The position numbers and the translations under genes are program-made. A stretch of 64,000 nt of DNA from Saccharopolyspora sp. SCSIO 74807 (GTDB taxonomy: Bacteria > Actinomycetota > Actinomycetes > Mycobacteriales > Pseudonocardiaceae), in assembly GCF_037023755.1 (NCBI RefSeq), contig NZ_CP146100.1, positions 6,354,501 through 6,418,500 on the forward strand. Reading direction: 5' to 3'. Positions 1-64,000 of the stretch are shown one piece after another; within the stretch, counting starts at the first letter, position 1; each line of letters opens with the position of its first letter. The notes below the pieces were generated by a model. The model did no database searches, was not told where the DNA came from, and worked only from the letters and a program-made list of their open reading frames with translations.

Positions 1-1437
1 CTCGTCCGCAGTGGCCAGCGAACTGCGGGCCACGTCCAGCTCCCCCAGGTGCAGGCCCACGAATGCAGCGGTGGACAGACCGACCGCTCGGGGTCCGGTC
101 CGCTCGGTGAGCAGCTCCAGCGAACGCCGCAACCACCCGTAGCCCTCGCGCAACGCGTTCCCGGAGAACCAGTACGGCCACAGCAGTACGGAAGTCCACA
201 CCGCCATCTCCGCCCATTCCGGCTCGCGCAGATCCGCGGCCAGCACTTGGCGGATGTTCGGGTGAATCCGGATCATGTGCTGGATCCACTCGAGTTGCTG
301 CGGGCCGAACTGCTCGGCGCTGTAGCGCTCGGCCAGCCGGTGGAAGCAGTCCCGGTGCCGCCCCCGCAGCGAATCCTCCTCTCCCGCCATGCGCAGCTGG
401 GACAGGCCGTATTCCCGGATGTTGTCGAACATGCGGTAGTAGGCGCGGCCCTCGTGCTCCTCGCGCAACACGATCGACTTGGTGACCAGCACGTCGAGCA
501 GCTCCGCGACCCGGTGGGCGGACAACCGCCCGAAGGCGCAGACCTCCTGGGCCGCGGCGCTGTCGAAGCCGCCGATGAAAACGGCCAGGCGCGCCCACAG
601 CAGCTGCTCGTCGGCGGTGCACAACCCGAAGCTCCAGCCGATCGACTCCGCCAGCGCGTCGTTGCGGGAGGAATCATCGCCGCTGGTCAGCAGGCTGAAC
701 CGATCGTCGAGCCTGCGCAGCACCTCGCGCGGGGAGCAGTCGGCCAGCTGCGCCGCGGCCAGTTCGATCGCCAGCGGCATCCCGTCCAGCCTGCGGCAGA
801 TCCGCACCACCGTGTCCCGGTTGTGCTCGTCGAGCGCGAACCCGGGCTGCACCGCCGCGGCGCGGTCGACGAACAGGCGGATCGCGTCGGCGAACACGTC
901 GCCGTGCACCGAGGCCGGCCTGGAACCGCCCTGCGGCACCGAAAGCGGCGCGACCGGCAGCACCCGCTCACCCGCCACGCCGAGCGGCTCGCGGCTGGTC
1001 ACCAGCAAACGCACTTCGGAGGGCACCGCCAGCACGTTGCGCACGAATCGGGCGGTGGCCTGCAAGACGTGGTCGCAATCGTCCAGGATCAGCAGCAGCC
1101 GGGCGTCCTTGAGCCCTTCAAGCAGGTCGGCGGTGGGATCGCCCGCTTTCGGGCGCAGTCCGAACACGGCCGCGACCGTCTGCGGCACCAGCTCGGGGTC
1201 CTGCAACGCGGCCAGGTCGACCCGCCGCACACCGTCCGGGAACGCGCGGCGGACCTTGCGGGCCAGCCGCAGCGCCAGCCGGCTCTTGCCGACGCCGCCG
1301 GGGCCGGTCAGCGTCACCAGCCGCCCGAAGTACATCTGCCTGCGGGCTTCGGCGAGTTCGCGGCGCCTGCCGACGAAGCTCCCGGGCTCGGGCGGGAGTC
1401 CGCTGATCGAGCCGCCCGCGGTGGTTGCCGACTCCAT
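1..1437 (-). CDS. STAND/LuxR-type ATPase transcriptional regulator, N-terminal part (cut by window edge)
   Basis: The reading frame is open from an ATG at 1437 to the window edge, giving 479 residues with no stop. Near the N-terminus it reads FVGRRREL and then a Walker A loop, GPGGVGKS (residues 45-52). A Walker B-like LLLILDDCD follows, then an NB-ARC-like region with VTSREPLGV and [16 protein letters not shown], and the start of a helical repeat domain. This is the layout of large actinomycete ATP-dependent regulators of the AfsR/LuxR group. No N-terminal SARP or winged-helix domain is present, so any DNA-binding domain (often a C-terminal LuxR HTH) would lie outside the window. The gene is divergent from tex across about 166 bp that probably hold both promoters. 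Target genes cannot be inferred. Confidence 0.85.
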
Positions 1438-1603
1438 GCCCACCTCCCTCGATGAGGATATTCCGCAGGTCACAGCCGCACTCGCGCGCGAGGAAGGCAC
1501 TGCGACCGACACGCCGACGTGTGTCCCGGGCAGGCGGATTCGCGCGGTCGGGCAGAATGCCGCCGACGACCCCGCGAAGATCAGGAAAGGTCGGTTGGAA
1601 ATC

Positions 1604-4045
1604 GTGACGACGGCTGTGCATCAACGGATCGCCGAGGAGCTCGGCGTGCAGGAGCGGCAGGTGGACGCTGCCGTGAACCTGCTCGACGGCGGCGCCACGG
1701 TGCCGTTCGTCGCCCGCTACCGCAAGGAGATCACCGGGGCGCTCGACGACGCGCAGCTGCGCACGCTCGAAGAACGGCTGCGGTACCTGCGGGAGCTCGA
1801 AGAGCGCCGGAACACCGTGCTGGAGTCGATCGACTCGCAGGGCAAGCTGGACGACGAGCTGCGCGCGCGGGTGCTGGCCGCCGACTCGAAGGCCCGGCTG
1901 GAGGACATCTACCTGCCCTACAAGCCGAAGCGGCGCACCAAGGGCCAGATCGCCCGCGAGGCCGGGCTGGAGCCGCTGGCCGACCTGCTGCTGTCGGACC
2001 CGCAGCAGGACCCGCAGACCCGCGCCGCCGAGTACGTCGACGCGGACAACGGGGTCGCCGACGCCGACGCCGCTCTCGAAGGCGCCCGCGCGATCCTGGT
2101 CGAGCGCTTCTCCGAGGACGCCGACCTGGTAGGCGAGCTGCGCGAGAAGATGTGGAAGCAGGGCAGGGTGAGCTCCCGGGTGCGGGAGGGCAAGCAGGAG
2201 GAGGGCGCGAAGTTCGCGGACTACTTCGAGTTCGGCGAACCGTTCACCGCGCTGCCGTCGCACCGGATCCTGGCGCTGCTGCGCGGGGAGAAGGAAGAGG
2301 TGCTGGACCTGTCGCTGGAGCCGGACGACGGCTCCGAGCCGGACGGTCCCAGCGAGTACGAACGCGCTATCGCCGCCCGCTTCGGCATCACCGACGCGGG
2401 GCGGCCCGCGGACCGCTGGCTGAACGACGTGGTGCGCTGGGCTTGGCGCACCCGCGTGCTGACCCACCTGGGCATCGACCTGCGGCTGCGGCTGCGGCAG
2501 AACGCCGAGGAAGAAGCGGTTCGGGTGTTCGCCGCGAACCTGCGGGACCTGCTGCTGGCCGCGCCCGCGGGCACCCGCGCCACGATGGGCCTGGACCCCG
2601 GCTACCGCACCGGCGTGAAGGTCGCCGTCGTCGACGGCACCGGCAAGCTGGTCGCCACCGACACGATCTACCCGCACAAGCCGCAGCAGCGCTGGGACCA
2701 GGCGATCGACACGCTGGCGCGGCTTGCGCGGGAACACGACGTCGAGCTGGTCGCGATCGGCAACGGCACCGCGTCCCGGGAGACCGACAAGCTCGCCGGG
2801 GAGCTGATCAAGCGGCACACCGAGCTGAAGCTGACCAAGATCTCGGTGTCCGAGGCGGGCGCCTCGGTGTATTCCGCCTCCAGCTACGCCTCCCGCGAGC
2901 TGCCCGAGCTGGATGTGTCGCTGCGCGGGGCGGTGTCCATCGCGCGGCGGCTGCAGGACCCGCTGGCGGAACTGGTCAAGATCGACCCGAAGTCGATCGG
3001 GGTGGGCCAGTACCAGCACGACGTGACCGAGTCGAAGCTGTCGCGCTCGCTGGACGCGGTGGTGGAGGACTGCGTGAACGCGGTCGGCGTGGACGTCAAC
3101 ACCGCATCCGCACCGCTGCTGACCAGGGTTTCCGGCATCGGCGCGGGGCTGGCGGAGAACATCATCGCGCACCGCGACGACATCGGGCCGTTCCACTCCC
3201 GGCAGGGGCTCAAGGACGTGGCGCGGCTCGGGCCGAAGGCGTTCGAGCAGTGCGCGGGCTTCCTGCGCATCCCCGGCGGGGACGATCCGCTGGACTCCTC
3301 CAGCGTGCACCCGGAGTCCTACCCGGTGGTGCGGCGGATCCTCGAATCGACCGGTGACGACCTGGGATCGCTGATCGGCAACACGAAGGTGCTGCGGGGG
3401 CTCGCACCGGCCGAGTTCGTCGACGACTCCGTCGGGTTGCCGACCGTCACCGACATCCTCGCCGAACTGGAGAAGCCCGGGCGCGACCCGCGGCCGACGT
3501 TCCAGACCGCCACGTTCGCCGAAGGCGTGGAGAAGGTCACCGACATCGAACCGGGCATGCGGCTGGAAGGCGTGGTCACCAACGTGGCCGCGTTCGGCGC
3601 GTTCGTCGACGTGGGCGTGCACCAGGACGGCCTGGTGCACGTTTCGGCGATGTCGAAGAACTTCGTCAACGACCCGCACGACGTGGTCAAGTCCGGTGAC
3701 GTGGTGACGGTGAAGGTGCTGGACGTGGACGTGCAGCGGAAGCGGATCTCGCTGACGCTGCGGCTCGACGACGACGTCACCGGCGGCGGACGCGGTGGCG
3801 ACCGCGGTGCTGACAAGGCGAAGGGCGGCGACCGCGCCAAGGCGAAGGGCGGCGACCGCGCCAAGGGCAAGGACGGCGGTCAAGGCCGCGGCGGCGAGCA
3901 GAACCGCCCCGGGCAGAACCGCACCGGGCAGGGCCGCAACGAGGGCCAAGGCCGCGGCGGGCGCAAGGGCCGGGACTCGGCACCGGCCGGTGGAGCCCTG
4001 GCGGACGCGCTGCGGCGTGCCGGATTCGAGGGCTCGGGCAAGTGA
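1604..4045 (+). CDS. tex: Tex family S1 RNA-binding protein
   Basis: Tex is a conserved nucleic-acid-binding protein linked to transcription and RNA turnover in the cytoplasm. The 813-residue product shows the usual layout. An N-terminal helical region carries [11 protein letters not shown] YqgF/RNase H-like domain begins near residue 328 with [15 protein letters not shown] helix-hairpin-helix region follows ([17 protein letters not shown]), and an S1 domain starts at about residue 648 ([16 protein letters not shown]). The GTG start at 1604 was chosen because an AGGAAAGG ribosome site lies at 1582-1590 and Tex homology begins there; the frame is open upstream but not Tex-like. Residues from about 726 form a Gly/Lys/Arg/Asp-rich tail with KGGDRAK repeats. 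That tail makes the protein slightly longer than the roughly 780 residues of proteobacterial Tex and may add non-specific RNA binding. Confidence 0.95.
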
Positions 4046-4067
4046 GCGCGCGGGCGTGCTGAGCGGT

Positions 4068-4096
4068 GCCGGGTCGCGACGGCTGCGCGACCCGGC
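4068..4096 (+). terminator. Hairpin terminator after tex
   Basis: A perfect 11-bp stem (GCCGGGTCGCG at 4068-4078 pairing with 4086-4096) has a 7-nt loop and starts 22 nt after the tex stop codon. There is no T-tract, as is common for actinomycete terminators. Confidence 0.7.
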
Positions 4097-4207
4097 TCCC
4101 CCGCCGCACAGGGTCGGCGGCGGGTTCGGCCGAGCAGGTGCAGCGGATCCGGCCGACGCGGCGCCCCGAGGGGCCACCTCGGACGGTCGGCCATTGCCGC
4201 CACGCCT

Positions 4208-4342
4208 CTAGTTCTGCATGCCCGAGTAGCCGTGTAGCGCTTCGCAGATCATCCACACCGCGAAGTCGATCTCGCCGGCAGCAGGGCGCTGACCACCGGC
4301 ACCGCGCTCGTGCTGACGCCCGTCGCCCGGCGCACTCGCCAC
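4208..4342 (-). CDS. Possible 44-residue small ORF in frame behind merR
   Basis: A GTG-started frame of 44 codons ends at the TAG at 4208-4210. It lies 24 nt downstream of the merR stop codon and is in the same frame as merR. The last 20 codons are almost all G/C at the third position and encode a plausible amphipathic helix (DFAVWMICEALHGYSG), which looks like genuine coding sequence. There is no strong ribosome site. It could be a small translationally coupled gene, the remnant of a longer merR C-terminus, or chance. No family was recognised. Confidence 0.3.
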   Translation of the reverse strand: MASAPGDGRQHERGAGGQRPAAGEIDFAVWMICEALHGYSGMQN

Positions 4343-4366
4343 CGCTACGTCTACCGTCTTTGCAGG

Positions 4367-5119
4367 TCAGTGCGCCCCATCGGAAGTCGTCCCGGGTTCG
4401 AGCAGCTCCGCGAGCCGGTCACCGAGCACTTCGGGGATGATCCGTTCCGCCGAACGCGCCGCCGCCGCGTTCAGCGCCGACATCGCCAGCGGCCGCAGCC
4501 GCGCGACCACGTCGGAGAACCGGGCGACCTCTTCGTCGTTGAGCGCCGCCCCGGCACCGACCCGCAGCACGTGTTCGCGCACCAGCGACACCAGCAGGGC
4601 CGAGACGCGGTCGACGTCCTGCTGCAACTGCTCGGCCAGGTCGAGCACTCGCGCCAGCGGAACGCCGAGCTGCACCAGCTCACGACCGGCTTCCAGCAGC
4701 TGCGGCGAAGGGGCCACGAACCGCGCGCCCCAGCGCTCCAGCAGCTTCTGGTCCAGGGCGCGACGGATGTTGCGCTGGGTCAGCTCGCCGCCGAACATCT
4801 CCCGCAGCTGCGGCAACGACACCACTTTCGGCGCCTGCTCCGCCCAGGAACGCCCCATCACCTCTTCCACGCCGAGCACGTCGGCGAGGCTGCGTCCGGA
4901 CTCCCAGGCCGAGACCATCTCGTGGATCTGGGCGAAGGCGTAGCCGCGCTCCAGCATGTTCATGATCAGGCGCAGCCGGACTAGGTGCGCATCCGAGTAG
5001 ATGGCCCGCCTGCCCTGCCTGCGCGGCGGCGGCAGCAGGTCCCGGTCCTGGTAGACCCGCACGTTGCGCACCGTCGTTCCCGCAGCGCGAGCCAAGTCGT
5101 CGATCCGGTATTCGGACAC
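4367..5119 (-). CDS. MerR family transcriptional regulator
   Basis: This is a cytoplasmic DNA-binding regulator of about 250 residues. The N-terminal winged-helix motif is clear (YRIDDLARAAGTTVRNVRVY, then the RDLLPPPRR wing). A dimerisation helix of MerR type follows, and then a roughly 150-residue C-terminal domain of unknown specificity without an obvious metal-binding cysteine set. The GTG at 5119 was preferred over longer frames because MerR homology begins there (VSEYRIDDL). In addition, a TAGAAT hexamer sits 7 nt upstream, as expected for a leaderless transcript. Effector and targets are unknown. It lies downstream of the tct operon terminator, so it is probably transcribed separately. 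Confidence 0.85.
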   Translation of the reverse strand: MSEYRIDDLARAAGTTVRNVRVYQDRDLLPPPRRQGRRAIYSDAHLVRLRLIMNMLERGYAFAQIHEMVSAWESGRSLADVLGVEEVMGRSWAEQAPKVVSLPQLREMFGGELTQRNIRRALDQKLLERWGARFVAPSPQLLEAGRELVQLGVPLARVLDLAEQLQQDVDRVSALLVSLVREHVLRVGAGAALNDEEVARFSDVVARLRPLAMSALNAAAARSAERIIPEVLGDRLAELLEPGTTSDGAH

Positions 5120-5126
5120 CCGCAGG

Positions 5127-5132
5127 ATTCTA
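5127..5132 (-). promoter_or_regulatory. -10 element of leaderless merR
   Basis: TAGAAT on the minus strand lies 7 nt before the GTG start of the MerR gene, so transcription would begin at the start codon. No convincing -35 hexamer was found. Confidence 0.45.
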
Positions 5133-5160
5133 GTTGCTCCGTTGATCACGCGGGACCGGT

Positions 5161-5204
5161 GGCGGTGGCCCGTTCCGCCGGGGGTTCCGGAACGGGCCAC
5201 CGCC
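5161..5204 (-). terminator. Terminator of the tctCBA operon
   Basis: A perfect 16-bp inverted repeat (GGCGGTGGCCCGTTCC at 5161-5176 and its complement at 5189-5204) with a 12-nt loop lies just after the tctA stop codon at 5222. It separates the operon from merR. Confidence 0.75.
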
Positions 5205-5221
5205 TCCGCGCAGGGTGGGGC

Positions 5222-6748
5222 TCAGACCTCCACCCGGTCGGACTCGTGCTGTTCGTCCTGCGCACCCGGCCGACGCGGCAGCAACCGGGCCAGCAGCGGC
5301 CACAGCAGGATCAGCAGCACGATGACGTAGACCGTGATCGCGAACGGCGTGTTCACCAAACCGGTGACTTCGCCGTCACTGATCTGCAACGCACGCCGCA
5401 TCTGCTGTTCCGCGGTGGGGCCGAGGATCACCGCGATGATCGCGGGCAGCACCGGAAGCCCGTAGCGGCGCATCGCGAACCCGATGAGCCCGATGATGAA
5501 CAGCACCACCAGGTCCAGCGGCGAGCCACCGACCGCGTACGCCCCGATCGCGGCGAAGAACAGGATCCCCGCGTACAGGTACGGCCGCGGGATCCGCAGC
5601 AGCTTCGCCCACAGCGGGGCCAGCGGCAGGTTCAGCACCAGCAGCAGCACCGAGCCGATGAACATGCTCGCGATCAGCGCCCACACCAGCTCCGATTCCC
5701 GTTGGAACAGCAGCGGGCCGGGCTGGATGCCGTACTGCTGGAACGCCGCGAGCATCACCGCCGCGACCGCGGTGGTCGGCAGCCCGAGGGTCAGCATCGA
5801 CACCATCGTTCCCGCGGCCGAGGCGCTGGCGGTGGCTTCCGGCCCGGCGATACCTTCGATGGCGCCCTTGCCGAACTCATCGCGGCGCTTGGACAGCCGC
5901 TTCTCCACCACGTAGGACAGGAACGTCGGGATCTCCGCGCCACCGGCCGGGATCGCGCCGAACGGGAAGCCGATCACCGGCCCGCGCAGCCACGGCTTCC
6001 AAGCCCGCCGCAGGTCGTCGGAACCCAGCCACGGCCGCCCGACCGGGATCGCGTTCCCGGAGGTCTGCCGCAGGTGCGCGGCCACCCACAGCGATTCGCC
6101 GATGGCGAACAACCCGACCGCGACGATGACCACGTCCACCCCGTCGGCCAGGTGCAGGATGCCGAAGGTGAGCCGCTGCTGGCCGGTCATCTCGTCCAGC
6201 CCGATCAGCCCGATCGTCAGCCCGATCAGCAGCGAGGCGAACCCGCGGATGCGGGACTTGCCAAGCACCGAGGTCACCGCGATGAATGCCAGCACCATGA
6301 CCGCCAGGTAGTCCGGTGCGCCGATGTTCACCGCCACCGAAGCAACGGTCGGTGCCAGCAGCGTCAACAGCGAGATGCCGACGATGGCGCCGACGAAGTG
6401 CCCGATCGCGGCCGCAGCCAGCGCTTGCGCGCCGCGGCCCTGGCGCGCCATCGGGTTGCCTTCCATCGCAGCCACCACCGCCGCGCTCTCCCCCGGCGTG
6501 TTCAGCAGGATCGAGGTGGTGGATCCGCCGAACATGCCGCCGAAGTAGATCCCGGCGAACATGATGAACGCCCCGGTCGGTTCCAGCGCGTAGGTCACCG
6601 GCAGCAGCAGCGCCACGGCCATCGCCGGTCCGATGCCGGGCAGCACGCCGATCGCGGTGCCCAGCAGCACTCCGAGCGCGGCCCAAACCAGGTTCATCGG
6701 GGTCAGCGCGGTGGCGAACCCCTGCATCAGCAAGTGCAACGAGTCCAC
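5222..6748 (-). CDS. tctA: Tripartite tricarboxylate transporter, large permease TctA
   Basis: TctA is the large membrane subunit of the tripartite tricarboxylate transporter (TTT) family, which takes up citrate-like carboxylates with a binding protein and a small membrane protein. The 508-residue product is hydrophobic throughout and carries the family signatures [17 protein letters not shown] near the N-terminus and [28 protein letters not shown] repeat-half motif also occurs. Length matches the family (about 500). The GTG at 6748 starts 1 nt after the tctB stop codon, so translation is coupled. It is the last gene of a tctC-tctB-tctA operon divergent from a CitA/CitB-type sensor system. 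Confidence 0.95.
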
Positions 6749-6749
6749 G

Positions 6750-7268
6750 TCACAACACCCCCATCAGCGGACCGCCCGGCAGCGGAACCCCGAGCAGCTG
6801 GTTGAACAGCACGTAGGTCACGACCGAGAGCACCGCCGCGATCAGCGGGTCCCGCGCGGTGTTGCGGCTGCCGAGGGCGTAGGCCGAACCCCAGAACAAG
6901 ATCATTCCGGACAGCGGGAAGCCGACCACGTTGATCAGCGCGGCGTTCGCGAGGAACGCCGCGGCCAGCAGCAGCACCGTGCGCCAGTCGCTCGGCGCGG
7001 TGAGGTCGATGTCCTCACCCGCTTCGGACTCGCCGCGCCCGCCGCGCAGCACATCCCGTGCCAGCAGGGCGGACACGACCAGCAGCAGCACGCCCACGAC
7101 GATCGGCACCGTCTTCGGACCGAGCGGCCCGCGCTGGGTGAAGTCGGAGGCGATGGTGGCGGCGTCGAGCAGCACGAGCACACCGAGCGCGGCCAGCAGC
7201 GCGCAGATGCCGAGTTCGGAGCGCTCCCGCAGCCAATCCCGCCACGATGTTCCGGTGGTGGTGTTCAT
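6750..7268 (-). CDS. tctB: Tripartite tricarboxylate transporter, small permease TctB
   Basis: This 172-residue protein has four predicted membrane segments ([55 protein letters not shown] and a C-terminal hydrophobic pair). That is the pattern of TctB, the small membrane subunit of TTT carboxylate transporters. The ATG at 7268 was chosen because it overlaps the tctC stop codon as ATGA; the frame upstream is not TctB-like. It sits between tctC and tctA, as in known tct operons. Confidence 0.88.
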
Positions 7269-8248
7269 GCCAGTCCCAACTCCTTGAGCACCGAGACGAC
7301 CCGGTCGTTCTCCTGCCGCAGGAACTCGCCGAACTGCGGGCCCGGCTGGAACGCGTCGGTCCAGTTGTTGCGCCGCAACGCCTCTTTCCACTCGGGTGTG
7401 GCGCTGAGCCTGGTGAACAGGTCGATCAGCTTGTTGCGGTCGGCCTCGGAAAGCCCGGGCGGGGCGACGATGCCGCGCCAGTTGGTGAACGTGACGTCCA
7501 CGCCGGCCTCCTGGAGCGTGGGCGCGTTTACGCCGGGGATCCGCTGCGCTCCGGTGACGCCGAGCACGCGCAGCTCGCCGGCTTCGATCTGGTCCCGGTA
7601 CTCGCCCATGCCGGACACGCCGAAGTCGACCTTGCCGCCGAGCACGGAGGCCAGCAGTTCCCCGCCGCCGTCGAAGGGCACGTAGTTGACCTGCTTCGGG
7701 CTCAGCCCGATCGCCTTGGCCATCAGCATCGGGGCCAAGTGGTCCGGCCCGCCCGGCGAGGATCCGCCGCCGACCGGGGTCTGCCCGGGATCACGGCGCC
7801 AGTCGGCGATCAGCTGGTCCAGCGAGTGGTACGGCGAGTCCTTGGCGACCACCACCACGTTCGGTTCCTCGACGAGCTTGGCGACCGGCGTGGTGTCTTC
7901 CAGCGAAACCGGCGAGTGGTTGGTGTAGACGCTGCCGACCACGCCCAGGCCCATCGACATCGCGAGCTTGCCGTTGCCGCGCTCGTTGACCACCCGGCCG
8001 AGCCCGACGGTGCCGCCCGCCCCGGGCAGGTTGAACACTTCGACGTTGCTGTTGAGTTTGGTGTCCTCCATCGCCTTGACCGCGGTGCGGGCGGTGACGT
8101 CGTAGCCGCCGCCTGGCGAGTTCGGCACCAGCATCCGCAAGCCGCGGATCTGGTCGGTGCCCTCGTCGGAGCCGGTGCTCATCAGCGGTGGCACCAGCAG
8201 CACGAGCAGCACCGAGAAGACCACGGAAAGCGCAGTGCGCAGCCGCAC
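7265..8248 (-). CDS. tctC: Tripartite tricarboxylate transporter substrate-binding protein TctC
   Basis: This extracytoplasmic solute-binding protein (327 residues) belongs to the Bug/TctC family and delivers a carboxylate to TctAB. It has an N-terminal export signal or membrane anchor (RLRTALSVVFSVLLVLLVPPL) and no obvious lipobox cysteine. The family's ligand-loop motif is present (VPNSPGGGYDVTAR), followed by NLPGAGGTVGLGRV. The GTG at 8248 was chosen over upstream starts because a GGAGAGG ribosome site lies 10 nt ahead and the signal sequence begins there. The substrate is not visible from sequence. The adjacent CitA-like sensor suggests a citrate- or C4-dicarboxylate-type compound. Confidence 0.92.
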   Translation of the reverse strand: MRLRTALSVVFSVLLVLLVPPLMSTGSDEGTDQIRGLRMLVPNSPGGGYDVTARTAVKAMEDTKLNSNVEVFNLPGAGGTVGLGRVVNERGNGKLAMSMGLGVVGSVYTNHSPVSLEDTTPVAKLVEEPNVVVVAKDSPYHSLDQLIADWRRDPGQTPVGGGSSPGGPDHLAPMLMAKAIGLSPKQVNYVPFDGGGELLASVLGGKVDFGVSGMGEYRDQIEAGELRVLGVTGAQRIPGVNAPTLQEAGVDVTFTNWRGIVAPPGLSEADRNKLIDLFTRLSATPEWKEALRRNNWTDAFQPGPQFGEFLRQENDRVVSVLKELGLA

Positions 8249-8428
8249 GGGGATCCCGCCTCTCCATCGTGGTGGGACGCAAGTGACGCGGGACATGCTG
8301 CACAGCGGCGGTCCGATTGTCTGCGTTGCGGACGTAACGGTGGTTTTGGTCGTTGTGTCACTGAGGCCGGGCGCGATCACAGCAGGTCAGCGGGTTACCG
8401 TCAGCATGGTCAACGAGGAGGTGGGCCG

Positions 8429-9985
8429 GTGCGGGGACCGCTGTCGCGCCAGTTCCTCGGCTGGCAGCTCGTGATCATCTTCCTGCTGCTGACCTCGATC
8501 GCGGTGTTCTCGGTGTCGCAGTCGGGCTCGTCGTTCCGGGCCACCGAGGGCCGCCGGATGCTGTCGGTGGCCGAGGACCTCGCCGCCACCGAGGGCGTGC
8601 GGATGAGCCTGCTCGACCCGTTCCGGCAGGACGCGCTGCCCGCGTTCGCCGAGAGCGCGCGCAGCCTCTCCGGTGCCGACCACGTGATCATCGCGGATCC
8701 GCGGGGAACCGTGCTCACCTCGCCCGATCCGGATCAGCGCGGCCAACCGCTGCCGCTGGGCGCGAGCACCGTGCTGTCCGGGCACGCATGGGTCGGCGAA
8801 GTCCGCGCAGGCGGAGTGGATTCGCTGGTCGCGCACGTGCCGGTGATCGGCCCGGGCGCGCGGGTGGTCGGCGTGGTCGCGGCGGGCCGGGAAACCCCGG
8901 ACTTCTTCGCGGGCGTCAAGCGAGCGCCGGGCGAACCGCTGGGACTGCTGGCCTTCGCCGGGTTCCTCGGCATCGCCGGATCGATCCTGCTGGCGCGCCG
9001 GGTGAAGCGGCAGACGCTCGGGCTGGAGCCGCAGGAGATCACCCGCCTGGTCGAGCACCGGGAGGCGATGCTGCACGGCATCCGCGAAGGAGTGCTCGGC
9101 GCCGACCAGCAGAACCGGATCACCGTGGTCAACGACCAGGCGCGCGAGCTGCTCGCGCTGCCCGCCGACTGCGTGGGCAGGCACATCGACTCGCTGGGAT
9201 TGGGCGACCGCGCACGCGACGTGCTCACCGGCCGCACCGGCGGAGTCGACCAGATCGTGCTGCGGCACGGGCGCGTCGTGGTGCTCAACCGGATGCCGCT
9301 GCCCGCGGTCGGCGCGGTGGTCACCATGCGGGACCGCACCGAGTTGGTCGACCTGCAACGGGAGCTGGCGGCGCACCGCACGACCTCGGACACGCTGCGG
9401 GCGCAGGCGCACGAGTTCACCAACCGGCTGCACACCATCTCCGGGCTGATCGAACTCGGCGAGTACGACGAACTGGCCCGGTTCGTCGACCGGGTCAGCC
9501 ACACCCACGAACAGTGGCGCGCGGAGGTCGGCAGGCGCATCGCCGACCCGGCCACCGCAGCGTTGCTGGTGGCCAAGTTCAGCCTCGCCGCCGAACGGGG
9601 CGTGCAGCTGCGGCTCAGCGAGGACAGCGAACTCGGCGAGCTCGACGAGCAGCTGTCCGCGGACCTGACCACCGTGCTGGGCAACCTCGTGGACAACGCG
9701 CTGGACGCGGCCGAAGGCCCGGACGGCCGGATCGAAGCCGACCTGCGCCAGCGCGACGGCGCGATCACGGTCGTGGTCCGCGACTCCGGGCCGGGGGTGG
9801 CGCCGGAGATCGTCGAGGAGGTCTTCCGGCACGGTTTCACCACCAAAGCCGCCCGCGACGAGCAACGCGGCCTCGGGCTCGCGCTGACCAGGCAGATCTG
9901 CCGCCGCCGCGGCGGCGGGGTGGACGTGCGCAACGAACGCGGCGCAGTGTTCACCGCCCGGCTGACCTCGGAGGTGCGCGCGTGA
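8429..9985 (+). CDS. CitA/DcuS-type sensor histidine kinase
   Basis: This membrane sensor (518 residues) belongs to the carboxylate-sensing CitA/DcuS/DctB group. It has an N-terminal membrane helix (WQLVIIFLLLTSIAVFSV), an extracytoplasmic PAS-like domain to about residue 165, a second membrane helix (LLAFAGFLGIAGSILLA) and a cytoplasmic PAS region (VNDQARELLALP). The kinase core has the family's atypical H-box (AHEFTNRLH, phospho-acceptor His328), an N-box (LGNLVDNALDAAE) and G-boxes (DSGPGV, GLGLAL). The GTG at 8429 follows a GAGGAGG ribosome site. The gene overlaps its response regulator by 4 nt and is divergent from tctCBA. It most likely senses the transported carboxylate and activates that operon. 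Confidence 0.92.
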   Translation: MRGPLSRQFLGWQLVIIFLLLTSIAVFSVSQSGSSFRATEGRRMLSVAEDLAATEGVRMSLLDPFRQDALPAFAESARSLSGADHVIIADPRGTVLTSPDPDQRGQPLPLGASTVLSGHAWVGEVRAGGVDSLVAHVPVIGPGARVVGVVAAGRETPDFFAGVKRAPGEPLGLLAFAGFLGIAGSILLARRVKRQTLGLEPQEITRLVEHREAMLHGIREGVLGADQQNRITVVNDQARELLALPADCVGRHIDSLGLGDRARDVLTGRTGGVDQIVLRHGRVVVLNRMPLPAVGAVVTMRDRTELVDLQRELAAHRTTSDTLRAQAHEFTNRLHTISGLIELGEYDELARFVDRVSHTHEQWRAEVGRRIADPATAALLVAKFSLAAERGVQLRLSEDSELGELDEQLSADLTTVLGNLVDNALDAAEGPDGRIEADLRQRDGAITVVVRDSGPGVAPEIVEEVFRHGFTTKAARDEQRGLGLALTRQICRRRGGGVDVRNERGAVFTARLTSEVRA

Positions 9986-10665
9986 TCAAAGTGCTGGTGG
10001 TGGACGACGACTTCATGGTCGCCAAGATCCACAGTGGCTACGTGCAGCGGGTCGCCGGCTTCGAGGTGGTCGCCGTGGCGCATTCCGGCGCGGAAGCACT
10101 GCGCTCGGTCGCCGACCTGCGGCCCGATCTGGTGCTGCTGGACATCTACCTGCCGGACATGGACGGGCTCGGCGTGCTGCGCGCGCTGCGCACCGACGAC
10201 CGGCCGGCGGCCGAACCGGACGTGCTGGTGATCAGCGCGGCGCAGGACCTGGACACCGTGCGCGGGGCGGTGCGCGGCGGAGCGCTGCACTACCTGATCA
10301 AGCCGTTCAGCTTCGACGCGTTGCGCGAGCAGCTGGAGCGCTTCCGGGAACTGCACGAGCGGTTGAGCGAGCTGCCCGGCGACGCACCTGCGGCGCAGCA
10401 GGACGTGGACCGGCTGTTCGGCACGCCGCAACGCGGGGCGAGCACGCCGAAAGGGCTCGCCAGCGAAACCGCAGCGGTCGTGCAGCGGGTGCTGCAGGGC
10501 ACCGAGGGCGACCTGTCCGCCAGCGAGTGCGCGCAGGCCGCCGAACTCTCCCGCGTATCGGCGCGCAAGTACCTGGAGCACTTCGTCGCCACCGGCCGCG
10601 CCGAGGTGCGGTTGCGCCACGGCGGTGCGGGACGGCCGGAACGCCGCTACCGGTGGAGCCGCTGA
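9982..10665 (+). CDS. CitB/DcuR-type response regulator
   Basis: This cytoplasmic response regulator (227 residues) has a receiver domain with acidic residues D8-D10, phospho-acceptor Asp54 (LVLLDIYLPDMDG) and Lys107 (HYLIKPF). A C-terminal HTH-like region follows (LSASECAQAAELSRVSARKYLEHF), as in the CitB/DcuR/DpiA group. The GTG start overlaps the kinase stop codon as GTGA, so the two are co-translated. The likely role is to activate tctCBA in response to a carboxylate. The regulon beyond that is unknown. Confidence 0.92.
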   Translation: MIKVLVVDDDFMVAKIHSGYVQRVAGFEVVAVAHSGAEALRSVADLRPDLVLLDIYLPDMDGLGVLRALRTDDRPAAEPDVLVISAAQDLDTVRGAVRGGALHYLIKPFSFDALREQLERFRELHERLSELPGDAPAAQQDVDRLFGTPQRGASTPKGLASETAAVVQRVLQGTEGDLSASECAQAAELSRVSARKYLEHFVATGRAEVRLRHGGAGRPERRYRWSR

Positions 10666-10798
10666 ACCGTCTCCCCCGGTCGCGTGCGCCGCCGTTGCGG
10701 CCACCGGTCCGGCGGCTGACACTGCCGCTCGTCCAGCACCTTTCGCTCGCCCGCGGGCCGGCCGTGCGCGAGCTCGCACACCTCGGGGAGGTGGCCGC

Positions 10799-11719
10799 AT
10801 GACGCTCAGCAAGGCCCGCGCGGTGGCGGACGCCGTGCTGTTCGAGGGTTACCTGCTCTACCCGTACCGCGCCTCGGCGTTGAAGAACCGGATGCGCTGG
10901 CAGTTCGGCGTGCTCGCGCCCCGCGGGGCCGGTGCGGCGGAGAACTGGTTCGCACGAACCGAATGCGCGCTCGAGGCCACCCCTTCGACCACAGTGGACA
11001 TTCGAGTCCGCTGCCTGCAACTGCGCCACCGCGGCGGAGAAAAGCCTTGGGACGAAGGAATCGTGCGCGAGTTCGCCGTGCCGGTGCCGTTGGCCGCGCT
11101 GGAACAACCACGAACCGTGATGTTCGAGCTGCCCGCCGGAACCGACCGCCGGGACGGTGCGAACTGGCACCGCTACCGCGTTCCCGGCCTGATCCACATC
11201 GAGAGCCGGCGCGTGGAGCACTCCCGCGACGTGCGCACCATCCAAGTCCGGGTGGAGAACCGATCCGAGTGGACACCGAGCGCGGCTGACGTGCGCGAGG
11301 ACGTGCTGCGCCGCTCGCTGGCTTCGGTGCACACCATGCTCGCCGTGCGCGACGGGAGCTTCCTCTCGCTGCTGGACCCTCCGAAGTGGGCGCAGGACAT
11401 CGCGGCCGCCTGCCGCAACACCAACACCTGGCCGGTGCTGGTCGGCGACCCGCAAGACCGGGACGTCGTGCTGTCCTCGCCCATCATCCTCTACGACCAC
11501 CCCGCCATCGCCCCGCAGAGCCCCGGCGACCTGTTCGACGCCACCGAGATCGACGAAATCCTCACCCTGCGCACGATGACCTTGACCGACGAGGAGAAGC
11601 GCGAGGTCCGCGAGACCGATCCGCGCGCCGCGGAACTGCTGGACCGCGTCGAGCAGCTGCCCGCTGAAGCCCTCGAACGACTGCACGGGACGCTGCGCTT
11701 CCCGCGGAACGAGCACTGA
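10799..11719 (+). CDS. Conserved hydrogenase-cluster protein of unknown function
   Basis: The product is a 306-residue soluble protein without signal sequence, membrane segment or cysteine cluster. It contains the stretch EGYLLYPYRASALKNRMRWQ near the N-terminus and an acidic, charged C-terminus. No catalytic motif was recognised. The ATG at 10799 is preceded by GGGGAGG. Its stop codon overlaps the start of the maturation protease gene (TGATG), which ties it to hydrogenase biogenesis. From memory, similar proteins precede the structural genes in other actinobacterial group 1h hydrogenase loci, where they are annotated only as hypothetical. An assembly or quality-control role is a guess. Confidence 0.75.
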   Translation: MTLSKARAVADAVLFEGYLLYPYRASALKNRMRWQFGVLAPRGAGAAENWFARTECALEATPSTTVDIRVRCLQLRHRGGEKPWDEGIVREFAVPVPLAALEQPRTVMFELPAGTDRRDGANWHRYRVPGLIHIESRRVEHSRDVRTIQVRVENRSEWTPSAADVREDVLRRSLASVHTMLAVRDGSFLSLLDPPKWAQDIAAACRNTNTWPVLVGDPQDRDVVLSSPIILYDHPAIAPQSPGDLFDATEIDEILTLRTMTLTDEEKREVRETDPRAAELLDRVEQLPAEALERLHGTLRFPRNEH

Positions 11720-12192
11720 TGCGCGTCCTGGTCGCCGGGATCGGGAACATCTTCCTCGGCGACGACGGTTTCGGCGTCCACGTCGTCGAACGCCTCGCCG
11801 AAAGCACGCCACCGGACGGGGTTCGCTTCGCGGACTTCGGAATCCGCGGGCTGCACCTGGCCTACGAGCTCCTCGACGGCTACGACGTGCTGGTACTCGT
11901 CGACGCCATCGCAGGACGTGGCACGCCCGGCGCGGTATCCGTGATCGAGGCGGAAATGCCCACCACCGCACCGGATGTGCTGGACGCGCACGGCATGACC
12001 CCCGACGTCGTGCTCGGCCTGCTGCGCAAACTCGGTGGCACGATCGGCAAAACGTTCGTCGTCGGATGTGAGCCGGTGGATTGTTCCGAAAGGATCGGTC
12101 TTTCCACTGCGGTAAACGCCTCAGTGGACCAAGCCGTCGATCTCACCCGCGGCCTCCTCGACGAGATCATCGACTGCCCAGCGGCATCCTGA
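11719..12192 (+). CDS. Hydrogenase maturation protease (HycI/HybD family)
   Basis: This endopeptidase removes the C-terminal tail of the [NiFe]-hydrogenase large subunit after nickel insertion. The 157-residue product begins with the family motif AGIGNIFLGDDGFG. It has the three expected nickel-sensing residues: an acidic residue at D15/D16 (the HybD Glu16 position), Asp62 (LVLVDAI) and His91 (LDAHGMTP). Length is typical (about 150-165). It overlaps the preceding gene and lies directly upstream of hhyS. Its expected substrate is HhyL, which ends with DPCLPCGVH followed by a removable 21-residue tail. Confidence 0.93.
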   Translation: MRVLVAGIGNIFLGDDGFGVHVVERLAESTPPDGVRFADFGIRGLHLAYELLDGYDVLVLVDAIAGRGTPGAVSVIEAEMPTTAPDVLDAHGMTPDVVLGLLRKLGGTIGKTFVVGCEPVDCSERIGLSTAVNASVDQAVDLTRGLLDEIIDCPAAS

Positions 12193-12231
12193 CACCTTCG
12201 GACCACGGTGCCGGTGCGCAGCTAGATCCCC

Positions 12232-12260
12232 CTGCACCGCAACGAAACCCCGCCTACCGT
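12232..12260 (+). promoter_or_regulatory. Candidate promoter for hhyS-hhyL
   Basis: CTGCAC (12232-12237) and TACCGT (12255-12260) are separated by 17 bp in the 133-bp gap upstream of hhyS, leaving a leader of about 60 nt. This is a weak sigma-70-like match, and the assignment is inference. Confidence 0.35.
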
Positions 12261-12325
12261 CGGAGCACGCCGCGGTCGTGGGGCACCGGAGACGCACGCG
12301 GCCATCCGACCACACGAGGTGTGCC

Positions 12326-13399
12326 ATGAGTGCGACATCGGCCGAGCAGGACTCGCCGCCGCGGGCCATCGACGAACTGCACATCCTCTGGACCTCCGAG
12401 GGAATGAGCTGCGACGGCGACACGGTCTCGGTGACCAACGCGAAGCTGCCGAGCCTGGAGGACGTCGTGCTCGGCACCGTGCCGGGTCTGCCGAAGGTCC
12501 ACTTGCACAACAAGGTCCTCGCCTACGAAACCGGCGAGGACTTCATGACGGCGTTCCGCAAGGCCGAGCGCGACGAACTCGGGCCGTTCGTGCTCGTCGT
12601 GGAAGGCTCCATTCCGAACGAACGGATCAACGGCGACGGCTACTGGACCGCAATGGGCAACGACCCCGAAACCGGCGAACCCATCACGGTCAACGAATGG
12701 ATCGACCGCCTAGCGCCCAAAGCGTGGGCCGTGGTGGCGATCGGCACCTGCGCCACCTACGGCGGAATCCACGCCATGGCGGGAAACCCGACCGGCTCGA
12801 TGGGGCTTGCCGACTACCTCGGCTGGGATTTCCGCTCCGCGGGCGGACTTCCGATCGTCAACGTGCCCGGATGCCCGGTGCAGCCCGACAACTTCATGGA
12901 AACCCTGCTGTGGGTGCTGCACCAAGCCGCAGGGCTCGCCCCGACGATCCCGCTGGACGACCAGCTGCGGCCCACCTGGCTGTTCGGCAAGACCGTGCAC
13001 GAGGGCTGCGACCGAGCCGCCTACTACGAGCAGGCCGACTTCGCCGCCGACTACAACTCCCCCAAGTGCCAGGTGAAAATCGGCTGCTGGGGCCCGGTGG
13101 TCAACTGCAACGTCACCAAGCGCGGGTGGATGGACGGCATCGGTGGCTGCCCCAACGTGGGCGGGATCTGCATCGGCTGCACCATGCCCGGCTTCCCCGA
13201 CAAGTTCATGCCGTTCATGGACGAGCCTCCCGGCGCCACGTTGTCGTCCACACTGCTGCGCGCCTACGGCCCGTTCATCCGCACGATGCGCGGAATCACC
13301 AACCACACCGCGAACAAGGAACCCAAGTGGCGCCACAAGGAACCGGCGCTCACCAGTGGCTACGAGCCACGCTGGCCGAACGGCCGGGCACAGAGCTAA
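12326..13399 (+). CDS. hhyS: Actinobacterial-type (group 1h) [NiFe]-hydrogenase small subunit
   Basis: This iron-sulfur subunit carries electrons from the NiFe site of a high-affinity H2-oxidising enzyme. It has 357 residues and no twin-arginine signal, so it is cytoplasmic or membrane-peripheral. The proximal cluster site reads C29-D-G-D32, with C142 (GTCATYGG) and C183 (PGCPVQPDN). Aspartate at position 32 replaces the usual second cysteine, the known hallmark of this group. The distal cluster can be assigned to H225, C228, C248 and C254, and the medial cluster to C261, C275, C282 and C285. The ATG at 12326 follows GAGGTG. It is followed by hhyL 13 nt downstream. Confidence 0.96.
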   Translation: MSATSAEQDSPPRAIDELHILWTSEGMSCDGDTVSVTNAKLPSLEDVVLGTVPGLPKVHLHNKVLAYETGEDFMTAFRKAERDELGPFVLVVEGSIPNERINGDGYWTAMGNDPETGEPITVNEWIDRLAPKAWAVVAIGTCATYGGIHAMAGNPTGSMGLADYLGWDFRSAGGLPIVNVPGCPVQPDNFMETLLWVLHQAAGLAPTIPLDDQLRPTWLFGKTVHEGCDRAAYYEQADFAADYNSPKCQVKIGCWGPVVNCNVTKRGWMDGIGGCPNVGGICIGCTMPGFPDKFMPFMDEPPGATLSSTLLRAYGPFIRTMRGITNHTANKEPKWRHKEPALTSGYEPRWPNGRAQS

Positions 13400-13412
13400 G
13401 GAGCCCTCCCGG

Positions 13413-15200
13413 ATGACCACCCACCCCACCACGGACACCGAGCGGCGCACCCTGGTCGACGTCGAATTCGATCCGATCACCCGGATCATCGGCAATCTCG
13501 GGATCTACACCAAAGTCGACTTCGCCAACGGAGAAGTCGCCGAGTGCAAGAGCACCTCGTCGCTGTTCCGCGGCTACAGCGTGTTCATGAAGGGCAAGGA
13601 CCCGCGCGACGCCCACTTCATCACCAGCCGGATCTGCGGGATCTGCGGCGACAACCACGCGGTTTGCTCGATCTACGCGCAGAACATGGCCTACGGCGTG
13701 AAGACTCCGCCGCTCGGTGAGTGGATCATGAACCTCGGCGAGGCCGCCGAGTTCATGTTCGACCACACCATCTTCCAGGACAACATGGTCTTCATCGACT
13801 TCTGCGAGAAGATGGTCGCCGAGACGAACCCGTCGCTGCTGCCCCGCGCGGAACGCAAGGACGCACCTCGCGGGGACGTGCACGGCTACCGCACCATCGC
13901 CGAGATCATGCGCGCCTTCAACCCGTTCGAAGGCGAGATGTACAAGGCGGCGCTGGAAATGTCGCGCATCACGCGGGAGATGTGCTGCCTCATGGAGGGC
14001 AGGCACGTCCACCCGTCGACGCTCTACCCGGGTGGCGTGGGAACCGTCGCCACACCGCAGGTATTCACCGACTACCAGGTCCGCCTGGTGCGGGTGCTGG
14101 ACTTCATCAAACGCGCGGTGGCGATGAACGACGACGTGTTCGACTTCTTCTACGAAGCGCTGCCCGGCTACGAAGAAGTCGGCAGGCGTCGCACCCTGCT
14201 CGGCTGCTGGGGCTGCTTCCAGGATCCCGGCGTCGTCGACTACTCGTACCGGAATCTCAACGCCGCGGGAAACGCGATGTTCGTGACGCCGGGAATCGTG
14301 GTGGACAATCAGCTGATCACCACCGACCTGGTGGACATCAACCTCGGGATGCGGATCCTGCTGGGCAGTTCGTACTACGAGGACTGGACGGCCGAGCACA
14401 CCTTCGTCGACCGCGATCCACTGGGGAACCCGGTCGACCAGCGCCACCCGTGGAACCAGACCACGTTGCCCGCACCGCAGAAACGCGACCTCGACGGCGG
14501 CAATTACAGCTGGGTCATGAGTCCGCGCTGGTACGACAAGCGCACCGACGACCACTTGGCGCTGGACACCGGCGGCGGACCGCTGGCCCGGCTGTGGGCC
14601 ACCTCGCTGGCCGGCAAGGTCAACACGCCCTACGTCCGCTCCACCGGCCACAGCGTGCAGATCGACCTGCCCCGCGGGCAGGGGCTGCCCGGCATGAGTC
14701 TGGAGTGGACACCGCCGAAGTTCCCGAACACCCTCGAACGCAACCGCGCGCGGATGTACTTCGTCGCCTACGCGGCCGCAATGGCGCAGTACTTCCTGGA
14801 CCGCGCGCTGGCCGAAGTCCGTTCCGGGAACACCAAGGTTTTCGAGGACTTCACGGTGCCCGACGAGGCCATCGGCGTCGGATTCCACGAGGCCGTGCGG
14901 GGTGTGCTCTCGCACCACATGGTGATCAAAGACGGCAAGATCGCCAACTACCACCCGTACCCGCCGACTCCGTGGAACGCCAGCCCGCGCGACACCTACG
15001 GCACGCCCGGACCGTACGAGGACGCGGTGCAGGGCCAGCCGATCTTCGAGGAGAACGGGCAGGACGACTTCAAGGGGATCGACATCATGCGCACGGTGCG
15101 CAGCTTCGACCCGTGCCTGCCGTGCGGTGTGCACATGTCCCTGGGCAACGGTCGCGTGCTGCGGAAATCGCACTCACCGATGTTCGGCCTCGGATCCTGA
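13413..15200 (+). CDS. hhyL: Actinobacterial-type (group 1h) [NiFe]-hydrogenase large subunit
   Basis: This is the catalytic subunit that binds the Ni-Fe(CN)2CO site and oxidises H2. The 595-residue product has the N-terminal L1 motif RICGICGDNH (C75, C78) and the C-terminal L2 motif DPCLPCGVH (C568, C571), which supply the four nickel/iron ligands. Behind His574 lies a 21-residue tail expected to be cut off by the maturation protease encoded upstream. AAGGAG at 13398-13403 precedes the ATG. The family (with HhyS) is known for scavenging atmospheric H2 in starved or sporulating actinobacteria. No cytochrome b subunit is encoded nearby, so the electron acceptor is not evident here. Confidence 0.96.
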   Translation: MTTHPTTDTERRTLVDVEFDPITRIIGNLGIYTKVDFANGEVAECKSTSSLFRGYSVFMKGKDPRDAHFITSRICGICGDNHAVCSIYAQNMAYGVKTPPLGEWIMNLGEAAEFMFDHTIFQDNMVFIDFCEKMVAETNPSLLPRAERKDAPRGDVHGYRTIAEIMRAFNPFEGEMYKAALEMSRITREMCCLMEGRHVHPSTLYPGGVGTVATPQVFTDYQVRLVRVLDFIKRAVAMNDDVFDFFYEALPGYEEVGRRRTLLGCWGCFQDPGVVDYSYRNLNAAGNAMFVTPGIVVDNQLITTDLVDINLGMRILLGSSYYEDWTAEHTFVDRDPLGNPVDQRHPWNQTTLPAPQKRDLDGGNYSWVMSPRWYDKRTDDHLALDTGGGPLARLWATSLAGKVNTPYVRSTGHSVQIDLPRGQGLPGMSLEWTPPKFPNTLERNRARMYFVAYAAAMAQYFLDRALAEVRSGNTKVFEDFTVPDEAIGVGFHEAVRGVLSHHMVIKDGKIANYHPYPPTPWNASPRDTYGTPGPYEDAVQGQPIFEENGQDDFKGIDIMRTVRSFDPCLPCGVHMSLGNGRVLRKSHSPMFGLGS

Positions 15201-15211
15201 CGAGGTTCGCG

Positions 15212-15745
15212 ATGCCTTGGGACGACGAGGAAGCCCGCGACCGGGTCGCACGGACCGAGGCGGAACTGTCCGCTCTCGGCGCGGAGACCGGTCTCGTTCC
15301 CGCAGTGCAGGCGATGGAAGCCGTCGCGCAGATCGTGGCGCTGTACGGAGAAGCACTGACCCGCATGGTCGATCACGCGCTCGAGTCCACTGAGGTCGTT
15401 GATGCGTTCGTCGGCGACGAGTTGGTGTCGCATCTTCTCCTGGTGCACGACCAGCATCCGCTGGATTGCGCGACTCGGGTGGAGATGGCGTTGCAGCAGG
15501 TTCGGGAACGAGGCGTCGGCGCCGAGCTCACCGGCCTTTCCGGGAACACCGCGCGAATCCGCTGCGAAACAGCGGGATGCCGATCGACGTTGCAGAACGT
15601 GCGCTCCGCCATCGAGGAACCGCTCGGGCGCCTCGCCCCCGAGATCGACCACATCGAGATCGACGACGCGGGCGAGAACGGTTCACCGACCGTGATACCG
15701 GTCGATGCGCTGTTCACCGGTGGCCGCGTACCGGAAGCGGGGTGA
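15212..15745 (+). CDS. NifU-C-like iron-sulfur protein of the hydrogenase cluster
   Basis: This 177-residue protein has a helical N-terminal half and a C-terminal region resembling the NifU C-terminal (Nfu) domain: GLSGNTARIRCETAGC, then TLQNVRSAIEEPLG. Nfu domains normally bind a cluster through C-x2-C. Here the visible cysteines are C118 and C123 (C-x4-C), so cluster binding is not assured. The gene starts 11 nt after hhyL with GAGG upstream, and its end overlaps the next gene by 4 nt. It probably helps deliver or repair iron-sulfur clusters in HhyS; this is inferred from family and position. Confidence 0.75.
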   Translation: MPWDDEEARDRVARTEAELSALGAETGLVPAVQAMEAVAQIVALYGEALTRMVDHALESTEVVDAFVGDELVSHLLLVHDQHPLDCATRVEMALQQVRERGVGAELTGLSGNTARIRCETAGCRSTLQNVRSAIEEPLGRLAPEIDHIEIDDAGENGSPTVIPVDALFTGGRVPEAG

Positions 15746-16356
15746 GCCGGATGCCCGGCTCGGTGCTGCGCCGCATCGCACAGCAGGCGAACTCACGTCC
15801 CGCGGTTCGCGACGATTCCGCGCCGCGATGCGAACTTTGCGCGGACGCTTTGGACGAGCGGCACCGGCACCTGCTCGACACCGGCAGCGGCGCGGTCTCC
15901 TGCGCGTGCCCTTCGTGCGGAGTGCTATTCGATTACGGCAACGGTGGTGGGCAGCGCAGGCTCATTCGGTCACGACCTCGCCGGCTGGACGATTTCGTGC
16001 TCGACGACCTGGCTTGGATCGCCCTCGGCGTACCGGTCGGCTTGGCGTTCTTCGTCCGAGACGGCGCGTCCGGCGCGGTCACCGCCTTCTACCCCAATCC
16101 GATCGGAACCATGCGAACCGACGTCGACCCGGAGTGCTGGAAGACCGTCACAGCGTCGAACCCGGTCCTGTCCGATATGGACGACGACGTGGAGGCGCTG
16201 CTGATCGACCGTCTGCGCCAACCAGCGGAGTACTGGCTGCTGCCGCTGGACGAATGCCACCGCCTCACCGCAGTGCTGCGGACGCACTGGCGCGGTTTCG
16301 GCGGTGGTGCCGAGGTGTGGGAGCACATCGACCGGTTCTTCGCGCGGCTGCGCTGA
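15742..16356 (+). CDS. DUF5947-like cysteine-rich hydrogenase-cluster protein
   Basis: The product is a 204-residue soluble protein. Near the N-terminus it carries a metal-binding cysteine set, C30-x2-C33 then C54-x-C56-x2-C59, that could hold zinc or, rubredoxin-like, iron. The rest is an alpha/beta domain rich in tryptophan and proline (FYPNPIGTM, EYWLLPLDECHRL). The GTG at 15742 overlaps the upstream stop codon (GTGA); an ATG at 15751 is an alternative. I recognise it as the protein usually labelled DUF5947 beside actinobacterial hydrogenases; that label is from memory. An electron-transfer or assembly role is possible but unproven. Confidence 0.7.
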   Translation: MSRMPGSVLRRIAQQANSRPAVRDDSAPRCELCADALDERHRHLLDTGSGAVSCACPSCGVLFDYGNGGGQRRLIRSRPRRLDDFVLDDLAWIALGVPVGLAFFVRDGASGAVTAFYPNPIGTMRTDVDPECWKTVTASNPVLSDMDDDVEALLIDRLRQPAEYWLLPLDECHRLTAVLRTHWRGFGGGAEVWEHIDRFFARLR

Positions 16357-16378
16357 TCCGGGCAAGGAGGAGCGGAAC

Positions 16379-16588
16379 ATGAGCAAGATCGAAGTAGGCA
16401 GGTCCGGGATCCACCCGGACACTCCGTCGCACATCGACGGCATCGCGGAAGGCAATGAGACCGGCAACTACGAGAAGCAACCCGGGCACCTGCCGGACGG
16501 GCACGCCACCGCGCGCCGCTCCACCGGTGTCCGCGCCAAGGACCGGGATCCGATCCTGCCTTCGATGCCGAACCTGTCACCGTCGTGA
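16379..16588 (+). CDS. Small hydrophilic protein in hydrogenase cluster (69 aa)
   Basis: This is a 69-residue polar protein (MSKIEVGRSGIHPDTPSHID...) without cysteines or a membrane segment, likely largely disordered. An AAGGAGG ribosome site lies 10 nt before the ATG at 16379. The stop codon overlaps the next gene's GTG (GTGA), so this is a translated, coupled gene and not a chance frame. No family was recognised. Its position between two conserved accessory genes points to hydrogenase biogenesis. Confidence 0.65.
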   Translation: MSKIEVGRSGIHPDTPSHIDGIAEGNETGNYEKQPGHLPDGHATARRSTGVRAKDRDPILPSMPNLSPS

Positions 16589-17247
16589 ACGCGCCGAACG
16601 CGGACACGGAGCTCGCATTCGCCGTGACCGAAGCGCGCGCGGCGGAACTCGCGGCGGTTCCCACGCTGCGCTTCGCGATCCGGGTTTCGGACACGACGGG
16701 CGTGCCGATCCAATCGATCACGCTGAGCACCGCCATCCGCATCGCGCCGGCGAAGCGACGTTACAGCCAGCAGCAAGCCGCGCTGTTGGCCGACCTCTTC
16801 GGCGCACCGTCGCGGTGGGTCGACACGATGCGTCCGCTCACCTGGGCACGTGTGACCACTGTGGTGCCCGCGTTCACTGGTGAGATCGTCGCTGATCTGC
16901 CGGTGGAATGCGGGCACGACAACGAGCTCGCGGTCGCGAAGTACTTCCACGCCGTGCGCGCAGACGAGGTGCCGCTGCAATTCTTGTTCAGCGGCACCAT
17001 ATTTCACACCGACCGGCAAGGATCGCTTCGCACCCGGCGCATTTCCTGGTCGAGCGAGGCGATCTTCGCTCTCCCGGCGGAAGTGTGGCACGACGCCGTC
17101 TCCGGCCCGCACGGTCACCGGTGGCTCCGGCTGTCCGGAGACCGGTTCGACGCGCTGTGCGCCTACCGGTCGCGACGCGGTTTGACGGATTGGGACGCGG
17201 TGGTGGATGCGCTCACCGCCGGCGAAGAGAACGGAACCGCCACATGA
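16585..17247 (+). CDS. DUF6084-like hydrogenase-cluster protein
   Basis: The product is a 220-residue, mainly beta-strand-rich soluble protein of unknown function (TLRFAIRVSDTTGVPIQSI..., PLQFLFSGTIFH). It has no signal peptide or membrane helix and only two scattered cysteines. The GTG at 16585 overlaps the previous stop codon, and its own stop overlaps the next start (ATGA). I associate this family (DUF6084, from memory) with actinobacterial hydrogenase loci. The beta-rich sequence with a central FSGTIF stretch suggests a binding or assembly role and not enzyme chemistry, as no catalytic motif is visible. Confidence 0.68.
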   Translation: MNAPNADTELAFAVTEARAAELAAVPTLRFAIRVSDTTGVPIQSITLSTAIRIAPAKRRYSQQQAALLADLFGAPSRWVDTMRPLTWARVTTVVPAFTGEIVADLPVECGHDNELAVAKYFHAVRADEVPLQFLFSGTIFHTDRQGSLRTRRISWSSEAIFALPAEVWHDAVSGPHGHRWLRLSGDRFDALCAYRSRRGLTDWDAVVDALTAGEENGTAT

Positions 17248-17879
17248 TCCGCGATCGAGGTTGGCGCGCCGGAACCCGCGTTCGGCTGCGCCCATCGCAG
17301 CGGGCCGACATCGTCGACCTGGCGCTGACGGGCCGGACCGCGCTGGTGGATCGCATTGAGGTCGGCGCCGACGGACGGATCCACGTCGTGGTCGTACTCG
17401 ATGACGACCCCGCCCGCGTCCTCGGGCCGATGAGCCAGATCGGACACCGCTTCTTCTTCACACCGGAAGAACTCGAGCGGCTCGACGAGCCCGGCGACAC
17501 CGGCCCACGAACACTCATCGCAGGGCTGGGTGACGGATTCAATCCGGCCGACGTATTCGGGTCCACAGTGGTACAGCGGCTGCGCACCGCCGAGCTCCCC
17601 GGGCGCGTCGACGTCGACGACTTCGGCATCCGCACCGGCGACCTCGTGCACGCGGCACGCGGATACGACGCGGCGCTCGTAGCGTGTACCCGGCGACTCG
17701 GGCACCAGCCCGCGACGGTGCGGCTGGTCGACTGCGAGGAACTCCCGCACGTGCACCACGTCGTCGCGTACGAACCCGGCACCGGTGCGGTCCCCGAAAC
17801 CGCCATCGGCGAGGCGGTGCGGCTCATCGAAGAACTCACGGCCGAACTCGCCGAATCGGCCACGCCAAGCGAGAGGTGA
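17244..17879 (+). CDS. Degenerate hydrogenase-protease-like protein with N-terminal beta domain
   Basis: This 211-residue protein has two parts. Residues 1-85 form a beta-rich domain with RVRLRPSQRADIVDLALTGR and GPMSQIGHRFFF. Residues 91-200 align with the cluster's own maturation protease: AGLGDGFNPADVFGSTVVQRL matches AGIGNIFLGDDGFGVHVVERL, and VDVDDFGIR matches VRFADFGIR. The acidic residue equivalent to D16 is kept (D103), but the central metal-binding Asp62 is replaced (Cys148 in VACTRR). A histidine near the expected third ligand remains (HVHHV, 169-172). It is therefore probably a non-cleaving relative that could bind the large subunit or nickel. The start codon overlaps the previous stop (ATGA). 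Confidence 0.72.
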   Translation: MIRDRGWRAGTRVRLRPSQRADIVDLALTGRTALVDRIEVGADGRIHVVVVLDDDPARVLGPMSQIGHRFFFTPEELERLDEPGDTGPRTLIAGLGDGFNPADVFGSTVVQRLRTAELPGRVDVDDFGIRTGDLVHAARGYDAALVACTRRLGHQPATVRLVDCEELPHVHHVVAYEPGTGAVPETAIGEAVRLIEELTAELAESATPSER

Positions 17880-17885
17880 ATCCCG

Positions 17886-18017
17886 TTGCACACCAGGACA
17901 AAGATCAAGCACCCAAACCTGCTGCTGATCGCAGGCGCGCTGACCGTCGTGGCCATCGCGGGCATCGCCATGCAGCTGCCCGAGATCCTGCGCTACATCA
18001 GGATCGAACGAATGTGA
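17886..18017 (+). CDS. 43-residue single-pass membrane protein (DUF6893-like)
   Basis: A TTG-started frame of 43 codons lies 6 nt after the previous gene, with GAGAGGTG 7 nt ahead of the TTG. The protein has a basic N-terminus (HTRTKIKHP), one membrane helix (NLLLIAGALTVVAIAGIAM) and a short basic tail (LRYIRIERM). It resembles the tiny membrane protein annotated as DUF6893 in other actinobacterial hydrogenase clusters (from memory). As no cytochrome or membrane subunit is encoded with hhySL, it might help anchor the enzyme or an assembly factor at the membrane; this is inference. Confidence 0.65.
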   Translation: MHTRTKIKHPNLLLIAGALTVVAIAGIAMQLPEILRYIRIERM

Positions 18018-18130
18018 TCCGGTCCTTCTTTCAGGCGTCCCGATCGGACTCGGATTGTGCGCGGCTCACCCGCGGTCGACGCTGAAGGTCGTTTCCGCGC
18101 GACTCCCCCAGGAATCGAGGTGGCGCACGA

Positions 18131-18745
18131 ATGTCCTGGCAATCCACCGACAGCGCCGGGCAGGCGCTGCAAGACCTGTTCGACCGCCGCGTCGAGCCGG
18201 TCGAACGCCTGCTCGGGGACGCCGAAGCGGTGGCGCGGGCCTGCCACGACATGGCACGGCGATTTCATGCGGGCGGCAAGCTCATCGTGTCCGGAAACGG
18301 GGGACCGAGCACGGACGCGCAGCACGTCGCCGTGGAATTCGTGCACCCGGTGATCGTCGGCAAGCGCGCGCTGCCCGCGTTGTCGCTGACTTCGGACGTC
18401 GCCACCGTCACCGGGATCGCCCGCGGCGCCGGGATCGACGAGGTGTTCGCGCATCAGGTCCGGTGCTTGGGCGAGCCCGATGACATCGCCCTCGGGATCT
18501 CGGCCGACGGCGACTGCGAGAACGTGCTGCGCGGGCTCGTCGAGGCCGACCGGCGCGGACTGCTGAGCATCGGGCTAGCGGGCGGCGAAGGCGGCGCGAT
18601 GGCGGCCACCGGACTGGATCACGTGCTGGTCGCGCACTCCGACGATCCCCGTGTCGTCAAGGAAGTGCACGTGACGATCTACCACGTGCTGTGGGAGCTC
18701 GTGCACGTCTTCCTCGAGCAGCCCGGCGTCTGGGAAGCCGCATGA
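18131..18745 (+). CDS. SIS-domain protein, GmhA-like, phosphate loop altered (SIS-1)
   Basis: The 204-residue protein has the GmhA (sedoheptulose-7-phosphate isomerase) fold signature, VSGNGGPSTDAQHVAVEF. It keeps the equivalents of E. coli GmhA His61, Glu65 and His180 (H65, E69, H185). Two other elements are lost. The phosphate-binding STSGNS loop reads SADGDC (residues 124-129), and the glutamine of RIQE is Lys177 (RVVKE). Its neighbour SIS-2 has the opposite pattern. The ATG follows GAGGTGG. It sits inside the hydrogenase operon and overlaps the next gene by 4 nt. A heptose-phosphate role would be odd here, so a task in hydrogenase maturation or regulation is inferred from context. Confidence 0.75.
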   Translation: MSWQSTDSAGQALQDLFDRRVEPVERLLGDAEAVARACHDMARRFHAGGKLIVSGNGGPSTDAQHVAVEFVHPVIVGKRALPALSLTSDVATVTGIARGAGIDEVFAHQVRCLGEPDDIALGISADGDCENVLRGLVEADRRGLLSIGLAGGEGGAMAATGLDHVLVAHSDDPRVVKEVHVTIYHVLWELVHVFLEQPGVWEAA

Positions 18746-18963
18746 GCGCCGATCTCGGCAACTCCTGCGAGTCCGCCGAGTCCTGCGTCACTTGTTCGGA
18801 CCAAGCCGTTGCAGTGCGCGTGGAGCGGCTGCTCGGTTCCGGGTTGGCCATCGTGTCGACCACGAACGGCCGCGAAGAGATCAGCGTCGGCCTGGTGAAC
18901 GCCCGCGAGGGCGACACGGTGCTCGCGCACGCCGGCGAGGCCATCGCAGTCCTGAAGGAGTAG
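18742..18963 (+). CDS. HypC-like small protein lacking the N-terminal Met-Cys
   Basis: This 73-residue protein aligns over most of its length with HypC/HybG. TCSDQAVAVRVERL matches the HypC N-terminus MCLAIPGEIVEVRG. The later section ISVGLVNAREGDTVLAHAGEAIAVL matches VINIGLLSEQ...GDWVLIHVGFALSAI. In true HypC the essential cysteine is residue 2. Here the equivalent is C18 behind a 17-residue extension with two further cysteines (C9, C15). It lies between the two SIS genes and is coupled to both by overlaps (ATGA and TAGTG). It may be a specialised chaperone for the hydrogenase, or a partner of the SIS proteins. Confidence 0.7.
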   Translation: MSADLGNSCESAESCVTCSDQAVAVRVERLLGSGLAIVSTTNGREEISVGLVNAREGDTVLAHAGEAIAVLKE

Positions 18964-19655
18964 TGACCACTGTGGAACAATCCGCACCCGCCGGGGCGGA
19001 AATGCTGTATCCGTTCCTGTCGCCGACCATCGCGGACATCGACGCGCTGCTGGTGGAAGTGCGCGAATCGACCAGGTCGAAAGCACGCGAGATCACCGAG
19101 CTGCGGGCGGAATTCCTGCGCCGCGACGGGGCTCGCATCCTCGCCTGCGCCGAAGCGATGGCCGAGCGGTTCGCCGGTGGCGGCCGGTTGCTGGCGTTCG
19201 GCAACGGCGGCAGCTCCACCGACGCGCAAGACCTCGCGAGCCTGTTCCTGCACTCCGACCCGGACCGGCGCTCGCTTCCCGCGTTCGGACTCACCAGCGA
19301 CATCGCCGTGGTGACCGCGCTGTCCAACGACGTCGGCTTCGACGTGGTGTTCGCGCGCCAAATCGGAGCGTTCGGGCGCGCGGGCGACATCGCCATCGGA
19401 TTGTCCACCAGCGGGAATTCCGCGAACTTGCTCGACGGTTTCGAGGCAGCTGCCCGGATGGGGATGTTGACCGTGGGGATCGCCGGAGACCACGGCGGAC
19501 GAATGGCGGAATCCGCGAGCATCGAGCACCTCTTCGTGATCCCGTCCACCTCGGTGCACCGCATCCAGGAGGCGCAGACCACGCTGTACCACGCCCTGTG
19601 GGAACTGACCCTGCTCGCGCTCGGCGAGCCCGGAACGCTAGCGGGGAGAAGCTGA
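18963..19655 (+). CDS. SIS-domain protein, GmhA-like, catalytic His/Glu lost (SIS-2)
   Basis: This 230-residue paralogue of SIS-1 has an extra roughly 28-residue N-terminus. It keeps the phosphate-binding loop (GLSTSGNSAN, near 147-154), the RIQE glutamine (Q202) and the C-terminal histidine (H210). In the first motif, however, NGGSSTDAQDLASLF, the GmhA His61 and Glu65 positions are Asp90 and Leu94. It should therefore be unable to catalyse the GmhA reaction alone. The GTG at 18963 overlaps the preceding TAG; GTG at 18972 is an alternative start. Its stop codon overlaps the hypC start. Together with SIS-1 it may form a mixed oligomer with shared active sites. Confidence 0.75.
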   Translation: MTTVEQSAPAGAEMLYPFLSPTIADIDALLVEVRESTRSKAREITELRAEFLRRDGARILACAEAMAERFAGGGRLLAFGNGGSSTDAQDLASLFLHSDPDRRSLPAFGLTSDIAVVTALSNDVGFDVVFARQIGAFGRAGDIAIGLSTSGNSANLLDGFEAAARMGMLTVGIAGDHGGRMAESASIEHLFVIPSTSVHRIQEAQTTLYHALWELTLLALGEPGTLAGRS

Positions 19656-19927
19656 TGTGCCTGGCGATTCCCGGTGAGATCGTCGAGGTACGCGGCGACG
19701 GCTCCGATCTGGCCACAGTGGACGTCGGCGGTGTACGCCGCGTCATCAACATCGGGCTGCTGAGCGAACAGCCGCCCGGACCCGGCGACTGGGTGCTGAT
19801 CCACGTCGGATTCGCCCTGTCGGCAATCGACGAGCAAGAAGCGAAAGCCGTGCTGGAACTGCTCGAATCGGTCGGTCAGGCGTACGCCGACGAGCTCGAC
19901 GCGCTGAGCGGCACGGACGTCGAGTAG
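19655..19927 (+). CDS. hypC: Hydrogenase maturation chaperone HypC
   Basis: HypC is a small chaperone that carries the Fe(CN)2CO moiety with HypD and presents it to the large subunit precursor. The 90-residue product begins with the diagnostic MCLAIPGEIVEV, with the essential Cys2 exposed after Met removal. It continues with the conserved core VDVGGVRRVINIGLL and GDWVLIHVGFALS, and then a helical C-terminus. The start overlaps the SIS-2 stop codon (TGATG). It is the first of the contiguous hypCDEAB genes. Confidence 0.95.
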   Translation: MCLAIPGEIVEVRGDGSDLATVDVGGVRRVINIGLLSEQPPGPGDWVLIHVGFALSAIDEQEAKAVLELLESVGQAYADELDALSGTDVE

Positions 19928-19937
19928 AGGAGGGTCG

Positions 19938-21065
19938 ATGCGTTTCGTCGACGAATACCGGGACGCCGCGAAAGCTCGTGCACTGGCTGCCGAGATCGCC
20001 AAGCTCGCGGACCCGGCGCGGGAGTACCGGTTCATGGAAGTCTGCGGCGGGCACACGCACGCGATCTACAAGCACGGCATCGAGGACTACCTGCCGGAGA
20101 ACATCACGCTCGTGCACGGGCCGGGATGCCCGGTGTGCGTGATCCCGATGGGACGTGTCGACGACGCGATCCACATCGCGCGGCAGCCCGAGGTCTTGAT
20201 GACCTCGTTCGGGGACATGATGCGCGTTCCCGGTGGCGACGGGAACTTCTTCGATTCCAACGCGGAAGGCACCAACATCCGCATGGTGTACTCCCCGCTC
20301 GACGCGCTGAAGGCCGCGCGGCACAACCCCGGCCAGCACGTCGTGTTCATGGCGATCGGGTTCGAGACCACCGCCCCGTCGACCGCGATGACGCTGCTGC
20401 GCGCGCAGCAGGAAGGGCTGAAGAACTTCTCGGTCTTCTGCAACCACGTGACGATCATCCCGGCGATCAAGGCGATCCTGGACTCACCGGACCTGCGGCT
20501 GGACGGATTCCTCGGGCCCGGTCACGTGTCCACCGTGATCGGTTGCGCACCGTACCGGTTCATCGCCGAGGAGTACGGGAAACCACTGGTGGTGGCCGGC
20601 TTCGAGCCGCTCGACGTGCTGCAGTCGATCCACCTGCTGCTGGTGCAACTCGCCGAGGGCCGCAGCGAGGTCGAGAACCAGTACCGCAGGGTCGTGCCGT
20701 GGCAGGGAAACCGGGCCGCGCTGGAAGCCATTTCCCGCACGATGCGGCTGCGGCCGTACTTCGAGTGGCGCGGTCTCGGCTTCATCTCGCACTCCGCGCT
20801 GCGGCTGCGCGAGGAGTACTCGCGGTTCGACGCGGAAGAGCGCTTCGAGCTGCCCGGAGTGCGAGTGGCGGACCCGAAGTCCTGCCAATGCGGTGAAGTC
20901 CTCAAGGGAGTGCTGAAACCGTGGGAGTGCAAGGTGTTCGGCACCGCCTGCACACCGGAGACACCGATCGGGACCTGCATGGTCTCCCCCGAGGGCGCTT
21001 GCGCGGCCTACTACAACTTCGGCCGGTTCAGCCGGGAACGCGTCCGGGAAGCGAGCAAAGCATGA
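19938..21065 (+). CDS. hypD: Hydrogenase maturation protein HypD
   Basis: HypD is the iron-sulfur scaffold on which the Fe(CN)2CO group is assembled together with HypC and HypE. The 375-residue product shows the conserved motifs MEVCGGHTHAIYKHG, VHGPGCPVCVIPMG, FGDMMRVPG, GFETTAPSTA and GPGHVSTVIG. The C-terminal cysteine set for the [4Fe-4S] cluster is present (CQCGEVLKG, WECKVFGTACTPETPIG, SPEGACAAYY). Length matches the family. It starts 10 nt after hypC with GAGGAGG upstream and overlaps hypE by 4 nt. Confidence 0.97.
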   Translation: MRFVDEYRDAAKARALAAEIAKLADPAREYRFMEVCGGHTHAIYKHGIEDYLPENITLVHGPGCPVCVIPMGRVDDAIHIARQPEVLMTSFGDMMRVPGGDGNFFDSNAEGTNIRMVYSPLDALKAARHNPGQHVVFMAIGFETTAPSTAMTLLRAQQEGLKNFSVFCNHVTIIPAIKAILDSPDLRLDGFLGPGHVSTVIGCAPYRFIAEEYGKPLVVAGFEPLDVLQSIHLLLVQLAEGRSEVENQYRRVVPWQGNRAALEAISRTMRLRPYFEWRGLGFISHSALRLREEYSRFDAEERFELPGVRVADPKSCQCGEVLKGVLKPWECKVFGTACTPETPIGTCMVSPEGACAAYYNFGRFSRERVREASKA

Positions 21066-22150
21066 CCGAGAACCCGACCCGCGATGCGGAAGAACTCGTG
21101 CTGCACCGGATCGAGCGCGCCCGCGGAGCCCGGCCACGGATCAAGGAAGAGCGGATCACCCTCGCGCACGGCGCGGGCGGCAAAGCCACCCAGACCTTGG
21201 TCGAGGCGCTGTTCCTGGCCGAGTTCCGCAACGAGTTGCTCGAACCGCTCGGGGACGGTGCCGAAATCTCGTTGCCGCACAACAGGATCGCGCTCACCAC
21301 GGATTCGTTCGTGGTGTCCCCGCTGTTCTTCCCCGGCGGGAACATCGGTGATCTCGCGGTCAACGGAACGGTCAACGACCTCGCCGTCTCCGGCGCGGAT
21401 CCGCTCTACCTGTCGGCCGGCTTCGTGCTCGAGGAAGGATTTCCGGTGGCCGACCTGAAGCGCGTGGTGCGCGCGATGTCCGCAGCCGCGACCGCCGCCG
21501 GGGTCCGCATCGTCACCGGGGACACGAAGGTCGTGGACAAGGGCAAAGCGGACGGCTGCTACATCAACACGACCGGGGTCGGCGTCCTGTCCGGTTCCCA
21601 CAGGCTCGGGATTTCGCAGGCACAGCCGGGCGATGCAGTGCTGGTGACCGGGCCGATCGGCGCGCACGGAGCGACGATCATGCTCGCCCGGGGAGAACTC
21701 GACATCGAAGCCGACATCGTTTCGGACACCGCCGCGCTGCACGGGCTCGTCGCGAGCCTGTTGGACGACGTCCCCGGGGTGCGCGCGCTGCGGGACGCCA
21801 CCCGCGGTGGAGTCGCCACCGTGCTCAACGAGATCGCGCGAGCCTCGGAAGTGGCCGTCGTCCTCGACGAAGGTTCGGTCCCGGTCGGCGGGCAGGTACG
21901 CGGAGCCGCGGAACTGCTCGGCATCGATCCGCTCTACGTCGCCTGCGAAGGGCGCGCCGTTGTCGTCGTCGACGGCTCGGAATCCGAAGCGGCACTGGCG
22001 TCGATGCGGAAACACCCGCTGGGGGCGGAATCGGCGGTGATCGGCCGGATCGGCGCCGACCCGCCGGGGATGGTGCTGGCCAACACCGCGTTCGGCGGTA
22101 CGCGGGTGGTGGACCTGCTCGTCGGCGATCCGCTGCCGCGGATCTGCTGA
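21062..22150 (+). CDS. hypE: Hydrogenase maturation protein HypE
   Basis: HypE dehydrates the carbamoyl group that HypF places on its C-terminal cysteine, producing the thiocyanate that donates CN to iron. The 362-residue product (family usually about 330-350) has a roughly 30-residue N-terminal extension before ITLAHGAGGKATQ. The PurM/AIR-synthase-like fold motifs follow (GGNIGDLAVNGTVNDLAVSGA, GDTKVVDKGKADGCYIN, RDATRGGVATVLNEIA). The protein ends in PRIC, the required C-terminal cysteine. The ATG overlaps the hypD stop codon. Confidence 0.97.
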   Translation: MTENPTRDAEELVLHRIERARGARPRIKEERITLAHGAGGKATQTLVEALFLAEFRNELLEPLGDGAEISLPHNRIALTTDSFVVSPLFFPGGNIGDLAVNGTVNDLAVSGADPLYLSAGFVLEEGFPVADLKRVVRAMSAAATAAGVRIVTGDTKVVDKGKADGCYINTTGVGVLSGSHRLGISQAQPGDAVLVTGPIGAHGATIMLARGELDIEADIVSDTAALHGLVASLLDDVPGVRALRDATRGGVATVLNEIARASEVAVVLDEGSVPVGGQVRGAAELLGIDPLYVACEGRAVVVVDGSESEAALASMRKHPLGAESAVIGRIGADPPGMVLANTAFGGTRVVDLLVGDPLPRIC

Positions 22151-22174
22151 GCTGGCACTGCGATCGGAGGCGCT

Positions 22175-22504
22175 GTGCACGAACTCGGCATCACCCGCGG
22201 TGTCGTCGAAGCCGTGCTCGATGCGGCCGGTGATTCCCGGATCATCCGCCTGCGGTTGGAGATCGGCCGGTTGTCCGGGGTGGTGACGGACTCGGTGCGG
22301 TTCTGCTTCGAGCTGGCCGCGGAGGGCACTTCGCTGGCCGGGGCGCGGTTGGAGATCACGGAACCGGGCGGGCGGGCGGAATGCCGGGCGTGCGGGCGCG
22401 AGTTCGAAGTGGACTCGGTGCTCGCGCTGTGTTCCTGCGGCAGTGCGAACGTCGCGCTGATCGCCGGACAGGAACTTCGGATCAAGGAAGTCGAGATGGC
22501 GTGA
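22175..22504 (+). CDS. hypA: Hydrogenase nickel metallochaperone HypA
   Basis: HypA delivers nickel to the large subunit together with HypB. The 109-residue product starts (M)HELGITRGVVEAVL, with the nickel ligand His2. The zinc domain reads C-R-A-C-G, then C-S-C-G-S, so the second zinc pair is C-x-C instead of the usual C-x2-C. This may be a lineage trait. The GTG at 22175 follows GGAGG, and the gene ends directly before the hypB start. Confidence 0.93.
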   Translation: MHELGITRGVVEAVLDAAGDSRIIRLRLEIGRLSGVVTDSVRFCFELAAEGTSLAGARLEITEPGGRAECRACGREFEVDSVLALCSCGSANVALIAGQELRIKEVEMA

Positions 22505-23341
22505 ATGTGCGCGACATGCGGGTGCTCGGACGGGTCGGCGCGGGTGGACGGCCGGGCAGTCGGTGCCGCTGATGGGATCATCCCGGAACACCGGCAAGGC
22601 CTCGAAATCGAGCATGAGAACGGCGTAGACCATGGCCACGGGCACGGGCACGAACGGTCCACATCGGACTCCGCTACCTTGCTGCTGGAGCAGCGGGTGC
22701 TGGCCAAGAACGACGGCCTCGCGCGCCGCAACGCGGCGTGGTTCGACGACGCGGGTCTTCTGGTGCTCAACGTGATGAGTTCGCCCGGTTCCGGGAAGAC
22801 GACACTGCTCGCGCGCACCCTCACCGAACTCGGACCGAAAATCGCGGTCTCCGTGGTGGAGGGAGACCAGGAAACCGACTTCGACGCCGACCGACTGCGC
22901 GCCACCGGCCGCGACGTCGTGCAGATCAACACCGGCGCGGGATGCCACCTGGACGCCGAAATGGTCGCCGATGGCGTCCGAACCCTCCGCCCCGAACCTC
23001 GGTCGGTGATCTTCGTGGAGAACGTCGGGAATCTGGTCTGCCCGGCGTTGTTCGAGCTCGGCGAGCAGCACCGGATCGTGGTGGCCTCGACCACCGAAGG
23101 CGAGGACAAGCCGCTGAAGTACCCGCACATGTTCCGCGCGGCGAACATGGTGCTGCTCAACAAGATCGACCTGTTGCCGCACCTGCGGTTCGATGTGGAC
23201 AGGTTCGTGCGCAATGCGCAGCTGGCCAACCCCGCCGTGCGAGTGCTGCGCGTTTCAGCGGATACCGGTCAGGGGATGCGTGCCTGGTACGACTGGCTCA
23301 GCGAGCGGGTGGACGAACTGGCCGCGAACACCCTCAGCTGA
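22505..23341 (+). CDS. hypB: Hydrogenase nickel-incorporation GTPase HypB
   Basis: HypB is a GTPase that drives nickel transfer. The 278-residue product begins with the high-affinity nickel motif M-C-A-T-C-G-C and has a short histidine run (DHGHGHGHE, about residues 42-50) that may store nickel. The G domain follows: P-loop SSPGSGKTT, switch VEGDQETDFDADR, INTGAGCHLDA with the metal-binding Cys/His pair, ENVGNLVCPA, and LNKIDLLP for guanine specificity. It is the last plus-strand gene of the locus, and its 3' end overlaps that of the convergent hypF by 8 bp. Confidence 0.96.
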   Translation: MCATCGCSDGSARVDGRAVGAADGIIPEHRQGLEIEHENGVDHGHGHGHERSTSDSATLLLEQRVLAKNDGLARRNAAWFDDAGLLVLNVMSSPGSGKTTLLARTLTELGPKIAVSVVEGDQETDFDADRLRATGRDVVQINTGAGCHLDAEMVADGVRTLRPEPRSVIFVENVGNLVCPALFELGEQHRIVVASTTEGEDKPLKYPHMFRAANMVLLNKIDLLPHLRFDVDRFVRNAQLANPAVRVLRVSADTGQGMRAWYDWLSERVDELAANTLS

Positions 23342-25622
23342 TCCGGGCTCCGGCAACGACGGCCTGCCCCAGGCTGATGCCGCCGTCATTGGCAGGTACC
23401 CGTGAGTGCACCAGAACTCGGAACCCGTTGTGCTCCAACTCGGTGACCGCGCGGTTCAAAAGCAGAGCGTTCTGGAAAACCCCGCCGGACAGCGCCACCG
23501 ACGACAAGCCGGTGGATTCCCGCAGCAGCGAGCAGGTTTCTGCGATCAGACGGGCGACCGAGTTGTGGAAGCGGGCCGCCACGGACGGTGCAGGGATTCC
23601 CGCCCGCAGTTCGGTGACCACCGAACGCACCAGATCGGTGCTGCGCAGCACGAGCTTCCCACCGTCCACAACGGACCCGGGAGGTTCGCCGAGTTCGCCG
23701 GTTTCGCCAGGGTCGGCGAGCTGTTCGAGCTCGATCGCGGCTTGGCCTTCGTAGCCGACCTGCTCGCGCACCCCGAGCAGGGCCGCGACGGCGTCGAACA
23801 ACCTTCCCGCGCTCGAGGTTCGCGGACACAGCTCCGGGTGGCCTGCGAGTTCGGTGACCGCGCGCCAATTCTGCCTGCGCTGCGCCAGTTCCGGCTCGGG
23901 ACCGTCCAAGTCCGGGCAAGCGCGCAAGAACGCCGCGGCCATCCGCCATGGTTGCAGGATCGCGGCCCGGCCACCCGGCATCGCCACCGGCTCCAGGTGC
24001 GCGGCGCGCTGGAAACCGGCCAAGTCCGCGATCAGGAACTCACCGCCCCACATCGTCCCGTCGGTGCCGAAGCCCAAGCCGTCGAACGCCACGCCGAGCA
24101 CCGGCCCCGCCTCCTCGTTGTCCGCGAGACACGCGGCGATGTGCGCATGGTGGTGTTGCACCCCGATCAACTCGATGTCCGGGACCAACTCGGTCTCCAG
24201 GAGGTGCTGGGCGTGCTTGGTCGAGAGGTACTCGGGATGCAGGTCGTGCGCCACCACCTGCGGGTCGATGCCGAACAGCTTGCGGAAGTGCTCGATGCCC
24301 GCCCGGAAGGAACGCAACGTCTCGAAGTTCTCCAAGTCGCCGATGTGCTGCGAGACGAACACCTCCCTGCCGCGGGCGAGCGCGAAAGTGCTCTTCAGCT
24401 CAGCACCGCAGGCCAGCACCGCATGCGGGAACTCCCACGGCACCCGCACCGGCTCCGGAACGTAGCCGCGGGAACGGCGCAACGGCATCGGTCGGCCGCG
24501 GAACATCCGCACGACGGAATCGTCGGCGCGGATGTGGATCTCGCGGTCGTGGCCGAGGAACTCGTCGGCGATGCCGGAGAGGGCGCCGAGCACCTCGGCG
24601 TCCTCGTGGCAGATCGGCTCGTCGGACACGTTTCCGCTGGTCAAGACGATCGGTCCGGCGAACTCGCGGAGCAGCAAGTGGTGCATCGGGGTGTAGGCGA
24701 CGAGCACGCCGAGCTGCCGATTGCCCGGCGCCACCGAAGGGGCCAAGCCGGTGCTCTCCAGGCGATCCAGCAGGACGATCGGCGCTCGCCACGAGCTCAA
24801 CACGCGCTCCGCGGCCTCGTCGACCGCGCACAGCCGCCTGGCTTCACGCACGCTCGGAACCATGACGGCGAACGGCTTCTCCGAGCGGTGCTTACGGGCG
24901 CGCAGCTCCGCCACCGCGGCCTCCGCTCGGGCATCGACGGCCAAGTGGAAGCCGCCGATGCCCTTCACCGCCAGGACCTCGCCGCGGCGCAACGCTTGCG
25001 CGGCCGCTGCGATCGGGTCGCCCGGGATGGGAGCTCCCGCGGCGTCGGACAGGTTCAGAGCCGGACCGCAAGCGGGGCAGCACACCGGCTGCGCGTGGAA
25101 CCGGCGGTCGACCGGATCGTCGTACTCGGCCGCGCACGCCGGGCACATCCCGAAATCGGACATCGTGGTCGCAGGGCGGTCATACGGGATGTCGCGGACG
25201 ATCGTGAAGCGCGGGCCGCAATGCGTGCAGTTGGCGAACGGGTGGGCGAAGCGGCGATCCGCCCGGTCGGTCAGCTCGCGCAGGCACTCCGTGCACGTGG
25301 CGCTGTCCGGCGGGACGAAGGTGCTGCGGGAATCCTCCCGGCGGCTCAGCACGATCCGGAACCCGCGCACACCGAGCGGGGGCAGCGCAACGACGTCGAT
25401 GCCGTCCACCACCGCCATGGGCGGCGCCTGGTCGCGCAGATCACCGAGGAACACCTCGATCTTCGCGGCGGGACCTTCCACGTCGATGAACACTCCGTGG
25501 CCGTCGTTGCCGACGTGCCCGCCCAAACCGAGGCGGGAAGCCAACGCGTGGGTGAACGGCCGGAAACCGACGCCCTGCACGACACCCGCCACCCGGACCC
25601 GCCTGCGCACCCGATCGACCAC
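23334..25622 (-). CDS. hypF: Carbamoyltransferase HypF
   Basis: HypF makes the CN ligand precursor: it activates carbamoyl phosphate with ATP and transfers the carbamoyl group to HypE. The 762-residue protein has the full layout. An acylphosphatase domain comes first (VAGVVQGVGFRPFTHALA), then a double zinc-finger region (CTECL, CTHCGPRF, CPACAAEYDD, CCPACGP). A YrdC-like domain (GGFHLAVDARAE, RKHRSEKPFAVM) precedes a Kae1-like carbamoyltransferase domain (QHHHAHIAACLAD, FDGLGFGTDGTMWGGEF, SGGVFQNALLL). The GTG at 25622 has no strong ribosome site. Unlike the other hyp genes it is on the minus strand, so it has its own promoter, probably near 25.65 kb, facing the acyltransferase gene. Confidence 0.96.
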   Translation of the reverse strand: MVDRVRRRVRVAGVVQGVGFRPFTHALASRLGLGGHVGNDGHGVFIDVEGPAAKIEVFLGDLRDQAPPMAVVDGIDVVALPPLGVRGFRIVLSRREDSRSTFVPPDSATCTECLRELTDRADRRFAHPFANCTHCGPRFTIVRDIPYDRPATTMSDFGMCPACAAEYDDPVDRRFHAQPVCCPACGPALNLSDAAGAPIPGDPIAAAAQALRRGEVLAVKGIGGFHLAVDARAEAAVAELRARKHRSEKPFAVMVPSVREARRLCAVDEAAERVLSSWRAPIVLLDRLESTGLAPSVAPGNRQLGVLVAYTPMHHLLLREFAGPIVLTSGNVSDEPICHEDAEVLGALSGIADEFLGHDREIHIRADDSVVRMFRGRPMPLRRSRGYVPEPVRVPWEFPHAVLACGAELKSTFALARGREVFVSQHIGDLENFETLRSFRAGIEHFRKLFGIDPQVVAHDLHPEYLSTKHAQHLLETELVPDIELIGVQHHHAHIAACLADNEEAGPVLGVAFDGLGFGTDGTMWGGEFLIADLAGFQRAAHLEPVAMPGGRAAILQPWRMAAAFLRACPDLDGPEPELAQRRQNWRAVTELAGHPELCPRTSSAGRLFDAVAALLGVREQVGYEGQAAIELEQLADPGETGELGEPPGSVVDGGKLVLRSTDLVRSVVTELRAGIPAPSVAARFHNSVARLIAETCSLLRESTGLSSVALSGGVFQNALLLNRAVTELEHNGFRVLVHSRVPANDGGISLGQAVVAGARIS

Positions 25623-25756
25623 TCGCCGAATCTGCTGCCGCTGCGCCGAGGCGGCGAACGCTGCTCACCCCACCGGGCTAAGCGGAGTGCCATCGCCACC
25701 AGCTGCACCGCAGGGCAGCCGCGGGTCGGTAGCGAAAGCGGGCACAACCGGATTGG

Positions 25757-25762
25757 TACCGT
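25757..25762 (+). promoter_or_regulatory. -10 element of leaderless acyltransferase gene
   Basis: TACCGT lies 7 nt before GTG 25770. This spacing would place the transcription start at the start codon. Confidence 0.45.
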
Positions 25763-25769
25763 GACCGGC

Positions 25770-26888
25770 GTGCCTGAAGGAACCACCGCCCCAGCACGCA
25801 CTGCCTCGGGCACGAAGAGCCGCCGCAAGATCAGCTGGGACCTCGTGCGGGCCGGCTGCGTGCTGCTGGTGATGCTCTACCACGCGACTTTCCTCGGTGT
25901 GTACCTGCACCCCGAGCTGATCCCGCGCAAGATCGCGTTCCCGTACCAGGTGGGCGCGAGCCTGCTGCTGGTGATCTCGGCCTACTTCGCGTGCGTGACG
26001 ATCGGGCGCGGTACGACGCTGCGTTACTGGTGGGGGCGGATCGCGCGGCTGCTGCCGCCGTTCATCGGCGCCGTGCTGGTCATCTTCCTGCTGACCCGGC
26101 TCGCCGCGATCGAGGGCTGGTTCTGGCCCACCTGGTACGACCTGACCTGGAACCTGCTCATGCTGTGGAACTGGCGACCGGCGGACTACGCGTTCATCGA
26201 CGGGTCGCACTGGACGGTTCCGCTGCAGCTCATGGGGTTCACCGCGGCCGCAGTGCTGTACCGCAGCCGATGGGGGCACGGGCGGCGGATCCTGGTGGTG
26301 TTGTGGGCGGCAGTGCTGGTGCCGATGGCGCAGTGGCCGCTGCGGGTCTCCCAACCGCCGGAGCTGTACCGCACGATCGTCGACGGGATCGGCGTGCACC
26401 GCTGGCACCTGTTCGTGGTGGGCGTGGCGATCTGGCTGTGGTCGACCAAGCGGATCAGCTGGCCGCACTTCGCCGCGCTGCTCGGCTTCTGCATGATCGG
26501 ACAAGCGCTGCACAACTACGCCGAAACGCCGGAGGGACTGGTCGCCGACTGGGGCTCGACCGTGGCGGTGTGCATCGGGATGGTCGTGATCGCGTTGACC
26601 GCACGCGGGCCGGACTGGAACAAGGTGGTCTCGGGACGGCCGGCGCGGGCCGTGCAGTGGTTCGCCGGGATCTCCTACGGCGTGTTCCTGACCCACCAGA
26701 GCGTCGGCTACCTGGTCTCGCGCGAGCTCCAAGACCTCGGTTTCGGGCCGACGCTGCAAACCGCGGGGTTCCTCGTCACCGGTGTGTTGCTGGGCTGGGC
26801 GCTGACCAAGGTCGTGGAACGGCCGATGCACCGCTGGCTGATGAAGGGCTTCGACCGGCTGGCCGCCCGGCGGACCGCTCAGGCTTGA
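25770..26888 (+). CDS. Membrane acyltransferase (OafA/acyltransferase-3 family)
   Basis: This multispanning membrane protein (about 372 residues, ten or so hydrophobic segments) belongs to the acyltransferase-3 family, which transfers acyl groups to sugars or other envelope molecules. The N-terminal SWDLVRAGCVLLVMLYHATF contains the family's conserved arginine and the catalytic-type histidine. Later motifs include GDSHWTVPLQ-like HWTVPLQLMGF and SYGVFLTHQSV. GTG 25770 was chosen on the -10 spacing; GTG 25761 is a close alternative. The gene is divergent from hypF and ends 1 nt before a convergent peptidase gene. Its substrate is unknown, and no link to the hydrogenase is apparent. Confidence 0.85.
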   Translation: MPEGTTAPARTASGTKSRRKISWDLVRAGCVLLVMLYHATFLGVYLHPELIPRKIAFPYQVGASLLLVISAYFACVTIGRGTTLRYWWGRIARLLPPFIGAVLVIFLLTRLAAIEGWFWPTWYDLTWNLLMLWNWRPADYAFIDGSHWTVPLQLMGFTAAAVLYRSRWGHGRRILVVLWAAVLVPMAQWPLRVSQPPELYRTIVDGIGVHRWHLFVVGVAIWLWSTKRISWPHFAALLGFCMIGQALHNYAETPEGLVADWGSTVAVCIGMVVIALTARGPDWNKVVSGRPARAVQWFAGISYGVFLTHQSVGYLVSRELQDLGFGPTLQTAGFLVTGVLLGWALTKVVERPMHRWLMKGFDRLAARRTAQA

Positions 26889-26889
26889 A

Positions 26890-28254
26890 CTAGCGGGGCA
26901 TCCGCGGCACGACCGGACGGTCCAGTTCGGTGTGGAGCGGAGCAGGTGGCCGCTCGACACCCGCCCACCGACGCACCGTCCCCTCGGCCTCGGCGCGTTG
27001 CTGCGGCGGCAGGTTCTCGATCTTCGAGCCGTGGTTGCCACCGGGCACGGTGTAGCGGTAGGAATCCCGGCTTCCCGGACCGAGACGGAACGGCTCCGCG
27101 CTCCACGGGTCGTTGCCGCCGTTGACGAACATCAACTCCGAACCGCGCCCGCGAACCCAGGCGTCCACCCGCGCCATCGCGCCCGGGCGGAAACTCATCT
27201 CGATCTCCCGCGGGACGAAATCGCGCGGCCTGCCGATCTCCGGGTCGTGCAGCAGGTCCGCCAGCGGCTCGTGCGAGATGTCCTGCCAGCCGAGCTGGGT
27301 GCCCGCCTGGTAGTAGTACGGCACGTAGGAGTCCAAGCCCTGATCGGTGTAGGTGCCGAACTGCACCGTCTCGTCGAAGAAGGCGTACAGGGCGTCCGTG
27401 CTCGCCGACGGCGCGGGAATCTTCGGGCAGTCCTGCTGGCCGCGGTACTGCCAGAACGCGAACGGGGCATCCACGACCACCGCCTCCAGCGCACGGTCCA
27501 CGTCGCCGACGATCCGATCGAAGGTCATGCCACGGGACTCGGCGTAGGCCGCGTACTTCGCGCGCATCTCGTCGCGACGCAGCAACGCCTCCCGCTGCGC
27601 CGTCGTCAGCGCGCGGCGGCACGCCGGATCGGAACCGACGTTCGCGAGGAACTCGTCGTAGCGGTCGTCGTCATTGTCCACGTCGTTCGGCGCGACATAA
27701 GCGATCGTTGCGGCGACGTCACGCGGGTAGAAGTGGCGGTGGTAGACCGCGGTCATCCCGCCCTTGCTCGCGCCCGTGGTCAGCCAGTGGGCCGAGTAGA
27801 CCGAACGCAGCGCCTCGATCACCCGGTGCTCGTCGGTCGCCGACTGCCAGATGTCCAGATCGGTCCAGTCCGCGGGCTCCGGGCGGGACGGGGTGAAGAA
27901 GCGGTGTTCCAAGGACACCTGGTTGCCGTCCACCAACCGTGTCGGCTCGGCCCGCGTCGGCTGCTCCGGCAGGTCGTAGCCGGTGGTGTGGGCGACCGTG
28001 GGGCGGTCGAAACCGCGGTGCAACAGGGTGAGGCGCTGGACGAAACCGCCTCGTTCCGGATGGTGGTGATCGGCCGGTTGCGCGAAACCCAGATCCAGCA
28101 GGCGGAAGCCGGACTCGGTGGGCCGCTCGCCGAACACCGTCAGGCCGGGCACCGATTCCAGGCGAATCCGCAGCTCATCCACGGGTTGTGCCGCGGCCGG
28201 CATCCCGGCGAGCAACATGCACCCGGCCACTACCGCTGCCAGCCAGCCACGCAC
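26890..28254 (-). CDS. Secreted S37-type tripeptidyl aminopeptidase
   Basis: This is an exported serine peptidase of 454 residues. A signal peptide (RGWLAAVVAGCMLLAGMPAAAQ) precedes an alpha/beta-hydrolase-like domain with a nucleophile elbow at Ser163 (TTGASKGGMT) and candidate Asp and His in NGGNDPW and PGGNHGSK. The spacing matches the Streptomyces PS-10 (S37) family, which removes N-terminal proline-containing tripeptides. The GTG start follows GGGGAGG. It is convergent with the acyltransferase gene and likely acts in extracellular peptide use. Confidence 0.85.
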   Translation of the reverse strand: MRGWLAAVVAGCMLLAGMPAAAQPVDELRIRLESVPGLTVFGERPTESGFRLLDLGFAQPADHHHPERGGFVQRLTLLHRGFDRPTVAHTTGYDLPEQPTRAEPTRLVDGNQVSLEHRFFTPSRPEPADWTDLDIWQSATDEHRVIEALRSVYSAHWLTTGASKGGMTAVYHRHFYPRDVAATIAYVAPNDVDNDDDRYDEFLANVGSDPACRRALTTAQREALLRRDEMRAKYAAYAESRGMTFDRIVGDVDRALEAVVVDAPFAFWQYRGQQDCPKIPAPSASTDALYAFFDETVQFGTYTDQGLDSYVPYYYQAGTQLGWQDISHEPLADLLHDPEIGRPRDFVPREIEMSFRPGAMARVDAWVRGRGSELMFVNGGNDPWSAEPFRLGPGSRDSYRYTVPGGNHGSKIENLPPQQRAEAEGTVRRWAGVERPPAPLHTELDRPVVPRMPR

Positions 28255-28484
28255 CGCGCCTCCCCATGACCATCGATCACGACGAACCTAATGGGTAACG
28301 GATCGGCACAACACCCGCGGAAGACGTGGCCGGGCAGCCGTCGCGGCAGGCCGAGCTGCGCGCCGGCCGCCGAGGCCGGGCCGTCCGAGCTGACGACCCG
28401 GGCCTCGTGGACCTCGGCCTGCGGACGCACCAGCGCGCCCCGAGCTCAGGCACACCAGCGGAGATCGCCCGCGCGGGTGGTGGT

Positions 28485-29489
28485 TCAGCGGGAGCTGGCC
28501 GACCCCGCCTCGGCGTTCGCGGCGACCGCTGGCTCCGGTGCCTCGGCCGCCTCCGCCTCGGCCGCCTTCGCCGTGAGGCCGCGCTGGCGGGGAACATCCA
28601 CCTCCTGGTCATCGCCGAGCAGATCGTCGTGCACGACACCGGCGACGTAGGAGTCCCCCGCCTCGGAGTCCGCGTCCGACTCCACCGCGGTCAAGAACGG
28701 CTCGGCGTCGGCCATGATCTGCTGGGCCGCCCGCACCCGCTTGGCCAGGTCCTGCCGCATCCGCAGCATCGCCTCCGAGTGCTCGTCGGCGCGGCGGAGC
28801 CGGCGCTCCGACTCGGCGGTGGCCTCCACGACTCGGCGCTGCGCCTCGGCACGGCTGCGCTGCTCGCGCTCGGCCTGGACCCTGGTGGCCTCCTCGCGGC
28901 GTGCCGCCATGGAGATCTCGAAATCGTTCTCCACCTGGGTGCGCCGGGCCTCCGCCTCGTTGTCCAGCTTGCGGCGGTGCGCCTCGGCCTCGCGCGCCAT
29001 GTGCTGGATGTCCCGGCGGGTCTCGGCCAGCGCCTCGTTGCGCTGCGTCTCCGACTGCCTGCGCCACTGGTCGGCCTCGGCGACCAGGTTCTCGTAACGG
29101 GTACGCAGCTCAGCGGCGGACTGCTCGGCGCGCGCCCACTCGTGCTCGGACGCCGCCTGCGCGGACGACACGACCTCCGCGGCCTCGTCGTGGGCCAGCC
29201 GCACCATCCGGCGCATCCGGTCGGACAGCGCCGTCTCCTCGATCGGCGTGCGGCAGACCGCGTCGTACTGCTCGCGCAGCTGCTCGATCTCGGCACGCGC
29301 CTGCTCCAGCTCCGCCGAGAGGTCCGCGACCTGGCTCAACGCCGCGTCGCGATCCTCGGTGAGCATCCGGACCTCGGCATCGGTCTGCTGGATGTAGAAC
29401 CGGACCTGCGAACGGCGGTAGCCGTACCAGACGGTGTCGAAATCGGACTTCAGCGGTACCAGGTCACGATCTTCGTTGTTGTAGCCCAC
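28485..29489 (-). CDS. Long coiled-coil protein, DivIVA-like
   Basis: The product is a 334-residue, highly charged protein that is almost entirely heptad-like coiled coil (about residues 30-270) and ends in a low-complexity Ala/Glu tail. The start VGYNNEDRDLVPLKSDFDTVW was chosen because GGGGTGAG precedes GTG 29489. Its short N-terminal segment (PLKSDFDTVWYGYRRSQVRF) is reminiscent of DivIVA/Wag31 membrane-targeting regions, which contain GYRxxQV. Such proteins organise polar growth or cytoskeleton in actinobacteria. No enzymatic domain is seen, and the exact role is unknown. Confidence 0.75.
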   Translation of the reverse strand: MGYNNEDRDLVPLKSDFDTVWYGYRRSQVRFYIQQTDAEVRMLTEDRDAALSQVADLSAELEQARAEIEQLREQYDAVCRTPIEETALSDRMRRMVRLAHDEAAEVVSSAQAASEHEWARAEQSAAELRTRYENLVAEADQWRRQSETQRNEALAETRRDIQHMAREAEAHRRKLDNEAEARRTQVENDFEISMAARREEATRVQAEREQRSRAEAQRRVVEATAESERRLRRADEHSEAMLRMRQDLAKRVRAAQQIMADAEPFLTAVESDADSEAGDSYVAGVVHDDLLGDDQEVDVPRQRGLTAKAAEAEAAEAPEPAVAANAEAGSASSR

Positions 29490-29827
29490 GGTCTCACCCC
29501 ATTGATCATCAGTTGTTCTGCTGGGAGCGAGCCACGCCCCGACGCGGCAAAATCCGTTGTACACCCGCGAAAGCCTTCGGCGATGTGCTCCGCCGGGAGG
29601 AACCGGCGAACCCCGGACGCCACTTGCGCGACATTGCCGCGACGAGCCTGCCGACCGGAAAGATCACGCCGGACCTCACCGGCAGGCGCCGCCGGGCAAC
29701 GGTGTCACGGATCGCTGAGTGCATTGTCCACCCCGACCGCGCATAAGATCAACTGTTTGAATTTCCGAAACCCGCGGGACATCCTCGGTCGGCCGCCCCG
29801 CCACCGAGGCCGAAAACCGTTGCGGCG
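29490..29827. other. 338-bp gap upstream of the coiled-coil gene
   Basis: The stretch lies between two minus-strand genes and must hold the coiled-coil gene's promoter. It includes an AT-richer patch around 29740-29770, unusual for this genome. No gene, repeat or clear promoter hexamer pair was found. Confidence 0.5.
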
Positions 29828-30397
29828 TCAGCGATTTGCGGCAGGCGCCAGCACGCGCCGGAAAGTGGTTTCGATTTCATCTCGACTCGGCACCGACTCC
29901 CGGACGACGCCTTGCAGCAACAAGCCGCAAAAAAGCGCCGACAGTGCACGGCCCGTCACCGAATCGGTATAGCACGTGAACAGCTCCACCAGCTCCGCGT
30001 CCCACTCGTTGCTGACGTGCGCCAACGCGGGCCGGTGCAACGCGGCCATGTAGAGCTCGTGTTGCACGACAGTGCGCGAACGTTGCGGGCCGAGGTAGCG
30101 CAGTATGAGATCACCGAGCGCGGCGGCCAAGTCGTCCTCGCCGGACAGCGAGTTCGCCCACGCGCGCAGCTCGGCGACGTCGTCCTGCGCGGACTGGCGC
30201 AACGCCTCCGCGAGCAAATCGTCGAGCGTCCGGAAGTAGTACGTCGTCGATCCGAGCGGCACGCCGGCGGCAGCCGCGACAGCGCGGTGCGTGAGCTTCT
30301 CGATCCCCCGCTCGGCCACGACGTCGATCGCCGCCCTGGCGATGCGCTCCCTCCTCGCCGGATCCTTGCGGCGCGTCGCAGCCCCCGTCGACACCAT
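29828..30397 (-). CDS. TetR family regulator, likely repressor of the bet genes
   Basis: This 189-residue regulator has an N-terminal TetR HTH (ARAAIDVVAERGIEKLTHRA, then GVPLGSTTYYFRTLDDLLAEAL) and an all-helical ligand-binding domain. It is divergent from betB across a 269-bp gap containing a pair of TGTACA palindromes. By position it would play the part of BetI, the choline-sensing repressor. Sequence alone does not prove choline binding. Confidence 0.82.
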   Translation of the reverse strand: MVSTGAATRRKDPARRERIARAAIDVVAERGIEKLTHRAVAAAAGVPLGSTTYYFRTLDDLLAEALRQSAQDDVAELRAWANSLSGEDDLAAALGDLILRYLGPQRSRTVVQHELYMAALHRPALAHVSNEWDAELVELFTCYTDSVTGRALSALFCGLLLQGVVRESVPSRDEIETTFRRVLAPAANR

Positions 30398-30514
30398 GCG
30401 GCAAGCCTGCCACGAAACGTCCTCGCAGCGTTGCGGCCCACATCACGCTGCGTGCGTTTCCCCTGCGCACGATCCTGAAGTGAGCGCCGAAACGCGAGCC
30501 CCGAACCACGATGA

Positions 30515-30528
30515 TGTACAGATGTACA
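30515..30528. promoter_or_regulatory. Candidate operator in the tetR-betB intergenic region
   Basis: TGTACA-GA-TGTACA consists of two self-palindromic hexamers at 8-bp spacing. It lies just upstream of a TAGGGT -10-like hexamer (30539-30544), in the -35 region of betB. It is a plausible binding site for the divergent TetR protein. Confidence 0.45.
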
Positions 30529-30666
30529 CGACCGGTGCTAGGGTCCTCCGGCAGCGCCGCCGCAGGGCACCGACGTCCCGGCCAGGCGCGCCCCGACGCC
30601 GACCGCACCGGCGCGCCGCGGAAGAGCCCGCGCAAACCCGCCACGCAGCCAACTACAGGGACACCC

Positions 30667-32157
30667 ATGTCGAACGACGAAAGCCCGAACACGCTGTTCA
30701 TCGACGGAACCTGGCAACCCGCAGGCGCCGGCGGCGTGCGCGAAATCCGCAGCCCCGCCGACGGCACCCTCGTCACCACCGTCTCCGAAGGCGACCGGAA
30801 CGACACCGAACGGGCCATCCACGCCGCCCGCCGGACCTTCGACGACGGCACCTGGGCGAACACCTCCGCATGGGACCGCGGTGACCTGCTGCTGCGCGTC
30901 AGCGACATCCTGGTGCGCGACCAAGCCGAATTCGCCCGCGCCGAATCCGGCGACACCGGCAAACGCCTGGTGGAGAGCGAACAGGACATGGCCGACATCG
31001 CCGCCTGCTTCCGCTACTTCGGCAAACTCGCCGGGATCAACGGCGGCGACGTGGTCGACACCGGCTCGCCCGACTCGTTCAGCCGCGTGCGCTACGAACC
31101 CGTCGGCGTCTGCGGCATGATCACGCCCTGGAACTTCCCGCTGCTGCAGGTCGCGTGGAAGGTCGCGCCCGCGATCGCCGCAGGCGACACCTTCGTGCTC
31201 AAACCCAGCGAGCTCACGCCCAGCACCGCGATCCTGCTGATGCGCGCGCTCGACGAAGCAGGGCTGCCCGCAGGCGTGGGCAACCTCGTGCTCGGCAGCG
31301 GGCCGGAAACCGGCGCGCTGCTGGCCGAACACCGCGACATCGACCTCATCTCGTTCACCGGCGGACTGCACACCGGCCGGTCCATCGCGGCCTCCGCCGC
31401 AGCCACCGTCAAGAAGGTCGCCCTCGAACTCGGCGGGAAGAACCCCAACGTGGTCTTCGCCGACGCCGACTTCGACACCGCCGTCGACTACGCGCTGATG
31501 GCCGTGTTCCTGCACTCCGGGCAAGTGTGCTCCGCCGGGGCGCGACTCGTCGTGCAAGACGACATCCACGACGAGTTCGTCGACGAACTCGTGCGGCGAA
31601 CCGAGAAGATCCGCATCGGCGGGCCCTACGACGAAGACGCCGAAACCGGGCCGCTGATCTCCGCCGCACACCTCGAGAAAGTTTCCGCGCACGTGGCCAA
31701 GGCCGTGGAAGAAGGCGCTGTGCTGCGCACCGGCGGGCGCCGCCCCGAAGGCGAGCGCTACGCCAACGGGCACTACTACCTGCCGACCGTGCTCGACGAA
31801 GTCGCGCAAGGCAGCTACGCCGTCACCGAAGAATCCTTCGGGCCCGTGCTCACCGTGGAACGCTTCACCGACGAAGACGACGCCGTGCGCATCGCCAACG
31901 ACACGCACTACGGGCTCGCCGGCGCGGTGTTCAGCAGCGACGTGAGCAAAGCCCAGCGCGTCGCGCACCGGCTGCGGCACGGCACCGTGTGGATCAACGA
32001 CTTCCACCCATACCTGCCCCAAGCCGAATGGGGCGGCTACAAACAATCCGGCATCGGCCGCGAACTCGGACGCGCCGGGCTCGGCGAATACCAGGAGGCC
32101 AAGCACATCCATCAAAACCTGCGCCCGCAGCCGCCGCGGTGGTTCGACGGCCGCTGA
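30667..32157 (+). CDS. betB: Betaine-aldehyde dehydrogenase
   Basis: This NAD(P)-dependent aldehyde dehydrogenase (496 residues) is expected to oxidise betaine aldehyde to glycine betaine, a compatible solute. It has the catalytic thiol Cys288 (HSGQVCSAGARL), the general base Glu254 (ALELGGKNP), the cofactor-site motif TPWNFPLLQVAWKVAPA and the ESFGPVLTVERF region. Together with a GMC oxidoreductase and a permease downstream, this forms a choline oxidation module. Other aldehydes remain possible, since ALDH substrate prediction is uncertain. Confidence 0.85.
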   Translation: MSNDESPNTLFIDGTWQPAGAGGVREIRSPADGTLVTTVSEGDRNDTERAIHAARRTFDDGTWANTSAWDRGDLLLRVSDILVRDQAEFARAESGDTGKRLVESEQDMADIAACFRYFGKLAGINGGDVVDTGSPDSFSRVRYEPVGVCGMITPWNFPLLQVAWKVAPAIAAGDTFVLKPSELTPSTAILLMRALDEAGLPAGVGNLVLGSGPETGALLAEHRDIDLISFTGGLHTGRSIAASAAATVKKVALELGGKNPNVVFADADFDTAVDYALMAVFLHSGQVCSAGARLVVQDDIHDEFVDELVRRTEKIRIGGPYDEDAETGPLISAAHLEKVSAHVAKAVEEGAVLRTGGRRPEGERYANGHYYLPTVLDEVAQGSYAVTEESFGPVLTVERFTDEDDAVRIANDTHYGLAGAVFSSDVSKAQRVAHRLRHGTVWINDFHPYLPQAEWGGYKQSGIGRELGRAGLGEYQEAKHIHQNLRPQPPRWFDGR

Positions 32158-32250
32158 CCGGGGGCAGGCACAAACCCATACTGCGCAACAACCACCCGCC
32201 GCTCGGCCCCGCAGCCCGCGGGACACCGAGCGCGGGAAAGGAGTTCGGGC

Positions 32251-33783
32251 ATGAGCGCGCCCACCGGGGACGCCGAGCTCAGCGAGTTCGGCTACACCAA
32301 CAAACTGAAAAGATCCCTCGGCGGCTTCCACACCTTCGCCGCAGGAATCAGCTACATCTCGGTGCTGACCGGCACCTTCCAGCTCTCCTACTTCGGATTG
32401 TCGTCCGGAGGACCCGCCTACTGGTGGTCCTGGCCGCTGGTGTTCTTCGGCCAGCTGATGGTGGCGTTGAGCTTCGCCGAACTGGCCTCGCACTACCCCA
32501 TCGCCGGATCGATCTACAACTGGTCGAAAAAGCTCGGGGGCAAACACGTGGCCTGGCTGGCCGGCTGGATGATGCTGCTGGCGTCGATCGTTTCCATCGC
32601 CGCCACCGCACTCGCCTACCAGCACACGCTCCCGCAAATATGGGGCGCTTTCCAAATCATCGGTAACGGGAGCGGAACCAGCGAAGCCGCCAACGGCGTG
32701 CTGCTCGCGACGATGCTGATCGTGTTCACCACGCTGGTCAACGCTTTCGGCGTGAAACTCATGGCGCGGATCAACAGCGCCGGGGTGACCATCGAACTGA
32801 TCGCGGCCGTGCTGCTGATCCTGTTCCTGGCCGTGGCCGCGACCCGCGGGCCGGACGTCGTGCTCGAAACGCAGAACACCGGAAGCACCAACCCGCACGG
32901 ATACCTCGGCGCGTTCCTCGTCGCCGCGCTCGCGTCGTCCTACGTGATGTACGGGTTCGACACCGCCTCGTCCCTCGGCGAAGAATCGATCAACCCGCAT
33001 CGGAACGCGCCCAAAGCCATTCTGCGATCGCTGATCGCATCGTTCGTGCTCGGCGGGCTGATCATCCTGCTGGCGCTGATGGCCGCCAGAGACCTCAACG
33101 CGCCGGAGCTGACCGAAGTCGGCCTCCAGTTCGTGCTCACCGACTCGCTCGGACCACTCATCGGACGGTTGTTCCTGCTCGTGGTGTTCGTGGCGATCAC
33201 CGTGTGCGTGCTCGCGGTGCACACCGCGGCCATCCGCATCGCATTCGCCATGGCGCGGGACAACGCACTGCCCGGCGGGTCGAAACTCGCACGAGTCAGC
33301 CCACGCTTTCAGACGCCGGTCGTACCGGCCATCGTCATCGGCGTCATCGCAGTGGCGCTGCTGGTCGTCAACATCGGGCAACCGCAGATCTTCTCCGCCG
33401 TCACCAGCCTCGCGATCATCCTCATCTACGTGTCGTACCTGCTGGTGACCATCCCCATGCTGGTCGCCCGCCTGCGCGGCGAATGGTCCTCCCGGAAGCA
33501 GGAAGGCCGATTCACCCTCGGGCGGTGGGGACTGCCCGTGAACGTGCTCGCGGTGCTGTGGGGAATCGGGATGACCACCAACCTCGCCTGGCCGCGGCGC
33601 GACGTCTACAACGCCGAACCGCCCTACCACTGGTACCTGCAGTGGAGCTCCGTGCTGTTCGTCGGCATCGCCGCGCTCGGCGGATTCGCCTACTACTGGT
33701 TCGTGCAGCGACACCGCGTCGGCGTGCTCGCCGACCACGCGGCCACGGGCGACACCGATACGACCAAGTCCGCACTGTCCTGA
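32251..33783 (+). CDS. APC superfamily permease (probable choline/amine uptake)
   Basis: This 510-residue transporter has about twelve membrane segments. The family's first-helix motif is visible (FHTFAAGISYISVLTGTFQL), as is GEESINPHRNAPKAI in the middle, typical of amino-acid/amine APC permeases. It lies between betB and betA with short gaps and GGAAAGGAG before its ATG, so it probably imports the pathway's substrate (choline or a similar quaternary amine). Amino-acid or GABA-type substrates cannot be excluded. Confidence 0.82.
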   Translation: MSAPTGDAELSEFGYTNKLKRSLGGFHTFAAGISYISVLTGTFQLSYFGLSSGGPAYWWSWPLVFFGQLMVALSFAELASHYPIAGSIYNWSKKLGGKHVAWLAGWMMLLASIVSIAATALAYQHTLPQIWGAFQIIGNGSGTSEAANGVLLATMLIVFTTLVNAFGVKLMARINSAGVTIELIAAVLLILFLAVAATRGPDVVLETQNTGSTNPHGYLGAFLVAALASSYVMYGFDTASSLGEESINPHRNAPKAILRSLIASFVLGGLIILLALMAARDLNAPELTEVGLQFVLTDSLGPLIGRLFLLVVFVAITVCVLAVHTAAIRIAFAMARDNALPGGSKLARVSPRFQTPVVPAIVIGVIAVALLVVNIGQPQIFSAVTSLAIILIYVSYLLVTIPMLVARLRGEWSSRKQEGRFTLGRWGLPVNVLAVLWGIGMTTNLAWPRRDVYNAEPPYHWYLQWSSVLFVGIAALGGFAYYWFVQRHRVGVLADHAATGDTDTTKSALS

Positions 33784-33802
33784 AGGGAACGGAGCTGAGA
33801 CC

Positions 33803-35356
33803 ATGGCCGAAGAATTCGACTACGTCGTGGTGGGCGGCGGAAGCGCAGGCGCCGCGCTGGCGGCTCGCCTTTCCGAAGACCCCGGCACCACCGTTTGCCT
33901 GCTCGAAGCCGGACCATCCGATGTCGGGGACAAAGCCATCCTCGAACTCGACCGGTGGATGGCGCTGCTCGAATCCGGCTACGACTGGGATTACCTCGTC
34001 GAACCGCAAGAGCAAGGCAACTCCTACATGCGGCACGCCCGTGCCCGCGTGCTCGGCGGCTGCTCCTCGCACAACTCGTGCATCGCGTTCTGGGCGCCCG
34101 CCGAAGACCTCGACGAATGGGAACGGATGGGCGCCACCGGATGGGGCGCCAGCGACGTCTTCCCGCTGTACAAGAGGCTCGAGACCAACGACGGACCAGG
34201 CGACCACCACGGGCGCAGCGGGCCGGTGAACATTCGCAGCGTTCCGCCCAACGACCCGTCCGGGGTTGCGCTGCTGCAAGCCTGCGAACAAGCGGGCATC
34301 CCGACGACCGAATTCAACTCGGGACGCACCGTCACGCACGGCGCGAACTGGTTCCAGATCAACGCGCGGGAAGACGGCACGCGGTCGTCGTCTTCGGTGT
34401 CCTACCTGCACCCGATCATGGGCAGGCGGCCGAACCTCGAGGTGCGCACCGAAGTGCGGGCCAAAAAGGTCGAGTTCGACGGGAAGCGGGCGACCGGGAT
34501 CGCCTACCTCGACCCCGACCTCGTCCACACCCGCACGGTGCGCGCCCGGCAAGAAGTGGTGCTGTCCTCCGGGGCCATCGACACGCCCAAGCTGCTGATG
34601 CTGTCCGGAATCGGGCCGGGCGAACACCTGCGGGAAGTCGGGATCGACGTGCTCGTCGACTCACCCGGCGTCGGATCCAACCTCCAGGACCATCCCGAAG
34701 GCGTCATCGGATGGGACGCGAAGCAGCCGATGGTCACCGAATCCACGCAATGGTGGGAGATCGGCATCTTCACCACCACCGAAGCCGGCCTGAACCGACC
34801 CGACCTGATGTTCCACTACGGTTCGGTGCCGTTTGACATGCACACCATGCGGCAGGGATACCCGACGACGGAGAACGGCTTCTGCCTGACGCCGAACGTC
34901 ACCCGCAGCCGCTCGATCGGCAACGTCCGGTTGCGCACTCGAGATTTCCGGGACAAGCCGAAGGTCGACCCCCGGTACTTCACCGACCCGCACGACATCA
35001 GGGTCATGACCGAGGGCATCAAACTCGCGCGGAAGATCGTCTCGCAGCAGGCGATGCACGAATGGGCCGGTTCCGAACTGCACCCAGGCCCCGATGTACG
35101 CAGCGACGACGAGATCGCTGACTACATCAGGAAGACGCACAACACCGTCTACCACCCCGCGGCTTCGGTGCCGATGGGCGCGGCCGACGACCAGAACGCG
35201 CCGCTGGACGCACGCCTGCGGGTCAAGGGCGTCGACGGTCTGCGCGTCGCTGATGCCTCCGCGATGCCGTTCCTGGTCGCGGTGAACCCAAACATCACCA
35301 CGATGGCCATCGGCGAGAAGTGCTCCGACATGCTCAAGGAGGACAACGCCGGCTGA
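33803..35356 (+). CDS. betA: GMC oxidoreductase, probable choline dehydrogenase
   Basis: This flavoprotein (517 residues) of the glucose-methanol-choline family is expected to oxidise choline to betaine aldehyde. It has the N-terminal FAD-binding motif FDYVVVGGGSAGAALAARLS and an ADP-binding glutamate (LLEAGPSD). The GMC signature (RVLGGCSSHNSCIAFWAP) is present, as is the C-terminal catalytic histidine region (YHPAASVPMG, VNPNITTMAIGEK). It is 20 nt behind the permease and last in the bet operon, followed by a strong hairpin. Related alcohols are possible substrates. Confidence 0.83.
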   Translation: MAEEFDYVVVGGGSAGAALAARLSEDPGTTVCLLEAGPSDVGDKAILELDRWMALLESGYDWDYLVEPQEQGNSYMRHARARVLGGCSSHNSCIAFWAPAEDLDEWERMGATGWGASDVFPLYKRLETNDGPGDHHGRSGPVNIRSVPPNDPSGVALLQACEQAGIPTTEFNSGRTVTHGANWFQINAREDGTRSSSSVSYLHPIMGRRPNLEVRTEVRAKKVEFDGKRATGIAYLDPDLVHTRTVRARQEVVLSSGAIDTPKLLMLSGIGPGEHLREVGIDVLVDSPGVGSNLQDHPEGVIGWDAKQPMVTESTQWWEIGIFTTTEAGLNRPDLMFHYGSVPFDMHTMRQGYPTTENGFCLTPNVTRSRSIGNVRLRTRDFRDKPKVDPRYFTDPHDIRVMTEGIKLARKIVSQQAMHEWAGSELHPGPDVRSDDEIADYIRKTHNTVYHPAASVPMGAADDQNAPLDARLRVKGVDGLRVADASAMPFLVAVNPNITTMAIGEKCSDMLKEDNAG

Positions 35357-35373
35357 ACCCGTGGTGATCTTGC

Positions 35374-35410
35374 AGCGGTCCCTCCAGCCCCCCGTTCTGG
35401 AGGGACCGCT
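35374..35410 (+). terminator. Terminator of the bet operon
   Basis: A perfect 14-bp inverted repeat (AGCGGTCCCTCCAG at 35374-35387, complement 35397-35410) with a 9-nt loop starts 18 nt after the betA stop codon. It probably works in both directions against the convergent HNH gene. Confidence 0.8.
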
Positions 35411-35503
35411 TGCTTGCCATCGCCCAGCCCGCGAACGTCAGCGACCGCGGACATCCCGAATGGCGCACCATCCGGTGGATGGTGCGCCGCGGGCGTTCCG
35501 CAG

Positions 35504-36916
35504 TCACCCGGGCGGTTCCCGAGTCCGCTGATGTCGAGTTCTCGCCCGGACCCGCGGGCTGCGTGCCGGATCCACCCAAACCGGCGGTAGGAAGGCAGGC
35601 CACCCGTCGTCCATCGTCACTTCCCACCGCTGACGGTGGATCAGCCTGTGGTGGTGTCCGCACAACATGACCATGTTGTGCAGCGCTGTTGCGCCGCCGT
35701 CCGCCCAGTGCCGCACGTGGTGCGCCTGCGAGGTCCCTGGCGGCCGGTCGCAGTCGGGGAACGCGCAGGAGCCGTCACGCGCCGACAGCGCGGCCCTGAT
35801 GTGCGCGGGCGCTGTCCGTTCGGACCGCCCGACGTCCAACGGCTGCCCGTCTCCGCCGAGCACGAGCGGCAGCACTTCGGCATCGCACGCGAGCCGTCGC
35901 GCGGCGGCCGCCGTGATCGGCTGCTCGGTGTTGTCGACCGTGCCGCCCGTCCTGGGTGCCCGCCCGAAGACGTCCGGCTGCGGATTCCGTTCTTCGCAAG
36001 CTCCGTCAGCGACCAACCCTTCGGTGAGCTGGTCGTAATCGATGGTCACGCGCACCTGCGCACGCGCATCGCCGTGCTTGCGCTCGAGCAGGTCGACGAA
36101 TGCATCGGCGTTCCGCTTGGCCGGGCTGCGCGTGTCCGGCACTCCGTCGGCTTCCCGCCGCGGCGCGGCCAACGGCTGCAACGCCGCGCGCAACTCGGCG
36201 CCCGACTCCCGGTCGAGGCGTCCGTTCAGGACCGTCATGCCGTCGCGCCCCGTAGCGATCCGCAGTTCGCGGTGCTCGACCTGGTATTCCTCGGTGCGCA
36301 ACGCGCCGTCCTGGTCGAGCAGGTACCGGAGGTGCTCGCCCGCGGAGCGCAGCTCGTGCGGCGGCAACTCGCGCGCCTGCCGCGCCAGCATGGCGTCCGC
36401 CGCGTGCCGCTCGGTGGCGTCGACCCCCGGCGGCATCGCCGCAACACCGTCCACAATGGTCCCTGCGTGCGCCAGCGTGATCTCGCCGTTGCGCATGGCT
36501 CCAGCGGTCTCCGGCAGGGCGGGTGGCAGCTGTTCTCCACCGAGCCCGACTCGTTCGGTGACCTCCCTCGCCACCTGCACCCGCCGCCGCGCCTCGCCCG
36601 CGGCCAGGTTCAGCATCTCCCGCAACCAGGCCTGCACCGACCGCGCTCCGCTGGTGCCGTGCAGACCGCGCCGCTCGGCTTCGGCGATCCGCAGCAGCTG
36701 ACCGAACAGCGCATCCCGCATGACTTGCTCACCGCGCCGGATCTCCGCGACGAGCTCGTCGTCGGATTCGGCCACCACACCGCCGCGATCCGACTCGCCG
36801 TCCTCCCGTGGTCGAGGCACGCGCGAACCGAGCTCGCCGACCTCCTCGGCGAGCCCCGGACGCGCAGAAATCCCGACCACAACCCCATGATCCACGATCG
36901 AACACCCGTTCACCAC
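35504..36916 (-). CDS. DUF222 / HNH endonuclease domain protein (13E12-type)
   Basis: This 470-residue protein belongs to the actinobacterial DUF222-HNH (13E12 repeat) family. The first 320 residues form the helical DUF222 region (LAAGEARRRVQVAREV, LAHAGTIVDGVAAMP, RSPAKRNADAFVDLL). The C-terminal HNH site is complete: CAFPDCDRPPG, QAHHVRHWADGG, TALHNMVMLCGHHHRLIH. Such genes are multicopy in many actinomycetes, and their function is unsettled (nuclease, possibly mobile). It is convergent with betA and divergent from the DinB-like gene. Confidence 0.88.
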   Translation of the reverse strand: MVNGCSIVDHGVVVGISARPGLAEEVGELGSRVPRPREDGESDRGGVVAESDDELVAEIRRGEQVMRDALFGQLLRIAEAERRGLHGTSGARSVQAWLREMLNLAAGEARRRVQVAREVTERVGLGGEQLPPALPETAGAMRNGEITLAHAGTIVDGVAAMPPGVDATERHAADAMLARQARELPPHELRSAGEHLRYLLDQDGALRTEEYQVEHRELRIATGRDGMTVLNGRLDRESGAELRAALQPLAAPRREADGVPDTRSPAKRNADAFVDLLERKHGDARAQVRVTIDYDQLTEGLVADGACEERNPQPDVFGRAPRTGGTVDNTEQPITAAAARRLACDAEVLPLVLGGDGQPLDVGRSERTAPAHIRAALSARDGSCAFPDCDRPPGTSQAHHVRHWADGGATALHNMVMLCGHHHRLIHRQRWEVTMDDGWPAFLPPVWVDPARSPRVRARTRHQRTREPPG

Positions 36917-36959
36917 TACACGACCGAGTGATCACGCCCGCACCGTCCGCCCTCGCCCG

Positions 36960-36965
36960 TAACCT
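36960..36965 (+). promoter_or_regulatory. -10 element of leaderless DinB-like gene
   Basis: TAACCT lies 7 nt before ATG 36973, a spacing that predicts a leaderless transcript. Confidence 0.4.
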
Positions 36966-36972
36966 CCGCCGC

Positions 36973-37509
36973 ATGCACGCACGCGAGGAAGTGCTGGACC
37001 AGCTCGACTTCTACTGGGACCAATGGCGCCCGCACCTGGATGGCCTGACCGACGAGGAGTACTTCTGGGAACCGGTCCCCGGCTGCTGGTCGGTGCGGCC
37101 CACCGACCGGGGCCACGAGTTCGACTTCGCCTTCCCCGAACCCACCCCTCCTCCGTTCACCACGATCGCCTGGCGCCTGTGCCACATCGCCGATCACGTG
37201 CTGGCGATGCGCGTGTCCAACCACTTCGGCGACGGCTCGTACCGGATCGACCACACCCACTACCCCGCCGGCGCCACCGTCGCGCTCAAGCACCTCGACC
37301 ACCAGCACCGCCAGTGGCGCGACGGCATCGGCGGAATGGACGCCGAGGCCTGGTCCCGCCCGGTCGGTGCCGCCGAGGGACCGTTCGCCGACCGCCCCTA
37401 CCTGGCACTGGTGCTGCACCTCAACCGCGAGCTGATCCACCACGGAGCCGAGGTGAGCCTGCTCCGCGACCTGTACCGCGCCTCGGGCGGCGCCCACTTC
37501 CAGCGGTGA
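36973..37509 (+). CDS. DinB family protein
   Basis: This 178-residue four-helix-bundle protein belongs to the DinB/YfiT superfamily. Members are metal-dependent thiol transferases or proteins of unknown role. Candidate metal ligands are the histidines in WRLCHIADHVLAM and LIHHGAEVSLL, plus a His in the N-terminal third. The ATG was chosen by homology and the -10 spacing; a GTG at 36930 would add 14 residues. No neighbouring gene gives a functional clue. Confidence 0.8.
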   Translation: MHAREEVLDQLDFYWDQWRPHLDGLTDEEYFWEPVPGCWSVRPTDRGHEFDFAFPEPTPPPFTTIAWRLCHIADHVLAMRVSNHFGDGSYRIDHTHYPAGATVALKHLDHQHRQWRDGIGGMDAEAWSRPVGAAEGPFADRPYLALVLHLNRELIHHGAEVSLLRDLYRASGGAHFQR

Positions 37510-37591
37510 TCTCGCGCGCACAGCGGTACCTCCGGCACCCGCTTCGTGATCGAATGCCCGCGATCACCGAACACCCCGAGCCGGAGCGAGC

Positions 37592-38257
37592 ATGTCGACT
37601 GCACGATCGAGCAAGCGCACCCCGCTGTGGATCTCGGTGCTCTCCGCGTTGATCATCGCCGCGGGGTGGGTGGTGTTCGAGTCCGGGCTGCTGGACCGGT
37701 TGGCCCCGGACGCCGCGTCCTCCGACGCTCCGGCCGCCGCGCAGCTCGCCCAGCTCGAGGTCGCGCCGGAAGGTTCGATGGACGGCTACTCGCGCGACCG
37801 CTTCGAGCACTGGAAACCGGCGCCGCAGGCGGGCAAGAACTGCAACACCCGGGAGGCGGTGCTGCGCCGCGACGGCGAGGACGTGGCGGTGAACAACGCG
37901 TGCGAGTCGACCTCCGGATCGTGGGTGAGCAGCTACACCGGCGGCACCGTCCGCAGCGGGTCCGATGTGGACATCGATCACATGGTGCCGCTGGCCGATG
38001 CCTGGCGCAGCGGTGCCGACGAGTGGACCGACCAGCGCCGCGAGCAGTTCGCCAACGACATGAACCTGCCGCAGCTGGTCGCAGCCGATGCGAAGTCCAA
38101 TCGCGCCAAGGGCGACAAGGACCCGTCCGAGTGGAAGCCGGCGAAGGCGACTTGGTGCGAATACTCGACGGATTGGGTCACGGTCAAGCACTCCTACGGC
38201 CTCACCGTCACCGAGCAGGAGAAGTCGGCGTTGCAGGAGATGCTGGCCACCTGCTGA
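37592..38257 (+). CDS. Exported HNH endonuclease (DUF1524-type)
   Basis: This 221-residue protein has one N-terminal membrane or signal segment (TPLWISVLSALIIAAGWVVF) and an extracytoplasmic HNH-like domain. The domain contains SDVDIDHMVPLADAWRSGA and FANDMNLPQLVAADAKSNRAKGDKDP, the motif set of the secreted actinobacterial DUF1524 nuclease family. Three cysteines (in KNCNTRE, NNACES and TWCEYS) could form a disulfide. It may be used in nutrient scavenging or competition. Confidence 0.82.
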   Translation: MSTARSSKRTPLWISVLSALIIAAGWVVFESGLLDRLAPDAASSDAPAAAQLAQLEVAPEGSMDGYSRDRFEHWKPAPQAGKNCNTREAVLRRDGEDVAVNNACESTSGSWVSSYTGGTVRSGSDVDIDHMVPLADAWRSGADEWTDQRREQFANDMNLPQLVAADAKSNRAKGDKDPSEWKPAKATWCEYSTDWVTVKHSYGLTVTEQEKSALQEMLATC

Positions 38258-38371
38258 GCGCGTTGATCGCTCGACGCGGTCCGCCCGGCCCGGAACCCTC
38301 GGATCACGCGCACCGCGACGAGGCCACGGCGGCCGTGGCGCAGCACGAATGATCGATGCCAAGCTGCCCGC

Positions 38372-39268
38372 ATGCGCCTAGGACTCGGACTTCCCCAATT
38401 CGGCCCGTTCGCCGACCCGGCCTGCGTGCACGAGGTCGCAACCGAAGCCGAGGGAATGGGTTTCGAGAGCTTGTGGGCGGGAGAGCGCCTGCACGCGCCC
38501 CGCAATCCCAGTACGCCATACCCGGGTTCCGCCGATGGTTCGCTCCCCGACCGGATGCGAGCGAGCCTGGATCCGCTGCTGGTGCTGACCGTCGCCGCGT
38601 CCGCCACGAATCGCGCCGCGCTGGGCACCAGCACTCTCAACGCGCCGCTGTACGCACCGATCGCGCTGGCCCGCGCGCTCACCGGCGTCGATCGGCTGAG
38701 CAATGGCCGGCTGATCCCCGGCTTCGGGCTGGGCTGGATGCGCGACGAGTACGAGGCAGCGGGCGTCCCGTGGCACCAGCGCGCCGCTCGACTGGACGAC
38801 GCGCTGACCGCGTTGCGCGCGTTGTGGGGCCCGGATCCGGTGCGGCATCAGGGCCGCTTCAGCACCGTCTCGCCGGGTGATTTCCAGCCGAAGCCGGTGC
38901 AGCCGAGCCCGCCGATCTACCTCGGCGGCAGTTCCGAGGCCGCCTTGCGCCGCACGGCCACGCGTGGTGACGGCTGGCTCGGCGTGGCCTTGCCCTTGCC
39001 CGCGCTGGAGCGGGTGCTCGGAATGCTGCGCGAGTTCGCGGCCGAGGCCGGTCGCGCCCCGGTCGCCACGGCTTTGCGGGTCAACGTGGAGCTCGGCCCG
39101 CCCGGTGCTCGGCCGGTGCAGGGCCCGGTGGAGCGCATCGTCGACTACTTGCACGCCGTCGCCGAGCTCGGTGTGCAGGATGCCTTCGTCGATCTCCAGT
39201 TCACGACTCCGGACGTTCCGTCGTTGCTGCGCACCGCAGCGCGCTTCCGGTCAGCCTTCCCGTCCTGA
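38372..39268 (+). CDS. LLM-class (F420-type) flavin/deazaflavin oxidoreductase
   Basis: This 298-residue TIM-barrel enzyme of the luciferase-like monooxygenase class has MRLGLGLPQFGPFADP at the N-terminus, followed by GFESLWAGERL and GRLIPGFGLGWMRDEYEAAGV. This is the pattern of F420-dependent actinobacterial enzymes with a TIGR03619-like sequence. The substrate is unknown. It stands alone upstream of the HAD-kinase-ACAD operon but is separated from it by an operator-like site. Confidence 0.82.
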   Translation: MRLGLGLPQFGPFADPACVHEVATEAEGMGFESLWAGERLHAPRNPSTPYPGSADGSLPDRMRASLDPLLVLTVAASATNRAALGTSTLNAPLYAPIALARALTGVDRLSNGRLIPGFGLGWMRDEYEAAGVPWHQRAARLDDALTALRALWGPDPVRHQGRFSTVSPGDFQPKPVQPSPPIYLGGSSEAALRRTATRGDGWLGVALPLPALERVLGMLREFAAEAGRAPVATALRVNVELGPPGARPVQGPVERIVDYLHAVAELGVQDAFVDLQFTTPDVPSLLRTAARFRSAFPS

Positions 39269-39330
39269 CCGCCCGGACCGCCGAACCCGGCCGCGGTCAT
39301 TTCCGGAACGTTCCAGACCCTGGCGCACAT

Positions 39331-39349
39331 ACCGGCTAGTCGGTACGGT
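39331..39349 (+). promoter_or_regulatory. TetR-type operator overlapping the HAD-operon promoter
   Basis: ACCGGC-TA-GTCGGT (39331-39344) is a near-perfect inverted repeat overlapping a TACGGT -10 hexamer (39344-39349) that sits 7 nt before ATG 39357. The site extends to ACCGGCTAGTCGGTACGG, and nearly the same 18 bases occur at 51239. A repressor bound here would block the promoter. Confidence 0.6.
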
Positions 39350-39356
39350 CCCTGTC

Positions 39357-40010
39357 ATGCCTGCCAACCCCAGCGTCGCGATCTTCGACTACGGCGGGGT
39401 GCTCACCACGCCCGGCCGGTTGGCCATCTCGGCGTGGACCGAAGCTGAAGGCATCGAGCCGGAGTCGTTCTCCACCGCGTTGAAGGAGTGGCTGTCCCGG
39501 AGTGCTCCGGCGGGCACCCCGATCCACCGCCTGGAGACCGGCGAACTCTCCGCCGCCGAGTTCGACCGGCTGCTCGCAGCCAGGCTGCGCACCGTCGACG
39601 GCGACACCGTCGAACCGGAGGGGTTGCTCTCCCGGCTGTTCGCGAACATGCGCCCGGACGAGTCGATGCTGCAGCTGGTGCGCGACCTGCGCGATCACGG
39701 GGTGCGCACCGCTCTGCTGTCGAACAGCTGGGGGAACAACTACCCGTGGGAGTCGTTGCGGGACCTGTTCGAGCTGGCGGTCATTTCCAGCGAGGTGGGC
39801 CTGCGCAAACCCGACCCGCGGATCTACGAACTCACGTTGCGGCGGCTCGACCTGCCCGCGGAGCAGGCCGTGTTCGTCGACGACGGTGCACCGAACATCG
39901 AGGCGGCCGAGCGCTTGGGCCTGCGCAGCGTGCTGCATTCGGAGGCCGCGAAGACCCGTGCCGAACTGGCCACCTGGTTCCCCGAGCTGACCACGCGGCA
40001 CTTCCCGTGA
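39357..40010 (+). CDS. HAD-IA phosphatase, ACAD10-type
   Basis: This 217-residue haloacid-dehalogenase-like hydrolase has motif I FDYGGVLTT (nucleophile Asp11; the usual second Asp is Gly, as in several active HAD phosphatases). Motif II is LLSNSWGNNY, motif III the lysine in SEVGLRKPDPRIYE, and motif IV VFVDDGAPNIEAAE. It is closest in style to the HAD domain at the N-terminus of human ACAD10 and soluble epoxide hydrolases. It begins a run of HAD, kinase, acyl-CoA dehydrogenase and SDR genes, and the likely role is handling phosphorylated acyl intermediates. Confidence 0.85.
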   Translation: MPANPSVAIFDYGGVLTTPGRLAISAWTEAEGIEPESFSTALKEWLSRSAPAGTPIHRLETGELSAAEFDRLLAARLRTVDGDTVEPEGLLSRLFANMRPDESMLQLVRDLRDHGVRTALLSNSWGNNYPWESLRDLFELAVISSEVGLRKPDPRIYELTLRRLDLPAEQAVFVDDGAPNIEAAERLGLRSVLHSEAAKTRAELATWFPELTTRHFP

Positions 40011-40094
40011 CCCCTTGCACCACCCCGTGACACCGGCGCGCGGCAGCGCGGCCGCTCCCGCAGGCAGAACGAGTTCACCGACGGAGGAGATCCG

Positions 40095-41117
40095 ATGAGC
40101 GCTGGCGACCCACCCGGCCTGGACCTGTCCCGGTTGCGCGAACACTTGGAGTCGCAGCTGCCGGGCCTGACCGCGGGACCGTTGACCGCGGAGCTGGTGC
40201 AGGGCGGCCGCTCCAACCTCACCTACGTCGTCGGCGACGGCGCGAACCGCTGGGTGGTGCGCCGCCCGCCGCTCGGTCACGTGCTGGCCACGGCGCACGA
40301 CATGAGCCGCGAGCACCGCGTGATGTCGGCGCTGGCGGGCACTTCGGTGCCGGTGCCGCGGACTTACCTGCTGTGCCAGGACGAGGACGTCATCGGCGCG
40401 CCGTTCTACGTGATGGAGTTCGTGCCGGGCACGGTGTACCGCTCGCCGGAGCAGACCGCGCAGCTCGACGCCGGGCAGCGCCGTGATCTGTCCATGCAGC
40501 TGGCGGACGTGCTCGCGGACCTGCACACGCTGGATCCCGAGCAGGTCGGGCTGGGCGATTTCGGCCGCCCGGAGGGCTTCCTCCAGCGGCAGGTGCGCCG
40601 CTGGAGCAAGCAGCTCGCGGCCTCGCACAGCCGGGAGATCCCGGGCATCGACCGGTTGGCGCAGCGGTTGGGCGAGCGCGTGCCGCCGACCCGGCACGCC
40701 GGCATCGTGCACGGCGACTACCGGCTGGACAACGTGCTGGTCGACGAGCAGCACAACATCTCGGCGGTGCTCGACTGGGAGATGGCCACGCTCGGCGATC
40801 CGCTCACCGACGTGGGCCTGCTCAAGGTGTACTGGGAAGGCATGGACGGCGTCGAGTACAACCCGATCGCCAAGGGCATCGGCCCGGAGTACGGGTTCCC
40901 GCCGGTCCGCGAGCTGTGGGACCGCTACGCCGCCCGCAGCGGCATCGATCTGTCCGATTTGGACTGGTACGTGGCGTTCGGCTTCTTCAAGCTCGCGGTG
41001 ATCAGCGAGGGCATCCACTACCGCTACGTGCACGGCCAGACCGTCGGCGAGGGCTTCGAGCACGTCGGAGCCCTGGTCGAGCACTTGGTCGCGCAGGGCT
41101 TGTCCGCACTCGACTAG
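40095..41117 (+). CDS. Aminoglycoside-phosphotransferase-like kinase (LvaA/ACAD10-11 kinase type)
   Basis: This 340-residue APH-fold kinase has a nucleotide loop region (LVQGGRSNLTYVV), a lysine-like position in VVRRPPLGH, and the catalytic loop GIVHGDYRLDNVL followed by the metal-binding AVLDWEMATLGDP. This subfamily is found fused to acyl-CoA dehydrogenases in ACAD10/11 and as LvaA in Pseudomonas putida, where it phosphorylates 4-hydroxyacyl-CoA. GGAGGAGA precedes the ATG. Antibiotic resistance is unlikely given the neighbours. Confidence 0.85.
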   Translation: MSAGDPPGLDLSRLREHLESQLPGLTAGPLTAELVQGGRSNLTYVVGDGANRWVVRRPPLGHVLATAHDMSREHRVMSALAGTSVPVPRTYLLCQDEDVIGAPFYVMEFVPGTVYRSPEQTAQLDAGQRRDLSMQLADVLADLHTLDPEQVGLGDFGRPEGFLQRQVRRWSKQLAASHSREIPGIDRLAQRLGERVPPTRHAGIVHGDYRLDNVLVDEQHNISAVLDWEMATLGDPLTDVGLLKVYWEGMDGVEYNPIAKGIGPEYGFPPVRELWDRYAARSGIDLSDLDWYVAFGFFKLAVISEGIHYRYVHGQTVGEGFEHVGALVEHLVAQGLSALD

Positions 41118-41129
41118 GAACTGTTTCAT

Positions 41130-41278
41130 AAGCGGCGCCAGCCGCTTGCCGGTGCCCCAGGACTCAGCCGGACCACCGGCGGGTTCTCAGGCGTCTTCTG
41201 GCGAGGACAGCTCAGACGCCGAGTAGGGCGCTACTTAAGGAGGAGATCCCGGAGCCAGAAGACGTCTGAGGTTCCGCT
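41130..41278. repeat. Structured intergenic repeat element between kinase and ACAD genes
   Basis: A hairpin AAGCGGC-GCCA-GCCGCTT (41130-41147) is followed by a long inverted repeat: CTCAGGCGTCTTCTGGC (41186-41202) and, 51 nt later, its complement with one mismatch (41254-41270). The element ends in CTGAGGTTCCGCT (41266-41278), which recurs exactly at 52479-52491 next to a similar GCGGC/GCCGC hairpin. It looks like a dispersed intergenic repeat that has interrupted the gene spacing here. No ORF lies within it. Confidence 0.6.
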
Positions 41279-41328
41279 GGGTGACCCACTACGCACACCC
41301 TTTCAAAACACTCCCTAGGAGGCATGGC

Positions 41329-42537
41329 GTGGACTTCGGGTACGACGACCGCACCGAGCAGCTGCGCGCGCAGCTCACCGAGTTCATGGACGAGCACGTC
41401 CACCCGGCCGAGCCGGTGCTGCACGAGCAGCTCGCGGCCGCGGACAGCCGGTGGACGCACGCACCGATCATCGACGAGCTCAAGGCCAAGGCCCGCGAGC
41501 GCGGCCTGTGGAACCTGTTCCTGCCGGGCGCGGACGGCGCCGGGCTGACGAACCTGCAGTACGCCCCGCTGGCGGAGATCATGGGCCGCAGTCCCACGTT
41601 GGCGCCGGAGGTGTTCAACTGCTCGGCGCCGGACACCGGCAACATGGAGGTGCTGGCCGAGTTCGGCACCCCGCAGCAGCGCGAGCGGTGGCTGAAACCG
41701 CTGCTGGACGGCGAGATCCGCTCGGCGTTCTGCATGACCGAGCCGGAGGTGGCGTCTTCGGACGCGACGAACATCGGCACCCGCATCGAGCGCGACGGCG
41801 ACTCCTACGTGATCAACGGCCGCAAGTGGTGGTCGTCCGGCGCGATGAGCCCCCGCTGCAAGGTGCTGATCGTGATGGGCAAGTCGGACCCGGAGGCCGA
41901 GCGGCACCGCCAGCAGAGCCAGATCCTGGTGCCGGTCGACACCCCCGGCGTGCGCATCGAGCGCGGCATGCACGTGTTCGGCTACAACGACGGCGACCAC
42001 GGCGGGCACGCCGAGATCGTGTTCGACGACGTCCGCGTCCCGGCCGAGAACATCATTTCCGGCGAGGGCGAGGGTTTCGCAATCGCGCAGGCGCGCCTCG
42101 GCCCTGGCCGCATCCACCACTGCATGCGCGCGATCGGGATGGCCGAGCGCGCGCTGGAGCTGATGTGCCGCCGCGTCACGAGCCGCCGGGCGTTCGGCGG
42201 GCCGATCGCCGATCAGGGCGTGGTGCAGCAGTGGATCGCCGATGCCCGCATCAGCATCGAGACGAACCGGCTGCTGACGCTCAAGACCGCGTGGCTGATG
42301 GACACCGTCGGCAACAAGGGCGCGCACACCGAGATCCAGGCGATCAAGGTGGCGGTGCCGCAGATGGTGACGACCATTGTGGACCGCGCCATCCAGGCGC
42401 ACGGCGCCGCCGGGGTCAGCCAGGACACGCCGCTGGCGAGCCTGTACGCGCACGCCCGCACGTTGCACATCGTCGACGGCCCCGACGAGGTGCACCGCCG
42501 TTCGATGGCTCGCCGGGAGCTCAAGAAGTACCGGTGA
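41329..42537 (+). CDS. Acyl-CoA-dehydrogenase-family protein of ACAD10/11-LvaC type
   Basis: This 402-residue flavoprotein of the acyl-CoA dehydrogenase fold has [16 protein letters not shown] (FAD/substrate loop), [11 protein letters not shown] and [11 protein letters not shown]. At the position of the usual catalytic glutamate (YEGT) it reads VDGPDEVH, so Asp383 replaces Glu. This variant is characteristic of the ACAD10/11 and LvaC branch, which acts on phosphorylated 4-hydroxyacyl-CoA and does not do simple desaturation. The GTG at 41329 was chosen because AGGAGG (41317-41322) precedes it; a longer frame from 41281 runs into the repeat element. Confidence 0.85.
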
Positions 42538-42592
42538 GCGGGCAGGCCCGCCACCGGAGTTTTTCCGCCCCTCGTAACAGAAGTGAGGAATC

Positions 42593-43345
42593 ATGCCCGA
42601 AAAGACCGCGATCGTCACCGGCGCCGCCCGCGGTATCGGCGCGGCCACCGCGCAGCGCCTGGCCGCGGACGGATACGCCGTCGCGGTGATCGACCTGGAC
42701 GAGCAGCAGTGCGCCGAGACCGTGTCCGCGATCGAGTCCGCGGGCGGCAAGGCGCTGGCCGTCGGTGCCGACGTGAGCGATTCCGATCAGGTCACCGCGG
42801 CCGTCGATCGGGTCTCCGCCGAGCTCGGCACCCCGCTGGCGCTGGTCAACAACGCCGGCGTGCTGCGCGACAACATGCTGTTCAAGATGTCCGATTCGGA
42901 CTGGGACACGGTGATGTCGGTGCACCTGCGCGGTGCGTTCCTGATGAGCCGCGCGGTGCAGAAGTTCATGGTGGAGGCCAAGTGGGGCCGGATCGTGAAC
43001 CTATCCAGCACCTCGGCGCTGGGCAACCGCGGCCAGGCCAACTACTCCACGGCGAAGGCGGGCATGCAGGGCCTGACCAAGACGTTGGCGATCGAGCTGG
43101 GCAAGTTCGGTGTCACGGTCAACGCCATCGCGCCGGGCTTCATCGCCACCGACATGACGAAGGCGACGGCGGAGCGGGTCGGCGCCAGCTTCGAGGACTT
43201 CTCGAATGCGGCGGTTTCCACGATCCCGGTCGGCCGGGCCGGGGCTCCGGACGACATCGCCAACGCCGCGTCGTTCTTCCTGGATGAGCGTTCCGGGTTC
43301 GTCTCCGGCCAGGTGCTCTACGTCGCCGGTGGTCCGAAGGCGTGA
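42593..43345 (+). CDS. Short-chain dehydrogenase/reductase (FabG-like)
   Basis: This 250-residue SDR has the cofactor loop TGAARGIG, LVNNAGVL, the catalytic Ser-Tyr-Lys set (NLSSTSALGNRGQANYSTAK) and PGFIATDM. It probably oxidises or reduces a 3-hydroxyacyl/3-oxoacyl intermediate with NAD(P)H. It lies 55 nt after the ACAD10-like gene with GTGAGG upstream. In the analogous Pseudomonas lva pathway an SDR (LvaD) follows the kinase and ACAD steps. Confidence 0.85.
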   Translation: MPEKTAIVTGAARGIGAATAQRLAADGYAVAVIDLDEQQCAETVSAIESAGGKALAVGADVSDSDQVTAAVDRVSAELGTPLALVNNAGVLRDNMLFKMSDSDWDTVMSVHLRGAFLMSRAVQKFMVEAKWGRIVNLSSTSALGNRGQANYSTAKAGMQGLTKTLAIELGKFGVTVNAIAPGFIATDMTKATAERVGASFEDFSNAAVSTIPVGRAGAPDDIANAASFFLDERSGFVSGQVLYVAGGPKA

Positions 43346-43383
43346 GCCCGCAGTACGAACCCGGAGCATGAAGGAGTGCGGCA

Positions 43384-44565
43384 ATGACCGACACAGCACA
43401 ATTGCGTAGTGCAGTCCGGGAGTTCCTCACCGAGCACGATCCATCCACTTCGGACCGCCTGGAGTTCTTGCGCGCGCGTTTCGACGCCGGGCTGGCGTGG
43501 GTGAACTACCCCGCCGGGCTCGGCGGCCTGGACGCTCCGCGCGAGCTGCAGCAGGTGGTGGACGCGGAGTTCGCCGCGGCCGGTGCACCGGACAACGACC
43601 CGGCAGGCAACGGCATCGGCCTGGGCATGGCCGCTCCGACCATCCTGCGGTTCGGCACCGACGAGCAGCGCAACCGCTACCTCCGTCCGCTCTGGACGGG
43701 CGAGGAGATCTGGTGCCAGCTGTTCAGCGAACCCGGAGCGGGTTCGGACCTGGCGGCGCTGGCGACCCGGGCGGTGCGGGACGGCGACGACTGGGTCGTA
43801 GAGGGCCAGAAGGTGTGGACCTCGTTCGCGCACAAGGCGAAGTGGGCGATCTTGGTCGCCCGCAGCGACCCGGACGCGCCCAAGCACAAGGGGTTGTCGT
43901 ACTTCGTGTGCGACATGACCGACCCGAACGTGCAAGTCCGTCCGCTGCGCCAGATCACCGGTGAGGCCGAGTTCAACGAGGTCTTCCTGAACGGGGTGCG
44001 CATCCCCGATTCGCAGCGCCTCGGCGAAGTCGGCCAGGGCTGGCAGGTCGCGATGGGCACGCTGATGAACGAGCGGGTGGCCATCGGCGGCGGCAACACC
44101 GGCCGGGAGTCCGGGATGATCGGCGTGGTTTCCCAGGAATGGCGGGAAAATCCGCAGAACCGCACCCCGGCCGCGCACGATCGGTTGTTGCAGCTGTGGG
44201 TCGAGGCCGAGGCGACCCGGCTCACCGGCCAGCGCTTGCGCCAGCAGCTCGCGGTGGGCACCCCGGGCCCGGAAGGTTCCGCGGTGAAGCTGGCGTTCGC
44301 CCGGCTGAACCAGGAGATCTCCGGTTTCGAGGTGGAGCTGGCCGGCGAGCGCGGGTTGGAGTACGACGACTGGACGTTGCGGCGGCCGGAGAACGTCGCG
44401 TTCACCGGACGCGGTCCCGGCTACCGATACCTGCGCGCGAAGGGGAATTCCATCGAGGGCGGCACTTCCGAGGTGCTGCGCAACGTGATCGCCGAGCGCG
44501 TGCTTGGGCTGCCACCGGAGATCCGCACGGACAAGGACGTCCCGTGGAAGGAGTTGCCCCGATGA
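43384..44565 (+). CDS. Acyl-CoA dehydrogenase, catalytic (alpha-type) subunit
   Basis: This 393-residue acyl-CoA dehydrogenase carries the FAD loop CQLFSEPGAGSDLAAL, the WTSFAHKAKW region and a catalytic Glu358 in SIEGGTSEV. AAGGAG precedes its ATG. The stop codon overlaps the next ACAD gene as ATGA. Adjacent co-translated ACAD pairs in actinobacteria often form mixed tetramers for bulky or branched substrates. The partner lacks the glutamate, so this subunit would supply the base. Confidence 0.87.
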   Translation: MTDTAQLRSAVREFLTEHDPSTSDRLEFLRARFDAGLAWVNYPAGLGGLDAPRELQQVVDAEFAAAGAPDNDPAGNGIGLGMAAPTILRFGTDEQRNRYLRPLWTGEEIWCQLFSEPGAGSDLAALATRAVRDGDDWVVEGQKVWTSFAHKAKWAILVARSDPDAPKHKGLSYFVCDMTDPNVQVRPLRQITGEAEFNEVFLNGVRIPDSQRLGEVGQGWQVAMGTLMNERVAIGGGNTGRESGMIGVVSQEWRENPQNRTPAAHDRLLQLWVEAEATRLTGQRLRQQLAVGTPGPEGSAVKLAFARLNQEISGFEVELAGERGLEYDDWTLRRPENVAFTGRGPGYRYLRAKGNSIEGGTSEVLRNVIAERVLGLPPEIRTDKDVPWKELPR

Positions 44566-45692
44566 GTGCCGATCTGCTCTACGGAGAGGTCGAGGAGGAC
44601 CTGCGCGGCACGGTGCGCCGCGTGCTGCGCGACCGGTGCGATTCTTCCGCGGTGCTGGCCCGCTGCGAATCCGAGGAACCGTACGATTTCGCGCTGTGGC
44701 GCACGTTGGCCGGTGATCTCGGCGTCGCGACGTTGCCGGTACCGGAGGAGTCCGGTGGTGCGGGCGCGAGCGCACGGGAACTCGCCGTGGTCGCCGAGGA
44801 GATCGGCCGCGCGGTTGCTCCGGTTCCGTTCCTGGGCACCGTGCTCGCCACATCCGCGCTGAGCGCCGCTGGACCGGCGAACAAGGAGTTGATCGCCGAA
44901 ATCGGCGCGGGATCCCGGATCGCCACTGTCGCCATTGGACTGACGACGGCTCCGTCAGCGCCGTTGACGCCTTCGGTGCGGGTGGAGAACGACACGCTGA
45001 CCGGTTCGGTCCGAGCGGTCGTGGATCTGGAAGCGGCCGACACGGTGCTCGTCCCGGCCAGCACCCCTGGCGGTGTAGCACTGTTCCGCGTGGACGTTTC
45101 GTCGCCCGGCGTGACGTGCACCCCGGTGACTTCCCTGGACCTGACCCGCAGGATCGGGACGCTCGAGCTGTCCGGCGCGCCGGCGCACGAGGTCAGTTCC
45201 GACGGCGAAGCAGTGCTGCGCCACGCGTTGCGGATCGCGGCCGGGGTGCTCGCCTCCGAGCAGACCGGGCTCGCCCAGCACTGCCTGGATTCCACAGTGG
45301 AGTACGTGCTCACCCGCTACCAGTTCGGCAGGCAGGTCGGCTCGTTCCAGGCCGTCAAGCACCGCCTGGCCGACCTGTGGTCGGGGCTGAGCACCGCGCG
45401 AGCCACCGCCCGCAACGCCGCGGACGCGTTGTCCGGGCGGTCCGAAGCCGACCCCGCCGAAACCGACCCTGCCGAGACCGAGCTGGCCGTGGCACTGGCC
45501 CAGGCGTACTGCTCCGACCTGGCGGTGCGGGCCGCCGAGGACTCGCTGCAATTGCACGGCGGCATCGGCATGACTTGGGAACACCCGGTGCACCTGTACC
45601 TCGGGCGGGCCAAGAGCGCGCAACTGGCCTTCGGCACCGCGGAACGCCACCGCGCCCGAATCGCCGAACTCACCGGTCTCCCACCGGCCTGA
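44562..45692 (+). CDS. Acyl-CoA dehydrogenase, non-catalytic (beta-type) subunit
   Basis: This 376-residue ACAD-fold protein has a typical helical N-terminus (LAVVAEEIGRAVAPVPFL), a middle beta domain, YQFGRQVGSFQAVKHRLADLW, and LQLHGGIGMTWEHPVHLYL. Where an active ACAD has YEGT it reads AFGT, so the catalytic glutamate is missing. It overlaps the preceding ACAD gene and is best explained as its partner in a heteromer. FAD may be bound across the interface. Confidence 0.85.
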   Translation: MSADLLYGEVEEDLRGTVRRVLRDRCDSSAVLARCESEEPYDFALWRTLAGDLGVATLPVPEESGGAGASARELAVVAEEIGRAVAPVPFLGTVLATSALSAAGPANKELIAEIGAGSRIATVAIGLTTAPSAPLTPSVRVENDTLTGSVRAVVDLEAADTVLVPASTPGGVALFRVDVSSPGVTCTPVTSLDLTRRIGTLELSGAPAHEVSSDGEAVLRHALRIAAGVLASEQTGLAQHCLDSTVEYVLTRYQFGRQVGSFQAVKHRLADLWSGLSTARATARNAADALSGRSEADPAETDPAETELAVALAQAYCSDLAVRAAEDSLQLHGGIGMTWEHPVHLYLGRAKSAQLAFGTAERHRARIAELTGLPPA

Positions 45693-45716
45693 GCCGTCCC
45701 GACCGAAAGGAATTCC

Positions 45717-46169
45717 ATGCGCGTGTTCACCAGTCCCGACGAGGTTCGCGAGGCCGCGGGCGGCGAGCTCGGGACCAGTGATTGGCTGACGATCACTCAG
45801 GACCAGGTCGACAAGTTCGCCGATTCCACGCTGGACCACCAGTGGATCCACGTCGATCCCGACCGCGCCGCGAAGGGCCCGTTCGGCGCCACCATCGCGC
45901 ACGGTTTCCTGACGTTGAGCCTGCTTTCCGCGCTCAACGCGCAGACCTACCGGTTCGAGAACGTCAAGATGGGCATCAACTACGGCCTGAACAAGGTGCG
46001 CTTCCCCAGCCCGGTGCGGGTGGGTTCGCGGGTCCGCTCGCACACCCGGCTCGTCGAGGTCACCGAGATCGACGGCGGCCTGCAGCTCACCGTCGAGTCC
46101 ACTGTGGAAATCGAGGGCGAGTCGAAGCCGGCCTGCGTTTCCGAAGGTCTGACCCGCGTGCTGTTCTGA
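45717..46169 (+). CDS. MaoC-like (R)-specific enoyl-CoA hydratase
   Basis: This 150-residue hot-dog-fold protein has the hydratase 2 motif, with its Asp and His in FADSTLDHQWIHVDPDRA, then GPFGATIAHGFLTLSL. It would hydrate the 2-enoyl-CoA made by the upstream dehydrogenases. GAAAGGAA precedes the ATG. It is the last gene of the plus-strand run and is followed by a bidirectional hairpin. Confidence 0.88.
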   Translation: MRVFTSPDEVREAAGGELGTSDWLTITQDQVDKFADSTLDHQWIHVDPDRAAKGPFGATIAHGFLTLSLLSALNAQTYRFENVKMGINYGLNKVRFPSPVRVGSRVRSHTRLVEVTEIDGGLQLTVESTVEIEGESKPACVSEGLTRVLF

Positions 46170-46176
46170 AGCACCC

Positions 46177-46220
46177 CGCGAGAACGCCCGCCCGTGCCGC
46201 GCAGGGCGGGCGTTCTCGCG
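46177..46220. terminator. Bidirectional terminator between maoC and abgT genes
   Basis: A perfect 17-bp inverted repeat (CGCGAGAACGCCCGCCC at 46177-46193, complement 46204-46220) with a 10-nt loop lies between two convergent genes. Confidence 0.85.
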
Positions 46221-46259
46221 TTCCGCGGTCCGAGTGCGAACTAGTTCAACGACGGACGC

Positions 46260-47834
46260 TCACAGGTGGATGCCCATGCCGGGTCCGAGTGGCAGGTCGG
46301 CGAAGTAGAACACGGTCAGGATCAGCGCCCACAGCAACCAGAACGGCACCACGAACGGCGTCATCCGCGCCACCAGGGTGCCGAGTCCCGCGGACGGCTC
46401 GTAACGCCGCAGGTAACCCAAGATAATGATCATGTAGGGGTTCAGCGGAGTCATGATCTGGGTGGCCGAGTCGCCCACCCGGAACGCGGCCTGCGCGAAC
46501 CCCGGCTCGAAACCCAGCAGCACGAACATCGGCACGAACACCGAGGCCATCAGCGTCCACAGGCTGGATCCGGAGATGATGAACAGGTTCAGCACCGAGG
46601 CCAGCACCATGAAGCCGAGGAACGCGGGATAGCCGGCCAGGCCCAGCACGCGCAGCAGGTCGGCGCCGCCGACGGCCAGCGCGGAACCCAGGTTCGTCCA
46701 GTTGAACAGCGCGATGAACTGCCCGAGCATGAACGCCAGCACCAGGAATCCGGTCATGTCCCGCAGCACGCCGCCCATCAGCTTCGGCACGTCACCGGGC
46801 GTGGTGATCGTCCGAGCCGGGATCCCGAAGGCGATGCCGGGCACCAGGAACGCCACGAAGATCAGCGTGGTGACCGAGTCGAGCAGCGGCGATTCCGGCA
46901 GGAACGCGCCGGATTCGTTGCGCATCGCCGAACCCGGCCACAGCACCAGCGCGAGCACCAGCCCGGTGGTGACCAGCGCCGCCACTCCGGCCCAGCGCAA
47001 CCCACGCCGTTCCGAACCGGTCAGCGAAGCCGAAATCGCACTGTCCGCTGTGGACTGCTCTGCGTCCGCGGCGGACTCCGATTCCTCCCGGGGCACACCG
47101 CTGCGCACCATGCGCGGCTCGATGACGCGGTCGATGAGGAAACCCGCCAGCAACGCCAGCGCCACCGACGACACGAGGTTGAAGTAGAAGTTCGACACCG
47201 GCGTCACCGTCGTGCCCGGATCCGGCAGCACCCCGGCGACCTTGTTGCTGATCCCGGAGAACAGCGCGTCCAAACTGGTCACCACCGGAGCGGTGGAGTA
47301 TCCCGCGCCGGACGCGGCGAACCCGCCGAGCAGCCCGGCCACCGGATGCCTGCCCGCGGCTTTGAACACCAGCGCCGCCAGCGGCGGGATGACGATCATC
47401 GCGGAGTCGGCCATCACGCTGGAGCTGATGCCGACGAAGCCCACCGCGTAGGGCAGCACCCAGCGCGGCGCTCGCCCGAACGCGGCCCGGATCATGGCGG
47501 TCAGCAGCCCGGCCCGCTCCGCCAGCCCCACCGCCAGCATGATCGTGACCACCGTCTCCAGCGGCGGAAACCCGATGAAGTTGCCGGGCATCTCGGTGAG
47601 CAGGAAGGCCAGCCCCGGTCCGGACAGCGCCGCCCGAACCGGAGTCGGCTGCGCGGCGCCGGGGATCTGCACCGTGACACCGGCCGCCGCGACCACTGTG
47701 GACACAATGGCGACGACCAGGAACAGCAGCGCGAACAGCAGGAACGGCTGGGGCAGCTTGTTGCCCACCCGTTCCAGGGCAGCTAGTGCGCGATCCAGCC
47801 TGGACGGTTTCGGCGAGGCTGCGGTCTCGGCCAT
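46260..47834 (-). CDS. AbgT family transporter
   Basis: This 524-residue membrane transporter of the AbgT family (p-aminobenzoyl-glutamate uptake in E. coli; sulfonamide/antimetabolite efflux in others) has LPQPFLLFALLFLVVA near the N-terminus, FPPLETVVTIMLAVGLAERAG, SSSVMADSAMIVIPPLAALVF, GFAASGAGYSTAPVV, and PLNPYMIIILGYLRRY near the C-terminus. Nine or more membrane segments are visible. The substrate and direction are not evident from sequence, and no aminoacyl hydrolase partner is nearby. Confidence 0.88.
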   Translation of the reverse strand: MAETAASPKPSRLDRALAALERVGNKLPQPFLLFALLFLVVAIVSTVVAAAGVTVQIPGAAQPTPVRAALSGPGLAFLLTEMPGNFIGFPPLETVVTIMLAVGLAERAGLLTAMIRAAFGRAPRWVLPYAVGFVGISSSVMADSAMIVIPPLAALVFKAAGRHPVAGLLGGFAASGAGYSTAPVVTSLDALFSGISNKVAGVLPDPGTTVTPVSNFYFNLVSSVALALLAGFLIDRVIEPRMVRSGVPREESESAADAEQSTADSAISASLTGSERRGLRWAGVAALVTTGLVLALVLWPGSAMRNESGAFLPESPLLDSVTTLIFVAFLVPGIAFGIPARTITTPGDVPKLMGGVLRDMTGFLVLAFMLGQFIALFNWTNLGSALAVGGADLLRVLGLAGYPAFLGFMVLASVLNLFIISGSSLWTLMASVFVPMFVLLGFEPGFAQAAFRVGDSATQIMTPLNPYMIIILGYLRRYEPSAGLGTLVARMTPFVVPFWLLWALILTVFYFADLPLGPGMGIHL

Positions 47835-48000
47835 GCGGTCTCCTGCGTGGACAGCTCGGGCGCGGTCTCCGCATCCCTACCAGGGGAACCGCCGGAAACC
47901 TAACCCCTGAGCCGACGAAATCGACGCCAGGCCACGGAATCCTCCGAGATCCGCCGCAGCCGATGCCGCCGCTCCGCGGGTGGAGTCGAGCAGGTGCGCC

Positions 48001-48984
48001 TCACCGCACGTAGGCCACGCGCCCGACGGTGCTGCCCTCGCCGACCCGCTGCACCCCGTCGGCGACCGCGTCGAACCCGAGCTCCTCGCTGATCAGCGGC
48101 CGGATCAGGCCCTGATCGGCCAGTCCGGTCAGCGCCTCGTGCGCGTCGGCGACCAGCTGCGGGCTCCGCTCGTTGTACAGGCCCCAGTGCAACCCGACGA
48201 TCGAGTAGTTCTTGATCAGGGCGTGGTTCAGCCCGGGCGTCGGGATGCTGCCGCCGGCGAACCCGATGATCAGGATTCGCCCTTCGAACGCGATGCACTT
48301 CGTGGAGCGCTTGTAGGTGTCCCCGCCGACCGAGTCGTACACCACGTCCGCACCCCGGCCGCCGGTGAACTCCTTGACGATCGGCACGAAGTCCTCGCTG
48401 TGCCGGTCGACGACCACGTCCGCGCCGAGTTCCCGCGCGACTTCGGCCTTCTTCGGCCCGCCGACCACGCCGATCACGTTCGCGCCCGCGGCTTTGCCGA
48501 GCTGCACGGCCGCGCTGCCGACACCGCCCGCGGCGGCGTGCACCAGCAGCGTCTCCCCTTCGCGCAACCCCGCGCGGCGGTGCAGTCCGAAGTAGCCGGT
48601 CTGGTAGCCGATGAACAGCGCGGACGCTTCCGCGTCGGACAGCGCTTTCGGTGCCGGGAACGCCCGCGGTGCATCCATCAGCGCCAGTTCCGCGAATCCG
48701 CCCGTGGGCAGCGCCGACGAGCCGAGCACCCGGTCTCCGGGCGCGAAACCGGTCACGCCGGCACCGACTTCGACGACCTCACCGCACAGTTCGACGCCCG
48801 GCGTGAACGGCAGGTCCGGCGTGATCTGGTACTGCCCGCGGCAAAGCAGCACGTCCGGGAAGTTCACCGGGCACGCCAGCACCCGCACCAGCAGTTGCCC
48901 TTCCCCGGGGCTCGGGTCGGCCACGTCGGCCTGCCCGAGCACGTCCCGCGGCTCGCCGTTCGCCTCGAGCTGCCACGCCTTCAC
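48001..48984 (-). CDS. NADPH:quinone oxidoreductase-like MDR enzyme
   Basis: This 327-residue zinc-independent medium-chain dehydrogenase/reductase of the quinone oxidoreductase group has the N-terminal GroES-like domain (FTPGVELCGEVVEVGAGVTGF) and a cofactor-binding LLVHAAAGGVGSAAVQLGKAAGANVIG. GYNERS-like C-terminal elements (GLYNERSP) are also present. The GTG at 48984 follows GGAGGTGG. It lies just downstream of the TetR gene on the same strand and may be co-regulated with it. Many family members act on enoyl or acryloyl compounds, which would fit the lipid context. Confidence 0.85.
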   Translation of the reverse strand: MKAWQLEANGEPRDVLGQADVADPSPGEGQLLVRVLACPVNFPDVLLCRGQYQITPDLPFTPGVELCGEVVEVGAGVTGFAPGDRVLGSSALPTGGFAELALMDAPRAFPAPKALSDAEASALFIGYQTGYFGLHRRAGLREGETLLVHAAAGGVGSAAVQLGKAAGANVIGVVGGPKKAEVARELGADVVVDRHSEDFVPIVKEFTGGRGADVVYDSVGGDTYKRSTKCIAFEGRILIIGFAGGSIPTPGLNHALIKNYSIVGLHWGLYNERSPQLVADAHEALTGLADQGLIRPLISEELGFDAVADGVQRVGEGSTVGRVAYVR

Positions 48985-49034
48985 ACGCCACCTCCGAAAA
49001 ACTCGAAAAGCCGGAAACTCCGTTGCAGGAGCGG

Positions 49035-49640
49035 CTACGGCCGCAGCGACGCGATCAACAGGTCCGCGAAGTGCGAACCGACCTGTTCTCCGGTCAGCTG
49101 CCCGTCTTCGCGGAACCAGGTGCCCAGGTGGTGCACCGCCCCGAAGAAGTAGTCCACGACCAGCTCCGCCGATTTGTCCCCGCGGAACGTCCCGGCGGCC
49201 TGCCCTTCTTCGATCAACGCCCGCACCCGCTCGTGGTAGCGGCGGCGCTGCGCGCGGACCTCGGCGCGCTTGTCCGCGTGCAGCAGGTGCATCGACCGGA
49301 AGAAGATCACCGTGTCGTCCAGGTTCGCCGCGGTCGTCGCCACCACGTCGGCGGCCACCGCGTGCAGCCGGTCCTGGACCGGTGCGGAGCTCTCGGCGTC
49401 GCGTTCCATCCGGGCGGTCTGCACCCGCAGCAGCCGCGCGTAGATCTCGTAGAGCAGATCGTCCTTGGAGCCGAAGTAGTGGTACATGGCGCCTTTTGTG
49501 ACGCCGGCGGCGTCCACGATCTGCTGCACCGAGGTCGTCTCGAAACCGTGCTCGGCGAACAGCCGCGTCGCCGCCGCCAGCAATCGCTGCGGCACCGTCT
49601 CGGCCACTTCCGGTGCCGTGCGCAGATCCGCGCCACCCAT
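49035..49640 (-). CDS. TetR/FadR-like regulator of the lipid region
   Basis: This 201-residue regulator has a TetR HTH (AAATRLFAEHGFETTSVQQI, then GVTKGAMYHYFGSKDDLLYEI), a form common among acyl-CoA-responsive repressors of actinobacteria. The ATG at 49640 is favoured by GGGAGG 7 nt upstream; a GTG two codons earlier is too close to that site. It sits between the MDR enzyme and two SDR genes on the same strand. It is the only regulator in the 39-51 kb block that could read the two ACCGRC-N2-GTCGGT operators. Its ligand is presumably an acyl-CoA (inference). Confidence 0.85.
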   Translation of the reverse strand: MGGADLRTAPEVAETVPQRLLAAATRLFAEHGFETTSVQQIVDAAGVTKGAMYHYFGSKDDLLYEIYARLLRVQTARMERDAESSAPVQDRLHAVAADVVATTAANLDDTVIFFRSMHLLHADKRAEVRAQRRRYHERVRALIEEGQAAGTFRGDKSAELVVDYFFGAVHHLGTWFREDGQLTGEQVGSHFADLLIASLRP

Positions 49641-49691
49641 CTCCACGCCTCCCTGTCGCTACGCCTGACACCCCAGGTTATCGGGCGTTGA

Positions 49692-50456
49692 TCAGGGCAG
49701 ACCGCGCTGGAGCTTGCGCATGCCGCCCTGCCACTTGCCGGGTTCTGCCGCGCGCAGCGCGTAGTACCCGGCGACCTCCGGGTGCGGCAGGATCAGGAAC
49801 CGGTCGTCGCCGAGCGCGGCCAGCACTTCGTCGGCGACCTGTTCCGGTTCGATCGCCGAGTCGCCGAGCAGCAACTTGCCGGTCTCGCCGGTGTCGTCGA
49901 GCAGGTTCGTGCGCACGCCCTGCGGGCACAGCGCCTGCACGGTCACCCCGCGGTCGGCGTAGGTGATCGCGAGCCATTCGGCGAATCCCAGCGCCGCGTG
50001 CTTGCTCACCGAGTACGGCGCCGAGCCGAGCATGGTCAGCAGCCCCGCAGCGGACACCGTGGACAGGAACCGGCCTTGCCCGCGCTCCAGCCACTGCGGC
50101 AGCACCGCCCGCGCGGCCCGCACGTGCGCCATCACGTTGATCTCCCAGGACCGCTCCCAAGCCGACTCCGCGGCTTCCGGTCCGCCGGACTCGCCGATTC
50201 CCGCGTTGGCGCAGAACATGTCGATCCGCCCGTGGCGCTCGTTCGCGGCCCCGACGAGTTCCGCGACGCCGTCCTCGGTCGCCGCGTCTCCGGGCGCGGC
50301 CAGTCCGCCGATCTCATCGGCCACCGACCGCGCCGCTTCCGCGTCGAGGTCGTTGACCACCACCGCCGCGCCGTGCGCGGCGAACCGGCGGCACAGCGCG
50401 GCACCGATGCCGTTGCCGCCACCGGTCACCACGACCACCGAGTCCGACAGCTGCAC
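49692..50456 (-). CDS. Short-chain dehydrogenase/reductase
   Basis: This 254-residue SDR has the cofactor loop VTGGGNGIG, the ND-L acidic cofactor-specificity segment (VVNDLDAEAA, suggesting NAD), CANAGIGE and a catalytic STVSAAGLLTMLGSAPYSVSK. It lies 3 nt downstream of the next SDR gene and 51 nt upstream of the TetR gene, so it is part of the minus-strand operon starting at the operator near 51.24 kb. The substrate, probably a hydroxy- or oxoacyl compound, is unknown. Confidence 0.85.
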   Translation of the reverse strand: MQLSDSVVVVTGGGNGIGAALCRRFAAHGAAVVVNDLDAEAARSVADEIGGLAAPGDAATEDGVAELVGAANERHGRIDMFCANAGIGESGGPEAAESAWERSWEINVMAHVRAARAVLPQWLERGQGRFLSTVSAAGLLTMLGSAPYSVSKHAALGFAEWLAITYADRGVTVQALCPQGVRTNLLDDTGETGKLLLGDSAIEPEQVADEVLAALGDDRFLILPHPEVAGYYALRAAEPGKWQGGMRKLQRGLP

Positions 50457-50459
50457 CGC

Positions 50460-51215
50460 TCACACACCTCCCGTGAGGGTCAGGCCGCCGTCGAGGGTGA
50501 GGATCTGCCCGGTCACCCACGACGCTTCGTCGGACAGCAGGTACGCCGCCGCGCCGCCGATGTCCTCTGGCACGCCGAGCCGCTTGAGCGGGTAGCTCGC
50601 GGAAACGCCCTCTTCGTCCTCCGCGTAGAGCGCCGTGGCGAACTTCGTCTTCACCACGGCCGGAGCGACCGCGTTCACCCGCACGTCGGGCGCCAGTTCC
50701 ACGCCGAGCTGCTGGGTCAGCAGCGACAGCATCGCCTTCGTGCCGCCGTAGTAGCCGATGCCCGGCGAGGGCCGTTGCCCGGCGACGGAGGAGACGTTGA
50801 GGATCGATCCCCCGTGCTGCTGCATCCACCCCCGGTACACCTGCTGCGTCCAGGACAGCGCGGCGAGCACGTTGACCTCGAAGGTCTTGCGGGCGACCGA
50901 GTGGTCCACGTCGATCACCGGGCCGTAGGCGGGGTTGATGCCGGTGTTGTTGACCAGCATGTGCACGCCGCCGAAGTCCTTCACGGCGCGGTCGACGACC
51001 TCGGCCTGGTGCTCGACGTCGTCGGCCTTGCCCGCCACGCCGATGGCGTGCTCGGAGCCGCCGAGCGACTCGACGGCCTCCTCCAGCGGTTCCGGCTTGC
51101 GGGCGGTGATCACGACCTTCGCGCCCTCGGACACCAGCCTGGCGGCGATGCCGAGGCCGATCCCGCGGCTGGCGCCGGTCAGGACGGCGACCCGTCCGTC
51201 GAAACGCTTGCTCAT
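50460..51215 (-). CDS. Short-chain dehydrogenase/reductase
   Basis: This 251-residue SDR has LTGASRGIGLGIA, ITARKPEPLEEA (basic residues after the second strand, suggesting NADPH), LVNNTGINP, a catalytic NVSSVAGQRPSPGIGYYGGTK, and the typical C-terminal WVTGQILTLDGG. It is the first gene of the minus-strand set. The ATG at 51215 follows GGGAG-like bases, and an operator-like palindrome lies 24 nt upstream. Its role is likely in fatty- or hydroxy-acid metabolism. Confidence 0.85.
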   Translation of the reverse strand: MSKRFDGRVAVLTGASRGIGLGIAARLVSEGAKVVITARKPEPLEEAVESLGGSEHAIGVAGKADDVEHQAEVVDRAVKDFGGVHMLVNNTGINPAYGPVIDVDHSVARKTFEVNVLAALSWTQQVYRGWMQQHGGSILNVSSVAGQRPSPGIGYYGGTKAMLSLLTQQLGVELAPDVRVNAVAPAVVKTKFATALYAEDEEGVSASYPLKRLGVPEDIGGAAAYLLSDEASWVTGQILTLDGGLTLTGGV

Positions 51216-51238
51216 GCGCTGCTACTCCCACTCGAAAG

Positions 51239-51252
51239 ACCGACCAGTCGGT
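51239..51252. promoter_or_regulatory. TetR-type operator upstream of the SDR-TetR operon
   Basis: ACCGAC-CA-GTCGGT is a perfect 6+6 inverted repeat, 24 nt from the SDR start codon. With its flank (GTCGGTACGGCCC) it closely matches the site at 39331-39349, which suggests a common regulator. Confidence 0.6.
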
Positions 51253-51391
51253 ACGGCCCAGTCAACGGCGTCGAGCGGTGCCGCGTCAACCCTCCCGGAC
51301 CGGCGCGCCGGACACGCCCGGCCCAGCTGCTCCGACCGGAGCAACACCCGAGCGGACCACTCGCAGCGCACCGCCGTCACCCCACGCACCT

Positions 51392-51418
51392 GGCGGCGCC
51401 GCGCAACGCGGCGCCGCC
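51392..51418. repeat. Perfect 12-bp hairpin in divergent gap
   Basis: GGCGGCGCCGCG-CAA-CGCGGCGCCGCC has a 12-bp stem and 3-nt loop. It could insulate the two divergent promoters or be a repeat fragment. A terminator for either flanking gene is not expected here. Confidence 0.5.
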
Positions 51419-51621
51419 GGAGCTGATCCACTGCGCACTCGCCAGCGACGACGAAGATCATCCCGCCGCGCGGAGGCGGTCCGCGGCCGGTCACCTGGTC
51501 GAACCGGCAGGTGTCCTCCGTCAGCCGGACGGACGCGGCACGCTGTGCGACGGGAATGCTACGTCCAGTGATTCCTCACGCTGGCGCGCACGTTTGCGCA
51601 CACTTTTGGCCCAGGACGCGC

Positions 51622-51627
51622 TACGCT
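51622..51627 (+). promoter_or_regulatory. -10 element of leaderless antitoxin gene
   Basis: TACGCT lies 6 nt before ATG 51634, consistent with a leaderless transcript. Confidence 0.4.
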
Positions 51628-51633
51628 GGGGAC

Positions 51634-52218
51634 ATGACAGTCGCGCTGGAGACCGTGCTGGCCCGGGCAGGACTGCGGGTCACCGCCACCGAGTTCCTCT
51701 CCCTCGTCGAGGACGCCGCCAAGCGCCTCACGACGCCGCAGGTCGACCCGTCCGCGCACTTCACCCCCGCCGAGCGCCAGGCCCTCGGCGAAAGCGGCCT
51801 GGACCTGTCCCCGCTGGGGACCGGCGAGGTGGACCCGCGCGCCCGGACCGTAGCCGAGCAGGCCGTGCTGCGCGATACCGCGCTTTCGGTGAGCCAGGCC
51901 GCGGACCGCATCAGCGTGGACTCCAGCCGCATCCGCCACCGCATCGGTGACGGGCGGCTGATCGGCTGGAAGGACCGCGGCGGCTGGCGGTTGCCCGCGT
52001 GGCAGTTCAGCGACGACGACGTGCTGCCCGGCCTGGAAACGGTGCTGGCATCGATGCCGCAGGACCAGCCCGCACTGGTGCTCGCGAAGTTCATGACCAC
52101 GGCGCAGGACGACCTGGAACTCGGCGACCGCCCGGTCAGCCCGCGCGACTGGCTGCTGGCCGGTGGCGGCGCGCGCCGGGTGGCCGACCTGGCTTCGGCG
52201 ATCGGCACCCCCGCTTAA
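51634..52218 (+). CDS. Xre/MbcA-like antitoxin partner of RES toxin
   Basis: This 194-residue protein has a middle HTH/excisionase-like segment (LSVSQAADRISVDSSRIRHR, then RLIGWKDRGGWRLPAWQF). Its C-terminal region (PVSPRDWLLAGGGARRVADLA) resembles the toxin-binding part of Xre/MbcA/ParS antitoxins. It is followed by a RES-domain gene, the usual partner of such antitoxins. It would neutralise the toxin and repress its own promoter. The gap to the toxin gene is unusually long (340 bp), as these pairs normally overlap. Confidence 0.75.
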   Translation: MTVALETVLARAGLRVTATEFLSLVEDAAKRLTTPQVDPSAHFTPAERQALGESGLDLSPLGTGEVDPRARTVAEQAVLRDTALSVSQAADRISVDSSRIRHRIGDGRLIGWKDRGGWRLPAWQFSDDDVLPGLETVLASMPQDQPALVLAKFMTTAQDDLELGDRPVSPRDWLLAGGGARRVADLASAIGTPA

Positions 52219-52558
52219 CGGCCGTCGTCGGCGAACGGTTGGGTGATTCGGCAACCGCAGCGGTTCCCCGAGCGTCTGCCACTACACCGGCTCGCTGCGC
52301 CGCGGCGCGTAGCCCACCGCAGTGCGACGACGCGCTGCACGGCCCGCCAGCTGTGCAGCCGACACGGCGCGCAGGCGTGCGGGTTCCGCTGGACGAACAC
52401 CACGCGGAGCACTTCTGCAACACTCGGAGAGGACGTTCACGAGAGCTTTTGTTCTTTGCCTTGTCAGCGGCAAAGCCGCTGAGGTTCCGCTACCGGCACC
52501 GCCACGCAAATCCAGCCCGGACAAATCCCTCAAGCCGCCGAAGTGACCAGGACATCCG
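52219..52558. other. 340-bp gap within the toxin-antitoxin locus
   Basis: The stretch contains the hairpin and shared 13-mer at 52464-52491, an AT-richer patch around 52440-52460 and the toxin gene's ribosome site (AGGA at 52548-52551). It shows no credible coding region and may represent a repeat insertion between antitoxin and toxin. Confidence 0.55.
52464..52491. repeat. Hairpin repeat related to the element at 41.1 kb
   Basis: TCAGCGGC-AAA-GCCGCTGA (52464-52482) is an 8-bp perfect stem. It runs into CTGAGGTTCCGCT (52479-52491), which is identical to 41266-41278. The GCGGC/GCCGC hairpin core is also shared with 41130-41147. Confidence 0.6.
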
Positions 52559-53215
52559 TTGGCACGACTTCCCCAGCCGCCGGCACCGGCGGTGCTGCAG
52601 GCGATGCTGCGGCGCACCGAGGACGTGATCGCGGTTCCCGCGGGAACCCGGCTCTCGCGCGTGTTCACCTCCGGCGGCAACCACCCGCAGCAGTGGGACA
52701 GCTTCCGCTACGCGGGCCCGCTGCCGCACGCCCGATTCGACCCGCACCTGCCGAACACCCAAGGCGGGCCGACGGTGACCCGGGAGCACGGGGTCCTCTA
52801 CTTCTCGCTGTCGGTGCGGACCTGCGTGGCAGAGGTGTTCCAAGCGACCTCGACGGTCGATCGGCGCACCCGCAAGCCGCACCTGGTGCTCTGCAGGCCG
52901 CGGCGCACGCTGCGGCTGCTGGACCTCGGCGGGCTGTGGCCGACCCGCGCCGGAGCGTCGCAGGCCATCAGCAACGGCCCGAAGGAGCGCACGCAGGCGT
53001 GGGCGCGCAGCATCCGCGCGGCGTACCCGGAGCTGGACGGGCTTTGGTACCGCTCGGCGATGGACGCGGGGAACCCGTCGCTGTGCCTGTGGGATCCGCC
53101 GTCGGCGACCGCGCTGCCGGATTCGCCGGACGTGCTGCTGCCGCTGGACCACCCGGGCCTGGACGTCCCGCTGGGGCGGGTCTGCAAGGAGTTGAACTAC
53201 ACGCTGCTGGACTGA
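52559..53215 (+). CDS. RES-domain NAD+-degrading toxin
   Basis: RES toxins (MbcT type) are NAD+ phosphorylases or glycohydrolases that arrest growth by draining NAD+. The 218-residue protein shows the polar set of the fold: Arg31/Arg34 (TRLSRVF), Arg59 (HARFDPH), Tyr81 (VLYFSLS), Glu92 (VAEVF) and a serine in NPSLCLWD. The TTG at 52559 lies 7 nt after AGGA. Residues match the family, so it is predicted active. The antitoxin lies upstream on the same strand. Confidence 0.83.
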   Translation: MARLPQPPAPAVLQAMLRRTEDVIAVPAGTRLSRVFTSGGNHPQQWDSFRYAGPLPHARFDPHLPNTQGGPTVTREHGVLYFSLSVRTCVAEVFQATSTVDRRTRKPHLVLCRPRRTLRLLDLGGLWPTRAGASQAISNGPKERTQAWARSIRAAYPELDGLWYRSAMDAGNPSLCLWDPPSATALPDSPDVLLPLDHPGLDVPLGRVCKELNYTLLD

Positions 53216-53222
53216 GTCGCGA

Positions 53223-53255
53223 AAAGGGCGCGCGACCGGCAGCCGCGCGCCCTTT
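53223..53255. terminator. Bidirectional terminator between RES toxin and terC
   Basis: AAAGGGCGCGCG (53223-53234) and its exact complement (53244-53255) form a 12-bp stem. On the plus strand it is preceded by A and ends in TTT, and vice versa on the minus strand, so it can work for both convergent genes. Confidence 0.8.
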
Positions 53256-53307
53256 CCGGTGCCTCCGGATGCGCCGCCCGCTAATCACCGGGCACGGCGC
53301 AGGAATT

Positions 53308-54339
53308 TTACGAGGAGCTTTCCGGCTGGTGCGCCTTCTGCTCTTCTTCGTCCTTCCGGGATTTCGCGAGGCTCGCGACGGTGGTGATCACCAGCACCAC
53401 CACGATCACGCCGAGCGACATCCAGTTGTTGATCTCCAGCCAGGTCGGCACCAGGTGGTACTCGTGGAATGCGTGCAGCACCAGCTTGATGCCGATGAAC
53501 CCGAGGATCACCGAAAGCCCCACGTTCAGGTAGACCAGCCGGTCCACCAGCCCGCCGAGCAGGAAGTACAGCTGCCGCAACCCCATCAGCGCGAAGGCGT
53601 TCGCGGTGAACACCAGGAACGGGTCCTGCGTGATGCCGAAGATGGCCGGGATGGAGTCGACCGCGAACAGCAGGTCGGCGCTGCCGATCGCGACGATCAC
53701 CACGAACATCGGCGTCAGGTAGCGCTTGCCGTCGATCTTGATGATCGATTTGGTCTCGTGGTAGTCCTCGGTGACCGGGAAGACCTTGCGCACCCAGCGC
53801 ACCACGATGTTCTCTTTGTACTCCTCGTCCTCGTCCTTGTTCCGGATCATGCCGAACGCGGTCCAGATCAGGAAACCGCCGAAGATGAAGAACACCCACA
53901 CGAACTGCTGGATCAGCGCCGCGCCGACGGCGATGAACGCACCGCGCATGACCAGCGCGAGCAGAATGCCGATCAGCAGCACCCGGTGCTGGTGGATGGT
54001 GGGTACCGCGAAGCTGGACATGATCACCATGAAGATGAACAGGTTGTCCACGCTCAGCGAGTACTCCGTTATGTAGCCGGTGAAGTACTCGATCGCGAAG
54101 TGCGCATCACCGAAGATCCACACGCCGATGCCGAAGGCGATCGCGCACGCGATGTAGAACACCACCCAGCGGGCCGCTTCACCGGTGGTCACCTCGTGCG
54201 GTTTGCGGTCCACGATGACCAGGTCGAGCAGCAGCAGCAATGCCAGCCCGCCTAGCGTGGCCGCCCACACCCACCAATGCGCGTGCAGCGTGTCCGCTGC
54301 TTGGGCCTGGGGTGCGGCCGCCATCAGCTGGACACCCAT
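53308..54339 (-). CDS. TerC family membrane protein (Mn2+ exporter-like)
   Basis: This 343-residue integral membrane protein of the TerC/Alx family has nine or so membrane helices. The family's acidic metal-binding motifs are present (EYSLSVDNLFIFMVIM and GSADLLFAVDSIPAIFGI). TerC/Alx proteins export Mn2+, in some cases to load exoenzymes, and were first linked to tellurite resistance. The ATG is preceded by GGAGGTGATC (54341-54350), an almost complete complement of the 16S rRNA 3' end. A manganese riboswitch covers the leader, which supports a manganese role. Confidence 0.9.
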   Translation of the reverse strand: MGVQLMAAAPQAQAADTLHAHWWVWAATLGGLALLLLLDLVIVDRKPHEVTTGEAARWVVFYIACAIAFGIGVWIFGDAHFAIEYFTGYITEYSLSVDNLFIFMVIMSSFAVPTIHQHRVLLIGILLALVMRGAFIAVGAALIQQFVWVFFIFGGFLIWTAFGMIRNKDEDEEYKENIVVRWVRKVFPVTEDYHETKSIIKIDGKRYLTPMFVVIVAIGSADLLFAVDSIPAIFGITQDPFLVFTANAFALMGLRQLYFLLGGLVDRLVYLNVGLSVILGFIGIKLVLHAFHEYHLVPTWLEINNWMSLGVIVVVLVITTVASLAKSRKDEEEQKAHQPESSS

Positions 54340-54344
54340 GGATC

Positions 54345-54352
54345 ACCTCCGG
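54345..54352 (-). promoter_or_regulatory. Sequestered ribosome site of terC
   Basis: The mRNA segment CCGGAGGU here is exactly complementary to ACCUCCGG at 54372-54379, the 3' side of the riboswitch. The ribosome site can therefore be hidden or exposed by the switch. Confidence 0.6.
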
Positions 54353-54369
54353 TTCAGGGCATGCGCCGG

Positions 54370-54485
54370 GACCGGAGGTCTCTTCCACCGGCGAACCGGC
54401 CGACGGCACCGGGCCCCTCCCGGCGACGCGCCGGGAGAACGTGACCGTGATGACGATGCCGCCGCGAAGGAATACTCCCCTCCAC
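54370..54485 (-). ncRNA. yybP-ykoY-type Mn2+ riboswitch upstream of terC
   Basis: Read on the minus strand, the leader contains GGGGAGTA (54480-54473), then CGTCATCACGG, a 9-bp hairpin (54417-54437), GGTGCCGTCGGCC, and GGAAGAGACCTCC near the 3' end. This order of conserved blocks is that of the yybP-ykoY family, which senses Mn2+. P1 would pair GGAGG (54479-54483) with CCTCC (54374-54378). The same CCTCC can instead pair with the terC ribosome site. Mn2+ would thus free the site and switch translation on. Confidence 0.82.
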
Positions 54486-54893
54486 AACGTTGCCAAGATT
54501 GTCACTTATGCGCGGTCCCGACCACCAGTCGGGGTGATGATCGGCACGAGTGCACGCGGAACGTTACGACTGCAGATTCTCCACCGGCAACTTCCTGGTC
54601 ATCGGCTCACTCGAAGTGGGCGCAGCGACGTCGCGCTGTGACCAATCACATTCGATCGAACCAGCGTTGAACCGACCATCGGGGGATGGACTCGGCGCGT
54701 CGCGTCGCTACGATCACCGCGCCCGCCCCAGGCCCACGTGGCGGGACCGCACTCGGGGATGCGGCCGTGCACCGACGACTCGACGACCGTGAAGGTGGCG
54801 GCGCGGCAGGCGGCCGATTGCTGTTCGGTTGCTGCTTCATAGCGTCTTCGCCTTCACCCGCTCCAGGATGAAACCGTTGCCGCCTCGTTCCCC

Positions 54894-54899
54894 TAATGT
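54894..54899 (+). promoter_or_regulatory. -10 element of leaderless hydrolase-ABC gene
   Basis: TAATGT lies 7 nt before GTG 54907. Confidence 0.45.
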
Positions 54900-54906
54900 C
54901 CGGACC

Positions 54907-57684
54907 GTGTCCCCGACCTCCCGCCGCAATGGCCTGCTGCTGCTCGTGGTTCTCGTCGTCGTGGCATTGGCCGCGAGCGTCGCGCTGTGGCCGGGCCGGA
55001 CCGCCGCACCAGCGCTGCCGCAACCGCGGCAAGTGCTGATCGACGTGGCCGACGGGCCGGGCGGGCAGCAGCGCGCCCAGCTCGACGCCACGCTCTACGC
55101 GCCCGCCGACACACCGGCCCCGGCGGTGGTGCTCGCGCACGGCATCGGCGGGGACAAGAACACTTCCGCCGCGCAGGCCCGCGAGCTGGCTCGCCGCGGG
55201 TTCGCGGTGCTCACGTACTCGGCGCGAGGGTTCGGCGCCAGCACGGGCCGCATCGCGCTGAACTCGCCGGAATACGAAGTCACCGACGCGCGCCAGATCG
55301 TGGACTGGCTCGCGCGCCAGCCCGAGGTGCTGCGCGACGCCGACGGCGATCCCCGGGTGGGCGTCACGGGCGATTCCTACGGCGGGGCGTTGAGCCTGCT
55401 GCTGGCGGGCACGGATCCGCGGGTGGACTCGATCGCTCCGGTGATGACCTACAACGACCTCGGTCAGGCGCTGCTGCCGAACGCCGCGTCGCGCGCCCCG
55501 ATTCCCGCGGACAGCCCGGCGCGCAGCGCTGCCTCCCCGCAGGGCGTGTTCAAGCGGGCCTGGGCGGAGCTGCTGTTCTCCGCCGGCGCCACCCGGCAAG
55601 GCGCCGACTCCGGTGGTTCCGCCGGGCCGAGCCAGGCCAGAGCCACCCCCACACCGCCCGCGACCTGCGGAAACTTCCAGGTGGACGTGTGCGCGGCCTA
55701 CACCGAGCTCGCCCGCACCGGCCGCGCTTCGCAGCGCACGCTCGACCTGCTGGCCGCGGCATCGCCGAAGTCCACCGGGCCGATCCGGGTGCCGACGCTG
55801 CTGGTCCAGGGCGAGCGCGACACCCTGTTCGGCCTGGACCAGGCGGAGGCGAACGCGCGGCAGATCACCGAGGCGGGCGGCCTGGTCAAGCTCGTGTGGT
55901 TCGCCGGTGGCCACGACGGCGACCCGCCGGGACCTCGGGTGCACGCCAAGGTGGCGGACTGGTTCGCGTTCCACCTCGGGCTGCCCGGCCCGCAGCGCGA
56001 CCCGGGCAGCGGGTTCGAGTACGACGTTCCCGGGACGCCGCGGCGCGACGGCGAGATTCCGGTGCGCACGGTCGCGGCGCCCGCCTATCCCGGGCTGGCC
56101 GCCGAGCGCACTCCGCGCTTTTCGCTGCCGCTGCGCGGTGCGGCGGCGACGGTGGTGAACCCACCCGGTGGCTCGCCCGGTTCCACGAGTTCGCTGCCTG
56201 CGGCCGGAGCCGCTCAGCACGGCGACGAGTCCGCCGCGCGCGATCTGCCCGGCCAGGTCGCGGCGTTCCGCACCGATCCGGCCTCGTCCCGGACGTTGAT
56301 CTCCGGTGCCGCGCAGACCCGGTTGTCGGTGTCCTCGGTGCCCGGCCAGCCCGCGACGGGCGACGCCGTGCTGTTCGCGAAGCTCTACGACATCGATCCG
56401 GCGGGCAGGCGCGACCTGCTGGGCGACTCGGCCGCGCCGATGCACGTGACCGGGCTTTCCCCCGATGGCAAGCCTTCCGAGGTGAACGTTTCGCTGCCCG
56501 GTGTAGTGCACTCGCTGGAGCCGGGCCACCGCCTGGAACTGGCGGTGACCACGACCGATCAGGCGTACGCGACGCCGGTGGAGCCTTCCGTGCATCGGGT
56601 TGCCCTGGCCGGGAACAACGCCGTGTCGGTGCCTTCGGTGCGCGGGACGACCGTGTCCGCGGCGACTTTCCCGTTCGCGCCGCTCGCAGGCGCCGGAGCC
56701 GTCGTGCTGCTGGCGTTGCTGGCCTGGGGCGCGTCCCGGCTGCGCGGCCGGGCGCAGGCTCCGGACGAAGCGCTGGCCGAGGTGCCGTTGCAGATCAGCG
56801 AGCTGCACAAGACTTATCCGCACCGGATCACCGCGCTGTCCGGATTGTCGCTGCAGGTGCAGCGCGGCCAGGTCGTCGGGCTGCTCGGGCCGAACGGAGC
56901 GGGCAAGACGACGACGCTGCGCACGCTGCTCGGCCTGTTGCGGCCGGATTCCGGCTCGGTGCGGGTCTTCGGCCATCCCGTGCGCCCCGGCGCGCCGGTG
57001 CTGTCCCGGGTGGGTTCGCTGGTGGAGTCGCCCGGGTTCCTGCCGCACCTGTCCGGGTTGGAGAACCTGAAGAACCACTGGGCCGCCACCGGCCGCCCCG
57101 CGCTGCAGGCCCGCTTCGACGAGGTGCTGCAGATGACCGGGTTGGACGAGCACGCCGACCGCCGCACGGCGACGCTGAGCCGGGGCATGCGGCAGCGGCT
57201 GGCCATCGCGCAGGCCATGCTCGGGCTGCCGGACCTGCTGGTGCTGGACGAACCGTTGAACGGGCTGGATCCGCCGCAGATCCACCGGCTGCGCGAGATC
57301 CTCCGCCGCTACGCCGAGACCGGCCGCAGCGTGCTGATCTCCAGCCACCTGCTGTCCGAGATCGAGCAGACCTGCACGCACGTGGTCGTCCTGCACCGCG
57401 GTGAGGTGGTCACCGCGGGCGCGGTGGACGACGTCGTCGCGCTCGACGGGCAGGCGACCTTCCGGGTCGACGATCCGGAGCAGGCCGCCGAGTCGCTGCG
57501 CCGGCTGGAGGGACTCGGCGCGGTGGAGGTCGACGGCGATCTGCTGCACGCCGACCTGGCCGGGCAGCCCCGGTCGGTGGCGGTGAACGTGCTGGTGGCT
57601 TCGGGAGTGGCGATCAGCCAGGTCGGCCCGCGTCGCCGGCTGGAAGACGCCTTCCTGGACCTGGTCGGAGAGGAGCGACGCTGA
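54907..57684 (+). CDS. Exported alpha/beta hydrolase fused to ABC transporter ATPase
   Basis: This 925-residue fusion begins with a membrane anchor (residues 8-28). An extracytoplasmic alpha/beta hydrolase (CocE/X-Pro-dipeptidase-like) follows, with nucleophile Ser157 (GDSYGGALS) and later VQGERDTLFG and AGGHDGDP for the Asp and His; a beta-sandwich-like section comes next. A second membrane helix lies near 590-612 (GAGAVVLLALLAWGASRL). A cytoplasmic ABC ATPase then has Walker A GPNGAGKT (about 661), signature LSRGMRQRLAIAQ and Walker B LLVLDEPLNGLD. The two enzymes would thus face opposite sides of the membrane. It overlaps its permease gene (TGATG). Confidence 0.88.
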   Translation: MSPTSRRNGLLLLVVLVVVALAASVALWPGRTAAPALPQPRQVLIDVADGPGGQQRAQLDATLYAPADTPAPAVVLAHGIGGDKNTSAAQARELARRGFAVLTYSARGFGASTGRIALNSPEYEVTDARQIVDWLARQPEVLRDADGDPRVGVTGDSYGGALSLLLAGTDPRVDSIAPVMTYNDLGQALLPNAASRAPIPADSPARSAASPQGVFKRAWAELLFSAGATRQGADSGGSAGPSQARATPTPPATCGNFQVDVCAAYTELARTGRASQRTLDLLAAASPKSTGPIRVPTLLVQGERDTLFGLDQAEANARQITEAGGLVKLVWFAGGHDGDPPGPRVHAKVADWFAFHLGLPGPQRDPGSGFEYDVPGTPRRDGEIPVRTVAAPAYPGLAAERTPRFSLPLRGAAATVVNPPGGSPGSTSSLPAAGAAQHGDESAARDLPGQVAAFRTDPASSRTLISGAAQTRLSVSSVPGQPATGDAVLFAKLYDIDPAGRRDLLGDSAAPMHVTGLSPDGKPSEVNVSLPGVVHSLEPGHRLELAVTTTDQAYATPVEPSVHRVALAGNNAVSVPSVRGTTVSAATFPFAPLAGAGAVVLLALLAWGASRLRGRAQAPDEALAEVPLQISELHKTYPHRITALSGLSLQVQRGQVVGLLGPNGAGKTTTLRTLLGLLRPDSGSVRVFGHPVRPGAPVLSRVGSLVESPGFLPHLSGLENLKNHWAATGRPALQARFDEVLQMTGLDEHADRRTATLSRGMRQRLAIAQAMLGLPDLLVLDEPLNGLDPPQIHRLREILRRYAETGRSVLISSHLLSEIEQTCTHVVVLHRGEVVTAGAVDDVVALDGQATFRVDDPEQAAESLRRLEGLGAVEVDGDLLHADLAGQPRSVAVNVLVASGVAISQVGPRRRLEDAFLDLVGEERR

Positions 57685-58643
57685 TGACGCAGGAACCGGC
57701 CACCCGGCAGGAGCGGGCCACCCAGCAGGAGCCGTCGCAGCACGCAGCGGAAACCGACGCGGCGTTGCTACCGGTCAGCGGCCTGGACGCGACCCAGCCG
57801 GACGGCAGCGTGCGCGGCTACCGCGCGTCCCGGACGTTGCCGGTCCGGGTGGAGCTGGCCAGGCAGCTCAAGCGCAGGCGCACCCGGTTCGCGCTGGGTT
57901 TCCTGGCGTTGCTGCCGTTGCTGCTGCTGGCCGCGTTCGAGATCGGCGACGCCGGTTCCGCCCGCCGCGCCTCCGGTGAACTGGTGGATCTGGCCACCGG
58001 CAGCGGGCTGAACTTCGCGATGTACGCGCTGTACTCCTCGGCCCCGTTCTTGCTGGTGGTGATCGTCGCGCTGTTCTTCGGCGACACCGTCGCCAGCGAA
58101 GCTTCCTGGAGGAGCCTGAAGTACCTGCTGGCCGCGCCGGTGCCGCGGGCCCGCCTGCTGCGGCAGAAGGCGCTGGTCGCGGCGTTGCTGTCGCTGTGCG
58201 GGCTGGTGCTGCTGCCCGCGATCGCGCTGGCGGTCGGGGTGTTCTGGTACGGCCCGGGAGACCTGGTGAGTCCTTCGGGCAGCGTGGTGCCGTTCCCGCT
58301 GGGCGCGCTCGACCTGGTGCTGGCGGTGGCGTTCCTGGCCGTGCACCTGAGCTGGGTCGCCGGTCTGGCGCTGTGCCTGAGCGTGCGCACCGACGCGCCG
58401 CTGGGCGCGGTCGGCGGCGCTGTGGTGCTGTCCATCCTGTCGCAGATCCTCGACCAGATCTCCGCGCTCGGCGGCCTGCGCGCGTACTTGCCGACGCACT
58501 ACGCGACGTCGTGGACGGGACTGCTGGGCGAGGGTCCGGAATGGGCCGGTGTGGTCCACGGCGCGTGCTCGGGCGTGATCTACGCGGCGGTGTTCACCGC
58601 GCTGGCGCTGTGGCACTTCCACCACAAGGACGTCACCAGCTGA
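57684..58643 (+). CDS. ABC transporter permease (ABC-2 type)
   Basis: This 319-residue membrane protein has an N-terminal cytoplasmic tail of about 65 residues and six membrane segments (FALGFLALLPLLLLAAF, APFLLVVIVALFFG, LVAALLSLCGLVLLPAIALAVGVF, LDLVLAVAFLAVHLSWVAGL and others). Its start overlaps the ATPase stop codon, so the pair forms one transporter. SEASWRSLKYLLAAPVPRARLL matches the ABC-2 family coupling region. The cargo is unknown; the hydrolase fused to the ATPase may process it outside the membrane. Confidence 0.85.
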   Translation: MTQEPATRQERATQQEPSQHAAETDAALLPVSGLDATQPDGSVRGYRASRTLPVRVELARQLKRRRTRFALGFLALLPLLLLAAFEIGDAGSARRASGELVDLATGSGLNFAMYALYSSAPFLLVVIVALFFGDTVASEASWRSLKYLLAAPVPRARLLRQKALVAALLSLCGLVLLPAIALAVGVFWYGPGDLVSPSGSVVPFPLGALDLVLAVAFLAVHLSWVAGLALCLSVRTDAPLGAVGGAVVLSILSQILDQISALGGLRAYLPTHYATSWTGLLGEGPEWAGVVHGACSGVIYAAVFTALALWHFHHKDVTS

Positions 58644-58699
58644 CGCGTTCGGCGGCCCGCCGCCGGGCCCTGCGCGAGACGAGTTCGAACACGGGCGCA

Positions 58700-58705
58700 T
58701 AAGCT
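58700..58705 (+). promoter_or_regulatory. -10 element of leaderless lysR gene
   Basis: TAAGCT lies 8 nt before ATG 58714. Confidence 0.35.
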
Positions 58706-58713
58706 GCTCCGCG

Positions 58714-59604
58714 ATGGAGGTCTTCCACCTGCGCTACTTCGCGGCCGTCGCGGAGAACCTGAGCTTCTCCCGGGCGGCCCGCGAACTGCACATGGCGGTG
58801 TCGCCGTTGAGCCGCCGGGTGCGGGACCTCGAGCGCGAGCTCGACGTGCGCCTGTTCGAGCGGGATTCGCACAACGTTGCGCTGACCCCGGCCGGATCGG
58901 CGTTGCTCCCGCTGGCGCGCGAGGCGTTGGCGCGGTTCGACGAGATTCCGCGGCGGCTGCGCCAGGAGCTGGGCGCGCAGCCCGCCGTGGTGCACATCGG
59001 CATCGCTCCCGCCTTGAACGAGCGGCTGCGGAACCTGCTCAAGGAGTTCGAAGCCGCCCAGCGGTTCGAGGTGCGCCGCTGGCCGGGCGGCAGCCTGGAC
59101 CTGGCCGGTCAGGTGCGCCGCCAGGAACTGGAGCTGGCGCTGGTGCACCTGCCGGTGCACGTGGCGGACGTGCAGGTCCGGGAGGTCATGCGGGAACCGG
59201 TGGGCGCGGTGCTGCCCGCCGCGGAGTTCGCGGGGCGCAGCTCGGTGTCGCTGGCCGAGTTGGCCGACCACGTCTTCGTGCGCCCGGGTTCGGGCATGAA
59301 CCCCACGTACTTCGAGCAGCTCGAGGTGCGGATGGCCGCTGCCGGGGTGCACCGCTGGACGACGTTGAACTCGCTGGACTACTCGGGCACCGCGGAGTTC
59401 GTGGCCAGCGGCGGCGCGTTCGCGGTCACCATCCTCGGCAGCGGCGAGTCCTTGAGCGGCCCGCGCCGGGACGACGTGGTGGCGCTGCCGTTCGCCGATT
59501 TCGAACCGGCGCTGTCCACCGGGCTGATCTACCGCTGCGACCGGGCCGCACCCGGCGGTGACCTGCACGAACTGCTCACCGAAGCGATCGCGGCGCTGGG
59601 CTGA
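58714..59604 (+). CDS. LysR family regulator
   Basis: This 296-residue LysR-type regulator has an N-terminal winged HTH (LRYFAAVAENLSFSRAAREL, then AVSPLSRRVRDLERELDVRLFER) and a C-terminal effector domain. It lies upstream of, and on the same strand as, the four-gene catabolic operon at 59.85 kb, which it probably activates in the presence of its substrate or a CoA intermediate. Confidence 0.88.
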   Translation: MEVFHLRYFAAVAENLSFSRAARELHMAVSPLSRRVRDLERELDVRLFERDSHNVALTPAGSALLPLAREALARFDEIPRRLRQELGAQPAVVHIGIAPALNERLRNLLKEFEAAQRFEVRRWPGGSLDLAGQVRRQELELALVHLPVHVADVQVREVMREPVGAVLPAAEFAGRSSVSLAELADHVFVRPGSGMNPTYFEQLEVRMAAAGVHRWTTLNSLDYSGTAEFVASGGAFAVTILGSGESLSGPRRDDVVALPFADFEPALSTGLIYRCDRAAPGGDLHELLTEAIAALG

Positions 59605-59802
59605 CGCGCGCCCGGCGGTGTGCTGCCGGACGGCCCCGGGTATTTCGAGGTGGCGGGCGTCCACGAACACCGGGCGGTGCAGCGGAAATCCGCGACCGCC
59701 GAGCTACCCGCTGAAATACCGCGTCCCGCTGGACCGCTGCGGTCACGCCGTCGTTCTCCGATCGGGCGCACCGATCGATTGCCGCTGCGCGCGACCCGCT
59801 CC

Positions 59803-59808
59803 TAATGT
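59803..59808 (+). promoter_or_regulatory. -10-like element upstream of the CoA-transferase operon
   Basis: TAATGT starts a partial palindrome, CTAATG-T-CGTTAG (59802-59814), 40 nt before the CoA-transferase start. It could combine promoter and LysR binding (T-N11-A type) functions; this is inference. Confidence 0.4.
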
Positions 59809-59852
59809 CGTTAGTGAAGCAAACGAAATCACCTCGTCCGGGAGTGCCCTGC

Positions 59853-61049
59853 ATGAACGCCCCTGCCACCACCGCGACCTCGGGCCGGGAGGGCCCGCTG
59901 GCCGGGGTGCGCGTCATCGACATGTCCACTGTGGTCATGGGGCCGTACGCGGCCCAGATCCTCGGCGACCTCGGTGCCGACGTCATCAAGATCGAGTCAC
60001 CGAAGGACACCGTGCGCAACAGCACGCAATACCGGAACACACCGGGCATGACACCGCTGCACCTCAACGTGAACCGGAACAAGCGCAGCGTGTCGCTGAA
60101 CCTCAAGGACGAGGCCGGCCACGATCAAGCGCTGCGGCTCATCAGCGGCGCCGACATCCTGATCACGAACATGCGGATCGGTGCGCTGCGCCGCCTCGGG
60201 ATGGACTACGACAGCCTCGCGGCCGAGCACCCGCACCTGATCTACGCGCACGCGCAGGGATTCCGCCCCGATTCCGAACGCGCCGACCTCGCCGCCTACG
60301 ACGAGACCGTGCAGGCCGCCTCCGGCTTGCTCGACCTGGCCGAGCGCGCCGGGGACATCGGCTCGCCCGCGGTGCTGCCGAGCATCTTCGGCGACAAGGT
60401 CGCCGCGCTGACCATCGCCTACAGCACGCTGGCCGCGCTGCACCACCAGCGCGCCACCGGGCAGGGGCAGCTCGTCGAGGTCCCGATGACCGACACGCTG
60501 CTGGCGTTCAACATGGTCGAGCACTTGCAGGGAGCGGTGTTCGAGCCGCCGATGAGCGGCACCGGTTTCCCGCTGTCGATGAACAAGGGGCACCGGGCGC
60601 GGCCCACCAAGGACGGCCAGGTCATGATCATGCCGTACACCCCGCAGAACTGCCGGGACCTCTTCCGCGCCGGTGGCCACCCGGAACTGGCCGAGGATCC
60701 GCGGGTCAACGGCGAGGTGCTGGACGCCCGCGCGCACGGCGCGGCGATCGCCGAGCTGATCGAGTCGGTCACGCCGAACCTGACCACCGACGAGTGGATC
60801 GAGGTGTGCACCAAGAACAGCATCCCGGTCGGCCCGGTGCTCAAGCTGGACGAAGCCGCCGAGGACCCCTACGTCCGGCAAGGACACCTGCTGGACCTCG
60901 GTGAGCACCCCAGCGAGGGCTCCTACCGCGTCGTCGGGGTGCCGATGAACTTCTCCGCGACGCCCGCCTCGGTGCGCGAGCACGCGCCGATTCCCGGCCA
61001 GCACACCGACGAAGTCCTCGACGAGCTGGGCCAGGGAGGTCAGCGGTGA
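59853..61049 (+). CDS. CaiB/BaiF family (class III) CoA-transferase
   Basis: This 398-residue class III CoA-transferase moves CoA between carboxylic acids to activate the pathway substrate. It shows GVRVIDMSTVVMGPYAAQIL, GADVIKIESP, NRNKRSVSLNLK, and the catalytic Asp150 in AAYDETVQAASGL. The ATG at 59853 follows GGGAG. It is the first gene of the operon, and its stop codon overlaps the next start (61046-61049). The acid substrate is unknown. Confidence 0.88.
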   Translation: MNAPATTATSGREGPLAGVRVIDMSTVVMGPYAAQILGDLGADVIKIESPKDTVRNSTQYRNTPGMTPLHLNVNRNKRSVSLNLKDEAGHDQALRLISGADILITNMRIGALRRLGMDYDSLAAEHPHLIYAHAQGFRPDSERADLAAYDETVQAASGLLDLAERAGDIGSPAVLPSIFGDKVAALTIAYSTLAALHHQRATGQGQLVEVPMTDTLLAFNMVEHLQGAVFEPPMSGTGFPLSMNKGHRARPTKDGQVMIMPYTPQNCRDLFRAGGHPELAEDPRVNGEVLDARAHGAAIAELIESVTPNLTTDEWIEVCTKNSIPVGPVLKLDEAAEDPYVRQGHLLDLGEHPSEGSYRVVGVPMNFSATPASVREHAPIPGQHTDEVLDELGQGGQR

Positions 61050-61783
61050 AGCGTGACGAAGTTCTGCGCAGCTTCACCACCCCGCTCGGCGCCCCTGCGT
61101 ACGCACCCACCGCGGCCCGGTTCACCGACCGCGAGTACCTCAACGTCGTGTACCGGACCGACCCGGACGCGCTGCGGGCGGTGGTGCCGGAGCCGCTGGA
61201 GTTCGACGAGCCGCTGGTGCGCTTCGAGATCATGAAGATGGGCGAGGTGACCTCGTTCGGCCCGTACGTCGAGTCCGGGCAGGCGATCCCGGTGCGGCAC
61301 GGCTCCGAGCACGGCGAGTACCTGCACGCCATGTACCTGAACAACTTCCCCGCCACCGCCGCGGGACGGGAGCTCAGCGCCTACCCGAAGGTGATGGGTT
61401 CGCCTGCGCTGTTCGCCGACCACGCCGCTCTGGTGGGCACGTTGGACTACGGCTCGCAACGGGTGGCGACCGCGACGATGGGCTACAAGCACCACGCGCT
61501 GGACCTGGATGCGGCGAAGGCGCAGATCACGGTGCCCACGTTCATGCTCAAGCTGGTCCCCGGCTACGACGCCGCGCCGCGGATCGCCGAGCTGGTGCGC
61601 ACCCAGATCACCGACATCGTGGTCAAGGAGGCCTACACCGGCCCGGCTCGGCTGCAGCTGTTCGAGCACGCGCTGGCGCCGCTGGCGGATCTGCCGGTGC
61701 GCGAGGTCGTTTCGGCCAGCCACATCGTCACCGATCTCACCCTGGGTCCGGCGCGCCCGGTCCACGATTACCTCGCCGAATGA
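61046..61783 (+). CDS. Acetoacetate-decarboxylase-like enzyme
   Basis: This 245-residue protein of the acetoacetate decarboxylase superfamily keeps the Schiff-base Lys115 (SAYPKVMGSP) and the active-site Arg29, Glu61 and Glu76, at the same numbering as the clostridial enzyme. The neighbouring Lys116, which lowers the pKa of Lys115 in true acetoacetate decarboxylase, is Val. It may therefore decarboxylate acetoacetate poorly and could be one of the superfamily members with other Schiff-base chemistry (aldolase/dehydratase type). It overlaps both neighbouring genes. Confidence 0.85.
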   Translation: MKRDEVLRSFTTPLGAPAYAPTAARFTDREYLNVVYRTDPDALRAVVPEPLEFDEPLVRFEIMKMGEVTSFGPYVESGQAIPVRHGSEHGEYLHAMYLNNFPATAAGRELSAYPKVMGSPALFADHAALVGTLDYGSQRVATATMGYKHHALDLDAAKAQITVPTFMLKLVPGYDAAPRIAELVRTQITDIVVKEAYTGPARLQLFEHALAPLADLPVREVVSASHIVTDLTLGPARPVHDYLAE

Positions 61784-62742
61784 GGGAAGAAATGCCGAAC
61801 GATCCACAATGGACGAACGTGGCGGTGGTCGGGGCAGGCACCATCGGCCTGTCGTGGGCCGCCTTGTTCGCCGCGCACGGCCACAACGTGCGGATCACCG
61901 ACCCGCGCGAAGATCTGGAGCAGGTGGTGGCCGAGGCGATTCCGTCGCTGTCGGCCGGAATCCCGGACTCCGACCCGGAAGACCTGCGCAACCGAGTCCG
62001 CACCGTGCACGACCTCGCCGAGGCCGTCACCGACGCGGACCTGGTGCAGGAGAACGGACCGGAGCGACTCGAGTCCAAACAGGACCTTTTCGCCGAAATC
62101 GCCCGGCTGGCACCGGATGAAGCGGTGCTGGCCTCGTCCAGCTCCGGCATCGTCGCCTCCGAGATCGCCGCGAAACTGTCCGAACAGGACGCTGCCCGCG
62201 TGTTGATCGCGCACCCCTTCAACCCGCCGCACGTGGTGCCGCTGGTGGAGATCGTGCCGGGCCAGCGCACCGCGGAGCCGGTGATCACCCGGGCGATCGA
62301 GTTCTACCGCACGCTCGGGAAGACCCCGGTGCGCGAGCACAAGGAGGTCTCCGGTTTCGTCGCCAACCGGTTGCAGAGCGCGCTGATGCAGGAGGCGATC
62401 TCGCTGGTGCTGGACGGCGTGGTCAGCGCCGACGAGCTGGACACCGTGATGAAGTCCTCGCTCGGCGGCCGCTACGCGACCGTCGGCCCGTTCGAGAGCT
62501 TCCACCTCGGCGGCGGCCCCGGCGGCATCCGGCACATGATGCAGCACCTCGGCCACGGCATGGCCCGGCGCTGGGGCGATCTCGGCCACCCGGCGCTGAC
62601 CTCCGGCGCGATCGAGGAGATCGCCGGGCAGACCGAGTCCGCCTACGGCTCCGGCCCGGAGGCGTACCGGGCGCGTTCCCAGCGGCGCGACCGCAAGCAC
62701 CTGGCGCTGCGCGCAGCGCTGCACGACGAATCTGCGAGGTAA
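61780..62742 (+). CDS. 3-hydroxyacyl-CoA / L-carnitine dehydrogenase family protein
   Basis: This NAD-dependent 3-hydroxyacyl-CoA-dehydrogenase-fold enzyme (320 residues) has the Rossmann motif VAVVGAGTIGLSWAALFAAHG, QENGPERLESK, SSSSGIVASEI, and the catalytic histidine region LIAHPFNPPHVVPLVEIVPG. The same sequence features occur in L-carnitine dehydrogenases and lambda-crystallin-like enzymes, so a non-CoA hydroxyacid is also possible. The first ATG overlaps the upstream stop codon; an ATG at 61792 with GAGGGA ahead is an alternative. Confidence 0.83.
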   Translation: MREEMPNDPQWTNVAVVGAGTIGLSWAALFAAHGHNVRITDPREDLEQVVAEAIPSLSAGIPDSDPEDLRNRVRTVHDLAEAVTDADLVQENGPERLESKQDLFAEIARLAPDEAVLASSSSGIVASEIAAKLSEQDAARVLIAHPFNPPHVVPLVEIVPGQRTAEPVITRAIEFYRTLGKTPVREHKEVSGFVANRLQSALMQEAISLVLDGVVSADELDTVMKSSLGGRYATVGPFESFHLGGGPGGIRHMMQHLGHGMARRWGDLGHPALTSGAIEEIAGQTESAYGSGPEAYRARSQRRDRKHLALRAALHDESAR

Positions 62743-62744
62743 CA

Positions 62745-63929
62745 ATGCCCAGGAAGGCCAACTCCGAACCCGACTTCTTCGGCTACGCCGAGCTGCTCAG
62801 CGACGCCGAGCGGGCCGAGCTCGCCGAGATCCGCGACTACCTGCAGCGCGAGATCGCCCCGATCGCCAATGCCGCATGGGAACGAGCCGAGTTCCCGCCC
62901 GAGGCGATCGGCAAGTTCGCCAAGCTGCGGCTGGCGGGCTACTCGTACCCGGAGTTCGGCGACGGCAAGCAGCGCAGCCCGCTGTTCCCCGGTTTCCTGA
63001 GCATCGAGCTCAACCGCGTCGATCCGTCGCTGGCGGTTTTCGCCGGAGTGCACAACAACCTCGCCATGGGCAGCATCTACGGCGGCGGTGACCAGGCGCA
63101 GCGGGACCGCTGGATGCCGCAGCTGATCGGCATGGACAAGATCGGCGCGTTCGCGCTGACCGAACCCGAAGGCGGCTCGGACGTCGCTGGCGGGATGCGC
63201 ACCACGGCACGCCGCGACGGCGATGAGTGGGTGCTCGACGGTGCCAAGCGCTGGATCGGCAACGGCACCTTCGCCGACGTGATCGTGGTCTGGGCCCGCG
63301 ATGTCGCCGACAACCAGGTGAAGGGCTTCGTCGTCGGCCACGACAGTCCCGGCGTCACCGCCACCAAGATCGAAGGCAAGGTCGCGCTGCGCACCGTGCA
63401 GAACGCCGACATCGTGCTGGACGGCGCCCGGGTTCCGGAGGCCGACCGGCTGCAGAACATCGACAGCTTCCGGGACACCGCGAAAGTCCTCGCCCGCACC
63501 CGCGGCGGCGTGGCGTGGCAGGCGCTCGGAGTGGCGCTGCGGGCTTACGAACTGGCCCGCGAGTACGCGGTCGGCCGCGAGCAGTTCGGCAAACCCATCG
63601 GCGGCTTCCAGATGATCCAGGACCTGCTGGTGAAGATGCTCGGCAACGTCACCGCGATGTTCGGCATGGTGGTGCGGCTCAACCAGCTCACCGCCGAAGG
63701 CAAGGCGGGTGCGGATCAGGCCGCGCTGGCCAAGGCGTTCACCACCACGCGGATGCGCGAAGTCGTGGCGTGGGCGCGGGAATTGTTCGGTGGCAACGGG
63801 ATCGTGCTGGACTACGAGGTCGCGAAGTTCTTCGCCGACGCCGAGGCGATCTACTCCTTCGAGGGCAGCCGCGAGATGAACACGCTCATCGTCGGCAAGT
63901 CCATCACCGGGCTGAGCGCTTTCACGTGA
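62745..63929 (+). CDS. Acyl-CoA dehydrogenase, glutaryl-CoA-dehydrogenase-like
   Basis: This 394-residue acyl-CoA dehydrogenase has an FAD loop (GAFALTEPEGGSDVAGGM), KRWIGNGTFADVIVVWARD (typical of the glutaryl-CoA dehydrogenase branch), the RTRGGVAWQALGVA helix, and a catalytic Glu373 in YSFEGSREMN. Glutaryl-CoA dehydrogenases both oxidise and decarboxylate, but the arginine that holds the substrate carboxylate could not be assigned confidently here. It starts 2 nt after the previous gene and ends the operon. Confidence 0.85.
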   Translation: MPRKANSEPDFFGYAELLSDAERAELAEIRDYLQREIAPIANAAWERAEFPPEAIGKFAKLRLAGYSYPEFGDGKQRSPLFPGFLSIELNRVDPSLAVFAGVHNNLAMGSIYGGGDQAQRDRWMPQLIGMDKIGAFALTEPEGGSDVAGGMRTTARRDGDEWVLDGAKRWIGNGTFADVIVVWARDVADNQVKGFVVGHDSPGVTATKIEGKVALRTVQNADIVLDGARVPEADRLQNIDSFRDTAKVLARTRGGVAWQALGVALRAYELAREYAVGREQFGKPIGGFQMIQDLLVKMLGNVTAMFGMVVRLNQLTAEGKAGADQAALAKAFTTTRMREVVAWARELFGGNGIVLDYEVAKFFADAEAIYSFEGSREMNTLIVGKSITGLSAFT

Positions 63930-63938
63930 GGTACTCCG

Positions 63939-63972
63939 TGACGGGCTGCCGCTGAACCGGCAGCCCGTCACG
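63939..63972 (+). terminator. Terminator of the CoA-transferase operon
   Basis: GTGACGGGCTGCCG (63939-63952) pairs perfectly with 63959-63972 (14 bp, 6-nt loop), starting 9 nt after the last stop codon. Confidence 0.85.
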
Positions 63973-64000
63973 ACCGGGCTGTTCGCTTCCGGTCGTTCAC

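Follow-up and report, generated by a model that had tools for sequence, protein, structure and literature searches.

Complementary GmhA-like SIS proteins in hydrogenase maturation gene clusters and a putatively divided active site

In the 64,000-nucleotide stretch of Saccharopolyspora sp. SCSIO 74807 DNA analysed here (the window), two genes for GmhA-like SIS proteins, SIS-1 and SIS-2, are found among hydrogenase maturation genes, and the residues that make up a GmhA active site are divided between their products. Taken as a whole, this arrangement is probably best explained by a SIS-1/SIS-2 hetero-oligomer with a split site, acting with a HypC-like protein in assembly of the Fe(CN)2CO group. 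As to its parts, on the sequence comparisons given below a composite SIS-1/SIS-2 site is very likely, and a role of the SIS pair in the maturation of aerobic hydrogenases is likely. The relevant features of the window are as follows.

12326..13399 (+), HhyS, small subunit of the hydrogenase (start inferred)
13413..15200 (+), HhyL, large subunit of the hydrogenase, of group 1h type (start inferred; 71 % identical to the C. necator counterpart)
18131..18745 (+), SIS-1, GmhA-like SIS protein with the metal-ligand share, 204 aa
18323..18346 (+), SIS-1 codons for H65, E69 and, specific to this family, H72 (EFVHP), from the residue alignment
18742..18963 (+), HypC-like small protein with a CVTCSD motif and a HAGEAI C-terminus (Pfam HupF_HypC, 1.1e-7)
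18963..19655 (+), SIS-2, GmhA-like SIS protein with the substrate share, 230 aa
19404..19421 (+), SIS-2 codons for the phosphate-binding loop STSGNS (residues 148-153)
19566..19568 (+), SIS-2 codon for Q202, by alignment the equivalent of the neighbour-subunit Gln of GmhA (excerpt of PMC5387315)
19655..19927 (+), canonical HypC, MCLAIPG (TIGR00074, 8.9e-23, 80 bits, above cut-off)
19938..21065 (+), HypD, from its position and likeness to related clusters with an annotated hypD
21062..22150 (+), HypE, with a putative start taken from the reading frame
22175..22504 (+), HypA
22505..23341 (+), HypB
23334..25622 (-), HypF, convergent

On the + strand the order is HhyS, HhyL, a set of hydrogenase-linked genes that includes those for DUF5947 and DUF6084, then SIS-1, the HypC-like gene, SIS-2, hypC, hypD, hypE, hypA and hypB. 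DUF5947 and DUF6084 genes are also present in the cluster on C. necator pHG1, which we take to be that of a group 1h 'AH' hydrogenase, and the identity of HhyL to the pHG1 large subunit extends over 580 residues. Successive genes overlap at the junctions, as ATGA (SIS-1/HypC-like), TAGTG (HypC-like/SIS-2) and TGATG (SIS-2/HypC), and the four genes from SIS-1 to hypC therefore look translationally coupled. Coupling of the two SIS genes with the HypC-like gene had been claimed in the initial annotation, and the first two overlaps agree with this. The SIS-1 of the window is 100 % identical to that in the Saccharopolyspora sp. HNM0986 locus.

Some neighbouring genes were also recorded. A 304 aa protein of no known family is encoded beside the hydrogenase genes (10805-11716), and a look-alike, judged by eye, is found at L172:6734-7720, adjoining the SIS pair of genome G063. 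There are two protease-like genes, one named HupD-like (11719-12192) and a second (17244-17879) with a weak hydrogenase-protease match of 28.6 bits against a cut-off of 47.45. At L117:2078-3133 and L187:5241-6320, the gene preceding that for the large subunit is publicly annotated as 'hydrogenase expression protein HypE', and from its position this is probably the small subunit.

In Neisseria GmhA, and likewise in the B. pseudomallei enzyme, one monomer binds the zinc ion through H61, E65 and H183, and the adjacent monomer adds Q175 (excerpt of PMC5387315). The catalytic Glu and Gln come from different monomers and a Ser/Thr loop binds the substrate phosphate (excerpt of PMC7705670), and each site lies at an interface of three chains, with half-site behaviour reported (excerpt of PMC5705639). 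SIS-1 has H65, E69 and H185, together with H72, and carries SADGDC (124-129) at the loop and K177 at the Gln position. SIS-2 has the loop STSGNS, Q202 and H210, and carries D90 and L94 at the positions of the metal-binding His and Glu. The residues named for both proteins in the initial annotation were all in place when the translations were re-checked. The residues retained by SIS-1 and by SIS-2 are exactly the shares of one zinc site that come from two adjoining GmhA monomers. Because each sister protein keeps the opposite half of the ancestral active site, the two probably function only together. The likeness to GmhA (TIGR00441; PDB 2x3y and 5i01) covers the fold, the H/E/H ligands with the Gln of the neighbour, the STSGxS loop and the location of the site at a subunit interface. 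However, GmhA is a homotetramer with all of these residues in one chain, whereas SIS-1 and SIS-2 divide them between two chains, SIS-1 has an additional invariant His after the Glu, and the SIS genes are linked to hydrogenase maturation.

Both proteins fall in the SIS domain superfamily (Pfam SIS_2, PF13580, 44.8 and 61.1 bits; gathering cut-off 27). Against the NCBIfam GmhA equivalog TIGR00441, for which the cut-off is 209.45 bits, SIS-1 scores only 123.4 and SIS-2 133.2 bits. The additional His, three residues after the metal-binding Glu, is present in the SIS-1 of all 97 pairs described below and in the product of all six single SIS genes, but in none of 11 outgroup sequences, which indicates that these are not plain GmhA. 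Hence the heptose isomerase of which the initial annotation had spoken is a putative one, given the scores below the equivalog cut-off and the extra invariant His, although the homology to GmhA is clear. DiaA, which has the GmhA fold in common with SIS-1 and SIS-2, is also matched by both, with scores lower than those of most GmhA entries. DiaA is a DnaA-associating SIS protein that is not an isomerase, so that this fold can lose catalysis, and we know of no link between DiaA and hydrogenase.

For the family as a whole, the fetched loci gave 223 SIS domains, which were aligned using PDB 2xbl as the ruler, and positions are given in B. pseudomallei GmhA numbering. Pairs were defined as adjacent SIS domains, with the first and second gene assigned by position. 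This gave 97 distinct pairs, 68 and 27 from two genome sets and two from plasmids, and left 13 domains unpaired. At 99.5 % identity in both proteins no pair matches another, the pairs form 49 groups at 80 % SIS-1 identity, and the window is represented by an identical relative (L032). In the first gene (SIS-1), H64 and E68 are found in 97/97 pairs and H183 in 96/97, with one gap. In the second gene (SIS-2), S123 and S125 are each found in 95 of the 97, and T124, S128 and Q175 each in 96, while position 64 is never H and position 68 is never E. The second-gene H183 is less constant (88/97), being replaced by Y in five pairs and by N, Q or D in one each, with one gap. A complete composite site, namely H/E/H from the first gene with STSGxS and Q from the second, is present in 94/97 pairs. 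The reverse composite was found in 0/97, and neither protein carries the whole metal and phosphate site in its own chain, as GmhA does, in any of the 97. The three remaining pairs are L019, which contains an assembly N-run, L021, which has a broken reading frame, and L020, from G063, which has an altered loop; HypD was sought in G063 and not found. Chance as the source of the complementarity was rejected on the absence of any reverse or self-complete site. Thus, by alignment to the GmhA structure, the complementary losses that the initial annotation had described for the window hold across the family.

SIS-1 also has conserved changes of its own, namely SxDGxC at the loop (D in 82 %, C in 84 %) and K at the Gln position (92 %), and SIS-1 may therefore do more than supply ligands. 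In a divergent clade of seven pairs (L024-L029 and L119) the SIS-1 loop is both shortened and altered, and five of the seven SIS-2 have Y in place of the last His; as judged from these sequences, the split has advanced in the same direction in this clade. The SIS-1 Lys (K177 position) is accompanied by an acidic SIS-2 residue (D90 position) in 80/88 pairs, compared with 1/8 where the Lys is absent, an association that is confounded by ancestry, and the two residues perhaps form a salt bridge that replaces the metal at the dead site. Distances within SIS-1 and SIS-2 are correlated (r 0.84), a value obtained with no species control and confounded by shared ancestry.

An undivided form was found in six proteobacterial clusters, those of C. 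necator pHG1, Afipia, Mesorhizobium, Novosphingobium, Bradyrhizobium and Methylocystis, in which a single SIS gene directly precedes hypD. Its product is publicly annotated only as 'SIS domain-containing protein'. The residues D, H, E, Q and H are present in 6/6, which includes all four metal ligands, and the loop is STSGNS in five and STSGNA in one. Like SIS-1, all six contain the EF[VL]HP motif, and like SIS-2, five of the six have an LYPF N-terminus (the Novosphingobium protein, as annotated, is without it). Unlike either, the single form has the whole site in one chain and belongs to a branch that predates the duplication. This placement is from a maximum-likelihood tree of 64 domains rooted on the 11 outgroup sequences, which comprise five annotated sedoheptulose 7-phosphate isomerases, 2xbl, two annotated SIS proteins, one unannotated sequence and two further genomic sequences. 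Support is 100 for SIS-1, 98 for SIS-2, 100 for the single SIS, 97 for all three relative to the outgroup, and 95 for SIS-1 with SIS-2. In this tree the single form is the first to diverge, and the SIS-1/SIS-2 pair stems from one duplication. The initial annotation had held that canonical SIS genes in other group 1h clusters would count against a mixed oligomer. Taken literally, such genes do occur in proteobacteria, but by the tree they represent the un-duplicated ancestral state. As the single SIS is placed before the duplication, it explains the split rather than refuting the mixed oligomer.

SIS-1 and SIS-2 are also fused in nature. One-frame SIS-1::SIS-2 fusions were found in Actinomycetota and in Thermus (L019/L100, L022, L023, L074, L075, L091, L176 and Thermus L122), where L019 and L100 are the same genome by sequence, with an N gap. 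The double-SIS frame scored in L079 was not counted as a fusion because its HypC-like gene lies in another frame, though its pair may be among the 97. In Sulfobacillus, an unannotated SIS-1::SIS-2 frame (L123:9854-11090) is interrupted near its end. SIS-2 is directly downstream of SIS-1 in 78/80 loci (best 80 of 544), and the two exceptions end at a scaffold gap (L056) or a contig edge (L064). An AlphaFold2 model of the L075 fusion, built on a 3-row alignment, has a pTM of 0.83 and a mean pLDDT of 80.1. In Foldseek searches with this model, the single halves match GmhA, and the whole chain matches the double-SIS proteins GlmS and glucokinase regulatory protein (among the matches listed, query TM 0.47-0.61, rmsd 4.7-9.3). 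The predicted fold fits a defined dimer-like packing, and the composite site itself is a proposal. Together, the natural fusions and the correspondence of the residue shares to those of GmhA subunits lend strong comparative support to the mixed oligomer first suggested in the initial annotation.

SIS-1::HypC-like fusions also occur, in L024-L029 and in L119, from an M. intracellulare plasmid. The public annotation of the L119 fusion (L119:12016-12726) is HypC-family chaperone only, and Pfam misses the SIS part at E 0.01. In the window, the separate 73 aa HypC-like protein matches Pfam PF01455 (HupF_HypC) with 32.3 bits against a gathering cut-off of 28.5, which places it in the HypC/HupF family and confirms that a gene of this kind lies between the SIS genes, as had been claimed. 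The protein starts MSADLGNSCESAESCVTCSD, and the Cys directly after Met (MC..PG) that marks HypC proper is absent; an NCBIfam search with it gave no match. In the best 80 of 544 loci, 72 HypC-like sequences were found, 68 of them with a CxTC[SG]D motif, and the gene lies between SIS-1 and SIS-2 in 71/80. In several fusion lineages (L074, L122, L123, L174 and L176) it lies between hypC and hypD. HupF and HoxL are HypC-family proteins listed among the ancillary factors of O2-tolerant hydrogenases (excerpt of PMC12134894). The middle protein belongs to the same HypC-like family but differs from HypC, HupF and HoxL in having C-x-T-C-[SG]-D and no MC start, and in adjoining or being fused to SIS-1.

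The SIS pair is linked to one type of HypD. In the phylum sample of 396 genomes, HypD was detected at 1e-40 in 199, and 58 genomes, among the matches listed, have HypD of the type in question, defined as at least 60 % identity to the window HypD; fragments such as those in G573 and G582 are outside the 58. An SIS-2-type gene (>200 bits) is present in 52 genomes among the matches listed, and the 200-bit and 60 % thresholds were both set after seeing the lists. Among the matches listed, 47/58 genomes with the HypD type carry the SIS-2-type gene, compared with 5/338 others, and in 35 of these 47 both genes are on one contig with starts no more than 14,743 bases apart. The order and phylum samples have genomes in common, and the SIS list for the order sample was chosen partly with knowledge of HypD, so its contingency value was not used. 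No SIS-2 was detected in 11/58 genomes with the HypD type (phylum sample, among the matches listed). Six of these (G385, G406, G443, G529, G613 and G621) involve low contig coordinates or incomplete genomes, and in G074, G394, G408, G415 and G418 the absence looks genuine. A search of G074 found no SIS-2, and the fusion there has lost the H/E/H motifs from its SIS-1 part, so that by sequence the two have decayed together.

HypD was also sought in eight genomes with pairs, six of which were chosen because the fetched locus contained no HypD and no close HhyL. A HypD, 72-86 % identical, is present in seven of the eight, and none was found in the genome of L097. Plasmid records of other phyla show the same linkage of the SIS pair to HypD. 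The M. intracellulare cluster and several of the plasmid clusters are, from their gene content, presumably of group 2a. In L046, L077 and L170, SIS pairs are found beside a third hydrogenase type, with a large subunit only 38-40 % identical to HhyL.

Earlier records of these genes are brief. The legend of one figure marks a 'putative phosphoheptose isomerase (gmhA)' within group 1h clusters (excerpt of PMC5900883), and one table includes a SIS-domain cluster, of 68 genes, in the vicinity of hydrogenases (excerpt of PMC12727194). In the open-licence literature searched, we found no discussion of the function, pairing or divided sites of hydrogenase-linked SIS proteins and no biochemistry on SIS-1/SIS-2.

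We propose that duplication of a hydrogenase-linked GmhA-like enzyme was followed by division of its inter-subunit active site between SIS-1 and SIS-2. SIS-1 would give the metal ligands, two His and one Glu with the extra conserved His beside them, and SIS-2 the phosphate-binding loop and the Gln. The two proteins would assemble, probably as alpha2-beta2, into an obligate hetero-oligomer in which two sites are composite, for metal and sugar phosphate, and the two reciprocal ones are dead. The HypC-like protein would join this heteromer in acting on HypC, HypD and HypE, the machinery by which Fe(CN)2CO is built for the aerobic hydrogenase of group 1h and for related enzymes.

Other readings of the pair were considered. 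The SIS proteins could form a non-catalytic sensor of sugar phosphate that gates maturation according to carbon status, with the metal-binding residues kept for structure. The resemblance of the modelled fusion to glucokinase regulatory protein, among others, and the precedent of DiaA would fit. However, a sensor needs the phosphate site and not the metal ligands, yet the H, E and H of SIS-1 are essentially invariant, and we regard a sensor as unlikely. Alternatively, the composite site could donate iron (or nickel) to HypCD or serve it as a redox chaperone, with the sugar phosphate needed only for positioning. This would make use of the invariant ligands and the extra His after the Glu, as well as the C-x-T-C motif of the HypC-like partner, and the source of the cofactor iron is stated to be unresolved (excerpt of PMC10847431). 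Nevertheless, SIS-2 keeps its phosphate loop and Gln almost as strictly (95 or 96 of 97) as SIS-1 keeps the ligands, which points to a substrate, and a metal donor seems rather improbable. It is very unlikely that SIS-1 and SIS-2 are independent, neofunctionalised homo-oligomers with complementarity as a by-product of decay. The conserved changes peculiar to SIS-1 are not random decay and speak for independence, but the partition tracks the published subunit boundary, runs in one direction in 94/97 pairs and persists in the fusions, and the further losses in the divergent clade continue it. Finally, an ordinary heptose isomerase of envelope or secondary metabolism that lies in hydrogenase clusters by accident is scarcely credible and was rejected, since the clear homology to GmhA has to be set against the HypD linkage in the phylum sample and on plasmids of other phyla, the fusion to the HypC-like protein, the family-specific His, and the decay of SIS-1 in G074 where its partner is missing.

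If the split-site hetero-oligomer acts in Fe(CN)2CO assembly, the step that it most likely serves is, tentatively, the conversion of a sugar phosphate into the CO ligand, or into a precursor of its carbon, in aerobes that lack HypX. HypX, a formyl-tetrahydrofolate decarbonylase, is the aerobic supplier of the CO ligand to HypCD (excerpts of PMC12134894 and PMC6802093); it generates CO in the presence of air, and for anaerobes the source of CO is described as unresolved (excerpt of PMC12134894). The SIS proteins are unrelated to HypX and may be a functional counterpart of it. With C. necator HypX as the query and scoring of the 3 to 5 best candidates in each genome, matches at 1e-40 were found in 8/396 genomes of the phylum sample, in 6/199 HypD carriers (193/199 were without a match), and in only one (G331) of the 58 genomes that, among the matches listed, have the SIS-linked HypD type. 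In the order sample, HypX was found at 1e-30 in 18/249 genomes. HypD of at least 60 % identity occurs in 39 genomes of this sample, and one of them (G118) also has the HypX match. A full-length HypX match without HypD was seen in 15 of the 18, indicating HypX-like proteins outside hydrogenase maturation. The idea that SIS replaces HypX is weakened by these counts. Throughout the sampled genomes that carry HypD, HypX is rare, so that its absence is not specific to SIS carriers, and the CO idea stands as a hypothesis. C. necator has both HypX and a SIS gene, which counts against a CO step, and we know of no precedent for the decarbonylation of a sugar phosphate. That SIS-1, SIS-2 and the HypC-like protein form a second aerobic CO-ligand synthase, in which a sugar phosphate at the composite metal site would yield the carbonyl carbon, is a doubtful possibility. 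Speculatively, a metal-bound enediolate would be cleaved oxidatively and the CO passed to HypCD via the HypC-like protein. Oxidative cleavage of an enediolate is catalysed by nickel acireductone dioxygenase, and its ligand set of three His and one Glu would resemble H64, E68, H71 and H183 of SIS-1 (B. pseudomallei GmhA numbering).

Hydrogenases of groups 1h and 2a oxidise hydrogen from the atmosphere (excerpt of PMC6883350). In the open-licence literature, we found no account of how the CO ligand is made in group 1h and 2a organisms without HypX, and no description of the hydrogenase-assembly step that the SIS pair would serve; a conserved, HypC-linked protein of sugar-phosphate type sits at this point. 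The pair also appears to be a clear case of a gene duplication that divided one inter-subunit active site, with the undivided single-gene form persisting in another phylum.
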